Origin: Rhodobacteraceae bacterium REDSEA-S34_B6
GTDB lineage: Bacteria; Pseudomonadota; Alphaproteobacteria; Rhodobacterales; Rhodobacteraceae
Direction: 5' to 3'
Assembly (NCBI GenBank): GCA_001627925.1
Contig: LUQC01000023.1
Location: 1 to 44,421, forward strand
DNA length: 44,421 nucleotides
In this document: positions 1 through 44,421 of the stretch, piece by piece
How the letters are laid out: the number at the start of each line of letters is the position of its first letter
Position numbering within the stretch: position 1 is the stretch's first letter
Notes under the pieces: model-generated
Databases searched by the model: none
Seen by the model: the letters and a program-made list of their open reading frames with translations, nothing else
Told to the model about the DNA's origin: nothing
Position numbers and translations under genes: made by a program

Positions 1-2
1 TA

Positions 3-3000
3 AAAGCAGTTTGGCATAGGGGTGCAGTAGACGCAGACGGCAAAACTGGTGATGGAGCCGGTATTCATGTGCAAATTCCAGTCTCTTTCTTCTATGATCA
101 AATAGAACGAACAGGGCATAAGCCTCGAAAAGATGAATTAATGGCTGTTGGTCAGGTATTTCTTCCAAGGGCTGATTTTAGTGCACAGGAAACGTGTCGT
201 TCAATTGTTGAAACTGAGGTATTAAGAATGGGATACTACATCTACGGATGGCGCCATGTTCCTGTGAAAACTGATTGTCTTGGTGAAAAAGCGAATGCAA
301 CCCGACCAGAGATTGAGCAAATCCTGATTTCTAACTCTAAAGGCGTTGACCAAGACACCTTTGAGCGAGAGCTTTATGTAATAAGGCGCCGCATTGAAAA
401 GTCAGCTTCTCAGGCAGGCGTTTCCCAATTATACCTTGCGTCACTTTCATGTCGCTCGATTATTTACAAGGGGATGATGCTGGCAGAACAGGTCGCTGTT
501 TTTTATCCCGATTTATGTGATGAACGATTTACTTCTACCTTTGCTATATATCATCAGAGATATTCTACTAATACTTTTCCGCAGTGGTGGCTCGCACAAC
601 CCTTTCGTATGTTAGCTCATAATGGTGAGATAAATACTCTAAAAGGCAACGTGAATTGGATGAAAAGTCATGAAATAAGAATGGCATCCTCAGCCTTTGG
701 TGAAATGGCAGATGATATCAAACCAATAATACCGGGAGGCTCATCCGACTCAGCCGCGTTGGATGCGGTATTTGAAGCTCTGGTAAGGGCCGGCAGAAGT
801 GCCCCGATGGCAAAGACAATGTTGATCCCTGAAAGCTGGTCAAAACAGGCAAAAGAACTTCCACAATCATGGCGAGATATGTACTCGTATTGCAATTCGG
901 TCATGGAGCCGTGGGATGGACCTGCGGCTCTTGCAATGACTGATGGGCGCTGGGTATGTGCTGGATTAGATCGTAATGGCTTGCGTCCCATGCGATATGT
1001 AATAACAGGCGATGATTTATTAATAGCAGGTTCAGAAGTTGGAATGGTTCCTATTAATGAAGCTAATTGTGCTGAAAAGGGTGCGCTTGGACCTGGACAA
1101 TTACTTGCGGTAGATTTGGCAGCTGGAAAATTATACCACGATGAGGAAATTAAGAATAAACTTGCAGAGGCTCATCCTTTTAGTGAATGGACCGCTAAAA
1201 TAAAAGAACTAGACAACAAACTATCTGGTGTTCAAGAGAAGCAAATCTATTTTGGAGAAGATCTGCGCAAAAGACAGATAGCTGCTGGGTATACTATTGA
1301 AGAAATTGAGCAAATCTTAGTTCCAATGGCAGAAGATGGTAAAGAAACCCTAGCGTCAATGGGCGATGATACTCCATCTGCGGTTTTGTCGGAAAGATAT
1401 AGGCCATTATCACATTACTTTCGGCAAAATTTTTCTCAGGTTACGAACCCCCCAATAGATTCATTGCGTGAATTTAGAGTTATGTCTCTAAAAACCCGTT
1501 TTGGAAATTTACGAAATGTCCTTGATGAAGGGAGTAATCAATCAGAGATTTTAGCTCTGGAAAGCCCATTTGTGGGGAACTCTCAGTGGGAAGAATTAAT
1601 AAAGAATTTCAAGTCAGAGGTGACCAAATTAGATTGTACTTTTGAAAAAGGTACTGAAAAGGAGGCCCTCCAAGCTCAATTATATCGAATTAGGACAGAA
1701 GCAGAGGACGCGGTTCGTTCAGGTGCGGGCCATATTGTTCTTACTGACCAGAATATCAACGAAAACAGAGTAGCAATGCCAATGATTCTTGCGACTTCTG
1801 CTGTTCATAGTCATTTAACAAGAAAAGGTTTAAGAACTTTCTGCTCTTTAAATGTTAGGTCCTCTGAATGCCTTGATCCGCATTATTTTGCAGTTTTAAT
1901 TGGTGCTGGGGCTTCTGTTGTAAATGCTTATTTGGCAGAAGATACATTAGCAGATCGTATTGATAAAGGTTTGTTGAATGGGCCGTTAACTGAGGTAATT
2001 GCTCGATATCGAGAAGCAATAGATCAGGGCCTGTTAAAAATAATGTCTAAAATGGGGATTTCTGTAATATCCTCTTATCGCGGTGGTTTAAATTTTGAAG
2101 CGGTTGGTTTGTCTCGTGCGATGTGCGCCGAGTATTTTCCGGGTCTCATAAGTCGTATATCTGGCATTGGTGTTAGTGGTATCCAGCAAAAATCTGAAGA
2201 GATTCACAATCTAGCTTATCGGTCTAATTCTGCGTTTTTGCCTGTCGGTGGTTTTTACAAATCGAGAAAATCGGGAGAAACCCATGCGTGGGAGGCGCAG
2301 ACAATGCATTTAATGCAAGCTGCATGCAATAACGCAAGTTATGATCTGTGGAGACAATATTCAAACCGCATAAAATCTAATCCTCCTATTCATCTGCGAG
2401 ACTTGTTAGACATAAAACCAATTGGACCAGCAGTATCCATCGATGAAGTGGAGAGTATTACTTCGATACGCAAAAGGTTTGTGACTCCTGGGATGTCACT
2501 TGGAGCGCTCAGTCCTGAGGCACATAAAACTTTGAATGTTGCAATGAACCGGATAGGTGCCAAGTCTGACTCTGGCGAGGGAGGCGAAGATCCCGCACAT
2601 TTTACTCCCGAAGCTAACGGCGACAATCCCTCAGCAAAAATAAAGCAAGTTGCTTCCGGAAGATTTGGTGTTACAGCCGAATATTTGAACCAATGTGAGG
2701 AATTAGAAATAAAAGTTGCTCAGGGTGCAAAGCCGGGAGAAGGCGGTCAACTTCCGGGGATGAAAGTTACGGATCTTATTGCGCGTTTGAGACATTCGAC
2801 AAAAGGCGTAACTTTAATCTCGCCACCGCCACATCACGATATTTATTCGATAGAGGATTTAGCACAACTAATTTATGACCTTAAACAAATTAATCCGAGA
2901 TGTAAGGTGACTGTAAAATTAGTTGCATCTTCTGGAGTCGGCACAATCGCAGCCGGCGTGGCTAAAGCAGAGGCAGATGTTATTCTGATATCTGGGCATA

Positions 3001-4367
3001 ATGGAGGTACAGGTGCTTCTCCAGCTACGTCAATCAAATTTGCGGGCTTGCCTTGGGAAATGGGGTTAACGGAGGCGCATCAAGTTCTTTCTATGAATAA
3101 TCTTAGAGAGAGAATAACCTTGCGAACTGATGGAGGATTAAGAACAGGCCGTGATATTGTTATGGCCGCCATGATGGGCGCTGAGGAGTTTGGAATTGGT
3201 ACCGCAGCACTTATCGCTATGGGCTGCATCATGGTGAGACAGTGTCAATCTAATACTTGTCCTGTTGGTGTATGTACGCAAGATGAGCAATTAAGAGAAA
3301 AGTTTAGTGGGAATGCTGACAAAGTTGTGAATTTGATTACGTTCTATGCTCAGGAAGTTCGGGAAATTCTTGCTGATATAGGGGCTCGATCAATTGATGA
3401 AGTTCTCGGGCGTGCGGATCTATTGTCTCAGGTAAGCAGGGGAGCGGATCACCTTGATGATTTAGACTTAAACCCACTTTTAATTTCGGTAGATGGTGCT
3501 GATCGAATAAATTATAATAGGGACCGTGAGCGTAATAGTGTGCCTGACACGTTAGATAAAGAAATAGTCCGTGATGCGGCACGTTTCTTAAATGATGGTG
3601 AAAAGATGCAATTGTCATATGCAGTTCAGAACACGCATAGAACCGTTGGCACTAGAACGTCGAGTCACATAGTTCAGAATTTTGGTATGCGTAATAGCCT
3701 TCAACCAGATCATTTAACGGTGAAATTAAAGGGTTCAGCCGGGCAATCTCTGGGAGCGTTTGCTGCTCCGGGCTTGAAAATAGAAGTTTCTGGTGATGCT
3801 AATGACTACGTGGGTAAGGGCTTATCAGGAGGTATCATTGTCGTAAGACCACCTATGGCCAGCCCACTCAAAGCCAGTGACAATACTATTATTGGAAATA
3901 CGGTTTTATACGGAGCTACCGATGGTCTTTTGTTCGCCGCCGGAAGGGCGGGGGAACGTTTTGCAGTTCGGAACTCTGGAGCAAAAGTTGTTGTGGAAGG
4001 CTGTGGGTCGAATGGTTGTGAATACATGACGGGAGGTGTAGCAGTTGTTCTAGGAACAATTGGTGCAAACTTTGGTGCTGGTATGACTGGTGGTATGGCT
4101 TATATTTATGATCCGAATGAAACTGCAATTGAATTGTTGAATATGGACTCCCTGGTAACGTGTATAGTTGGGGTTTCTTTCTGGGAAGAACAACTATATG
4201 CGTTGATTCAAATGCATTATAAGGAAACGTCGAGCCAACAGGCGGAAGAAATATTGCAGGATTGGGATACTGAAAAATCCAAGTTTTTGCAGATTTGTCC
4301 AAAGGAGATGCTAGATAAATTATCTCATCCATTATCCTCTGAGAGTGATGCTATTCCGGCAGAATGA
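3..4367 (+). CDS. gltB: Glutamate synthase (NADPH) large subunit, 5' end cut by window
   Basis: Large subunit of glutamate synthase, which moves the amide nitrogen of glutamine to 2-oxoglutarate to give two glutamates, working with the small subunit GltD in the cytoplasm. The frame is open from base 3 (KAVWHRGAVDADGKTGDGAG), so the start and the N-terminal nucleophile Cys lie upstream of the window; the codon at 69 is an internal GTG, not a start. Visible parts in order are the class II glutamine amidotransferase domain (HQRYSTNTFPQW, LAHNGEINT), the central domain, the FMN-binding synthase domain (GEGGEDPAHF, SGHNGGTGASP), the [3Fe-4S] cysteines in CIMVRQCQSNTCPVGVC near 3225-3276, and the C-terminal GXGXG beta-helix domain. 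About 1455 codons are present, close to the ~1500-residue family length. It converges on carB with 13 bases between stops. gltD is not downstream; it could lie upstream. Confidence 0.97.
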   Translation, partial: KAVWHRGAVDADGKTGDGAGIHVQIPVSFFYDQIERTGHKPRKDELMAVGQVFLPRADFSAQETCRSIVETEVLRMGYYIYGWRHVPVKTDCLGEKANATRPEIEQILISNSKGVDQDTFERELYVIRRRIEKSASQAGVSQLYLASLSCRSIIYKGMMLAEQVAVFYPDLCDERFTSTFAIYHQRYSTNTFPQWWLAQPFRMLAHNGEINTLKGNVNWMKSHEIRMASSAFGEMADDIKPIIPGGSSDSAALDAVFEALVRAGRSAPMAKTMLIPESWSKQAKELPQSWRDMYSYCNSVMEPWDGPAALAMTDGRWVCAGLDRNGLRPMRYVITGDDLLIAGSEVGMVPINEANCAEKGALGPGQLLAVDLAAGKLYHDEEIKNKLAEAHPFSEWTAKIKELDNKLSGVQEKQIYFGEDLRKRQIAAGYTIEEIEQILVPMAEDGKETLASMGDDTPSAVLSERYRPLSHYFRQNFSQVTNPPIDSLREFRVMSLKTRFGNLRNVLDEGSNQSEILALESPFVGNSQWEELIKNFKSEVTKLDCTFEKGTEKEALQAQLYRIRTEAEDAVRSGAGHIVLTDQNINENRVAMPMILATSAVHSHLTRKGLRTFCSLNVRSSECLDPHYFAVLIGAGASVVNAYLAEDTLADRIDKGLLNGPLTEVIARYREAIDQGLLKIMSKMGISVISSYRGGLNFEAVGLSRAMCAEYFPGLISRISGIGVSGIQQKSEEIHNLAYRSNSAFLPVGGFYKSRKSGETHAWEAQTMHLMQAACNNASYDLWRQYSNRIKSNPPIHLRDLLDIKPIGPAVSIDEVESITSIRKRFVTPGMSLGALSPEAHKTLNVAMNRIGAKSDSGEGGEDPAHFTPEANGDNPSAKIKQVASGRFGVTAEYLNQCEELEIKVAQGAKPGEGGQLPGMKVTDLIARLRHSTKGVTLISPPPHHDIYSIEDLAQLIYDLKQINPRCKVTVKLVASSGVGTIAAGVAKAEADVILISGHNGGTGASPATSIKFAGLPWEMGLTEAHQVLSMNNLRERITLRTDGGLRTGRDIVMAAMMGAEEFGIGTAALIAMGCIMVRQCQSNTCPVGVCTQDEQLREKFSGNADKVVNLITFYAQEVREILADIGARSIDEVLGRADLLSQVSRGADHLDDLDLNPLLISVDGADRINYNRDRERNSVPDTLDKEIVRDAARFLNDGEKMQLSYAVQNTHRTVGTRTSSHIVQNFGMRNSLQPDHLTVKLKGSAGQSLGAFAAPGLKIEVSGDANDYVGKGLSGGIIVVRPPMASPLKASDNTIIGNTVLYGATDGLLFAAGRAGERFAVRNSGAKVVVEGCGSNGCEYMTGGVAVVLGTIGANFGAGMTGGMAYIYDPNETAIELLNMDSLVTCIVGVSFWEEQLYALIQMHYKETSSQQAEEILQDWDTEKSKFLQICPKEMLDKLSHPLSSESDAIPAE

Positions 4368-4380
4368 ACTGGGCACCCTA

Positions 4381-7300
4381 TTAGTTTTGTAAAGATTTAA
4401 CCTCTATATCACCCTCGTTTTGGCTTTGAATAGCAAGAGCAGCGGCATGGGCAGCAGCAGCTGTCGTGAAGTAGGGTATCTTGTCATATAGCGCGACAGA
4501 TCGTATCTCGCGACTATCTTTTACGGCCTGTAATCCTTCGGTGGTATTCATTACCAAATCTATTTCACCATTTTTCATTGTGTCTACAATATTAGGCCGT
4601 CCTTCATATACTTTATTTACTTGTTTGCATGATATATTTTTTTCTTTAAGAAAAGCGGACGTTCCCCTTGTTGCAATTATATTGAAACCCAACTTGATGA
4701 GCCTTTGAGCAGTCTCCGCAAGGTTATCATTTTTATCCTTGTCCTTAATTGAGAAAAAAACACATCCTGTTCTTGGAAGTTTCATGCCTGCTCCGATTTG
4801 AGCTTTTAAAAATGCCCTACCAAAGTCACGATCCCATCCCATTACCTCTCCTGTAGATCGCATCTCTGGTCCTAGGATAGTATCTACTCCTGGAAATCGC
4901 GCAAATGGCATTACGGCTTCTTTTACACTAAACCAAGGTAACATGGGGCTCGCTAGACTCATAGGATCTGCCAGTGGTATTGTTTCTCCATATGAGACTG
5001 ATCCATAGCTTTCCCTCTTTTCAAAGCTATTTAATTTCTCGCCAGCCATCACTCTTGCTGCTATAGAGGCTATTGCACTGTCTGTTGCTTTTGCAACAAA
5101 AGGTACAGTACGTGAAGCACGAGGATTAACCTCAATTATGTATATCTGGTCGTTTTTGACTGCAAACTGTACATTCATCAGACCAACCACATTTAATGCT
5201 TTAGCCAGTTTCTCAGTTTGAATTGTTAACTCATCTATTATTTTGCTATTCAGTGAGTAGGGAGGCAGAGAGCAAGCACTATCACCCGAATGCACGCCAG
5301 CTTCTTCTATGTGCTGCATAATACCGGCTACGTGAACATTATCTCCATCAGATATTGCATCTACGTCGCATTCAATTGCCCCTTCCAAATAATTATCTAA
5401 AAGGACTGGGCTGTCCCCAGATACAACTACTGCTTCTGAAATATATCTTTTCAAGCTATCTAAATCATGCACTATTTCCATAGCTCGACCACCTAGTACG
5501 TATGAGGGCCGTATTACTAATGGAAAACCTATTCTTTCGGCAATTTGGAGTGCTTGTGCATCAGAATTAGCGATCCCATTATTCGGTTGACTTAAACTTA
5601 AATCGTTTACTAATTTTTGAAATCGTTCCCGGTCTTCTGCGAGATCGATTGCATCTGGGCTTGTTCCTAAAATAGGTATCCCCTCGGTTTCCAATGCATT
5701 TGCTAATTTTAATGGGGTTTGCCCGCCAAACTGAACAATCACACCAATTAAATGTCCATTTTTCTGTTCTTTTGTCAGTATTTCTAGAACGTGCTCTAGA
5801 GTCAGGGGTTCAAAATATAACCTGTCAGAAGTGTCATAGTCCGTAGAAACAGTTTCGGGGTTGCAATTGATCATAATAGTTTCAAAGTCTGCGTCAGCAA
5901 GAGCATAACAAGCGTGACAACAGCAATAGTCAAATTCGATTCCTTGGCCTATCCTATTTGGACCACCACCTAAAATTATTATTTTCTTTCGATTAGATGG
6001 CTCTGCTTCACACTCAACGTCTCCCATCATAGGAGCCTCATAGGTTGAATACATATATGGAGTTTGAGCTTCGAATTCAGCCGCACATGTGTCTATTCTC
6101 TTGAATACAGCATTTACTCCAGCCATCTTTCTGTTCTGGCGAACGTTTTGTTCAGTTTTCCCGCTCAATTTGGCCAGCCGTGCATCACTAAAGCCCATGC
6201 TTTTAAGTTGCCTTAGTTTATTTTCGTCACTAGGAAGACCATTTTTATGAACCTGAACTTCCATTTCAATAATTTCCCGTATTCTTTCGAGAAACCAGAT
6301 ATCATACATTGTTACTTCGTGAATTTCCGAATTAGAAAGCCCAAAGCGCATTGCTTGAGCAATTATTCTAATTCTATCCGGAGTTTGTTCACTCAGCGCC
6401 TTAATGATAGCGCTTTTTTCAGGTGCATCAGGTATGTCAATCTCATCAAAACCTGAAAGCCCAGTTTCTAGTGAGCATAATGCTTTTTGCAATGACTCAT
6501 GAAACGACCTACCGATCGCCATGACTTCGCCAACTGATTTCATTGCAGTGGTTAAATTTGGCTTTGCCCCGGGAAATTTTTCGAAAGCAAATCTTGGTAT
6601 TTTCGTTACTACGTAATCAATGGATGGTTCAAACGAAGCTGGTGTAACCTTGGTGATATCGTTTTCTAATTCGTCCAAAGTGTAACCAATGGCGAGTTTT
6701 GCCGCTATTTTGGCTATTGGAAATCCAGTAGCTTTAGATGCTAAAGCGGAAGATCTAGATACCCGTGGGTTCATTTCGATGACGACCATGCGGCCATCAG
6801 ACGGATTCACCGCCCACTGCACATTTGATCCACCTGTTTCTACGCCAATTTCCCTCAGAACACCTATAGATGCAGTACGCATCATCTGGTATTCTTTGTC
6901 CGTCAAAGTTAATGCTGGTGCAACAGTGATAGAGTCTCCAGTGTGAACTCCCATCGGATCAACATTTTCAATTGAGCACACAATTATGGCGTTGTCCTTG
7001 ACGTCCCGAACAACCTCCATTTCAAATTCCTTCCAACCAAGAAGACTTTCATCAATCAGAATTTGGTTTACTGGCGACGCATCCATCCCAGATTTGCAAA
7101 AATGCTCATAGTCTTCGAGATTATATGCTACTCCTCCGCCCGTTCCCCCTAATGTATATGCAGGTCGAATAATTGCTGGTAGGCCAATATCTTTTAAAGC
7201 TTCTAAAGATAGCCTAACGCCCTCCGCTAAATCTGTCTTGCCATCTTCCAACGAGGGAGCTGTAACAACAGCAGCCTTCGGGTTTTCTAACCCCAGTCGT

Positions 7301-7710
7301 TCCATCGCCTCTCTGAATAGAGCACGATCTTCTGCCATTTCGATTGCTTCTCTTTTCGCACCAATCATTTCAACATTAAATTTCTTAAGAACACCCATAT
7401 CTTCTAATTGTAATGCGGTGTTCAACCCGGTTTGCCCCCCCATTGTAGGCAACAGAGCGTCAGGACGTTCCCGCTCAATAATTTTTGCGACAATTGATGG
7501 TTCAATTGGCTCAATGTATGTTGCATCAGCCAAACCGGGATCTGTCATTATTGTGGCGGGGTTAGAGTTTACTAGTACTATTCGGTAACCTTCTTCTTTT
7601 AGTGCTTTACACGCCTGCGCACCGGAATAATCGAATTCGCAAGCTTGCCCAATCACTATGGGGCCAGCTCCAATAATCATTATAGACGAAATATCCGTTC
7701 TCTTAGGCAT
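4381..7710 (-). CDS. carB: Carbamoyl-phosphate synthase large subunit
   Basis: Large subunit of carbamoyl-phosphate synthase, which makes carbamoyl phosphate from bicarbonate, ATP and glutamine-derived ammonia for pyrimidine and arginine synthesis. The 1109-residue protein shows the usual tandem layout: first carboxyphosphate half ([30 protein letters not shown]-grasp with [11 protein letters not shown]), oligomerisation domain, second carbamate half ([35 protein letters not shown]), and a C-terminal MGS-like allosteric domain from about residue 960. The start MPKRTDIS at 7710 is the normal family N-terminus, with a weak GAGAG upstream. It is divergent from aspS. carA, its partner subunit, is not in the window, so the two subunit genes are unlinked at this scale. 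The start region overlaps by 8 bases the end of a degenerate PIN-domain fragment. Confidence 0.97.
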
Positions 7711-7852
7711 ATTTTTGACTCTCGATCAGCAGTAGTTTGGGCAACCACGTATGGAAATCACGCAAATTGTTTCGCGTTATAATGATACTTCCAAAGTCCG
7801 CAAGAGAAATCGCAGCAATTTGTATTTCATTACCAACGAATATTTGTCGATG
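7703..7852 (-). pseudogene. VapC-like PIN-domain toxin remnant (C-terminal end only)
   Basis: A minus-strand frame ending inside the carB start codon region encodes about 50 residues that resemble the end of VapC/FitB-type PIN ribonucleases: GNEIQIAAISLADFG followed by IIITRNNLRDFHTWLP. This matches the family pattern of an acidic residue before QIAA-hAL, then the ATRN..DF strand, with the last conserved Asp in RDF. Residues before it (an arbitrary start at 7891) do not look like a PIN domain, and I found no continuation in the other minus frames up to aspS. The N-terminal catalytic Asp (family hhDTsvhh motif) and a VapB antitoxin are absent. I infer a decayed toxin gene stranded between carB and aspS. 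The similarity is judged by eye and short. Confidence 0.5.
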
Positions 7853-7916
7853 ACATAAATTTAAACAAAATAAAATACAAACAGACGCCAATTTAATATG
7901 ATTTGGCCTATAACTC

Positions 7917-7945
7917 TTGACATCTTAGTCTCAAACTTGTGTATC
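7917..7945 (+). promoter_or_regulatory. Possible sigma70-type promoter for aspS
   Basis: A perfect -35 box TTGACA at 7917-7922 is followed, after 17 bases, by TGTATC at 7940-7945, a poor -10 (3 of 6). The predicted transcript would begin about 30 bases before the aspS start. It lies in the divergent carB-aspS gap. The weak -10 keeps this a low-confidence call. Confidence 0.3.
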
Positions 7946-7981
7946 CACGCGAGTTATTATTTTTCTTTGGAAGGCTATATG

Positions 7982-9763
7982 ATGCATAACTATCGAAGCC
8001 ATACATGTGCAGATCTAAAAATAGAAGATGTTGGAAGCAATGTACGCCTTTCGGGATGGGTCCATCGAGTTCGAGATCATGGTGGGGTCCTGTTCATAGA
8101 TCTACGTGATCACTATGGTGTAACACAAGTTCTGTGCGATCCAGATAGTCCAGTTTTTAGCCAAGTAGAAAATGTACGATCGGAGTGGTGTATCCGTATT
8201 GACGGGGAAGTTAAAGCCCGCGATCCAGAATTAATAAATACTAAAATTTCCACAGGTGGAATTGAGGTATTTATAAGAGATATTGAAGTGCTCGGAGCAT
8301 CAGCTGAATTGCCTTTAATGGTTTTTGGTGATCAAGAGTATCCTGAGGAGACAAGGCTTCGTTACAGATACTTGGACTTGCGCCGTGAAGTAATGCAGGA
8401 GAATATAAAATTACGTGCAGATGTAATTGCTTCTATCCGTCGGAAAATGTGGGATATTGGTTTCAGGGAATATCAAACGCCAATTATCACAGCTTCATCA
8501 CCAGAAGGTGCAAGAGATTTTTTAGTTCCTTCTCGTCTGCATGAAGGAAAGTTCTATGCGCTCCCACAAGCTCCACAGCAATTCAAACAATTAATTATGG
8601 TATCTGGATTTGATAAATATTTTCAGATAGCGCCTTGTTTTCGTGATGAAGATCCTAGGGCTGATCGTAGTCCAACTGATTTTTATCAATTAGATATGGA
8701 AATGTCTTTTGTTACCCAGCAGGATGTATTTGATACAATATCACCGATAATTGCAGATATTTTTAAGGAGTTTGGCGGAGGAAAAGTAGTTGATGCACCC
8801 GCAAATTGGGAAATAATCTCATATAGAGATTCTGCTATTAGTTATGGAACTGATAAGCCAGATCTACGAAATCCAATCAAAATGCAAAATGTCTCTGAGC
8901 ATTTTAGAAATTCGGGGTTTGCGATTTTTTCGAATATTTTGGAAAAAGATGGAACAGAAATCAGAGCAATTCCTGCACCGGGTGGGGGATCTCGAAAGTT
9001 TTGTGATCGAATGAACTCTTTTGCTCAAAAAGAGGGCTTGCCTGGGATGGGGTATATATTCTGGCGAGATAATGCTGGTCATATGGAATCTGCTGGTCCA
9101 CTTGCGAAAAACATTGGTCCTGAAAGGACCGAGGCAATTCGAGAGCAATTGGGCTTGAGTGTAGGAGATGCTGCATTTTTTCTAGGTGGTACGCCAAAAT
9201 CTTTTGAAAGAGTTGCTGGGAAAGCGCGCAATGTAATTGGTGATGAGCTAAATTTAATAGATAAAAATAGATTTGCATTCGCCTGGATAGTTGATTTCCC
9301 AATCTTTGAGAAAGATGATGAAACAGGAAAAATTGATTTTGAACATAACCCATTTTCAATGCCACAAGGTGGATTAGACGCCTTAAATGGTGATCCTTTA
9401 AGTGTTTTAGGATATCAATATGATTTGGCTTGTAACGGTTTTGAACTTGTATCTGGGGCTATTAGAAATCATCAGCCAGACTTAATGTTCAAGGCTTTTG
9501 AAATCGCTGGCTATGGAGAAGATGAGGTAAGGAGAAGATTTGGTGGAATGGTCAATGCTTTTCAATTTGGAGCACCGCCCCATGGAGGGTGCGCTGCAGG
9601 TATTGATAGAATAGTAATGCTTTTGGCAAATCAAGAAAACATTAGAGAAGTAATTATGTTTCCAATGAATCAGCGCGCTGAAGATTTAATGATGGGAGCT
9701 CCGTCGGAGCCTACATCCGAGCAGCTGATGGAATTAAATTTACGGACGATGCCCAATAGTTGA
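7982..9763 (+). CDS. aspS: Aspartyl-tRNA synthetase
   Basis: Class IIb aminoacyl-tRNA synthetase that charges tRNA-Asp (in many alphaproteobacteria without AsnRS it also charges tRNA-Asn; this cannot be judged here). The protein has an N-terminal OB-fold anticodon-binding domain ([20 protein letters not shown]), motif 2 in [19 protein letters not shown], the bacterial GAD insertion domain in the middle, and motif 3 in [14 protein letters not shown]. The open frame runs upstream to 7898, but I chose the ATG at 7982 because GGAAGG at 7969-7974 sits 7 bases before it and MHNYRSHTC is the standard alphaproteobacterial N-terminus; the ATG at 7979 is an alternative. This gives 593 residues, the normal length. 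The epimerase gene follows 38 bases later on the same strand. Confidence 0.97.
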
Positions 9764-9801
9764 AGGTAAATTAGTTTTAAGGTTTTCAGATAGGAATTTA
9801 A

Positions 9802-10206
9802 ATGATTGGTAGATTAAATCACGTAGCTATAGCAGTTCCAGATTTAGCTGCAGCCGCTGAGCAATACCGTAACACGTTGGGCGCAGAGGTCGGTGATCCG
9901 GTAGATGAAGAAGAGCATGGGGTTACTGTGATTTTTATTGAATTGCCTAATACTAAAATCGAATTGTTACACCCACTTGGTTTGAATAGTCCAATTCAGG
10001 GCTTCTTAGACAAGAATCCAAACGGTGGTATCCATCATATATGTTATGAAGTTGCAGATATAAAAAAGGCTCGAGATGAGCTTCTCAGTTCTGGAGCGCG
10101 GGTTTTGGGAGAGGCAGAGCCAAAAATTGGGGCTCATGGAAAACCTGTTATTTTTTTGCACCCAAAAGATTTCAATGGCACGTTGATAGAGCTTGAAGAA
10201 ATATAA
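9802..10206 (+). CDS. mce: Methylmalonyl-CoA epimerase
   Basis: Converts (S)- to (R)-methylmalonyl-CoA in the route from propionyl-CoA to succinyl-CoA. The 134-residue protein is a vicinal-oxygen-chelate (glyoxalase-like) fold of typical length, with two beta-alpha-beta-beta-beta units. It starts MIGRLNHVAIAVPDL, carrying the first metal His (H7), continues with TKIELLHPL and GGIHHICYEV (second metal His), and ends FNGTLIELEE with the catalytic or metal Glu. An AGGA six bases before the ATG supports the start. It lies 38 bases after aspS and 24 bases before the DUF1467 gene; the mce-DUF1467 pairing is, from memory, common in alphaproteobacteria. The methylmalonyl-CoA mutase genes are not here. 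Confidence 0.93.
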   Translation: MIGRLNHVAIAVPDLAAAAEQYRNTLGAEVGDPVDEEEHGVTVIFIELPNTKIELLHPLGLNSPIQGFLDKNPNGGIHHICYEVADIKKARDELLSSGARVLGEAEPKIGAHGKPVIFLHPKDFNGTLIELEEI

Positions 10207-10230
10207 TATTTTTGTATCTGATAATGTATC

Positions 10231-10463
10231 ATGACTATTACATCTGCTTTTGTTTTATTCGCTGTTATCTGGAAACTCAGGGTGATTTGGGGGCTGTAGC
10301 TAAAGGTACTCAAGCTGGTGCACCTGAAGTCCATAATTTAAAAAAAAAGGCCATAATAACCACTGGGGTTACGATTGTTATATGGTTAATAATTACACTA
10401 ATTATAATTTTTGAGATAATCACAATTCACGATATTGATTTGTTTAGAAGACTGGCTGGATAA
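10231..10463 (+). pseudogene. DUF1467 family small membrane protein, frameshifted by an internal deletion
   Basis: The family is a two-helix membrane protein of about 90 residues with unknown function. From the ATG at 10231 the sequence reads MTITSAFVLFAVIW, a typical DUF1467 first helix, then runs out of frame and stops at the TAG near 10297. A second frame picks up at about 10272 with ETQGDLGAVAKGTQAGAPEV and continues through the second helix (IVIWLIITLIIIFEIITI) to HDIDLFRRLAG, the normal C-terminus. About 12 residues of the first helix and loop are missing at the join, consistent with loss of roughly 37 bases. An 80-residue product could still start at 10224 in the second frame, but it would have an abnormal N-terminus. 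Either a real recent pseudogene or an assembly error. Confidence 0.7.
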
Positions 10464-10464
10464 A

Positions 10465-10488
10465 ACAAGTTAGATAAACCAACTTTGT
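10465..10488. terminator. Weak hairpin between convergent DUF1467 and nitroreductase genes
   Basis: ACAAGTT at 10465-10471 can pair with AACTTTGT at 10481-10488 with one bulged base and a 9-base loop. It lies in the 30-base gap between two convergent genes. There is no clear T-run, so a terminator role is only suggested by position. Confidence 0.2.
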
Positions 10489-10493
10489 CTGAA

Positions 10494-11066
10494 TTATTGC
10501 CATTCTACAATTTCATCCAGATTTGGCCGAGGCCTCTCTGGGGGTGTGATAGATGGAGTACCGATGTAGATCAAGCCTGCCACAGATTCATTATCTTTAA
10601 GTCCAAGACCATTTTTTATAAATCCTTTATCATGAACGTGCCAACCTGTTAACCAGTTAGCACCCCATCCTGCAGCTGATGCTGCATTTAAGAGAGCTAG
10701 GCAAACAGCACCTGCAGAATAAGTTTGTTCAATTTTTGGTATTTTTTCAGAATGCTTTTGTACTTCAATTACAGCAACTGCCAAATGGCCATTCTCCAAT
10801 TGTTTTTTTGCTTTTAAAATTTTCTCTTCAGGAATTGACTCTTGAGAACCTATACTTTCAACGAGCGTCCCTAGCTGCGATAATTTTTTTTTGTGGAGCA
10901 CAATGAAGCGCCATGGAACTAGCTTTCCATGATCTGGAGTCCTAGCTGCTGCGCTTAATAGTTCTAGCAGTTCATCCTTTTTCGGTATTGGAGCTGAAAG
11001 AGTTTTAGCCGGTTTGGATCTCCGACTGAGCAGAAAATGCATTACTGGTTCATTACGGGAAAGCAT
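10494..11066 (-). CDS. Nitroreductase family protein (YdjA-like)
   Basis: A 190-residue FMN-dependent nitroreductase of the short YdjA type; such enzymes reduce nitro compounds or quinones with NAD(P)H, and the natural substrate is usually unknown. Family marks are the early RRS motif (LLSRRSKPAKTL), AARTPDHGKLVPWRFIVL for flavin contact, AAGWGANWLTGW in the second half, and the closing GxPxxxPPERPRP. Start MLSRNEP at 11066 is supported by AAGGA about 6 bases upstream; an internal ATG at 11042 (MHFLLSRRS) would match shorter homologues. It is transcribed with pip upstream (27 bases), which may be an operon. No signal peptide. Confidence 0.88.
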   Translation of the reverse strand: MLSRNEPVMHFLLSRRSKPAKTLSAPIPKKDELLELLSAAARTPDHGKLVPWRFIVLHKKKLSQLGTLVESIGSQESIPEEKILKAKKQLENGHLAVAVIEVQKHSEKIPKIEQTYSAGAVCLALLNAASAAGWGANWLTGWHVHDKGFIKNGLGLKDNESVAGLIYIGTPSITPPERPRPNLDEIVEWQ

Positions 11067-11093
11067 TATTATCCTTTTATCTGAAGTCTAGTT

Positions 11094-12074
11094 TCAATCG
11101 TTGATCGTTTCCGCAATCAAATCCATTATTCTAACCAACTCGGAGCTAATGGCTGGTTCTGACATCGCATGACCAGCATGGTCGACAATACGAAGATCGC
11201 AATTATCCCAACAATTCGCTAAATCCCACGCGCTTTTTGGGGGACATATCATATCAAACCGGCCTTGCACTATAAATCCCGGAATCGAACTGATAGCCTC
11301 CATGTTTTCCAAAATTTCGTTTTTGCTCTTTAGAAAACCACCATTTAAAAAATAGTGATTTTCAATTCGGGCAAATGCCCTCGCGTATGGCCCCGGCATT
11401 GACGCCGTTCTACCATTCGTTTGAAAGGATGCCAAAGCATTTTCCCAGTTCGACCACGTTTGGCCGTATTTCGTTTCCACTGATACATTGCCACAAAAAA
11501 GTCTCTTATTATAGGCGGCGATTAGATCGTGGTGTTCGTCTAGGGGAATCGGATCAGTGAATTTTTTCCATTGTTCAGGCCAGAATTTTCCAGCACCACC
11601 TCCATAAAACCAATCTAGCTCAGTGCGTGTCATCAAAAATACACCTCTTAAAACTAAATGGGTAACGGCGCTTTTGAAAGCTTGTGAGTATAGTAAAGCA
11701 AGAGTTGCTCCCCAACTTCCACCGAATACAATCCATTGGTTTATGCCTAAATGCGTACGGATTGCCTCAATATCTTGTATCAAATCCTGAGTTGTATTAT
11801 TTTCCACGCTGGCATATGGCCTCGATCTTCCACATCCGCGCTGATCAAACAGAATAACTCTGTAAATTTTTGGATCAAAATATCTACGCATTGATGGGCT
11901 ACAACCTCCACCAGGGCCACCGTGTAATACTACTACGGGTATGCCATCAGCCTTTCCGCACTGTTCAAAATAAACTTGATGACCACCATCTACATGAAGA
12001 ATTTGCTGGTCAAACGGATCAATTGTTGGATACAATTGAGCACCTGCGCTTTTATGTCCCGAGTATCTGTCCAT
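11094..12074 (-). CDS. pip: Proline iminopeptidase
   Basis: Cytoplasmic alpha/beta-hydrolase (family S33) that removes N-terminal proline from peptides. The 326-residue sequence shows the oxyanion motif HGGPGGG (51-57), DQRGCGRS, the nucleophile Ser120 in GGSWGATLAL, Asp274 in GRFDMICP and His302 in DHAGHAMSEP. The spacing of the triad matches well-studied bacterial Pip enzymes, which are about 313 residues. It sits between the nitroreductase, which follows on the same strand, and ubiG, which diverges from it with about 49 bases between starts. Nothing in its neighbourhood indicates a special substrate. Confidence 0.93.
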   Translation of the reverse strand: MDRYSGHKSAGAQLYPTIDPFDQQILHVDGGHQVYFEQCGKADGIPVVVLHGGPGGGCSPSMRRYFDPKIYRVILFDQRGCGRSRPYASVENNTTQDLIQDIEAIRTHLGINQWIVFGGSWGATLALLYSQAFKSAVTHLVLRGVFLMTRTELDWFYGGGAGKFWPEQWKKFTDPIPLDEHHDLIAAYNKRLFCGNVSVETKYGQTWSNWENALASFQTNGRTASMPGPYARAFARIENHYFLNGGFLKSKNEILENMEAISSIPGFIVQGRFDMICPPKSAWDLANCWDNCDLRIVDHAGHAMSEPAISSELVRIMDLIAETIND

Positions 12075-12123
12075 TACTTCACTATATAATTCGTAAACTA
12101 CTAAAAACCATTCGGAGATGAAA

Positions 12124-12876
12124 ATGCAAGCCTCTCAAATAAGTATTGATCCTGACGAGATAGCTAAATTCGAGGCTATGGCCGAGGAATGGTGGGATCC
12201 AAATGGTAAATTCAAGCCCCTGCATATGCTTAATCCATGCCGTTTAGATTATATAATTGCTATGATAAGAACTGAGTTTGGATGTGACCCAACAAACGCC
12301 AAGCCGTTTAATGGGCTAAGAATTCTTGATATAGGCTGTGGTGGTGGTTTGTTATGTGAGCCGATGGCTCGTCTTGGAGCAAAGGTTGTTGGTGTTGATG
12401 CGGCGGAACGAAACATTCCTGTTGCCACGGCACATGCAAAACAAAGTAATCTCAAGATTGATTACCGCCATGGAACAGCTGAAAGTTTATTGGCTGATAC
12501 CGAAAGGTTCGACGTCATATTAAATATGGAAGTTATAGAGCATGTAGCTGATCCCTCTGGTTATATAAAAACTTGTGAGGCTTTATTGAAAGACGGGGGA
12601 TTGATGGTTTGTTCAACGTTAAATCGGAATCCTAAAAGTTTCATCATGGCAATAATCGGAGCTGAGTACGTTATGCGTTGGTTGCCAAAAGGAACCCACG
12701 AATGGTCAAAATTTTTCAAGCCGCGGGAATTAGAGAATATAATCACCAAAGCAGGTTTGAAAATGGTTGATAAAAAAGGCTTTGTCTTCAATCCGATTTC
12801 TTGGCAATGGAGTATTTCTGACAAAGATCTTTCAGTAAATTATGTCACGTCGAGTGTTAAAAATAAGAACCTTTAA
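12124..12876 (+). CDS. ubiG: Ubiquinone biosynthesis O-methyltransferase
   Basis: SAM-dependent methyltransferase that carries out the two O-methylation steps of ubiquinone synthesis, at the membrane surface. The 250-residue protein has the UbiG N-terminus ([30 protein letters not shown]), the SAM motif [28 protein letters not shown], and the conserved VIEHVADP and [10 protein letters not shown] segments. The ATG at 12118 is possible, but GGAG at 12114-12117 is placed correctly (6 bases) for the ATG at 12124, so I prefer that start. It converges on petR with only 8 bases between the stops. Its product, ubiquinone, is the electron donor to the bc1 complex encoded at 15-18 kb. Confidence 0.95.
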
Positions 12877-12884
12877 TTCTAAAT

Positions 12885-13589
12885 TCAATCTGCCGTCAGC
12901 ATATAACCAATACCTCTAATGGTTTGAAGATATCTGGGTTCTTTAGTCTTTTTCTCTATTTTCCGCCTTAGTCTTGTAATCTGCACGTCAACGGCTCGAT
13001 CGTTCATATTTTTGCCATCATTTTGCATCGCTTTAATAAGATCAAACCTTGTAATTGGGATACCAACACTTTGGGAAAAAAATTGCATAATCTTTACCTC
13101 AGATGAAGTGAGATAGATTAATTTTCCATTATCCCATAATTCATTTCGTTCTGTATCAAAACTAACATCTCCAAATGACAAAATTGGATTATCCTTATTC
13201 CTATTTAACGAGATTTCACTGGTCCGTCTTAAGATAGCCTGTATTCTGAGGAGTAATTCCATAGGTTCAAAAGGTTTTGGTAGGTAGTCGTCTGCTCCTG
13301 CTTCAAGCCCCAGTATTCGATCTTCTGCTTCGCCTCTAGCTGTTAATAACAGAATAGGTGTTTTGTTGTTTTTTCGTAAGTCCACTGTTAACTCAATTCC
13401 GCTTTCCCCTGGCATCATTACATCAAGAATAATTAGGTCAAACTCTAGACCTAAGAGAAGGCGGCGTGCTTGTTCGGCATTATGAACAGTGGATATAAGA
13501 TAACCATTTTTGTTCAGGAATTTTTCTAAAAGATCACAAATCCTAGTATCGTCATCTACTACAAGTATGTGTTTTTTCTCTTCCTTCAT
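12885..13589 (-). CDS. petR: OmpR-family response regulator, PetR-like
   Basis: Two-component response regulator of 234 residues. The receiver domain (about 1-120) has the acidic pair DDD (12-14), phosphoacceptor Asp56 in DLIILDVMMPG, Thr83 and Lys105 (LPKPFEP). The C-terminal winged-helix DNA-binding domain ends RYLQTIRGIGYML. The gene starts directly after the stop of the MarR-type gene (TGA then ATG), so the two are translationally coupled, and the pair lies beside petABC. This matches petP-petR of Rhodobacter capsulatus, where PetR is needed for cytochrome bc1-dependent growth; the name is given by that synteny. No histidine kinase gene is nearby. No good Shine-Dalgarno was sought beyond the coupled start. 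Confidence 0.85.
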   Translation of the reverse strand: MKEEKKHILVVDDDTRICDLLEKFLNKNGYLISTVHNAEQARRLLLGLEFDLIILDVMMPGESGIELTVDLRKNNKTPILLLTARGEAEDRILGLEAGADDYLPKPFEPMELLLRIQAILRRTSEISLNRNKDNPILSFGDVSFDTERNELWDNGKLIYLTSSEVKIMQFFSQSVGIPITRFDLIKAMQNDGKNMNDRAVDVQITRLRRKIEKKTKEPRYLQTIRGIGYMLTAD

Positions 13590-14081
13590 TCAACTGCTGC
13601 GTAATTTTTTGTAAGTAACTTGAAGTTTGGAATCCATCATTGCCTCGAGAACCTTTTTGAAGCCAGTCACCGCGTCTGGTCCAACTCTGCGATATGCCTC
13701 ACGCATTCTGTGACTTTGGGCAGTAGAAAGCTGTTTTTCGAGCGATTTGCCTTTATCTGTGAGATATAAATGCCGTTCTCTTCGATCTTTTGTTCCAATT
13801 TTTAGAGTTACTAATTCATCTTGGATAAGCGTTCTTAGGACCCTGTTTAAAGATTGTTTTGTGACCCCTAATATCTTGAGTAAATTGTTAACATTGGTGC
13901 CCGGCACACGATTTATGAAATGCATCGCTCTATGATGAGCTCGCCCGTAATTATATTTTTCGAGAATCCTATCGGGGTCGGCTGTAAATCCCCGATATGC
14001 AAAAAACATAGCTTCAATACCTTGTCTCAGCTGCTCATCGGTAAGGAAAAGGAGACTTTCGCCAGTTCGATCATTTTGCAT
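13590..14081 (-). CDS. petP: MarR-family transcriptional regulator, PetP-like
   Basis: A 163-residue winged-helix regulator of MarR type. The core is GRAHHRAMHFINRVPGTNVN, then the recognition helix region ILGVTKQSLNRVLRTLIQDE, the wing with KIGTKDRRERHLYLTDKG, and a C-terminal dimerisation helix. Family members bind DNA as dimers and often respond to small ligands; the ligand here is unknown. It is the first gene of a two-gene unit with petR, whose ATG directly follows its TGA, and it diverges from ilvE and petABC across a 177-base gap. In Rhodobacter the same pair regulates the bc1 region, so control of the adjacent pet operon is a fair inference. Confidence 0.82.
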   Translation of the reverse strand: MQNDRTGESLLFLTDEQLRQGIEAMFFAYRGFTADPDRILEKYNYGRAHHRAMHFINRVPGTNVNNLLKILGVTKQSLNRVLRTLIQDELVTLKIGTKDRRERHLYLTDKGKSLEKQLSTAQSHRMREAYRRVGPDAVTGFKKVLEAMMDSKLQVTYKKLRSS

Positions 14082-14127
14082 TCGTTCAAATTACCTTTTT
14101 TAAGTCAAATATTCATTGCTATTTTAC

Positions 14128-14143
14128 GTCAGTCTTGTTGACA
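14128..14143. promoter_or_regulatory. Candidate control site between petP and ilvE
   Basis: The 177-base divergent gap contains a consensus -35 hexamer TTGACA at 14138-14143 (plus strand) but no convincing -10 at normal spacing. The hexamer overlaps a short inverted repeat, GTCA at 14128-14131 and TGAC at 14139-14142, separated by 7 bases. This could be a MarR-type operator or chance; the arms are short. Confidence 0.2.
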
Positions 14144-14258
14144 TTCCAATGCTTAACTGCTAGCGATTATCGATTTTTTTGGTATTTTATATCCGTATCG
14201 GCCCTTTAATTCTGCGGGGAGATGCAGATTTTGACTGCTTAGTTGAGAGGGAATAATT

Positions 14259-15128
14259 ATGTCAGGAAGCTACGACGACCGTGATGGCAAAATTTGGATG
14301 AATGGTAAGTTGATAGAATGGCGTGATGCAAATGTTCATATCTTAACGCATGCGATGCATTATGCTAGTTCAGTTTTTGAAGGTGAGCGCGCGTATAATG
14401 GAAAAATATTTAAAAGTGTGTCGCATTCTCAGAGACTTTTAAAATCAGCGAAAATGGTGGATTTTGAAATTCCTTATAGCATTGATGAAATTGAAAAAGC
14501 CAAATACGACGCATTACGTGCAAACAAACTAGAGGATGCCTATGTACGAGCAGTAGCTTGGCGCGGTGCCGGGGAGGATATGGGTGTTGCATCACTGCGA
14601 AATCCTGTGAATCTAGCCGTCGCGACCTGGTCTTGGGGTAATTATTACGGCGACGCTAAGATGAAAGGTGCAAAATTAGACGTGGCAAAATGGCAGCGGC
14701 CAGACCCGAAAACCGCACCCTTTGAAGCTAAGGCCGCCGGTCTCTATATGATTGCCACAATGTCCAAGCACACAGCAGAAGCTAACGGGTGTTCAGATGC
14801 CATGATGATGGATTATCGTGGCTACGTTGCAGAGGCAACTGGAGCAAATATATTTTTTGTTAAGGATGGTGAAGTTCATACTCCTACGCCAGATGCGTTC
14901 CTAAATGGATTAACACGACAAACAGTTATTGAGATGCTTACCAAAATGGGAGTCAAGGTCCATGAAAGGCATATTTTGCCGGGCGAATTGGAAGACTTCA
15001 GTCAATGTTGGTTGACTGGGTCTGCAGCTGAGATAACTCCAGTCGGGCAAATTGGTAATTATAATTTTGAGGTGGGAGAGCTTACGCAAGCAGTATCAAA
15101 AAATTACGAACAATTAGTTCGTGAATAA
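14259..15128 (+). CDS. ilvE: Branched-chain amino acid aminotransferase
   Basis: PLP enzyme that transaminates the keto acids of leucine, isoleucine and valine with glutamate. The 289-residue fold-type IV protein shows HYASSVFEGERAYNG near the N-terminus, the PLP lysine K158 in FEAKAAGLYMIATMSKH, YVAEATGANIFFV containing the conserved Glu, NGLTRQTVIEM and CWLTGSAAEITPV. The start MSGSYDDRDGKIWMNG has GAGGG about 8 bases upstream. It lies between the divergent petP-petR pair and petABC. The 165-base gap to petA suggests that petA has its own promoter. The link to bc1 genes appears to be positional rather than metabolic. Confidence 0.94.
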   Translation: MSGSYDDRDGKIWMNGKLIEWRDANVHILTHAMHYASSVFEGERAYNGKIFKSVSHSQRLLKSAKMVDFEIPYSIDEIEKAKYDALRANKLEDAYVRAVAWRGAGEDMGVASLRNPVNLAVATWSWGNYYGDAKMKGAKLDVAKWQRPDPKTAPFEAKAAGLYMIATMSKHTAEANGCSDAMMMDYRGYVAEATGANIFFVKDGEVHTPTPDAFLNGLTRQTVIEMLTKMGVKVHERHILPGELEDFSQCWLTGSAAEITPVGQIGNYNFEVGELTQAVSKNYEQLVRE

Positions 15129-15170
15129 TATATGTAATGATAGATGGAGCTCTTCACTTGCGACACAACG

Positions 15171-15234
15171 GCGCTAAATGAAAAAGTACGCGTAGGAGTG
15201 CTGGACGATCGGGTAATTGAGCGCTAAATAAAAA
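15171..15234 (+). repeat. Two-copy direct repeat upstream of petA
   Basis: GCGCTAAATGAAAA at 15171-15184 recurs as GCGCTAAATAAAAA at 15221-15234, one mismatch in 14 bases and exactly 50 bases apart. Both copies lie in the 165-base ilvE-petA gap, so they may be regulatory half-sites on about the same helix face (50 bases is near five turns). Confidence 0.45.
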
Positions 15235-15293
15235 TCGATTCTAATTTGAAGTGTTATTTTATCAATCACACTGAAACTTTATGGAGACAGCCG

Positions 15294-15854
15294 GTGTCAG
15301 ATACTCACGCAGCAGATGGTACTAGACGAGATTTCTTATATTATGCAACGGCAGGGGCTGGAGCTGTGACGGCTGCGGCGGCAGTATGGCCATTAGTAAA
15401 CCAAATGAACCCATCTGCTGACGTTAAAGCGCTCGCATCGATTAGAGTTGATGTTTCAGATGTGGAGCCAGGAACACAGTTAACTGTTAAATGGTTAGGC
15501 AAGCCAGTATTTATACGCAGACGTACTGAAGATGAAATTCAAGAAGCCCGATCCGTTTCTTTAAACGATTTGCCTGATGGTACTGCACGTAATGAAAACA
15601 TACCTGAAACAAGCGCAGCTGATGAAAATCGGTCTTTGGACGAAGCCGGTGAATGGCTTGTGATGATGGGTGTTTGTACCCATCTCGGCTGCGTTCCATT
15701 GGGGGATGGCGCTGGTGAGTTTGGTGGTTGGTTTTGTCCATGCCACGGATCTCATTACGATTCGTCGGGGCGTATTCGAAAGGGTCCGGCACCAGAGAAC
15801 TTACCTGTGCCTGTGGCCTCATTTGTTGACGAAACTACGATAAAACTTGGTTAA
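15294..15854 (+). CDS. petA: Ubiquinol-cytochrome c reductase Rieske iron-sulfur subunit
   Basis: Rieske [2Fe-2S] subunit of the cytochrome bc1 complex, carrying electrons from ubiquinol to cytochrome c1 on the periplasmic side. Near the N-terminus [10 protein letters not shown] is a Tat signal, followed by a single membrane anchor rich in Ala and Gly that is not removed. Cluster ligands are in CTHLGC and CPCHGSH, and the C-terminus is DETTIKLG as usual. The open frame extends to a TTG at 15246, but GGAG at 15283-15286 lies 7 bases before the GTG at 15294, which gives [14 protein letters not shown] and 186 residues, the family length. First gene of petABC; petB follows after 14 bases. Confidence 0.95.
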
Positions 15855-15868
15855 AGGAATATATTGAG

Positions 15869-17227
15869 ATGGCTGGAATACCTCATGATCATTACGAACC
15901 AAAAACTAAAGGCGAAAAATGGCTAAGTAGTCGGTTGCCGATTGTTGGGTTGCTGTACGATACAATAATGATACCCACGCCAAAAAACTTGAATTGGATG
16001 TGGATCTGGGGGATCGTTTTAACCTTTTGCCTTGCCCTACAGATTATAACTGGGATTGTCTTGGTGATGCATTACACGCCACACGTGGATATGGCATTTG
16101 CTTCTGTTGAACATATCATGCGAAACGTGAATGGCGGACACATGATACGCTACCTGCATCAAAATGGTGCATCATTGTTTTTTATAGCTGTATACGCACA
16201 CATATTTAGAGGTTTGTATTATGGCTCATATAAGGCACCAAGAGAGATCACTTGGATCATTGGAATGTTAATTTACCTACTGATGATGGGCACAGCATTC
16301 ATGGGTTACGTTTTGCCATGGGGCCAAATGTCTTTCTGGGGCGCGACCGTGATTACGGGCTTATTCGGAGCAATACCTTTTATTGGCGAGCCTATTCAAA
16401 CATTGTTGTTGGGTGGACCAGCAGTTGATAACGCCACTTTGAACAGATTTTTCAGTTTGCATTATCTCTTTCCTTTTTTAATCGCTGGACTGGTCATAGT
16501 GCATATATGGGCTTTTCACACTACTGGTAATAATAATCCAACTGGCGTGGAAGTGAGAAGGACATCAAAAGCAGAAGCTGAAAAGGACACTGTTTCTTTC
16601 TGGCCCTACTTTGTGATTAAGGATTTATTTGCATTGGCAGTCCTTTTGGCAGTGTTCTTTGCAATAGTTGGGTTCATGCCGAACTATCTGGGACATCCGG
16701 ATAACTATATAGAGGCTAATCCTTTATCAACGCCTGCTCATATTGTGCCAGAATGGTATTTCTTACCCTTTTATGCAATTCTTCGAGCATTCACTGCTGA
16801 GGTGTGGGTGGTACAGTTTGCGTCATTCATGACAGGTGGAATTATTGATGCAAAATTTTTCGGAGTGCTAGCAATGTTTGGCGCTATTATTGTACTGGCT
16901 TTGGCGCCATGGCTGGATACATCAAACGTACGATCCGGCCGTTACCGACCTATGCTTAAATGGTGGTTTGGTATTCTTATTTTCGATTTCTTTGCGCTGA
17001 TGTGGCTGGGAGCAATGCCCGCTGAAGAGCCATACGCAACTTTGTCATTGATAGCTTCTGCATATTGGTTTGGTTATTTTCTGATTATATTGCCATTACT
17101 TGGTATAATAGAAAAACCAAACGCTCAGCCGACGACAATTGAGGAAGATTTTAATAATAAATATTCAAAGGATGGTGGCAATTCAGATGGTTTTTATTCG
17201 AAACCAGATGCTACCCCGGCCGAATAA
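15869..17227 (+). CDS. petB: Cytochrome b subunit of the bc1 complex
   Basis: Membrane cytochrome b with eight expected transmembrane helices, containing the low- and high-potential hemes and both quinone sites. The 452-residue sequence shows the N-terminal [11 protein letters not shown], the heme-ligand His pairs in helices B and D ([20 protein letters not shown] and [20 protein letters not shown]), [17 protein letters not shown] for the Qo site, and [15 protein letters not shown], the PEWY motif. It is a full-length proteobacterial cytochrome b, slightly long at the C-terminus. AAGGA overlaps the petA stop 10 bases before the ATG. The petB stop overlaps the first possible petC start as TAATG, indicating one transcript. 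Confidence 0.97.
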
Positions 17228-17241
17228 TGATTGGAGACAAG

Positions 17242-18033
17242 ATGCACCTAGTTAAGTCAACTTTTGTAGCTTTGGTAGCTGGCTTCTTTTCCAGCGCTAC
17301 ATTTGGTGCTGGGGTTGGTGGTTATGTGGAAGATTTTGATTTTTCCTTCGAGGGGCCTCTTGGTACATACGACCAAACCCAGCTCCAGCGTGGGTTAAAA
17401 GTGTACACTGAAGTTTGTTCTTCGTGTCACGGGTTAAAATATGTCCCTCTAAGGACACTCGGTGATGAGGGCGGGCTAGGGTACTCTGAAGAGCAAGTTC
17501 GCGCTTACGCTGAGTACTATGAAGTATACGATGCAGAATTAGACGATTATAGGGCTGCTGTGCCGTCTGATCATTTTCCAGCTGTAGTTGACGCTGGTGC
17601 TCCAGACCTGTCACTTATGGCAAAAGCAAGGGCGGGCTTTCATGGTCCCTATGGAACCGGTCTAAGCCAATTAGTCAATGGTATGGGGGGAGCAGAGTAT
17701 ATTGCGTCTTTGTTAACTGGATATACTGGGGAAGAAAAAGAAGAGTATGGCTCCGTTTTTTATGAAAATACGGCGTATCCTGGAAAATGGATAGCTATGG
17801 CCCCACCTTTGTATGGCGAGGACGTTGACTTTGATGATGGGCACGCGAATGACTTATACAGTGAAGCAGAGGATGTTGCGGCTTTCTTGATGTGGGCTGC
17901 TGAACCTAAAATGATGGCTAGAAAACACACTGGTTTTGTGGGAGTGTTATTTTTGGTTGTTTTGTCGGTTTTACTTTATCTGACTAACAAGCGCTTATGG
18001 GCGCCTATCAAAAAGGGAAGAGTATCTACTTAA
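17242..18033 (+). CDS. petC: Cytochrome c1
   Basis: Cytochrome c1 of the bc1 complex: a periplasmic heme-c domain held by a C-terminal membrane helix. Heme attachment is CSSCH, the axial Met is in [12 protein letters not shown], and the anchor is [25 protein letters not shown] signal peptide covers [22 protein letters not shown]. An ATG at 17227 overlaps the petB stop, but GGAG lies about 6 bases before the ATG at 17242 and that start leaves a clean signal peptide, so I chose it (263 residues). The stretch between the heme site and [12 protein letters not shown] is rich in Asp, Glu and Tyr, as in other proteobacterial c1 proteins. Last gene of the operon. Confidence 0.95.
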
Positions 18034-18045
18034 GTAGTATTTGGT

Positions 18046-18070
18046 CGATTAAGGCATAAAAACCTAATCG
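18046..18070. terminator. Possible bidirectional hairpin between petC and the DUF3726-like gene
   Basis: CGATTAAGG at 18046-18054 pairs with CCTAATCG at 18063-18070 with one bulged A and an A-rich 8-base loop. It lies between two convergent genes and overlaps the stop of the minus-strand gene. A 12-base perfect palindrome CTACTTAAGTAG at 18026-18037 overlaps the petC stop just before it. No strong T-run follows on either side. Confidence 0.35.
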
Positions 18071-18630
18071 TTATCTGACTGTTCAGAACCTGCACCTAGT
18101 TGTCGGCTCTCCTCCGTAGCGGGTGCGTAAACCAAATTTGACCATGCCTCAATCGCTTTCAATGTTGTTTTGTCTATTGAGATCCTCGTTACTAGGCTTT
18201 GTTTTTTATCTCTACTATCTACTATTTTGCGAAAGTAAATTTCAGTGACTTTCTTTTTAAAATATGAACGATTACCAAAGATTAAGTCACCTTCTAACTT
18301 AAATACTTCGTTTTCTAATGTTATTTCTAGCGGAGGTTTTTTAAAATCTCTATCAATAGATATTAATCCTAAGATTATAAGTGGATCGTAAAACTCACCA
18401 GCAACTTTATCAGATACTTCATAAACCCGAGTGTCGGGTATGGTCAAAATTTGGTTAATCTTGCTATTTTCGGTGTTCAACGCCTCAAGTAGAATATTCG
18501 GTGCTGGGAATTGATTTATTGCTAGTGCGAGGAGAGCATTGGATAAATCTTCACAAACTCCCCAGTGATGTCCTTTTCCTCTTAGGCTTTTTTTACAAAG
18601 TGAAACAAATTCGTTTTTTGATAAATTCAA
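18064..18630 (-). CDS. DUF3726-like protein of unknown function
   Basis: A 188-residue soluble protein with no signal peptide or membrane segment. Its N-terminus, LSKNEFVSLCKKSLRGKGHHWGVCEDLSNALLALA, resembles from memory the start of the uncharacterised DUF3726 family (SLNE...KAARGAG..WG.AEEA), so I assign it tentatively. The middle is rich in beta-strand-type sequence (DTRVYEVSDKVAGEFYDPLIILGL) and the C-terminus is acidic and Gln/Ser-rich, probably disordered. Its ATG overlaps the stop of the 569-residue gene by 4 bases (ATGA), so the two are translationally coupled and very likely act together. The function is not known to me. The family has been seen only as a predicted protein. Confidence 0.6.
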   Translation of the reverse strand: MNLSKNEFVSLCKKSLRGKGHHWGVCEDLSNALLALAINQFPAPNILLEALNTENSKINQILTIPDTRVYEVSDKVAGEFYDPLIILGLISIDRDFKKPPLEITLENEVFKLEGDLIFGNRSYFKKKVTEIYFRKIVDSRDKKQSLVTRISIDKTTLKAIEAWSNLVYAPATEESRQLGAGSEQSDND

Positions 18631-20336
18631 TTTGATTTCTGTTCTGGATATGTCCAGTCATCGCAATTTTCTTCGTTAAGAGTCTCAGGCATTGGGGCGC
18701 CCTTAAACATATTTATTCTTACCCATCTGTCTGATCTTGGATCAAAGTGAAACGCGCCAAAAAATGATAGTTTTGCTCTAAGCAGGTCGATAGGAATGAC
18801 ATCTCTAGAAATCGTATTGTCTTTTATTTCTGCATACGGACTGGTGAAAACTATCTGACACCTGCGTATTATATGACGATGCTCTGGATGCTTCATAAGA
18901 AACTCGGCAATACTTTTGTTGCGCTGCCATTTTAATAGGTCAGCGTACATCTTAGCTACATCACGGCCAGGTTGCAGGGGTTGTTCATAAGACCCTATAC
19001 CATTTTCTTTATAACGGTCCCCAAGGCGCGGTTCGAGTTTCTCTTCAGATATGTACCAGGCAAGTTGATTGTTTTCTGAATTATTCCAATTTATTTTAAG
19101 TGCAAAATCATAATGCTGTTCGGTCTTATTTAGAAAATCGCTAATCAGCATTGAACCGTTAATCTTATTCTTAAATTGATTATTTTCACTCATTTCACTA
19201 CTTAGATTGTCAATTAAGTAACCAAATGGTTCTAATATAATGGATACCAGTAGTTCTTGTGCTTCCTCTCCTAGGGTTTCCTCGGCCCATTTATACAATG
19301 CATCAAAGGGATATGGCCTCTTAAAATTAAACTTTCCTATATGATGATCCAAAGTAATTTTGTCTCGTCTTAATTCATTTAATTTAACAATTTGCAATTC
19401 ATGTTGTGAATGCCAACTCTCAATTAAATAATTGCTCCTTTTTATATAATTTTTAAATAAGTCTACACATTTCTGCTTTGGCGCTTTGAGGCTTCGAATT
19501 CTTGCTAAAGCTGTTTCTTTTGCATTTATCCAGTTGTTTAGGAGTTGTGGATGATTAATTAAAAACGGAGCCATTCCCAGTCCAGTAGAGTTTCCTACTC
19601 CAAGCATTTTGCTAACTCTTGGCTCAAGATTTACAAATTTTGAAGGGTTTTTTATTTTTGCAGCGTGCTGTAATAAATCAACTACAAATGCTCGTATCAT
19701 ATAAACTGTGAGCATCTCTGCCTGAAATGGAGCGGCAAATTCGGAACGATCTGAAATTTCTTTATAATCAATAGCTCCAAATTTTCCAGAACCGTAAACA
19801 GCTGTAGTTCGCATCAGATATCCGACCTTTTCTATTTCCTGAATATCTGGTTGCTTACCTTCAGATAAACAGTCAACAACGTAGTCCCAGAGCCGAACAG
19901 ACTTATTTGCTCTCGATAAAGTAATTTCTTTTTCACTTACCCGACCTGCTTCTTGAACGGGAACGTTATTCCTTAATCGATCGATGTCCATCTTTGATGG
20001 AATACCATCAAAAAGTACAAAAGTAGCATCCCATTTTGTAGCAATTACTCGATCTGAACGATCTTCATCAGAAATTTTATGTGCAAAAGCAACAAGTGAA
20101 TAAGCTCTATTCAGTAATTGGTATGTGTAGACTGCCGTACCAGAACAGTCGACATTTATGTCAAATACGCTTCTCTTAAATACCCATCTTTCGGCCGAGA
20201 TCCGCCTCAAAAGAATTCTAAGAAAAGACAAGCGTGATTGGTGAAAAGAACCCAATCTACTTAGGCGCATCACTTTTTCAGCAGGCCGTAGACCCACTTC
20301 ATAGTCGGAATTATTTTCATCAAAAAGTATCGGCAT
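18627..20336 (-). CDS. Uncharacterised 569-residue protein coupled to the DUF3726-like gene
   Basis: I do not recognise a named domain. The protein is soluble-looking, with no signal peptide and no clear membrane helix. Recognisable local features are an N-terminal basic stretch (RLSRLGSFHQSRLSFLRILLRRISAERW), a Cys/Asp-containing segment (FDINVDCSGTAVYTYQLLNRAYSLVAF), RTTAVYGSGKFG, EMLTVYMIRAFVVDLLQHA, GVGNSTGLGMAPFLINHP, and a C-terminal FGAFHFDPRSDRWVRINMFKG. The ordered, motif-dense sequence argues for a conserved globular, possibly enzymatic, protein rather than a chance frame. It is first in a two-gene minus-strand unit and diverges from the ligase-thiolase pair across a 250-base gap. 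The ATG at 20336 has no obvious Shine-Dalgarno. Function unknown; association with CoA-ester chemistry is inferred only from the neighbours. Confidence 0.75.
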   Translation of the reverse strand: MPILFDENNSDYEVGLRPAEKVMRLSRLGSFHQSRLSFLRILLRRISAERWVFKRSVFDINVDCSGTAVYTYQLLNRAYSLVAFAHKISDEDRSDRVIATKWDATFVLFDGIPSKMDIDRLRNNVPVQEAGRVSEKEITLSRANKSVRLWDYVVDCLSEGKQPDIQEIEKVGYLMRTTAVYGSGKFGAIDYKEISDRSEFAAPFQAEMLTVYMIRAFVVDLLQHAAKIKNPSKFVNLEPRVSKMLGVGNSTGLGMAPFLINHPQLLNNWINAKETALARIRSLKAPKQKCVDLFKNYIKRSNYLIESWHSQHELQIVKLNELRRDKITLDHHIGKFNFKRPYPFDALYKWAEETLGEEAQELLVSIILEPFGYLIDNLSSEMSENNQFKNKINGSMLISDFLNKTEQHYDFALKINWNNSENNQLAWYISEEKLEPRLGDRYKENGIGSYEQPLQPGRDVAKMYADLLKWQRNKSIAEFLMKHPEHRHIIRRCQIVFTSPYAEIKDNTISRDVIPIDLLRAKLSFFGAFHFDPRSDRWVRINMFKGAPMPETLNEENCDDWTYPEQKSN

Positions 20337-20536
20337 AAATCAAGTTTTCACTTATTCCAAATTCTATTTACCTATTATTTTTATTCTAGATAGTGTCGAG
20401 CTTAGTTTGATGTTTATAGTCTTTATTGAGTTGAAAATAAAGTGTAGTGATTATTTTAGCTAAAAGTAATATTTATAGTAGATGAGTTATGTTTTTCCGT
20501 CCAAAAGACGTTTCAATTGAAATAAATGTTAGCCTT

Positions 20537-20563
20537 TTGCTCAGTATTTCACTTGCGTATAAT
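20537..20563 (+). promoter_or_regulatory. Possible promoter for the ligase-thiolase pair
   Basis: A perfect -10 box TATAAT at 20558-20563 lies 23 bases before the ligase ATG. The best -35 candidate is TTGCTC at 20537-20542 with a short 15-base spacer, so the promoter is only half convincing. The remainder of the 250-base divergent gap (20337-20586) is very A+T rich and holds no frame I can support. Confidence 0.4.
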
Positions 20564-20586
20564 AAGAAATAATTTCGAGAAATTGA

Positions 20587-21780
20587 ATGCACCAAAATCT
20601 GTTCAAATGGAGTGATCAGTCATCTTTTATTTCTCCAAGCTCTAAATTAAGAGATAAAGCACATATTGCTAATCAACTTGCACTATTTTTTGAGATACTT
20701 CATTCAGGGAAAACTCCCAGAATAAATTCTGACGGCATCACTTCGCATAAACCAGTAATTGGTGGTGGGTTTCAATCTATATCAGGCGGTTCAACTGGGC
20801 TTCCAAAAATCATAGAACGAACTTGTATTAGTTGGATATTAAGTTTCAATATTAACAATAAATTTTTTAACCTTAGCGGCTGTAAGGTGGCTTTATTCGG
20901 TTCTTTAAATCATAGTTTAGTGCTTTATGGGGCACTAGAGGGCCTTCATTTAGGTTGTGAAGTTCATTATCTAGAAGGTCAAAGTCCAACCAAGCAATTA
21001 GAATATTTGGAGCGTGAAAATATCGAAATACTTTATGTCACGCCTACACAATTAAGGCTCATGTTGACCGCTAAGTATAAGAATTTTCGTATTAAAAGTT
21101 TAAAATATGTATTTATCGGCGGTGGTTCGACAGAACAAAATACACTAATGGAGCTATCAGAACTAGCCCCAAATGCCGCGTTAAAACAATTTTATGGTTC
21201 AAGCGAAACGAGTTTTATTTCCATATCAGATAAATTTACACCTAGGGGTTCAGTTGGTAAGGCCTACAAGGATGTGGAGATAATCCTGGGTGCATCGCCT
21301 AATGAGCCGGTAAAAAAAGGTGAAATTGGTAGGGTCTGGGTTCGTTCGCCTTATTTGTTTTCAAAGTATGTTGGTGAGAATGGTATTAATTCAAACGAAG
21401 TCTCGGGTTGGGTAAGCCCGGGAGAATTGGCAAAATTTGATCAGGATCAAAACCTGTTTATTTTGGGCCGAATTGATCGAATATTTAAAATTAAGGATCA
21501 AAGTATAATACCTGAAGAAATTGAGAGATATTTACTTGCAGAGAAAAATATCAAGATGGCTGTGGTAGTAAAAGAATATGATACTATTAGGGGTAACAAA
21601 GCTATTGCTTACATTGCAACAAGTGGTGCAGTGAATGTAGAAAAGCTCATAGATGAATGTATTTCACTAATTCCACCACTTGATAGCTCATTAAAAATAA
21701 TTGAACTTACCTTGGAAAACTTTCCACTTTTGCCATCAGGAAAACCAGATTTTTGCAAGTTAGAACAGCGGAGCGTGTAA
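20587..21780 (+). CDS. Compact class I adenylate-forming enzyme (acyl-CoA ligase-like)
   Basis: Member of the ANL superfamily, which activates a carboxylic acid as an acyl-AMP and usually transfers it to CoA or a carrier. Core motifs are present: the P-loop SGGSTGLPKIIERT, FYGSSETSFIS, the hinge region GRIDRIFKIKDQSIIPEEIERYL, and the C-terminal catalytic lysine in LPSGKPDF. At 397 residues it is well short of the usual 500-550: only about 65 residues precede the P-loop, so most of the N-terminal subdomain is missing. The ribose-binding motif reads GWVSPGELAKFD, with Glu where TGD normally has Asp. The thiolase-like gene begins 1 base after its stop. The substrate is unknown; neighbouring biotin-uptake genes make a pimelate-like or other acyl substrate conceivable but unproven. 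Confidence 0.82.
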   Translation: MHQNLFKWSDQSSFISPSSKLRDKAHIANQLALFFEILHSGKTPRINSDGITSHKPVIGGGFQSISGGSTGLPKIIERTCISWILSFNINNKFFNLSGCKVALFGSLNHSLVLYGALEGLHLGCEVHYLEGQSPTKQLEYLERENIEILYVTPTQLRLMLTAKYKNFRIKSLKYVFIGGGSTEQNTLMELSELAPNAALKQFYGSSETSFISISDKFTPRGSVGKAYKDVEIILGASPNEPVKKGEIGRVWVRSPYLFSKYVGENGINSNEVSGWVSPGELAKFDQDQNLFILGRIDRIFKIKDQSIIPEEIERYLLAEKNIKMAVVVKEYDTIRGNKAIAYIATSGAVNVEKLIDECISLIPPLDSSLKIIELTLENFPLLPSGKPDFCKLEQRSV

Positions 21781-21781
21781 C

Positions 21782-22885
21782 ATGCAATCTGCCTATATTG
21801 TTGGCGCAAAAAGATCAATTGTATCTCCAATTAATGGGCCCCTTTCCTCATTGAAAATAAATGAATTAGCAGCGCCAGTTATAAATAATCTAATCGAAAC
21901 CAGTGGAATCAAGTTCGATGACGTGGATGAATTAATTGTATCGAATGCTCTTGGAGCTGGAGGTAATCCTGCGAGATCAATCGCTCTTGCAAGTAAATTG
22001 CCAGAAAGAGTTGCTGGTCTTAGCATTGATCGCCAATGTGTAGGGGGTCTCGACGCCATATTGCTTGGTATAAAATTGGTGCAAGCGGGTAGCGTTAATA
22101 TAGTAGTCGCCGGGGGTGTTGAGAGTTTTTCAAATAGGCCCATTCGATTAGCGCAGGAATATGATAAAATATTAGTTCCCTATGATGCTCCTGCATTTAC
22201 ACCAAATTTGTACCAAGAAATTCAGATGGCAGAAGCTGCTTTTAATATTGCAGAGAAATTTGGATTTACACAGATGGATCAAGATATGTTTGCAATTAAT
22301 AGTCATGTAAATGCTCTAAAATCAAAAAAATATCTAATCGATGAGATTGTAAACATAGGTCCGGAAAATACTTTATTTGATCCATATACCAGGAATTTGA
22401 ATCTCAAACTTTGTGAGCGTGCTCCCAAATTATTTGGTTCGATAACCTATGCAAATACAGCAATTTCAGCAGATGCAGCATCCTTCGTAGTGATTTGTAG
22501 AAATATAATTAAGGGTAGAAAAGCCTTAAAGCTAATTTCTGGTGCTACAGTAGGTACAAATCCAAAATTGCCTGGTCTATCTCCCATAACTGCTATTGAA
22601 GAGGTTTTCCAGGCCTCTGGTTTAAGACAAAAAAATATTAATCAGGTTGAAGTAATGGAGGCTTACGCATCACAAGCCATGGCATGTCTATCAGAGTCTG
22701 GTCTTGGGAATGTCAAAACTAATCCAAAAGGGGGGGCTCTCGCCAGAGGGCATCCTATTGGAGCATCAGGTACTATACTAGTTACAAGACTATTTTCTGA
22801 TTTATCGCCGGGAGATTTGGGACTGGCGGCCATAGCTGCGGCGGGGGGTATAGGAAGTGCAGCTATATTTGGTTGTTATGATTAA
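21782..22885 (+). CDS. Thiolase-family protein with altered active site
   Basis: A 367-residue thiolase-fold protein. Thiolases form or cleave 3-ketoacyl-CoA using two cysteines, a His and an Asn-bound water. Here the nucleophile Cys86 (IDRQCVGGLDAI) and His324 (GGALARGHPIGASG) are retained. The NEAF motif reads MEAYA, with Met292 in place of the oxyanion Asn, and the second cysteine of the CxGG motif is replaced by Ala352 (GLAAIAAAGGIGSAA). The enzyme therefore probably does not perform ordinary degradative thiolysis. The protein is shorter than the usual 390 residues. It follows the ligase gene by 1 base, clearly one transcript, and its stop is 1 base from the convergent bioY stop. I assign the fold with confidence and the reaction not at all. 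Confidence 0.85.
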   Translation: MQSAYIVGAKRSIVSPINGPLSSLKINELAAPVINNLIETSGIKFDDVDELIVSNALGAGGNPARSIALASKLPERVAGLSIDRQCVGGLDAILLGIKLVQAGSVNIVVAGGVESFSNRPIRLAQEYDKILVPYDAPAFTPNLYQEIQMAEAAFNIAEKFGFTQMDQDMFAINSHVNALKSKKYLIDEIVNIGPENTLFDPYTRNLNLKLCERAPKLFGSITYANTAISADAASFVVICRNIIKGRKALKLISGATVGTNPKLPGLSPITAIEEVFQASGLRQKNINQVEVMEAYASQAMACLSESGLGNVKTNPKGGALARGHPIGASGTILVTRLFSDLSPGDLGLAAIAAAGGIGSAAIFGCYD

Positions 22886-22886
22886 C

Positions 22887-23432
22887 TTAAATCCGTGACA
22901 AAACATTTTCAGGACGGAGTTTGAATAAGGTGTGGGTGAGCATGGCACAGAGCAAAGCCTTTATACAATCTCCCGGTAAATAAATTAATGCAATTAATGC
23001 AGCTTCGGAAATAGACTTATCCAACATTATAGACATTCCGACTATACCAGGAATATATAATATAAGAATTCCGCCTATAATGGCTCCAAGCAAGGACGAA
23101 TAAAATACATTAATAAGTTTTAATCTAGAGGTAATCCAACCTGCGACAAAGGCCGCCAGTGGGAATCCAACAATAAATCCAACACTCGGACTGGCGAACA
23201 CTCCTAGGCCACCGCGCCCTCCTGATAGTAATGGAAGACCTAATGCGGTGAGTGTTATGAAGAGTAAAACAGCCAAAGCTCCTCTTTTTGCTCCTAAAAC
23301 TGTTCCACATAACATAATCCCCAAACTTTGAGCAGTAATTGGCACTCCTGAAGCAAGCATCACTTTCGGCGCAAGCCCAAGAACTGCAATCAAAGCTGCA
23401 AACAAAGATACCAGAACTATCTTTTTTTCCAT
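22887..23432 (-). CDS. bioY: Biotin ECF transporter substrate-binding protein BioY
   Basis: Membrane S component that binds biotin for an energy-coupling-factor transporter. The 181-residue protein is very hydrophobic with about six transmembrane segments, and carries the BioY signatures PITAQSLGIMLCGTVLGAKRGALAV and GLPLLSGGRGGLGVFASPSVGFIVGFPLAAF. Length and order agree with the family. It is the last gene of the minus-strand bioM-bioN-bioY unit, 9 bases after bioN. Its end is 1 base from the stop of the thiolase-like gene on the other strand. No biotin synthesis genes and no bioR regulator gene lie in the window, so the cell may rely on uptake, or make biotin elsewhere. Confidence 0.95.
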   Translation of the reverse strand: MEKKIVLVSLFAALIAVLGLAPKVMLASGVPITAQSLGIMLCGTVLGAKRGALAVLLFITLTALGLPLLSGGRGGLGVFASPSVGFIVGFPLAAFVAGWITSRLKLINVFYSSLLGAIIGGILILYIPGIVGMSIMLDKSISEAALIALIYLPGDCIKALLCAMLTHTLFKLRPENVLSRI

Positions 23433-23441
23433 GTTGTTAAT

Positions 23442-24044
23442 TTAAACCTTTAAATTTGATCTTGATCGAAGTGACTGTGCGACATGATCCGCGTCGTCCA
23501 TAACGGTTAAAATTAGTGGCAAAATGATTTGCCACGAGGGCCGTTTACCCGATCTGCATTTGTATGCAAGGTGTAAAATTTTATGTCTCTCGAGCACAAT
23601 CGGTGTGAACCGGATAAAAATTATTACGCAAAGTGACACGGCCTGGATATTTATTTTTGTAAATCGTAATGGGCTAAGTATTTTTTCAATAATTTCAGAA
23701 ATCTCACCCATGTTTGTCGAGCATGTGACGATGTTAGCGAGACTGACAATTAATAATAGCCTTAGTATAATTAAAAGCCCCTGCGTTAAGTCGCCCGTAA
23801 ATAGATGCCAAAATGCTATAATTGCGACAAAGGGTAATAAGGGATTTAAAAGCCCCAAGCTAAATTTTAGAATTTGCCATCCGAATAGAAATTGAAATGA
23901 AATTGTTGCCACAAATAAAAGAAACATAATTTTAGTTGAGTCTATGAAAAAAATTCCACTAGTTGCTATAGCTAGAAGTGCCATTTTTAGACTGGCTGGT
24001 ATTTTCTCTAACCAAGTTTGCTGAGGATAACGAAGAGCTAACAT
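23442..24044 (-). CDS. bioN: ECF transporter transmembrane component BioN (EcfT)
   Basis: The T component that joins the ATPase to the biotin-binding S component. The 200-residue protein has several hydrophobic helices followed by the long cytoplasmic coupling helices. Two Arg-containing coupling motifs are present in the C-terminal half, around HLAYKCRSGKRPSW and VAQSLRSRSN, corresponding to the family ARG/ARS motifs that contact the ATPase. The start codon overlaps the bioM stop as TAATG, so translation is coupled. It sits between bioM and bioY, which fixes its substrate class as biotin by context. Confidence 0.9.
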   Translation of the reverse strand: MLALRYPQQTWLEKIPASLKMALLAIATSGIFFIDSTKIMFLLFVATISFQFLFGWQILKFSLGLLNPLLPFVAIIAFWHLFTGDLTQGLLIILRLLLIVSLANIVTCSTNMGEISEIIEKILSPLRFTKINIQAVSLCVIIFIRFTPIVLERHKILHLAYKCRSGKRPSWQIILPLILTVMDDADHVAQSLRSRSNLKV

Positions 24045-24733
24045 TATAGACTTAAATGTTTATGCATATGCTTGGAATATTCTGGTAATACTGACTTGGG
24101 TGGTCCATCTAGAAACATCTTTCCATTATCTAACCAAATGATGCGTTCACAGCTTTGAAGACTCGGCAAGTCATGAGTTATGTGTATCACCATCTGGGGT
24201 AAGTCTTTTATATAGATATCTAATGCTTTTTTCGTTGGTAAATCTAATCCTGAGAAAACCTCATCTAAAATTATAATAGCTGGATCCATTGCAAAAACGC
24301 TCATTATACATAAGAGCTGTCTTTGCCCTTGAGATAATGTTGCTGTGGACAATCCAATCCAGCTAGATTTATTGAATTTTTGTAGAGTTTCGTCAGTTCT
24401 CTTTTTTATTTCTGATTTTGAATACCCCAAATTTTTCAGTCCAAATCCAATTTCATCCTCAACTGTTCCAAAAATTATTTGATGGTCAGGATTTTGAAAT
24501 ACTATTCCAATATTCAAACTGGGATGGTTTCCAGTAATTTTGTTAGTATGTACTTCGAGCTCACCTTTACTTGGCTCAATCAATCCACATAAAATTTTTG
24601 CTAATGTGGATTTCCCTGAACCATTTCTTCCTATAATGCCAATTGATTTCTCATCCAACGTAAATTTTAGGTTTTCTAGGATAACTTTTCCGAAAGCAGT
24701 GTAGGAGATTTCGTTTAAAACAAGTTTAGGCAT
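24044..24733 (-). CDS. bioM: ECF transporter ATPase BioM (CbiO-type)
   Basis: ATP-binding cassette protein powering biotin uptake. It contains Walker A GRNGSGKST, the Q-loop in GIVFQNPDHQIIFG (typical of ECF ATPases), the signature LSQGQRQ, Walker B AIIILDEVFSGLD and the switch His in VIHITHDLPS. The open frame extends to a TTG at 24766, but the cassette normally starts shortly before the first strand, so I chose the ATG at 24733 (MPKLVLNEISYTAFG), giving 229 residues. Its end overlaps bioN. The upstream L,D-transpeptidase gene on the same strand ends 39 bases before it. Confidence 0.93.
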   Translation of the reverse strand: MPKLVLNEISYTAFGKVILENLKFTLDEKSIGIIGRNGSGKSTLAKILCGLIEPSKGELEVHTNKITGNHPSLNIGIVFQNPDHQIIFGTVEDEIGFGLKNLGYSKSEIKKRTDETLQKFNKSSWIGLSTATLSQGQRQLLCIMSVFAMDPAIIILDEVFSGLDLPTKKALDIYIKDLPQMVIHITHDLPSLQSCERIIWLDNGKMFLDGPPKSVLPEYSKHMHKHLSL

Positions 24734-24772
24734 AATCAATCGGTTGCCCTTTTTCAGTTTTATCAATGTACT

Positions 24773-25363
24773 TTAAATAAGTAGTACCTGGGTTCCTACT
24801 TTGGTTAAACTGAATAATTCGTTAATATGTTCGTTATATAATCCAATGCAACCATTGGAAGATCTGCGTCCAATTTTTCGAGTATCATGTGTGCCGTGAA
24901 TTCGGTAATATTGCCAGCTCAAATACAGAGCATGAGTGCCCAGTGGGTTGTCTGGGCCAGGTGGCATAAATTCTGGCCAATCGGGGTTTCTTTCAAGCAT
25001 AGATGGTGTAGGCCGCCAGCTTGGACCTTCAACTTTTTTGATAACTTTGGTACGGCCGCGACGGGTCAATTCGTCTGACATTGGCACACTAGATGGATAT
25101 AGATTGTAAATATCCGCATCTTCTGACCAAAAATGTAACGCTCTTGAAGTCATATCTACGAGGATTGCACCATTCTTCAAATTGCTAAAGTAAGGTCGCC
25201 AATCTAGTGCACGGAAACTTGAGAGATTGTGGCGTTGAGATTTTGTAATTTCTTGCTCAATTTCAGTAGTGTCTTCAGAATTAACATTTGATTGTGACCA
25301 AACGGGAGTACTCACAGAGGCAAATGACGCCATTACAAAAGATCTTCTTGACCAAATTCCCAT
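24773..25363 (-). CDS. L,D-transpeptidase (YkuD/ErfK type), exported
   Basis: Periplasmic enzyme of the YkuD family, which forms 3-3 peptidoglycan cross-links or attaches proteins to meso-diaminopimelate. The 196-residue protein opens MGIWSRRSFVMASFASVSTPVWSQ, a signal peptide with twin Arg that could be Tat- or Sec-type. A low-complexity linker follows, then the catalytic domain with YRIHGTHDTRKIGRRSSNGCIGLYNEHI. This contains the His and the nucleophile Cys. The usual SHGCIR motif reads SNGCIG, so the position after Ile lacks the common Arg. GGGAAT precedes the ATG. It diverges from the CAP lipoprotein gene across a 147-base gap. Confidence 0.88.
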   Translation of the reverse strand: MGIWSRRSFVMASFASVSTPVWSQSNVNSEDTTEIEQEITKSQRHNLSSFRALDWRPYFSNLKNGAILVDMTSRALHFWSEDADIYNLYPSSVPMSDELTRRGRTKVIKKVEGPSWRPTPSMLERNPDWPEFMPPGPDNPLGTHALYLSWQYYRIHGTHDTRKIGRRSSNGCIGLYNEHINELFSLTKVGTQVLLI

Positions 25364-25385
25364 AACTAATTCCCAAACTTTAAAT

Positions 25386-25415
25386 TTGATATTGCCATTA
25401 TGTTTTATTTACAAT
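25386..25415 (+). promoter_or_regulatory. Likely promoter for the CAP-domain lipoprotein gene
   Basis: TTGATA at 25386-25391 (5 of 6 to TTGACA) is followed after 18 bases by TACAAT at 25410-25415 (5 of 6 to TATAAT). It lies in the divergent gap and would give a leader of about 90 bases before the ATG at 25511. I see nothing else supportable in the gap. Confidence 0.45.
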
Positions 25416-25510
25416 CTAAGCAAAGAGTAAATAGTTAAGTTAAATAAAACTGTGGATGATATGCTTAAAGTATCAATATATTGGCATTTACAGTTCGAAC
25501 TGGGATAAGA

Positions 25511-26044
25511 ATGTTTAATATTAGGTGGCTCTTAGTTTTTTCGATACTTTGGTTATCAGGCTGCAACGCGTTGGGGTCTCCAAAACTGGGTCCAGATGGA
25601 AAACCTCTGCCGAAAATATACAAATTAAATAGACAAAATGTTGCCGAAGTTAAATTCCGGATGTTAGACGCAGTAAACGCCCTTAGAGTTGCCAAAGGTA
25701 TTCAGGTTTTAGAATTCAATTCAGAATTAAACGCGGCTGCAGCTACGCATGCCCGGGATATGTCCATACAAAATCGACCTTGGCATTTTGGTTCAGATGG
25801 CTCATCTCCTTTAGATAGAGTAGCCCGAGTGGGATATGAAAAGGTCTTTTTAGGCGAAACAATTTCAGAAACTTACGAAAGCGAGATTACAACATTAACA
25901 GCATGGATTAATAGTGAAAATACGAGAGATGTTATACTTGATCCTAGAGCAAACGAATTAGGATTTGCGTGGTATCAAGAGCGCAATGGGAAAATCTGGT
26001 GGACTATGATCCTTGGTGGGAAATCACTATCTATGGTTCAATAA
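25511..26044 (+). CDS. CAP/SCP-domain lipoprotein
   Basis: A 177-residue predicted lipoprotein: the start MFNIRWLLVFSILWLSGCNALG holds a signal peptide ending in the lipobox LSGC. The remainder is a bacterial CAP (SCP/YkwD-like) domain, with the pattern LDAVNALRVAKGIQVLEFNSELNAAAATHARDMS and HFGSDGSSPLDRVARVGY, then GETISE and LGFAWYQ near the end. CAP proteins are extracytoplasmic with unsettled functions. The longer open frame starts at a non-ATG codon at 25481; the ATG at 25511 places the lipobox correctly. The 3' end overlaps the convergent second L,D-transpeptidase gene by 14 bases, so it sits between two cell-wall enzymes. Confidence 0.85.
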   Translation: MFNIRWLLVFSILWLSGCNALGSPKLGPDGKPLPKIYKLNRQNVAEVKFRMLDAVNALRVAKGIQVLEFNSELNAAAATHARDMSIQNRPWHFGSDGSSPLDRVARVGYEKVFLGETISETYESEITTLTAWINSENTRDVILDPRANELGFAWYQERNGKIWWTMILGGKSLSMVQ

Positions 26045-26519
26045 AAATTGGCGTACCAATTTTTACTAAGTTATAAATTTCGCGAATTTCTTTATTGCTC
26101 ACTGCAATACATCCAGCTGTCCAATCTTTTTGAAACCAGCGGAAAGGTTTATCTGTACCGTGTATAAAAATATCGCCGCCTGGGAGTTTGCCCTTTAACT
26201 TTGCAAACTGTTGATCTTTTTGGTTTGGGTAAGAGATTCCAACAGATAGATGATATTTGCTGTTAGCGTTCTTCCTATCAATTTTGTAAGCTCCCTCAGG
26301 AGTCTTGCCATCGCCCTCAAAATTTTTGTGGCCCTTTGGGGCGAAGCCTAGATCTACCTTATACGACTTAATCACTTCGTTACCGCTAAATAAATATAGT
26401 TTTCTCTTACTTTTCTTTACGACAATTTCAGTTACTTCGCGCGATTTAGTTGCTGAAAGTACAGAGCTAGTGGTTAAAATCCAACCAATGCCGGAGAAAA
26501 TAAAGTCTCTTTTTAACAA
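26031..26519 (-). CDS. L,D-transpeptidase-family protein, exported
   Basis: Second YkuD-type protein, 162 residues. It starts at a TTG at 26519 with AGGGG 7-8 bases upstream, giving MLKRDFIFSGIGWILTTSSVLS, a short signal peptide. The catalytic domain follows with GDGKTPEGAYKID, GGDIFIHGTDKPF and the cysteine motif WTAGCIAVSNKEI, then GTPIFIEP. The His and Cys are present but the motif is TAGCIA rather than SHGCIR, a variant seen in a distinct subgroup of the family. It is convergent and overlapping with the CAP lipoprotein gene. It is downstream of the ABC exporters on the same strand, after an 84-base gap in which I see nothing clear. Confidence 0.87.
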   Translation of the reverse strand: MLKRDFIFSGIGWILTTSSVLSATKSREVTEIVVKKSKRKLYLFSGNEVIKSYKVDLGFAPKGHKNFEGDGKTPEGAYKIDRKNANSKYHLSVGISYPNQKDQQFAKLKGKLPGGDIFIHGTDKPFRWFQKDWTAGCIAVSNKEIREIYNLVKIGTPIFIEP

Positions 26520-26603
26520 ATCGGACCCCTGTGTGTAGCAAGTGCAAAATTAATATCTATTCATTATTTAGCGCGAAAAACTCATATAATTTAAATTTAA
26601 TGT

Positions 26604-28442
26604 TCAAACTGCCATCTGGTCAATGCCGATAAAACCACCTGCTTGTTGCTCCCAATACTTTGAGTATAATCCCCCGTTCTTTAGTAACTCGCGATGTGTC
26701 CCCTGTTCCAGTATTCTCCCCTCATGTAGTAGAATAATTCTATCCATTTTTACAATGGTAGATAGACGGTGAGCTATTGCAAATACAGTTTTGTCACGCA
26801 TTACATAATCTAGAGCGAGTTGAATTTTAGCTTCGGTATCGCTATCCAGAGCACTAGTAGCCTCATCTAAAATTAATATTGGAGCTTTTTTCAGGATTGC
26901 GCGCGCTAAAGCAATTCTCTGACGTTGACCGCCCGAAAGCTTCACACCTCGTTCTCCAAGGTATGCGTCAAAACCCCTACGGCCTTGATTGTCAGTAAGA
27001 TCCATTATGAATGGATATGCTTGAGCCTTCTGTGCTGCGTCAATAACATCATCATAGGATGCAATAGGATTGCCATATAATATATTTTCATAAGCAGACC
27101 TGTTGAACATAGATGCATCCTGCGCTACCACTGATATCTTACTTCTGAGGCTGTCCTGGGACACTTGCGATATGTCTTGGTCCGATATTAAAATTCGTCC
27201 ACCTTCTGGATCATAAAATCTTAATACCAGATTGACTAATGTAGATTTTCCTGCACCTGATGCTCCGACTAAGCCAATTCTTTCCCCCGCAGAAACATCA
27301 AGTGAAAGGTCGTTTATCCCTCCAATTTCTTGCCCATATTTAAAATGTAAATTTTCAATTTTAATTCTTGGCTCTGCAATTTTTAATTTTTTCGCAGCCT
27401 TTTGATCTATAAGGGTATATCTTGGCGTAAGCGTTTTGATACCATCCTCAATTTCACCTATCTGAGCATAAATATTCATCAGAGTGAAACTTACCCAGCC
27501 CGTCATTTGTGCGAGTCGCAGAGCGACAGCTCCAGCGATTGTGACCTCGCCGACTGTGGCAAGGTTATTGACCCAAGAGAGCAACGACAAACCGATGAGA
27601 CCTACTGGTATTAAACCAGCTAGCGTCAAAAGCACGATACGAAACTCTAGCATAGTTTTTTGTCTATCAATGGAACGGCTAAGGTATTTATCCATTGCCA
27701 AAACTGCAGCATCGTTTTCATGGGAAATATGGGCGAATTGCTTCACCGTTTTTATGTTGCTAATGGTGTCTATAATTTGGCCAGATACCATCGCCTTTGA
27801 ATCTGCATAAGACTTTGACTTTCGTCTTATCCTCGGCATGTATATTTTAATAAGTGCAATATAAGTTATTAACCAGACTGCTACAAATGCCGTGCTCTTT
27901 AAATCAAAAGAACCGACAATTACCATTGCAGCAATTACCGATGCCAAAGCATAGACACCTGTTTGTAAAAAATCTGTAATTAATGTCGATAAAGAATTGG
28001 CAGTTTGCAGTTGTTTCTGGGCTATCCTGCCGGCAAAATCGTTATCGAAAAAACTTACCGATTGGCCAAGGGTCCATTTATGAAGTCTAAGAAGCGTCAT
28101 ATTAAGTATTTTTGGGCCCAGAACTGCTTGAAAAAGTGCACTTAGACAAAAGCTTAATGGCCTAAAAAATAGAAAAATTAATACACAAAAAAATAAAAGA
28201 AGTTTATTTATATTGAAAAAAAAGGTGCGATCATCAACGACTTGTGCTGCATCTACTACCCACCCAAGTGCAATAGTAGTTATCATCTCAAAAGATCCGG
28301 CTAAAGTGCTTGCCGCTGCACCAAGAAATATGAATTTCCAAGTCCCACCACAAGACCAAAGTATAAACTTCCAAAGTTCTTGCGGCGGCGGAGATTCACT
28401 TTCTTTCTTGTAGTCAATCTTATTGGATAACCAATTAATCAT
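26604..28442 (-). CDS. ABC exporter half-transporter (second of pair)
   Basis: Fused membrane and ATP-binding protein of the type IV (MsbA-like) exporter class, 612 residues. Six hydrophobic helices lie in about 40-330, including LSLLSWVNNLATVGEVTIAGAVALRLA. The ATPase domain has Walker A GLVGASGAGKSTLVNLVLRFYD, the signature LSGGQRQRIALARAIL, Walker B APILILDEATSALDSDT and the switch His in IAHRLST. All catalytic residues look intact. The open frame begins upstream at 28484, but the ATG at 28442 overlaps the preceding stop (ATGA) and gives the expected N-terminus MINWLSNKIDY. It probably pairs with the upstream half-transporter. The substrate is unknown. Confidence 0.93.
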   Translation of the reverse strand: MINWLSNKIDYKKESESPPPQELWKFILWSCGGTWKFIFLGAAASTLAGSFEMITTIALGWVVDAAQVVDDRTFFFNINKLLLFFCVLIFLFFRPLSFCLSALFQAVLGPKILNMTLLRLHKWTLGQSVSFFDNDFAGRIAQKQLQTANSLSTLITDFLQTGVYALASVIAAMVIVGSFDLKSTAFVAVWLITYIALIKIYMPRIRRKSKSYADSKAMVSGQIIDTISNIKTVKQFAHISHENDAAVLAMDKYLSRSIDRQKTMLEFRIVLLTLAGLIPVGLIGLSLLSWVNNLATVGEVTIAGAVALRLAQMTGWVSFTLMNIYAQIGEIEDGIKTLTPRYTLIDQKAAKKLKIAEPRIKIENLHFKYGQEIGGINDLSLDVSAGERIGLVGASGAGKSTLVNLVLRFYDPEGGRILISDQDISQVSQDSLRSKISVVAQDASMFNRSAYENILYGNPIASYDDVIDAAQKAQAYPFIMDLTDNQGRRGFDAYLGERGVKLSGGQRQRIALARAILKKAPILILDEATSALDSDTEAKIQLALDYVMRDKTVFAIAHRLSTIVKMDRIILLHEGRILEQGTHRELLKNGGLYSKYWEQQAGGFIGIDQMAV

Positions 28443-30274
28443 TTCACAGTCGTTTGTATGAAACCACCAGACTGCTGTGCCCACAATTTGGCATACAGAC
28501 CGTTATTTGCTAATAGGTCAGTGTGAGAGCCATCCTCGATAATGCGTCCATTATTCATAACAAGTATCCGATCCATATTAACAATTGTTGAAAGCCGATG
28601 TGCTATTGCGATCACAGTTTTCCCCTCCATCAAATACGAAAAAGTTTCTTTAATAGCAGCTTCTATATCGCTATCTAGCGCACTTGTGGCTTCGTCCATA
28701 AGCAAAATTGGCGCATCCTTTAAAATGACACGAGCGAGTGCAATTCGTTGCCTTTGGCCTCCGGATAATTTAACCCCACGCTCACCAACTTTAGAGGAGT
28801 AGCCTTGATTGCCATCAGTATCTCTTAAGTTAATGATAAATTCGTGGGCGCGTGCTTTTTTCGCAGCATTAATAATTTCTTCCTCTGTCGCATCTGGCTT
28901 TCCATAGCTTATATTTTCTCTAATACTTCGATGTAAAAGGCTACTGTCTTGCTGTATTGTTCCAATATGATGCCTCAGACTTTCCTGCTTTATGAGTGAA
29001 ATGTTTTGGTCATCTATTAGTATTTTTCCCTTTTCGACATCATAGAAACGCAAAAGCAACTTAAAAAGAGTTGACTTGCCGGCCCCTGAGGGTCCAACTA
29101 AACCGACTTTCTGGCCGGCAGGAATTTTTATATTTAGATTATCAAGACCACCAAAGTCTTTACCGTAATGATGATATAGATTTTGGACTTCTATTTTTGC
29201 ATGACCTAGGTTCAGCTGGTCAGCTTTTTCATGGTCAACTAGTTCAACTTTTTCGGTTATCGTCTCTAGCCCTTCTCGGATAACACCCAATTCGCGGAAG
29301 AAAGTAGAAGCAGCCCACATTATCCATCCGGACATTGCGCTTATTCGTAGTACTAAAGTGGCTGCGGCTGCTACTACACCCACTGACGTTTGGCCTGAAT
29401 ACCAAAGCCATATGGCCCAACCTATTGTTCCAGCGGTCAAAATACCATTTAAAAAGGAGAGTGAAATATCCATTATAGAATATAGTCTCAATTCTTTTAT
29501 AATGGTATTTCGGGTGTCTGTGATAGCTTCTCTGGCATATTCGAGTTCTTTTTGTTCGTTAGAGAATAATTTTACAGATTGGATATTTGTGTAGGCGTCT
29601 ACAATATAACCGTTTAAATTTGATCGAGCATCTGCAGCAGCCTGTGAGGCTGGTTGAATGCGCTTTACCACAAAAACTATCAAATATCCGTATGAAAACA
29701 TCCAAAGTAAAAGTGGAATAATGAGTTCCATTTCTGCGTTTAATAGTAAAAACAATGCTCCCACCAGGTAAGCGATAATATAGCTAAACGCATCAAAAAC
29801 ATGGTAAATTACTTCACCGGCTGACCGAGGGGTCTGCATGACTCTGTTGGCAATCCGACCGGCAAAGTCGTTTTCAAACCACCCAACCGACTGGCGCATA
29901 ACCTGCCTGTGACCTCTCCAACGAAATAATGTCGCTATATTTGGCATTAGCGAATTGTTATTAAGTAGAACGGTTATTGATGCAATTAACGGCATTCCAA
30001 TTCCAGCTAGGATTAGGAAAAAAGCAATAAAGAGACCATTGTCTAAAATTTCTTGTCTCGATCCGGTCTGCATCAGGTCAACAATTTGACCTATGCCATA
30101 AATTAGTAGAAGTTCAATTGTTGCCAGTAAAAAGGCAAAGAACGCGGTTACTCCAAAAAGAAAATAAAAAGGTTTAGTATAATCCCTTAAGAAACTCGAA
30201 ATTTCTCTGGGAGGAGTGTCCGTCTCCTCATATTGACAGAATGGGTCTACAAGGCTCTCAAAAAATTTAAACAT
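28439..30274 (-). CDS. ABC exporter half-transporter (first of pair)
   Basis: A 611-residue exporter half-transporter with six membrane helices in about 30-330 and a canonical ATPase: Walker A GLVGPSGAGKSTLFKLLLRFYD, signature LSGGQRQRIALARVIL, Walker B ILLMDEATSALDSDI, switch IAHRLST. The membrane part carries SVGWFENDFAGRIANRVMQTPRSAGEV, paralogous to SVSFFDNDFAGRIAQKQLQTANS in the next gene, so the two arose by duplication and likely form a heterodimer. Both ATP sites appear competent, unlike many heterodimeric exporters with one degenerate site. It follows cca by 53 bases on the same strand. Lipid, peptide or drug export cannot be distinguished from the sequence. Confidence 0.93.
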   Translation of the reverse strand: MFKFFESLVDPFCQYEETDTPPREISSFLRDYTKPFYFLFGVTAFFAFLLATIELLLIYGIGQIVDLMQTGSRQEILDNGLFIAFFLILAGIGMPLIASITVLLNNNSLMPNIATLFRWRGHRQVMRQSVGWFENDFAGRIANRVMQTPRSAGEVIYHVFDAFSYIIAYLVGALFLLLNAEMELIIPLLLWMFSYGYLIVFVVKRIQPASQAAADARSNLNGYIVDAYTNIQSVKLFSNEQKELEYAREAITDTRNTIIKELRLYSIMDISLSFLNGILTAGTIGWAIWLWYSGQTSVGVVAAAATLVLRISAMSGWIMWAASTFFRELGVIREGLETITEKVELVDHEKADQLNLGHAKIEVQNLYHHYGKDFGGLDNLNIKIPAGQKVGLVGPSGAGKSTLFKLLLRFYDVEKGKILIDDQNISLIKQESLRHHIGTIQQDSSLLHRSIRENISYGKPDATEEEIINAAKKARAHEFIINLRDTDGNQGYSSKVGERGVKLSGGQRQRIALARVILKDAPILLMDEATSALDSDIEAAIKETFSYLMEGKTVIAIAHRLSTIVNMDRILVMNNGRIIEDGSHTDLLANNGLYAKLWAQQSGGFIQTTVK

Positions 30275-30327
30275 AAAAGTTCCGTTGATCGCAAAAGAGT
30301 ACTACGATAGTAGACAGTCTATTCCTG

Positions 30328-31506
30328 TCAAGAGTGGGTCGATGTTTTTATGCCTATAGCACTGAGTATTTTAGCTTCATCAGATTTGAAATTACTTTCT
30401 ATCCATGCACGTTGAGCTTCCTTTATTTTTATCCCTACGGCCGCGCCATCCATATACTTAGATATTTGCGCTCCTGTTATTGGACAGGGAAACAGACAAG
30501 CTTTTTCGATTTTTTTTATATCACTTAGTTTTAGCTTTTCCCCCTCATAAAATGTATAAATCGCAAGCACGGATTGCGCTATTTCTTTATTGAATTGATA
30601 AACCAATTCAGCTGGGTCATGCTTTTTTTTCAGAAGTCGCTTTAGTAGAGAAAACTTTTTTGCCTCCTTGCGGGATAAATTGAGAAATGTGTCTTTGGTA
30701 CTCTCAGTAATTGCAACAAGTCTGCGAACTGGTTCTGGTTCAAGACCCATTTTTTTTTCAATCAGATTAAATTTCTTAATATTGTGGACATTTTTATTTT
30801 CCAAAATTATTTCAAGAATGCCTAGCTGTGACATTTTATATAGAGATCGGGCTGGATTTGAGGTGGACAGTATTTTTTTTAATTCACTCCAAATCCTCTC
30901 CTTTGAGAGTTTTTTCAGTCCATCTTGGTTTTTCTTGATCGCATCTAATGAGACTTTATCGAATTGCGTTACGAGTTCAGAAAATTGTGCATGAAATCGA
31001 AAAAATCTCAAAATTCTCAAGTAATCCTCTTGTATACGGTTATTTGGATCACCAATAAATTTTATCGCAAGAGGGTTAAAGTCTTCTAGTCCCCCTATTG
31101 GATTTATAATCTTTCCAGTGGAATCTGCATACAGAGCATTTATTGTAAAATCTCTTCTTTCAGCATCTTTTTTTATATCATTTGAAAAAACCACATCAGC
31201 ATGTCTTCCATCAGTATTTTTATCAGAGCGCATTGTTGTGATCTGGTAAGGGATGCCCTCTGAAATAACGGTTACCGTGCCGTGTGAAAACCCTGTTGTA
31301 GCTACTTTGAAGTTCTCTCTATTAAAAAGATCTACGGTTTGTTGAGGTGTTGCGTCGGTTGAAATATCGATATCAGTTACAGGAATGTTTAGAATACTAT
31401 TACGAATGCAACCTCCAACGAGGTATGCATTATGATCAGCACCTTCGAATATTTTTAAAATATTTTGCGTTACCTTATTTTTTATCCATTCACTATTTAT
31501 TTGCAT
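30328..31506 (-). CDS. cca: CCA tRNA nucleotidyltransferase
   Basis: Class II nucleotidyltransferase that adds or repairs the 3' CCA of tRNAs without a template. The head domain is clear: AYLVGGCIRNSILNIPVTDIDISTDATP holds the GG..R and the DxD metal site, then RRDFTINALYAD and GGLEDF; RIQEDYLRILRFFRF is the nucleotide-selecting segment. The C-terminal body is longer and more variable, as in alphaproteobacterial enzymes (392 residues here). The open frame extends to 31572, but the ATG at 31506 has GAAGG 9 bases upstream and starts just before the fold. It overlaps the end of the NUDIX gene by 14 bases, showing operon structure. Confidence 0.93.
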   Translation of the reverse strand: MQINSEWIKNKVTQNILKIFEGADHNAYLVGGCIRNSILNIPVTDIDISTDATPQQTVDLFNRENFKVATTGFSHGTVTVISEGIPYQITTMRSDKNTDGRHADVVFSNDIKKDAERRDFTINALYADSTGKIINPIGGLEDFNPLAIKFIGDPNNRIQEDYLRILRFFRFHAQFSELVTQFDKVSLDAIKKNQDGLKKLSKERIWSELKKILSTSNPARSLYKMSQLGILEIILENKNVHNIKKFNLIEKKMGLEPEPVRRLVAITESTKDTFLNLSRKEAKKFSLLKRLLKKKHDPAELVYQFNKEIAQSVLAIYTFYEGEKLKLSDIKKIEKACLFPCPITGAQISKYMDGAAVGIKIKEAQRAWIESNFKSDEAKILSAIGIKTSTHS

Positions 31507-32104
31507 TCTTATAGCCTTCAGCAAATCCATACAGGATCCTAGCAGTAGCACCCCAAATATAATACGGACCATATGGAACTACATAATAGTATCTTAATTC
31601 TTCCTTCCATTTCCTAGCCTGAATACGATAGTTTTCGAGAGTCAAGATATGCCGGAGGGGTACAAAGAAAACTTCGTCCACCTCATTTTTGTCTATTTTT
31701 AAATAGAGCTTGCCTGGAAGCTTAAACATGACTGGAGTTACCAGAAATCTTGTAACTGTTTCATGATTTGGTAATACGCCTAACTTTTGTGGTATAGATC
31801 GATCAATTCCAACCTCCTCTTCTGCTTCACGCAAAGCAGTATTGGTTAGTGTGCTATCTTGCAGTTCAAATTTCCCTCCAGGAAATGCAACTTGGCCAGG
31901 ATGATTTGTTAGGTGTGAAGCCCTTTTAGTTAGTAAAACTGATGGTTCACCTTGCTGTGGGAAACATATCCCAACTAGAACACCAGCTTTACTAAGTTTT
32001 CTATTGTTTGGTAGTCTGGCATTCTGATTAAGATCGAAGTCTGATGAGTTTATACTCGTCTCATCAAGGGCTTTTTTAATTGTAGCTATCCAATCAGTTG
32101 CCAC
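31493..32104 (-). CDS. NUDIX CoA pyrophosphatase (NudL/YeaB type)
   Basis: Nudix hydrolase expected to cleave CoA and its derivatives to 4'-phosphopantetheine and 3',5'-ADP. The subgroup motif LLTKRASHLTNHPGQVAFPGG precedes the Nudix box, which ends TALREAEEEVGI, so the full GX5EX7REUXEEXGU pattern is satisfied. Length is 203 residues. It starts at a GTG at 32104, which overlaps the hslO stop by 11 bases, and its own end overlaps cca. The hslO-NUDIX-cca order is, from memory, conserved in several alphaproteobacteria. I do not assign a symbol because substrate specificity is inferred. Confidence 0.9.
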   Translation of the reverse strand: MATDWIATIKKALDETSINSSDFDLNQNARLPNNRKLSKAGVLVGICFPQQGEPSVLLTKRASHLTNHPGQVAFPGGKFELQDSTLTNTALREAEEEVGIDRSIPQKLGVLPNHETVTRFLVTPVMFKLPGKLYLKIDKNEVDEVFFVPLRHILTLENYRIQARKWKEELRYYYVVPYGPYYIWGATARILYGFAEGYKNANK

Positions 32105-33083
32105 TGTTCACTGCCTCAAAACCTACTGATTTTGGGTCTAATTTATAATGCGCACCACAAAATTGACAGTCTGCCGTTACGAGGCCTTCTTCCGTTATCA
32201 TTTTGGAAATATCTTTTGCGGAGTAGATCGACAGTGATTGGCGTACGCGTTCTTCTGAGCAACTACATCCAAAGCGCACTGATTGAGTATCGAAAATGCG
32301 GGGACCTTCTTCATGAAACAACCTCACGAGAAGTTCAGAGGGACTTACTGATGGTCCAATCATTTCAAGTTCCTCAATTGTACCAAGGTGATAATTGATA
32401 CGGTTCCAGTTTTCTGCGTTATCACCATTAAGAAGATCTTGAGAGCTTAGTAGCCCGCTCGGATCTGAGCTGTATTCATCAGATGCTTGAAAATCAGAAG
32501 TTGGTAAATGCTGAACCATTATGCCACCCGCTCTCCAATTTTCTTTCCCATCAGCTTGTCTTATTTTACCAAATTTTAAATGAAAGGATGTTGGAAGTTG
32601 CTCTGATTGAGCGAAATATGTTTCGGCACTATCGGAAAGAGATTTTCCATTTATCGGTGACAGCCCTTTATAAGGCTTCGTTCCTTCACCTTGGTCAATT
32701 AATACCGCAAAATAACCTGTGCCCAATTGATCAAATGGAGCTGTATCAGTTAATTTTTCTCTATCAAAGCTGGCATATGCACGAATTTGTGCAGTCTCTC
32801 CCGTTGCTTTTGGAGCGTAAAAATCGGTCGCGATCATGCGTACTGGGCCATTTGTTTGTACTTGCAAGGATAGTTTCCACTGCAGTTTGATACTTTCTCC
32901 CATCAATGCTGTCAGTAATGTCATTTCTGCGACCAATGTTTCAACTGCCTCAGGATACTTATGTTGTTTAAGAATACCTTGTAGAACTCCATCTAATCTT
33001 GCAATTCTGCCGCGTATATCTGCAGCATCAAGTTGAAATGGCAGGACAGTATCATCCCACGCTATTTTATTTCCCAATGACAT
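32094..33083 (-). CDS. hslO: Redox-regulated chaperonin Hsp33
   Basis: Holdase chaperone activated by oxidation and heat, protecting proteins under bleach or peroxide stress. The 329-residue protein has the N-terminal substrate-binding domain (HKYPEAVETLVAEMTLLTALMGESIKLQWKLSLQVQTNGP split across the fold) and the C-terminal zinc redox switch: CSCSEERV and CQFCGAHYKL, that is CXC and CXXC. The slightly long length (family about 290-330) fits alphaproteobacterial forms. It is first in the overlapping hslO-NUDIX-cca unit and diverges from the next NUDIX gene by 80 bases, a gap containing no strong promoter that I could see. Confidence 0.95.
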   Translation of the reverse strand: MSLGNKIAWDDTVLPFQLDAADIRGRIARLDGVLQGILKQHKYPEAVETLVAEMTLLTALMGESIKLQWKLSLQVQTNGPVRMIATDFYAPKATGETAQIRAYASFDREKLTDTAPFDQLGTGYFAVLIDQGEGTKPYKGLSPINGKSLSDSAETYFAQSEQLPTSFHLKFGKIRQADGKENWRAGGIMVQHLPTSDFQASDEYSSDPSGLLSSQDLLNGDNAENWNRINYHLGTIEELEMIGPSVSPSELLVRLFHEEGPRIFDTQSVRFGCSCSEERVRQSLSIYSAKDISKMITEEGLVTADCQFCGAHYKLDPKSVGFEAVNSGN

Positions 33084-33163
33084 TTTTTATCCTTGAATTT
33101 TCAAATCATGCTTATACGCTCGCAACAAGTAGGACAAGTTTCAAAATGTGAAGTACTTTTTGT

Positions 33164-33610
33164 ATGATAAAGACTTACGCCACAGAAATTGAGCGGGGTA
33201 AAAAATATTTTTATCGACCAGGTGTATATGTGATTTTGCCTATTGGCAGGCAGATATTGCTCACTTTTCAGGCGGATCCTCATAATGAGTTTCAGTTACC
33301 AGGCGGCGGTGTTGATGCTGGTGAGCAACCTATAACTGCTCTTTACAGAGAGGTGATGGAGGAAACGGGATGGATTATTGGGCGTCCCAAAAAAATAGGC
33401 GCATTTAGGCGCTTTGTATATATGCCGGAATACAATATGAGGGCAGAAAAACTGTGTCATATTTATTTGGCAAAACCTATTTTAAAAAAGTCTGAACCGA
33501 CAGAAGCCGACCACACCGCTGTTTTTGTAGATATAGATGTGGCCTATCAGATTTTAGCAGTAGATGGAGATGCGTATTTTTTAAAAAAGTTTGTGGAAGG
33601 TGCTTACTGA
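33164..33610 (+). CDS. NUDIX hydrolase
   Basis: Small Nudix protein, 148 residues. The Nudix box is GGGVDAGEQPITALYREVMEETGW, matching the catalytic Glu pattern REVMEETG, and upstream PHNEFQLPGGG is typical. The N-terminal strand pair (YRPGVYVILPIGRQILLTFQ) and the C-terminal helices complete one Nudix domain with no extra domain. The substrate cannot be deduced; similar small alphaproteobacterial proteins are annotated only as NUDIX hydrolases. It stands alone between divergent hslO and convergent ilvA. The 76 bases to ilvA contain only A+T-rich sequence. Confidence 0.88.
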   Translation: MIKTYATEIERGKKYFYRPGVYVILPIGRQILLTFQADPHNEFQLPGGGVDAGEQPITALYREVMEETGWIIGRPKKIGAFRRFVYMPEYNMRAEKLCHIYLAKPILKKSEPTEADHTAVFVDIDVAYQILAVDGDAYFLKKFVEGAY

Positions 33611-33686
33611 AATAATTAAACTTGCTTTAAGTAAGCTGCTAAAAAATGATCGAACTCAAATTCAGCCTAAATATAATAAAGTTTAG

Positions 33687-34910
33687 TTATACAAATTGGG
33701 ATAGTGTTTCATCATTTGTAATATCTGAATAAGTAAAGCCTGCATCTTTTAGTCTCTGAAAAAAGTCATTAAAACTATCTGGCGATTTTGTCTCAATACC
33801 AATGAGAATGGAACCGAAATTTCTTGCTGATTTCTTGAGATATTCAAAGCGGGTAATGTCATCCTCTGGACCTAAGAAATTTAAAAACTCCTTTAGTGCT
33901 CCAGGTCTCTGTGGCATTCGCAAAATAAGATATTTTTTCAAGCCTGCAAATCTTTGGGCTCTCTCTTTAACCTCTGGTAATCGCTCAAAATCAAAATTAC
34001 CTCCTGAAGTTACGCATACTACGCGACGCCCTCTAATTGCCTGTCCTAAATCTTGCAGTGCGTCGACAGCCAGAGCACCGGCAGGTTCAAGTACAATGCC
34101 TTCTACGTTTAACATGTCTAACATAGAGATACATATTCTATCCTCTGGTATTGTTATAACATTTGCTAATCCGATATTACGAAGACGGCTAAATGTTTTC
34201 TCACCAATCTTACCAACAGCAGCACCATCGGCGAACGTATTTACAGTATCAAGTTTAGTGGGTTTTCCATTAATAAGCGCCTCACGCAGGCAAGCACCGC
34301 CTAAGGGCTCAACCAGAGTATATGTGCATTGGCTTCCAAAATAGCTGGTTACTCCAGCTGAAAGACCGCCCCCCCCGACTGGCAGGATAATATGGTCGGG
34401 GTTATTGTTGAGTTGTTTCTTAATTTCTACGCCAACAGAGGCTTGGCCAATTATAATATTTTCATCATCAAATGGAGAAAGAAAGTGTAGACTTTCTTTC
34501 TCACAAAAAGTTTGAGCTGTGTGCAAGCAGTCATCAAAGTAGTCGCCAGTTAATCTAACTTCAATAAATTCTCCACCAAAAATTTGCGTTTTCTGTATTT
34601 TTTGCTGTGGTGTTGTTACTGGCATAAAAATAATACCATTAACCTTCAACTGTCGGCACATAAAGGCAACGCCTTGAGCGTGGTTTCCAGCGCTAGCACA
34701 CACAAAAGCCTTTTTATCGGAAAATTTACGCATAGCATTGAATGCTCCGCGTAACTTATACGACCTAACGGGACTCAAATCTTCTCGCTTTAACCAAATG
34801 TCAGCATCATAAATTGCTGATAGGTGTTCATTTTTTTGCAGAGGAGTTGGAGGAAAAACGTCTCGTATCGCCTTTTCGGCCTGGTCAGCTAACTCGATAA
34901 AATGTGTCAT
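33687..34910 (-). CDS. ilvA: Threonine dehydratase (biosynthetic-type)
   Basis: PLP enzyme converting threonine to 2-oxobutyrate, the first step of isoleucine synthesis. The catalytic domain has the PLP Lys52 in VRSYKLRGAFNAM, the phosphate cradle VGGGGLSAGV, and ASAGNHAQGVA. After about residue 325 comes one regulatory ACT-like domain (LILRMPQRPGALKEFLNFLG...). At 407 residues it belongs to the single-regulatory-domain form, shorter than E. coli IlvA (514). The open frame runs to 34940, but the ATG at 34910 (MTHFIELADQAEKAI) gives the usual N-terminus. ilvE at 14.2 kb acts later in the same pathway. It diverges from argG across 150 bases. Confidence 0.93.
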   Translation of the reverse strand: MTHFIELADQAEKAIRDVFPPTPLQKNEHLSAIYDADIWLKREDLSPVRSYKLRGAFNAMRKFSDKKAFVCASAGNHAQGVAFMCRQLKVNGIIFMPVTTPQQKIQKTQIFGGEFIEVRLTGDYFDDCLHTAQTFCEKESLHFLSPFDDENIIIGQASVGVEIKKQLNNNPDHIILPVGGGGLSAGVTSYFGSQCTYTLVEPLGGACLREALINGKPTKLDTVNTFADGAAVGKIGEKTFSRLRNIGLANVITIPEDRICISMLDMLNVEGIVLEPAGALAVDALQDLGQAIRGRRVVCVTSGGNFDFERLPEVKERAQRFAGLKKYLILRMPQRPGALKEFLNFLGPEDDITRFEYLKKSARNFGSILIGIETKSPDSFNDFFQRLKDAGFTYSDITNDETLSQFV

Positions 34911-35060
34911 AAATAAGCAATGGCTGAGCATTTTCAGCATTGCAAGTATTTTTAGGGATACTTTTAAGATTATCGGTTATTCCTGATATGCCTTTAGTCA
35001 ATGGTGATCTTGCTCATAGCTTTAAAAAAGGTTAGGGCAATCGAGCGAAAGGGGATTCTA

Positions 35061-36284
35061 ATGTATAAGCCGAAGAAAGTAGTTTTGGCCTACTCGGGTG
35101 GTCTGGATACATCGATTATTCTTAAATGGCTTCAAACTGAATACGCATGTGAAGTAGTTACGTTTACAGCGGATCTAGGGCAAGGTGAAGAGCTTGAGCC
35201 AGCGCGTAAAAAAGCAGAGTTGTTAGGTATAACACCTTCTAATATTTTTATTGAGGACCTTAGAGAAGAATTCGTAAGTGACTTTGTTTTCCCCATGTTT
35301 AGATGTAATGCACTTTATGAGGGTCTTTATTTATTGGGAACTTCAATTGCGCGTCCATTAATTTCCAAACGGCTTGTTGAAATAGCTCAAGAAACGGGAG
35401 CTGATGCAATCGCGCATGGCGCAACTGGCAAAGGTAATGATCAGGTTCGCTTCGAGCTGTCAGCTTATGCGTTAAACCCAGACATAAAGGTTATAGCCCC
35501 TTGGCGCGAGTGGAATTTAACGAGTAGATCGAGATTAATAAAATTTGCTGAAGATAATCAAATACCCATTGCAAAAGATAAGCGTGGTGAGGCTCCATTT
35601 TCTGTTGATGCTAATCTTCTTCATACTTCATCTGAGGGTAAAATTTTGGAGGATCCGTCAACTGCTGCCCCTGAGTATGTGTATCAGAGGACTGTAAACC
35701 CGGAAGTTGCTCCAGAGCTTCCGGAATTTATCGAAGTTGAGTTTAGAAACGGTGATGCAGTTGCCATAAATAATTATAAAATGTCACCAGCCGAAATTTT
35801 AACTAAACTTAACGAATTAGGAGGAGCTCACGGCATTGGGCGACTTGACCTAGTTGAAGGTAGATTTGTTGGTATGAAGTCCAGAGGTATTTACGAAACT
35901 CCTGGTGGGACAATATTACTGGAGGCACATAGGGGTATAGAGCAAATTACTCTAGACAGTGGTGCAGCGCATTTGAAGGATGAGTTAATGCCAAAATATG
36001 CGGAACTCATTTACAATGGCTTTTGGTACAGCCCGGAAAGGGAAATGCTGCAATCTTTGATTGATAAGTCACAAAAATATGTTTCTGGGACAGTAAGGCT
36101 TAAACTATATAAGGGGTCGGTGAGCACTGTTGGAAGATGGTCAGAATACAGTTTGTATTCTGAAAAACATGTAACTTTTGAAGATGATGCTGGGGCTTAC
36201 GATCAAAATGATGCAGCTGGTTTTATTCAGCTTAATGCATTACGCCTTAAGTTATTGGCCCATCAGAAGTTGAGAAATAAGTAG
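35061..36284 (+). CDS. argG: Argininosuccinate synthase
   Basis: Joins citrulline and aspartate, using ATP, in arginine synthesis. The 407-residue protein starts [18 protein letters not shown] with the PP-loop ATP site, and continues with [41 protein letters not shown] and [12 protein letters not shown]. All segments expected of the family are intact and length is typical. The open frame begins at 35001; I chose the ATG at 35061 because AAAGGGG lies about 7 bases before it and [14 protein letters not shown] is the normal N-terminus. It converges with rlmN across 36 bases. The argG-rlmN-ialB order recurs in alphaproteobacteria, from memory. Confidence 0.96.
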
Positions 36285-36320
36285 CAACCTTCATTGGGAT
36301 AAAGTAGATCAGGTCTAAGC

Positions 36321-37496
36321 TCAAATGCCAGTTTCAAAAGTGATTTCTTTTCTTGGTTTACGCTGTCGTTCTGTCTCAGACTTTAGTTGCCCACAAGCTG
36401 CCATAATATCTTCTCCTCTTGGAGTGCGTACCGGACTTGCATAACCAGCTCGGTGGATTATGTCGGCAAATTTCTTTATTTGAGACCAATCGCTTCTTTT
36501 ATATGGAGAACCAGGCCACTCATTAAATGGAATTAAATTTATTTTTGCGGGAATGCCGGCAATTAGTTTGATTAAGCGGAAAGCATCCATTTCGCTATCG
36601 TTGACGTCCTTGATCATGACATACTCAAACGTGATACGTTCTGAATTAGATAATCTTGGATAATCCCGTAGCGCTTTGATAAGGGTTTCAATATTCCATT
36701 TTTTGTTAATGGGTACTAGTTTGTCTCTGATTTCGTCGGTTGTGCCATGAAAAGAAACCGCTAGAAGGCATCCAATTTCATCCGCTGTCCTTGATATTTC
36801 TGGTACGACTCCAGAAGTAGATAACGTAATCCTTTTCCGCGATAAACATATTCCCTCAGGGTCCATGACAATTTTGAGCGCGTCTCTCACATTTTCAAAA
36901 TTGTATAGAGGCTCACCCATCCCCATGAGTACAACGTTAGAGAGCAATCTGATTTCATTATTAGTGCCGTTCACATTGGTCCATTCGTCTAAGTCATCCC
37001 GTGCGATTAATATTTGACCCACGATTTCCCCAGCGGTCAGGTTCCGTACCAGCTTTTGTGTGCCAGTATGGCAGAATGAACAGGTAAGAGTACATCCGAC
37101 TTGAGAACTAATGCAGAGTGTTCCACGATCTTCCTCTGGAATATATACTGCCTCAACCTCATGTCCTCCAGCCAACCTTAGAAGATATTTTCTTGTTCCG
37201 TCTTTGGAGCATTGCTTTGAAACTACTTGGGGAACTTCAATTACAAAATTATCAATTAGAAGGTCACGATAACTTTTTGACAGGTTTGTCATCTCGGCAA
37301 AATTTCGAATACCTTTTTGATAAATCCATTGCCAAATTTGGGTTACTCTCATTCTCACCTGTTTCTTAGGGGTCCCTATTCCCAATAGCCTTTCACTCAT
37401 CAGCGATCGACTCATCCCTATTAAGTTTATCGGCCCAGAGGGTAAAGTACGTGGTACGGTCAAGAGATCCTGAGTTATTGGTAAAGATGGTTCCAT
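36321..37496 (-). CDS. rlmN: Dual-specificity 23S rRNA/tRNA methyltransferase RlmN
   Basis: Radical SAM enzyme that methylates C2 of A2503 in 23S rRNA and A37 of certain tRNAs. The [4Fe-4S] motif CTLTCSFC (Cys135, Cys139, Cys142), [10 protein letters not shown] with Cys128, and the C-terminal Cys368 in DIMAACGQL, which becomes methylated, are all present, so both mechanistic cysteines remain. [10 protein letters not shown] and [11 protein letters not shown] are further family marks. The open frame reaches a TTG at 37520; neither that nor the ATG at 37496 has a clear Shine-Dalgarno, and I prefer the ATG (391 residues). The IalB-like gene lies upstream on the same strand with a gap of about 77 bases. 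Confidence 0.94.
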
Positions 37497-37573
37497 TAGG
37501 TAAGCGCTATCCAGATCCAAAAGTAGTTGTCGTTTTTTACTAAACTTTAAATTAAGCCGTGATGGCCATACCT

Positions 37574-38104
37574 TTACTTACATCGTTTTGAGGCATCTTC
37601 AACGGCTGCGGTAAAACCTTTAAGTGAGAAAGTGTCTTCAGTTTTTGTACCTCTAGAGGATCTGCCTGTTAGTGTAGCTTTGGCCCCACGTTTCATGGCT
37701 TGAACCATTTTTTTATCGGCTTCATCTGTAGGAGCCCATGCCCATTCGCCATTTGTAAACATTTGGTATCTTGTACCATCTATATTTACATCTACATTGC
37801 TACCATCGTCGAAAGGGTATCCACCAGTAAATGAAATTTGTCCCATTATTCCTGAACTTGGAATATAAGATACAAATAACAAAATATCGCTCCGTTTCAC
37901 CGAGACCATTCTCCCATCACGCGTATTGACAGTTTCAATTGGTTGAGATGCAGCCCAGCATTCCTTTGGACTATCTTCCACAAATACCACCCAATCGGCT
38001 TGCGTTGATGCTACATTAGTACTTGAGTCTTGAGCAAAAAGAGCGCCTCCGCTTAACAGTAAAATAAACAGAATTAACAAATTTTTGGATACTCGTTTAA
38101 CCAT
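37574..38104 (-). CDS. Invasion-associated locus B (IalB) family protein, exported
   Basis: A 176-residue periplasmic protein. [25 protein letters not shown] is a signal peptide, and the mature part has the IalB family pattern: [66 protein letters not shown], and a final Cys near the end (KRCK) likely in a disulfide with the early Cys. Despite its name the family is widespread in free-living alphaproteobacteria; its role is unclear. The frame extends five codons upstream, but GAGGAAAT lies directly before the ATG at 38104. It is the likely first gene of a unit with rlmN. Confidence 0.88.
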
Positions 38105-38255
38105 ATTTCCTCGCGTCATTGATTTCTTGGCTCACTATACTGAAATAGCCATTCAAAAACAGATTATTTTATTCTTTATCTTCAAATTTTATTTTAAACT
38201 GAAGGTGATTTAAATAAAAGCCCTGATAATAACAATTAGCTAGGACAAATTTTTA

Positions 38256-39248
38256 ATGTTTAATTCTGCAGTGGAGCTCTGTGAAGTTTGGAGAGGCTCT
38301 TTAAAAGAAAGTTTGCATGTCGGGCATGCTGTCGTGGTTGATAGCAGTGGAAGTATCGTAAAGTCATGGGGCGATCCAGAACAGATTTTTTTTTCGCGAT
38401 CATCGTCTAAAATGATTCAAGCACTACCATTGGTCTCTTCTGGCGCAGCAGATAAATTTGGCTTGTCTTCTCAGCATATTGCTCTGGCTTGTGCATCTCA
38501 TAATGCCGCTAATATTCATACCGTGCTTGTAGAAAAATGGTTGCTTGAACTTGGTTTGTCAGCTTCTGACCTTTGTTGTGGTCCCCAGACGCCGCGTGAC
38601 CGTGATGCTAAGATAGATTTATTCAAGGCTAATCTTAAGCCTTGCCGAATTCATAATAACTGTTCTGGAAAGCATTCTGGTTTTTTAACATTGACCAAGC
38701 ACCTTGGAGCTGGTGCTAATTATGTAAGCATTGATCATCCAGTTCAAAAAGCTTGTTTAGAGGCCTATGAAATGACCACAAATGAAATAAGTCCAGGTTT
38801 TGGAATAGATGGATGTTCTGCGCCAAATCACGCATTTACTTTGAAAGGTATTGCAAAGGCAATGGCTTGGTTTGCTGATGCTAAAAGCAGATCGGATACA
38901 TCTTCCAAAAGTGCGGTAAGAATAATAGACGCCATGTTGAGGTATCCTGAGTTAGTGGCTGGTGAGGGTCGTGCTTGTACAGAGTTAATGAGAGCAGCGC
39001 AGGGTAAAGTTGCTCTGAAGACTGGAGCAGAAGGTTTTTTTGTTGCGATAATTCCAGAGAAAAAAATGGGTGTGGCACTAAAAGTTTTAGATGGTGCTAC
39101 CAGAGCCAGTGAGTGTGTGATAGCATCAATTTTAGTTGGGCTGGGTGTGTTAAACCCTGCTAACCCAATTGTAGAAAAATATTTGCAACCTTCGATTTTG
39201 AACTGGGATGGGCTTAAAACTGGTTTCATAAAACCACTTATAATGTAG
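38256..39248 (+). CDS. L-asparaginase II (Rhizobium etli ReAV type)
   Basis: Class 3 asparaginase, unrelated to the E. coli enzymes and related to serine-active hydrolases; it hydrolyses asparagine to aspartate and ammonia. The motifs described for the R. etli enzyme are all visible: the SxxK pair Ser49-Lys52 (RSSSKM), Ser81 (CASHNA), the zinc-binding set Cys136 and Lys139 (NNCSGKHSGF) and Cys187 with Asp185 (GIDGCSAPNH). Length 330 is typical. AGGA lies about 9 bases before the ATG. There is no signal peptide, so it is cytoplasmic. A pseudouridine synthase gene follows after only 2 bases. The gene diverges from ialB across about 150 bases. Confidence 0.9.
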   Translation: MFNSAVELCEVWRGSLKESLHVGHAVVVDSSGSIVKSWGDPEQIFFSRSSSKMIQALPLVSSGAADKFGLSSQHIALACASHNAANIHTVLVEKWLLELGLSASDLCCGPQTPRDRDAKIDLFKANLKPCRIHNNCSGKHSGFLTLTKHLGAGANYVSIDHPVQKACLEAYEMTTNEISPGFGIDGCSAPNHAFTLKGIAKAMAWFADAKSRSDTSSKSAVRIIDAMLRYPELVAGEGRACTELMRAAQGKVALKTGAEGFFVAIIPEKKMGVALKVLDGATRASECVIASILVGLGVLNPANPIVEKYLQPSILNWDGLKTGFIKPLIM

Positions 39249-39250
39249 TA

Positions 39251-39793
39251 ATGCTCGTTAAGTTTAATAAACCATATAATGTACTGTCTCAATTTAGTGA
39301 TAACACGAAAAAATCGGCTGATCGAGGTAATCTGTCTGACTTTATCTCAATTCCAAATATTTACCCAGTTGGGAGACTTGATAAAGATAGCGAAGGATTG
39401 ATTTTGCTAACTGATGATGGGAAATTACAGTATAAACTTTCAAACCCAAAAAATAGAGTTAGAAAAACCTACTACGTGCAAGTTGAAGGTGAGCCGAAGC
39501 AATCAGATTTGGATCTCCTTAGCGCTGGATTAAAATTAAGGGATGGAATTACGCGTCCAGCTAAGGCGACGATAATAGAGCCACCATTACTCTGGGATAG
39601 AGTACCACCGATACGAGTGCGAAAAACAGTTCCAGATTCTTGGTTGGAAATCATCATTTCTGAGGGAAAGAACCGGCAAGTTAGAAGAATGACTGCGGCC
39701 ATTGGATACCCGACATTGCGGTTAATTCGCATAAAAATAGGAGACTATGATCTTAAAAATTTAATGCCTGGAGATTTTGAAAATATTTCATAG
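39251..39793 (+). CDS. 23S rRNA pseudouridine synthase, RluE/RsuA family
   Basis: A 180-residue pseudouridine synthase lacking the S4 domain, as in RluE (pseudouridine 2457 of 23S rRNA). The start FNKPYNVLSQFSD is the family N-terminus; the catalytic Asp lies in PVGRLDKDSEGLILLTDDG; RKTYYVQVEG, and SEGKNRQVRRMTAAIGYPTLRLIRIKIG complete the signature. RluE is the closest type by size and N-terminus, but RsuA-family specificity cannot be settled by eye, so the symbol is left empty. The ATG is 2 bases after the asparaginase stop, in what looks like one transcript. It converges with the class III aminotransferase across 25 bases. Confidence 0.92.
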   Translation: MLVKFNKPYNVLSQFSDNTKKSADRGNLSDFISIPNIYPVGRLDKDSEGLILLTDDGKLQYKLSNPKNRVRKTYYVQVEGEPKQSDLDLLSAGLKLRDGITRPAKATIIEPPLLWDRVPPIRVRKTVPDSWLEIIISEGKNRQVRRMTAAIGYPTLRLIRIKIGDYDLKNLMPGDFENIS

Positions 39794-39818
39794 CTATGCG
39801 TCAAATGCTAATTATTGG

Positions 39819-41171
39819 TCAAATTGCTGTTAACCCCTCGTCTAAAGCATCTATTATCTGATCCACTTCGTTCTCAGATATCGTTAATGGGGGTGACATC
39901 AAAATATTGTTCAAGCCCAGCCGGACCATGGCACCAAATTCATAAGTTTTTTGATGTATTTTTTTCATATCACTAGTGTCTAATGGTGTTTTTTTTCTTT
40001 GATCTGAAACGAGTTCAATCCCAAGCATCAGGCCATGCCCACCTCTTACATCTCCCACTATAGTATGTTTTTTAGCCAACTCCATTACACCATTATATAA
40101 TTGTGTTCCGCGTACTTGGGCGTTGACCTTGGTATCTAGACGTTCAGTTTCTGATAAACATGCTATCACAGCAGCTGCTCCCACCGGATGAGCAGAATAG
40201 GTATAACCATGAAAGATTGCTGCATCACCCGTATCGTCATTTTCAAAAACTTCCGCGACTTTATCGGACATCAATGCTGCTCCAACAGGGTAGTATCCAG
40301 AGGTAATACCCTTGGCAATACTCATCATATCGGGCTGGACACCCCAATGGCGCGCGCCTGACCAGTCTCCGGTGCGACCGAAACCAGTTATGACTTCATC
40401 CGATATAAGTAAGATGCCATGTCTATCGCATATTTGTCTCATGAGGGTCATAAACATTGGATCAGGAACGATTACACCCCCGGCACCTTGAATGGGCTCC
40501 ATTATAAAAGCGGCAATACTATTTGCTCCTTGAAATGCTATTTCATCTTCGAATGCGGCAGCGATATTTTGAGCTAATTTTAAGGAGTCAGCTTCATTAT
40601 ATGGATTTCTATACGTATATGGGCTTGGAAGATGGAAACAGCCTGGCAAGAGTGGCTCATAGTTTATCCTGAACCGATTATTACCATTTACTGAGGCACC
40701 GCCAAAGTGAGTTCCATGATAACCTTTCTTTAAAGAAATAAATTTTGTACGGGTTGGTTCGCCTTTTAGTCGGTGATATTGGCGGGCCAGCCGTAGGCAT
40801 GTGTCGACAGAGTCCGAGCCGCCCGAAGTAAAAAATACGCGGCTCATGCCGTCTTCAGAAAATAAATTTCGCACCATGTAGGATGCTTCAATTGCCATAG
40901 GGTTGGTAGTGCCCGCAAAAGAAGAGTAGTACGGAAGGTCAGAAAGTTGTTTTGTTATGGCTTCCTTAATGCTTTGATTAGAATACCCTAAATTTACACA
41001 CCATAGTCCACCGACGGCATCCACGGTCTGGTGCCCGTCAATATCTGTTATTTTCACACCTTGTGCTTTGGTAATTATTCTAGGAGGAGCCTCTAATGAG
41101 TCTTTTGGATGACCCATTGGATGCCATAGGTGTTTGGCATTATTAGCCTTTAGAAAATTATCATCTTTCAT
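39819..41171 (-). CDS. Class III omega-aminotransferase
   Basis: PLP-dependent fold type I aminotransferase, 450 residues. It opens KHLWHPMGHPKDSLEAPP and DGHQTVDAVGGLWCVNLGY, typical of the pyruvate-linked omega-aminotransferases acting on beta-alanine, taurine or diamines. The PLP lysine is in SIAKGITSGYYPVGA, the Asp in LISDEVITGFGRTGDW, and IFHGYTYSAHPVGAAA is the phosphate-binding part. The amino donor cannot be determined from sequence by eye: taurine, putrescine and beta-alanine are all possible, the last two being guesses from the subfamily. It diverges from smpB (120-base gap without a convincing promoter). No neighbouring catabolic gene points to the substrate. Confidence 0.9.
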   Translation of the reverse strand: MKDDNFLKANNAKHLWHPMGHPKDSLEAPPRIITKAQGVKITDIDGHQTVDAVGGLWCVNLGYSNQSIKEAITKQLSDLPYYSSFAGTTNPMAIEASYMVRNLFSEDGMSRVFFTSGGSDSVDTCLRLARQYHRLKGEPTRTKFISLKKGYHGTHFGGASVNGNNRFRINYEPLLPGCFHLPSPYTYRNPYNEADSLKLAQNIAAAFEDEIAFQGANSIAAFIMEPIQGAGGVIVPDPMFMTLMRQICDRHGILLISDEVITGFGRTGDWSGARHWGVQPDMMSIAKGITSGYYPVGAALMSDKVAEVFENDDTGDAAIFHGYTYSAHPVGAAAVIACLSETERLDTKVNAQVRGTQLYNGVMELAKKHTIVGDVRGGHGLMLGIELVSDQRKKTPLDTSDMKKIHQKTYEFGAMVRLGLNNILMSPPLTISENEVDQIIDALDEGLTAI

Positions 41172-41291
41172 CTTTTTAGCCCGCCTGTAAATTCATATTA
41201 AAACCATTGTTAATCTCTCTTTTTACTTTGTCTATAGTTTCAGTAAAACTGCTGGACAATTTTAGTAAGTTATGTCTAACCATCGGTTGCT

Positions 41292-41768
41292 ATGAACAAA
41301 AATAAAACTGATCCAAATTACAAAATTATAGCTGAAAACCGACGAGCTCGCTTTGATTACTCAATCGAAGATGAAATCGAATGTGGCCTATCCTTGGCCG
41401 GTTCTGAAGTAAAATCACTTCGACAAAAATCTGCGAATATTGGTGAGTGCTACGCAGAGGTTGAAAATGGTGAATTATGGCTAGTCAATTCATACATCGC
41501 ACCGTATGAGCAAGCGAAAACGTGGGGTCATGAGGAAAGGCGTAGAAGAAAACTTTTAGTGACGAAACGTGAACTTAGCAAGTTGTGGGCAGAGACACAG
41601 AGAAAGGGAATGACGCTGGTTCCCTTAGTCCTCTATTTTAACCATAGGGGAATTGCCAAATTAAAAATAGGTGTGGCAAAAGGTAAAAAGAATTTTGACA
41701 AAAGATCAGATCAAGCAAAACGTGATTGGGGCAGACAAAAGCAACGCCTGTTGAGGCAGGGAGACTAA
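41292..41768 (+). CDS. smpB: SsrA-binding protein SmpB
   Basis: Binds tmRNA and delivers it to stalled ribosomes for trans-translation. The 158-residue protein has the family sequence throughout: [48 protein letters not shown], the basic [16 protein letters not shown], and the C-terminal tail [25 protein letters not shown] that enters the decoding channel. Length and motif spacing are normal. The tmRNA gene ssrA is not in the window. It may be cotranscribed with sseA, but a promoter-like sequence precedes sseA. Confidence 0.96.
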
Positions 41769-41777
41769 TGTGAAGTC

Positions 41778-41806
41778 TTGTCCAATTACTGGATTTAAAA
41801 TAATAT
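41778..41806 (+). promoter_or_regulatory. Possible promoter for sseA
   Basis: TTGTCC at 41778-41783 and TAATAT at 41801-41806, each 4 of 6 to consensus, are separated by exactly 17 bases in the 94-base smpB-sseA gap. Weak, but well spaced. Confidence 0.3.
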
Positions 41807-41862
41807 TTTCTTAGATGGTAAAATAGTTTAGTTAGCAAGCTTCTGGAATTTGTGGAAACAAA

Positions 41863-42726
41863 ATGATGATGAAAGAGGACGCAAGGACTCTTGTTTCAAC
41901 CAAGTGGTTGGCCAAAAGATTAGACAACGCTGAGGTGAGGATACTTGACGCATCATGGTATCTCCCTGCTTTGGATCGAAATCCAGGTGCTGAGTATGCA
42001 AAAAGGCATATCCCTAATGCTCGTTTTTTTGATATTGATGATATCTCTGATAATAGATCTCGCCTTCCTCACATGGTTCCACCAGTAGAAAAATTTATGT
42101 CTAAAGTCCGCAAATTAGGCGTCGGAGATGGTCATCAAATTATCATTTATGACGGTTTAGGTATGTTTTCTGCTGCGAGAGTTTGGTGGCTTTTCAAGAT
42201 GATGGGTCATAAGGATGTAGCTGTACTTGATGGTGGTCTGCCCAAATGGATTGCTGAAGGGCTGCCAGTTGATGACGAACCTCCATTAATACGTGATCGA
42301 CATATGATGGTTGATCAGAAGGCCTCATTTGTAAAGGACGTAACCGAAGTGGCTGCCGCATCAAAGTTGGGGGATTATGAGATCATTGATGCAAGGTCAC
42401 CAGGGCGATTTAGAGGTGAGGAGGATGAGCCAAGAGAGGGATTGCGAAAAGGGCATATTCCAAATTCGAAAAATGTATTTTTTAAATCTCTGCTAAATGA
42501 TGATCAAACTTTTAAAAATATATCTGAATTGAAACAGATTTTCCATTCTGCTGGAGTTGATATATCCAAGCCAGTGATTACTACATGTGGATCTGGTGTT
42601 ACTGCAGCCGTGTTGAATCTTGGGTTGGAGCTTATTGGCAAAACTGATCACTCTTTGTACGATGGAAGCTGGACTGAGTGGGGAATGTCACCAATTCTCC
42701 CAGTAGCGACTGGAGATAAAAAATGA
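41863..42726 (+). CDS. sseA: 3-mercaptopyruvate sulfurtransferase
   Basis: Two-domain rhodanese-family enzyme transferring sulfur from 3-mercaptopyruvate to thiols or cyanide. The 287-residue protein has an inactive first rhodanese domain and an active second, with Cys242 in the loop CGSGVTA; the SGVT pattern is typical of mercaptopyruvate enzymes rather than thiosulfate sulfurtransferases (CRKGVT). Other marks are ASWYLP, DGLGMFSAARVWWLFKMMGH, VLDGGLPKWI and DGSWTEWG. No signal peptide, so cytoplasmic. Translation is coupled to the next aminotransferase by a 4-base overlap. Start is one of three consecutive Met codons (MMMKED), with GGAAAC just upstream. Confidence 0.93.
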   Translation: MMMKEDARTLVSTKWLAKRLDNAEVRILDASWYLPALDRNPGAEYAKRHIPNARFFDIDDISDNRSRLPHMVPPVEKFMSKVRKLGVGDGHQIIIYDGLGMFSAARVWWLFKMMGHKDVAVLDGGLPKWIAEGLPVDDEPPLIRDRHMMVDQKASFVKDVTEVAAASKLGDYEIIDARSPGRFRGEEDEPREGLRKGHIPNSKNVFFKSLLNDDQTFKNISELKQIFHSAGVDISKPVITTCGSGVTAAVLNLGLELIGKTDHSLYDGSWTEWGMSPILPVATGDKK

Positions 42727-43910
42727 TTTTCAAGAACCTTCAGCAGCAGCCTCCTGATAAGATACTCGCCTTAATGACTGCGTTTAAGGAAGATCCAAGA
42801 GATCAAAAGCTTGATCTTGGTGTTGGTGTTTATAAGGATCCAACCGGTATTACTCCCATAATGAGGTCTATTAAACTTGCTGAAAAAAAATGGTGGGAGA
42901 TTGAAAGTAGCAAATCATATGTTGGCTTGGCAGGCGACCCTGCGTTTTCAGACGCCATAATTTCATTAGTTTTGGGTAATAGTATTCCAAGAAATTTAAT
43001 AGCTTCAGCAGCAACTCCTGGAGGAACAGGTGCTGTTAGACAAGGTTTTGAGCTATTTAAAGTCGCTAATCCAGGCGTTCGAGTTTTCGTTTCAGATCCA
43101 ACATGGCCAAATCATATTTCAATACTGCAATATCTTAATATCCCATTTGAAACTTATAGATATTTTGATAATGAAACCCGTGGGGTCGATTTTGACTCGA
43201 TGGTATCAGATTTATCGCGCGCGAAGGCAGGCGATGTCATCTTGCTGCACGGTTGTTGTCATAATCCAACAGGAGCTAATTTGGATAAGCAACAATGGAA
43301 GATCATTGTTAATTTATTAAATAAAAACGGTGCAACACCTATGATTGATCTAGCCTATCAAGGGTTTGGAGATGGATTGGAAGAAGACGTATATGCCACT
43401 CGTTTGATTGCCGAGTCCGTACCAGAAACCGTTATAGCATCAAGTTGTTCAAAGAATTTTGGGATTTATCGAGAACGGGCAGGGTTACTAATGCTTGTTT
43501 CGCAGGATAGTTCAAAGCGGAATATAAACCAAAGTATGCTGGCATATTTGAATCGTCAGAATTACTCTTTTCCTCCTGATCATGGCTCAAGACTTGTTTC
43601 AATAGTGTTAAATGATAAAGATTTACGTTCTGATTGGATGTCTGAGTTAGAAGATATTCGTAATTCCCTGCTGAATTTAAGGGTACAGCTTTCTAATGAG
43701 CTGCAAAAAATCTCTGGGTCTGATCGCTTTAGCTTTATAGCATCACATAGAGGAATGTTTTCGCGGCTTGGGGCTACTCCTTCACAGGTCGAAAAAATGC
43801 GCACAGAATTTGGGATCTATATGGTTTCGGATAGTCGTTTTAATGTTGCTGGTCTGAATAATGAAACAGTGCCGGCGTTGGCAAAAGCGATTGTTGAAAC
43901 TGGAGTTTGA
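42723..43910 (+). CDS. Aspartate/aromatic aminotransferase, class I
   Basis: PLP aminotransferase of the AspC/TyrB subgroup (Ialpha), 395 residues. It opens NLQQQPPDKILALMTAFKED, with the early Leu-rich segment, DLGVGVYKD, and continues with HGCCHNPTGANL, the PLP Lys244 in SSCSKNFGIYRERAG, and Arg372 in SDSRFNVAGL, which binds the substrate carboxylate. Aspartate, tyrosine and phenylalanine are the usual substrates; some homologues also transaminate cysteine. The ATG overlaps the sseA stop (ATGA), so both are made together. Which substrate dominates is not readable from the sequence. Confidence 0.92.
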   Translation: MIFKNLQQQPPDKILALMTAFKEDPRDQKLDLGVGVYKDPTGITPIMRSIKLAEKKWWEIESSKSYVGLAGDPAFSDAIISLVLGNSIPRNLIASAATPGGTGAVRQGFELFKVANPGVRVFVSDPTWPNHISILQYLNIPFETYRYFDNETRGVDFDSMVSDLSRAKAGDVILLHGCCHNPTGANLDKQQWKIIVNLLNKNGATPMIDLAYQGFGDGLEEDVYATRLIAESVPETVIASSCSKNFGIYRERAGLLMLVSQDSSKRNINQSMLAYLNRQNYSFPPDHGSRLVSIVLNDKDLRSDWMSELEDIRNSLLNLRVQLSNELQKISGSDRFSFIASHRGMFSRLGATPSQVEKMRTEFGIYMVSDSRFNVAGLNNETVPALAKAIVETGV

Positions 43911-43940
43911 TTATATCATGAATGTCTGATTTCTCATTTT

Positions 43941-44420
43941 TTAATTCCAAATAATATCATCAAAACAGATTTCTTCAATTTTTCTTCGTCCAATCATGGC
44001 CATTGCGACTGATGTTTCTTTGCAAAGATACTTAATATAATCTTCTATACCATGCCGGTTGTTTGCCGCGTATGCCATAGACCATGGCCTTCCCATGAAT
44101 GCAAAATTTGCACCTAAAGCATAAGCTTTAACTAAATCTTCTCCGCTTCTTAATCCTGAGTCATAAAAAATCTGCACATCATTTCCTAATGCGTTCCTGA
44201 TTTTTGGCAGCATTTCAATTGGGTGTGGTGCTGAGGCTAGTTGCCGGCCTCCATGGCTTGAAACGTATATTCCGTCCACACCGATGCCTTTCATGTTTTG
44301 TGCATCTTCAGTATTTAATACGCCTTTTATAACTAAATTATTTGGCCAGTTATCTCGGAGATATTTTAAGAATTCCCAGTCTGCACCGGCTCGTGAGGCG
44401 TTACGATTAAAGCTATTTGT
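43941..44420 (-). CDS. FMN-dependent alpha-hydroxy-acid dehydrogenase, N-terminal part outside window
   Basis: C-terminal 160 residues of an FMN-binding (lactate dehydrogenase/glycolate oxidase) TIM-barrel enzyme. The frame is open to the window edge, with TNSFNRNASRAGADWEFLKYL before WPNNLVIKGVLNTEDA, where Lys is the FMN contact. The catalytic His region reads SSHGGRQLASAPHP, where the family norm is SNHGGRQLD, so two flanking residues differ. DSGLRSGEDLVKAYALGANFAFMGRPW is the phosphate-binding end. The substrate, probably L-lactate, glycolate or another 2-hydroxy acid, cannot be told from this part. It converges with the aminotransferase across 30 bases. Confidence 0.88.
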   Translation of the reverse strand, partial: TNSFNRNASRAGADWEFLKYLRDNWPNNLVIKGVLNTEDAQNMKGIGVDGIYVSSHGGRQLASAPHPIEMLPKIRNALGNDVQIFYDSGLRSGEDLVKAYALGANFAFMGRPWSMAYAANNRHGIEDYIKYLCKETSVAMAMIGRRKIEEICFDDIIWN

Positions 44421-44421
44421 C

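Follow-up and report, generated by a model that had tools for sequence, protein, structure and literature searches.

The window analysed here is a stretch of 44,421 nucleotides from Rhodobacteraceae bacterium REDSEA-S34_B6 (contig LUQC01000023.1), in which two coupled genes on the minus strand face a pair of plus-strand genes across a divergent gap of exactly 250 bases (20337..20586). On one side of this gap lie a DUF3726-like gene (18064..18630, minus strand; PF12525, E=5e-8, 33 bits against a cut-off of 22) and the gene of a 569-residue protein (18627..20336, minus strand), which overlap by 4 bases. On the other side, the gene of a compact, predicted AMP-forming acyl-CoA ligase of 397 residues (LIG; 20587..21780, plus strand; PF00501, E=5e-24) is followed, after a single base, by that of a thiolase-fold protein of 367 residues (THIO; 21782..22885, plus strand; PF00108 and PF02803). 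One base further on, and convergent with this pair, the minus strand encodes a biotin ECF transporter, consisting of the substrate-binding subunit BioY (22887..23432; PF02632, E=8e-34, 117 bits), the CbiQ-like transmembrane (T) subunit BioN (23442..24044; PF02361, 33 bits), and the ATPase BioM (24044..24733; PF00005), for which TIGR04520 gives 177 bits, under its cut-off of 315. The ATG at 24733 was taken as the start of BioM, the open frame itself beginning at a TTG at 24766. The genes and spacings described in the first-pass annotation are confirmed by these gene calls and Pfam profile matches.

The motif set that we take to define the ANL superfamily comprises a P-loop, YGxxE, a GR motif, and a C-terminal catalytic lysine. 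LIG carries SGGSTGLPK, YGSSET, GRIDR, and PSGKPD, the catalytic lysine is invariant across the 27 aligned rows, and glutamate replaces what is presumably an aspartate in motif A7. By these motifs, LIG would be an AMP-forming acyl-CoA ligase of this superfamily. It falls short of the usual ANL N-terminal length, with 65 residues ahead of the P-loop, and its alignment to PF00501 begins only at profile position 170 of 384. Its best NCBIfam model, PRK07638, aligns from profile position 151 and gives 173 of 518 bits, far under the cut-off. The ligase had been called compact, rightly so, and this is common to most of the linked relatives measured: in 26 of 30 wide family loci, the stretch ahead of the P-loop holds at most 52-142 residues.

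THIO departs from the canonical thiolase motifs, namely the catalytic cysteine, NEAF, GHP, and CxG, whose residue roles are given in PMC3406046. Alignment to solved thiolases shows that the nucleophilic cysteine (Cys86) and the GHP histidine (His324) are retained, and that Asn316 and Cys378, as numbered in the Z. ramigera enzyme, are replaced by Met292 and Ala352, respectively, so that NEAF becomes MEAY and the cysteine of CxG becomes alanine. Thus, THIO shares with the Z. ramigera-type acetyl-CoA acetyltransferases and 3-ketoacyl-CoA thiolases the fold, the nucleophile, and the GHP histidine, but lacks the proton-abstracting Cys378 and Asn316. The structural model adopts a thiolase fold, with a TM-score of about 0.9 by query length and 24-31% identity among the 50 matches listed.

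The description of this thiolase as altered also stands, and extends to all the linked relatives measured. The equivalent of Cys378 is missing in 75 of 75 reliably aligned linked thiolases; of the unlinked ones, 80 could be aligned, and all 80 keep it. The Asn316 equivalent is also lost in most proteobacterial linked thiolases. The linked set holds 76 sequences, the window excluded (72 at 90% identity; L128, L301, and L308 nearly duplicate L056), one of which, L037, aligns unreliably at two positions. The unlinked set holds 81 (67 named and 14 Bacillus-type, these 14 read to 1.5 kb only), including L189, which runs off its alignment, and L195, where a ligase is weakly matched some 4 kb away. 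In the thiolase tree, which is unrooted and whose bootstrap is just short of settled, a 100/100 branch parts 23 unlinked rows (21 of the 81, 16 named and five Bacillus-type, plus L214 and L292) from 57 linked rows. THIO groups with the members of PRK06690, its best specific NCBIfam model (213 of 498 bits, under the cut-off), outside the sampled canonical thiolase clade. The lost residues could also mark a degenerate enzyme, even though the remainder of the protein stays conserved. In L125 and L292, the thiolase found beside BioMNY is of the canonical kind as far as it aligns, and no ligase stands next to it.

The ligase gene directly adjoins the thiolase gene in 30 of 30 family loci, the window included. 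BioY lies near the pair in 28 of the 31 wide family loci (29 strong ligase genomes besides the window, and the two weak ones G126 and G100), 11 of 13 named loci, four of five class-wide loci, all 11 plasmid regions (11 of 27 thiolase-bearing records), and 14 of 16 Bacillus-type loci, Bacillus-type meaning here the family of G205, in which 16 of 16 genomes have a Spo0A over its cut-off. BioY and nitroreductases were counted by tblastn. Up to nine candidates were scored per genome in one survey and up to six in another, so that the tallies of these two are lower bounds, as are those from the named relatives, which represent the best 80 of at least 569. The pair occurs on plasmids, and it stands beside BioY in most of the loci examined, be they from Rhodobacterales, other Alphaproteobacteria, two betaproteobacterial records, or Bacillus-type genomes. 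No BioY was found in the stretch read at seven pair loci (L053, L054, L059, L127, L137, L288, and L256), and the pair locus L261 is cut by a contig end.

Gene order and orientation vary around this constant content, an indication that function, and not inherited synteny, keeps the genes together. In Salipiger, LIG, THIO, BioM, BioN, BioY, and a nitroreductase follow each other in one direction, three of the five junctions being 4-base overlaps, one a 26-base overlap, and one a 69-base gap. The order is BioM-BioN-BioY-LIG-THIO in P. aminovorans, and BioY-LIG-THIO in P. yeei and P. alcaliphilus. The 30 BioY loci that score highest in the family divide into 11 with BioM, five of which carry the pair, and 19 without BioM, read to 1.5 kb on each side, none of which does. 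In the family survey, every one of the 30 strong ligase genomes has a BioY somewhere. The transporter can do without the pair, as BioY is present in 174 of 198 genomes and the pair in only about 30. These observations support the view, already put forward in the first-pass annotation, that ligase and thiolase form a unit; its tie to the biotin transporter recurs in distant groups. Our best guess is that the pair is an optional accessory of biotin importers.

The two genes across the gap are a different matter. It had been proposed that the 569-residue protein, the DUF3726-like protein, the ligase, and the thiolase make up one system joined by the shared divergent gap, and the same arrangement does occur in L049, the one other genome of the genus searched; only in these two genomes does the 569-residue pair stand beside the ligase. 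The distance between the 569-residue gene and the thiolase is under 6 kb in only one of the 31 wide family loci, and in none of the 13 named, five class-wide, 11 plasmid, or 16 Bacillus-type loci. Its presence is independent of that of the ligase (16 of 30 ligase genomes versus 75 of 168 others, p=0.43), and it has conserved neighbours of its own, one of each confirmed by Pfam. In 31 of 31 loci examined, it is paired with the DUF3726 partner. The four-gene proposal thus fails on neighbour co-occurrence and is hardly credible; the 569-residue and DUF3726 genes are an independent module and no part of the ligase-thiolase system. For the 569-residue protein, Pfam gave no match at E<=1, a comparison of its predicted structure (mean pLDDT 80) with the PDB none at E<=0.001, and a PDB sequence search nothing better than E=0.08.

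Joint regulation across the gap had been suggested as well. The one motif tried, that of BioR, for which a consensus was assumed, gave no signal: the best matches upstream of LIG and BioM have 1-5 mismatches, the single match with one mismatch (in L049) is reached by 16% of shuffles, and three plasmid loci have none at zero or one mismatch. No regulator site was identified in the 250 bases. A GntR gene beside the Thioclava cassette could not be assigned to BioR; its best model is CsiR, under the cut-off. According to PMC5343134, bioYMN is under BioR control in Rhizobiales and Rhodobacterales, and alpha- and betaproteobacterial BirA proteins have no DNA-binding domain, so control by BirA would not be expected in the window.

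The closest known counterpart of the pair is Gram-positive. In B. subtilis and S. aureus, as in the window, an AMP-forming ligase adjoins a thiolase-family protein and BioY (yhfT-yhfS, with bioY). As far as the accessible text of PMC6391492, PMC7235819, PMC11089781, and PMC6323116 goes, yhfT and yhfS are members of the biotin regulon with putative functions only, controlled by BirA together with bioY and repressed when biotin is plentiful. From the names, the gene order, and the match of the B. subtilis control, we infer that PRK07638 and PRK06690, the specific models that fit the two window proteins best, correspond to YhfT and YhfS. Like that of the window, the Bacillus-type thiolases are without the Cys378 equivalent. 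Unlike theirs, the window thiolase has lost the equivalent of Asn316 as well. The window ligase has 65 residues ahead of the P-loop, where 14 Bacillus-type ligases have 148-176. The window transporter, in turn, is a full and convergent BioMNY, and relatives of the window often carry a nitroreductase. On the basis of the tree and the context, the pair would be a divergent proteobacterial form of the Bacillus-type one; since the scores lie under the NCBIfam cut-offs, it is treated as a divergent relative and not as an equivalog. Within the text that our literature search covered, no description of such a pair in Proteobacteria was found, and the available parts of PMC4861984 and PMC7337054 hold nothing bearing on it.

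The neighbouring transporter had also led to the suggestion of a pimeloyl role, where the ligase would make a dicarboxylyl-CoA and the thiolase would extend it. This chemistry could in principle yield pimeloyl-CoA, and BioB is present in 15 of the 16 Bacillus-type genomes that carry the pair. Nevertheless, BioB has no match in 27 of the 30 ligase-bearing family genomes, including that of the window (95.5% complete), where pimeloyl could not be converted to biotin by the known route; pair and BioB are not associated (three of 30 versus 23 of 168 others, Fisher p=0.77), and the residues for Claisen chemistry are lost in the linked thiolases. A supply role is thus very unlikely. BioF homologues were matched in each of the 30 genomes, always under the cut-off; this cut-off is not a fair test, since a sub-threshold match in G178 adjoins BioB. 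BioZ, BioW, and BioI represent the pimelate routes; by description, not sequence, they share with the pair an acyl-activating or condensing chemistry in biotin metabolism, but the pair occurs where no BioB was found. Within the family, its presence mostly in such genomes separates it from biotin synthesis, and turns the question to uptake and vitamers.

The explanation that we favour, at about even confidence, is that of a YhfT-YhfS-like accessory of biotin importers, in which acid activation would be combined with a non-Claisen transfer of the acyl group; the substrate might be a biotin vitamer. LIG would activate a carboxylic acid as acyl-AMP and acyl-CoA, and THIO would accept the acyl group on Cys86. 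As THIO is presumably unable to make or protonate the enolate in the normal way, it would hand the group to an acceptor other than acetyl-CoA. With less confidence, from the linkage alone, the acid may be a biotin vitamer or a biotin-like acid imported by BioY, and the pair may salvage or convert a form of the vitamin in biotin-short cells; in many lineages, a further redox step might come from a nitroreductase-family flavoprotein.

Another reading is fatty-acid salvage under biotin shortage: with biotin limiting acetyl-CoA carboxylase, the ligase would activate exogenous or recycled fatty acids and THIO would pass the acyl group on to ACP or some other carrier, so that malonyl-CoA is spared. 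The names of PRK07638 (acyl-CoA synthetase) and PRK06690 (acetyl-CoA C-acyltransferase) fit it, as do the occurrence of the pair both with and without BioB and, going by the same sources, the repression of the Gram-positive pair by BirA at plentiful biotin, as a biotin-sparing response needs. However, it leaves unexplained the physical tie to BioY across many lineages and plasmids, a tie that would not serve co-transcription, given that BioY is convergent to the pair in 23 of the 28 wide loci having it, and an unsystematic look at the recurring neighbours brought up no fatty-acid gene; we consider this reading rather doubtful. Ligase and thiolase also resemble, on general grounds, both ends of a beta-oxidation sequence, and the pair might therefore catabolise biotin, forming biotinyl-CoA and oxidising its side chain. 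The residues for thiolytic chemistry are lost, though, the same unsystematic look turned up neither a dehydrogenase nor a hydratase that recurs beside the pair, and repression by biotin, as far as reported for the Gram-positive pair, has the wrong sign for catabolism, which makes this highly improbable.

A more specific form of the favoured accessory role is possible, and we hold it only tentatively: LIG and THIO, with or without the nitroreductase, would be an undescribed vitamin-salvage module, by which cells unable to make biotin import a derivative or breakdown product of it via BioMNY, have this activated by a pared-down ligase, and perform a plain acyl transfer on a thiolase fold devoid of its base and oxyanion-hole residues, the cassette being spread by plasmids. 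How desthiobiotin enters cells is unknown according to PMC9561691. What the survey adds is a divergent pair on importers in Proteobacteria and plasmids, in the family mostly in genomes without a BioB match. Since no reliably aligned linked thiolase has kept the catalytic base, these proteins are predicted to transfer acyl groups without acting as thiolases. By eye, no recurring extra gene apart from nitroreductase was seen at the pair loci without a nearby BioY; it keeps company with LIG-THIO in L127 and L288, and two nitroreductases were confirmed by Pfam.

By gene coordinates and Pfam, the genes and spacings that the first-pass annotation had read at this locus are correct. On the minus strand, a DUF3726-like gene (18064-18630; Pfam DUF3726) overlaps the gene of a 569-residue protein (18627-20336), which Pfam assigned to no family. 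A divergent gap of 250 bases separates the latter from the compact AMP-forming ligase gene (20587-21780, plus strand; Pfam AMP-binding, with the alignment beginning at position 170 of the profile's 384), which is followed by the gene of a thiolase-fold protein (21782-22885, plus strand; Pfam thiolase N and C). Convergent with the thiolase lie the minus-strand genes bioY, bioN and bioM (Pfam BioY, CbiQ and ABC_tran), ending at 24733. Among specific NCBIfam models, the ligase scored best with PRK07638 and the thiolase with PRK06690, each under cut-off; the named relatives of the window are Rhodobacterales. Close to bioM there are two YkuD-like L,D-transpeptidase genes, at 24773-25363 (Pfam) and 26031-26519 (by eye), and a homologue of the former adjoins BioMNY in L034, L036, L043 and L049 (71-78% identity). 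Two tandem minus-strand genes at 26604-30274 were judged by eye from their translations to be ABC exporter-like (626 and 611 residues).

The ligase and the thiolase form a pair that accompanies the biotin transporter. The thiolase adjoins the ligase in all 30 family ligase loci, window included, and BioY is present in 28 of the 31 family loci inspected, in 27 of them at most 6 kb from the thiolase; 23 of these 28 show the arrangement of the window, with the pair convergent with bioY, bioN and bioM. Among the named relatives (best 80 of at least 569), 13 loci have a ligase homologue beside the thiolase, and BioMNY lies near in 11 of them, among which are Afipia, Ancylobacter and two records from Betaproteobacteria. 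A class-wide thiolase search of 289 genomes, with at most six candidates scored per genome, gave at least seven matches at E<=1e-100, two of which were already counted (the window and G055); the other five all have the ligase, and four have BioMNY. The thiolase was matched in 27 plasmid records and the ligase in 23, with genus counts that agree save for four Azospirillum records with a thiolase match only, and the 11 plasmid regions examined all contain both the ligase and BioY. Seen from the transporter side, the 30 family BioY loci with the highest scores comprise 11 with BioM nearby, 5 of which carry the pair, and 19 without it, read to 1.5 kb only, of which none does. The biotin link proposed from the window is supported, and extends across family, named, class-wide, plasmid and Bacillus-type loci.

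The content of this cassette is constant and its order variable: Salipiger has six co-directional genes, P. aminovorans has BioMNY followed by ligase and thiolase, and the others are convergent. Two observations speak against a strict tie of the pair to BioMN: the plasmids of P. yeei and P. alcaliphilus carry BioY, ligase and thiolase without bioN or bioM annotated alongside, and no BioN match was found in the Bacillus-type loci. A nitroreductase-family gene of about 225 codons (PF00881 in both copies checked) lies near the pair in 10/31 family, 4/13 named, 3/5 class-wide and 10/11 plasmid loci, in none of the 16 Bacillus-type loci, and not near the copy in the window. It still accompanies ligase and thiolase in L127 and L288, two loci with no BioY near, and may add a reduction step. 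In L298-L305, L307, L308, L033, L037, L041, L046, L048, L050, L051, L055, L056 and L058 it sits between or beside the pair and BioY. Other neighbours include an aroQ-like gene (type II 3-dehydroquinate dehydratase) just 5' of the ligase in L300 (annotated) and in L040 and L047 (by eye), a conserved gene of 146-174 residues near the ligase in seven family loci, and repABC-type replication genes a few kilobases from the cassette on plasmids L301, L305 and L308.

Thiolases beside a ligase homologue (linked) differ from those without one at catalytic positions, numbered here as in the Z. ramigera enzyme through alignments to solved thiolases. According to PMC3406046, Cys378 acts as the base, and the enolate sits in an oxyanion hole made by Asn316 and His348. 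The nucleophilic Cys and the GHP His are kept in 76/76 linked thiolases of the joint alignment. Linked thiolases have Ala, Pro or Gly in place of Cys378 (31 in the family, 13 named, 5 class-wide, 11 on plasmids and 16 of Bacillus type; the family locus L037 is unreliable here and at the Asn316 equivalent), and the residue is Cys in 14/14 unlinked Bacillus-type thiolases and 66/67 unlinked named ones, the remaining one running off the alignment. The Asn316 equivalent, Asn in all of these unlinked thiolases, is Met in 28/31 family, 11/13 named, 4/5 class-wide and 11/11 plasmid linked thiolases, His in both betaproteobacterial ones, and still Asn in L062, L063, L291 and all 16 of Bacillus type. 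In the thiolase tree, whose bootstrap was just short of settled, a 100/100 branch parts 23 sampled unlinked from 57 linked thiolases, and 38 proteobacterial rows, none with Asn316, form a single 100/100 clade. Most of the family does have a shortened ligase: in 26 of the 30 family loci measured (exceptions L047, L060, L062 and L063), in-frame stops limit the stretch ahead of the P-loop to 52-142 residues at most, and 7 of 12 named ligases measured do not exceed this limit. In 14 Bacillus-type ligases the stretch has 148-176 residues, counted to the farthest start, versus 65 in the window.

Record L184 belongs to genome G205, and in the family of that genome PRK06690 scored over cut-off in 15 of 61 members. 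Spo0A was over cut-off in all 16 Bacillus-type genomes used versus 1/14 controls, with matches at any score in 9/14 controls, B. subtilis among them; the only controls to match PRK06690 were B. subtilis and Deinobacterium, and one of these two matches passed the cut-off. A ligase homologue adjoins all 15 PRK06690 thiolases and the sub-threshold L232, and BioY is next to the pair in 14/16 loci, in the order BioY-ligase-thiolase, the exceptions being L256 and the contig-end locus L261. From the model names, the gene order and the B. subtilis match we infer that the Bacillus-type pair corresponds to YhfT/YhfS. PMC6391492, PMC7235819, PMC11089781 and PMC6323116 describe bioY and yhfS-yhfT as repressed by BirA in S. 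aureus and B. subtilis, and give functions only as putative. The linked pair in Proteobacteria would be a variant of this known, functionally orphan YhfT/YhfS-type pair. As for single records, L184, titled Pseudomonas sp. ISL-84, holds a Bacillus-type BioY-ligase-thiolase operon over both the PRK07638 and PRK06690 cut-offs, plus Spo0A, and its name looks wrong. L256, where the ligase frame stops about 90 residues past the P-loop beside a PRK06690 thiolase, with no BioY in the stretch read, may be a decaying copy.

A pimeloyl role, also suggested from the window, is unlikely. BioB was found in 26/198 family genomes and in 15/16 Bacillus-type genomes with the pair, and was not found in the genome of the window (95.5% complete). 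BioY is present in 174/198 family genomes and in all 30 with a strong ligase match, and BioB in 3 of these 30 (p=0.77 for an association of BioB with the pair); the pair therefore tracks biotin import, not synthesis. The family survey also showed BioB enriched in genomes without BioY (10 of the 20 listed out of 24, versus 26/198 overall), as if import and synthesis replaced each other.

The ligase has its motifs and keeps the C-terminal Lys, and would convert an acid to an acyl-AMP or acyl-CoA. The thiolase-fold protein appears to retain only the acyl-cysteine-forming half of thiolase chemistry, because of which it would probably hand the acyl group to an acceptor other than acetyl-CoA. In line with such a transfer, a paper that PMC3406046 cites states in its title that changing Cys378 to Ser alters how the acyl-enzyme partitions. 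Because the pair is tied to the transporter that binds biotin rather than to the making of biotin, our guess for the acid is a biotin vitamer; the main rival is fatty-acid salvage under biotin shortage.

The first-pass annotation had joined the pair with the 569-residue and DUF3726-like proteins in one four-gene system, which is not supported; these are two modules, with independent presence and with a partner of its own for the 569-residue protein. The 569-residue gene is present in 91 of the 198 family genomes and the ligase in at least 32, at least 30 of these being strong matches. The former occurs in 16/30 strong-ligase genomes versus 75/168 others (Fisher p=0.43), so that their presence is independent, and it neighbours the ligase only in the window and in L049, from the sole same-genus genome searched. 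A DUF3726-like open frame lies immediately downstream of it in 31/31 loci, namely those of the window and L049 plus the 29 that scored next best. An M19 dipeptidase family gene is close to it in 18/18 family loci (L262-L279; one Pfam-confirmed). The copy in the window has no such neighbour, and an incomplete M19 gene lies elsewhere in that genome, where a contig ends. Members of the aldehyde dehydrogenase, LysR, BCCT and Ldh_2 families also repeat nearby in fewer loci, in counts that antisense frames may inflate. A PDB search with the predicted fold gave no match at E<=0.001, and a literature search for DUF3726 found no paper. The protein is strongly conserved (mean column identity 71% in an alignment of 19 sequences), and with its DUF3726-like partner it makes a widespread, highly conserved and unnamed pair within the family.
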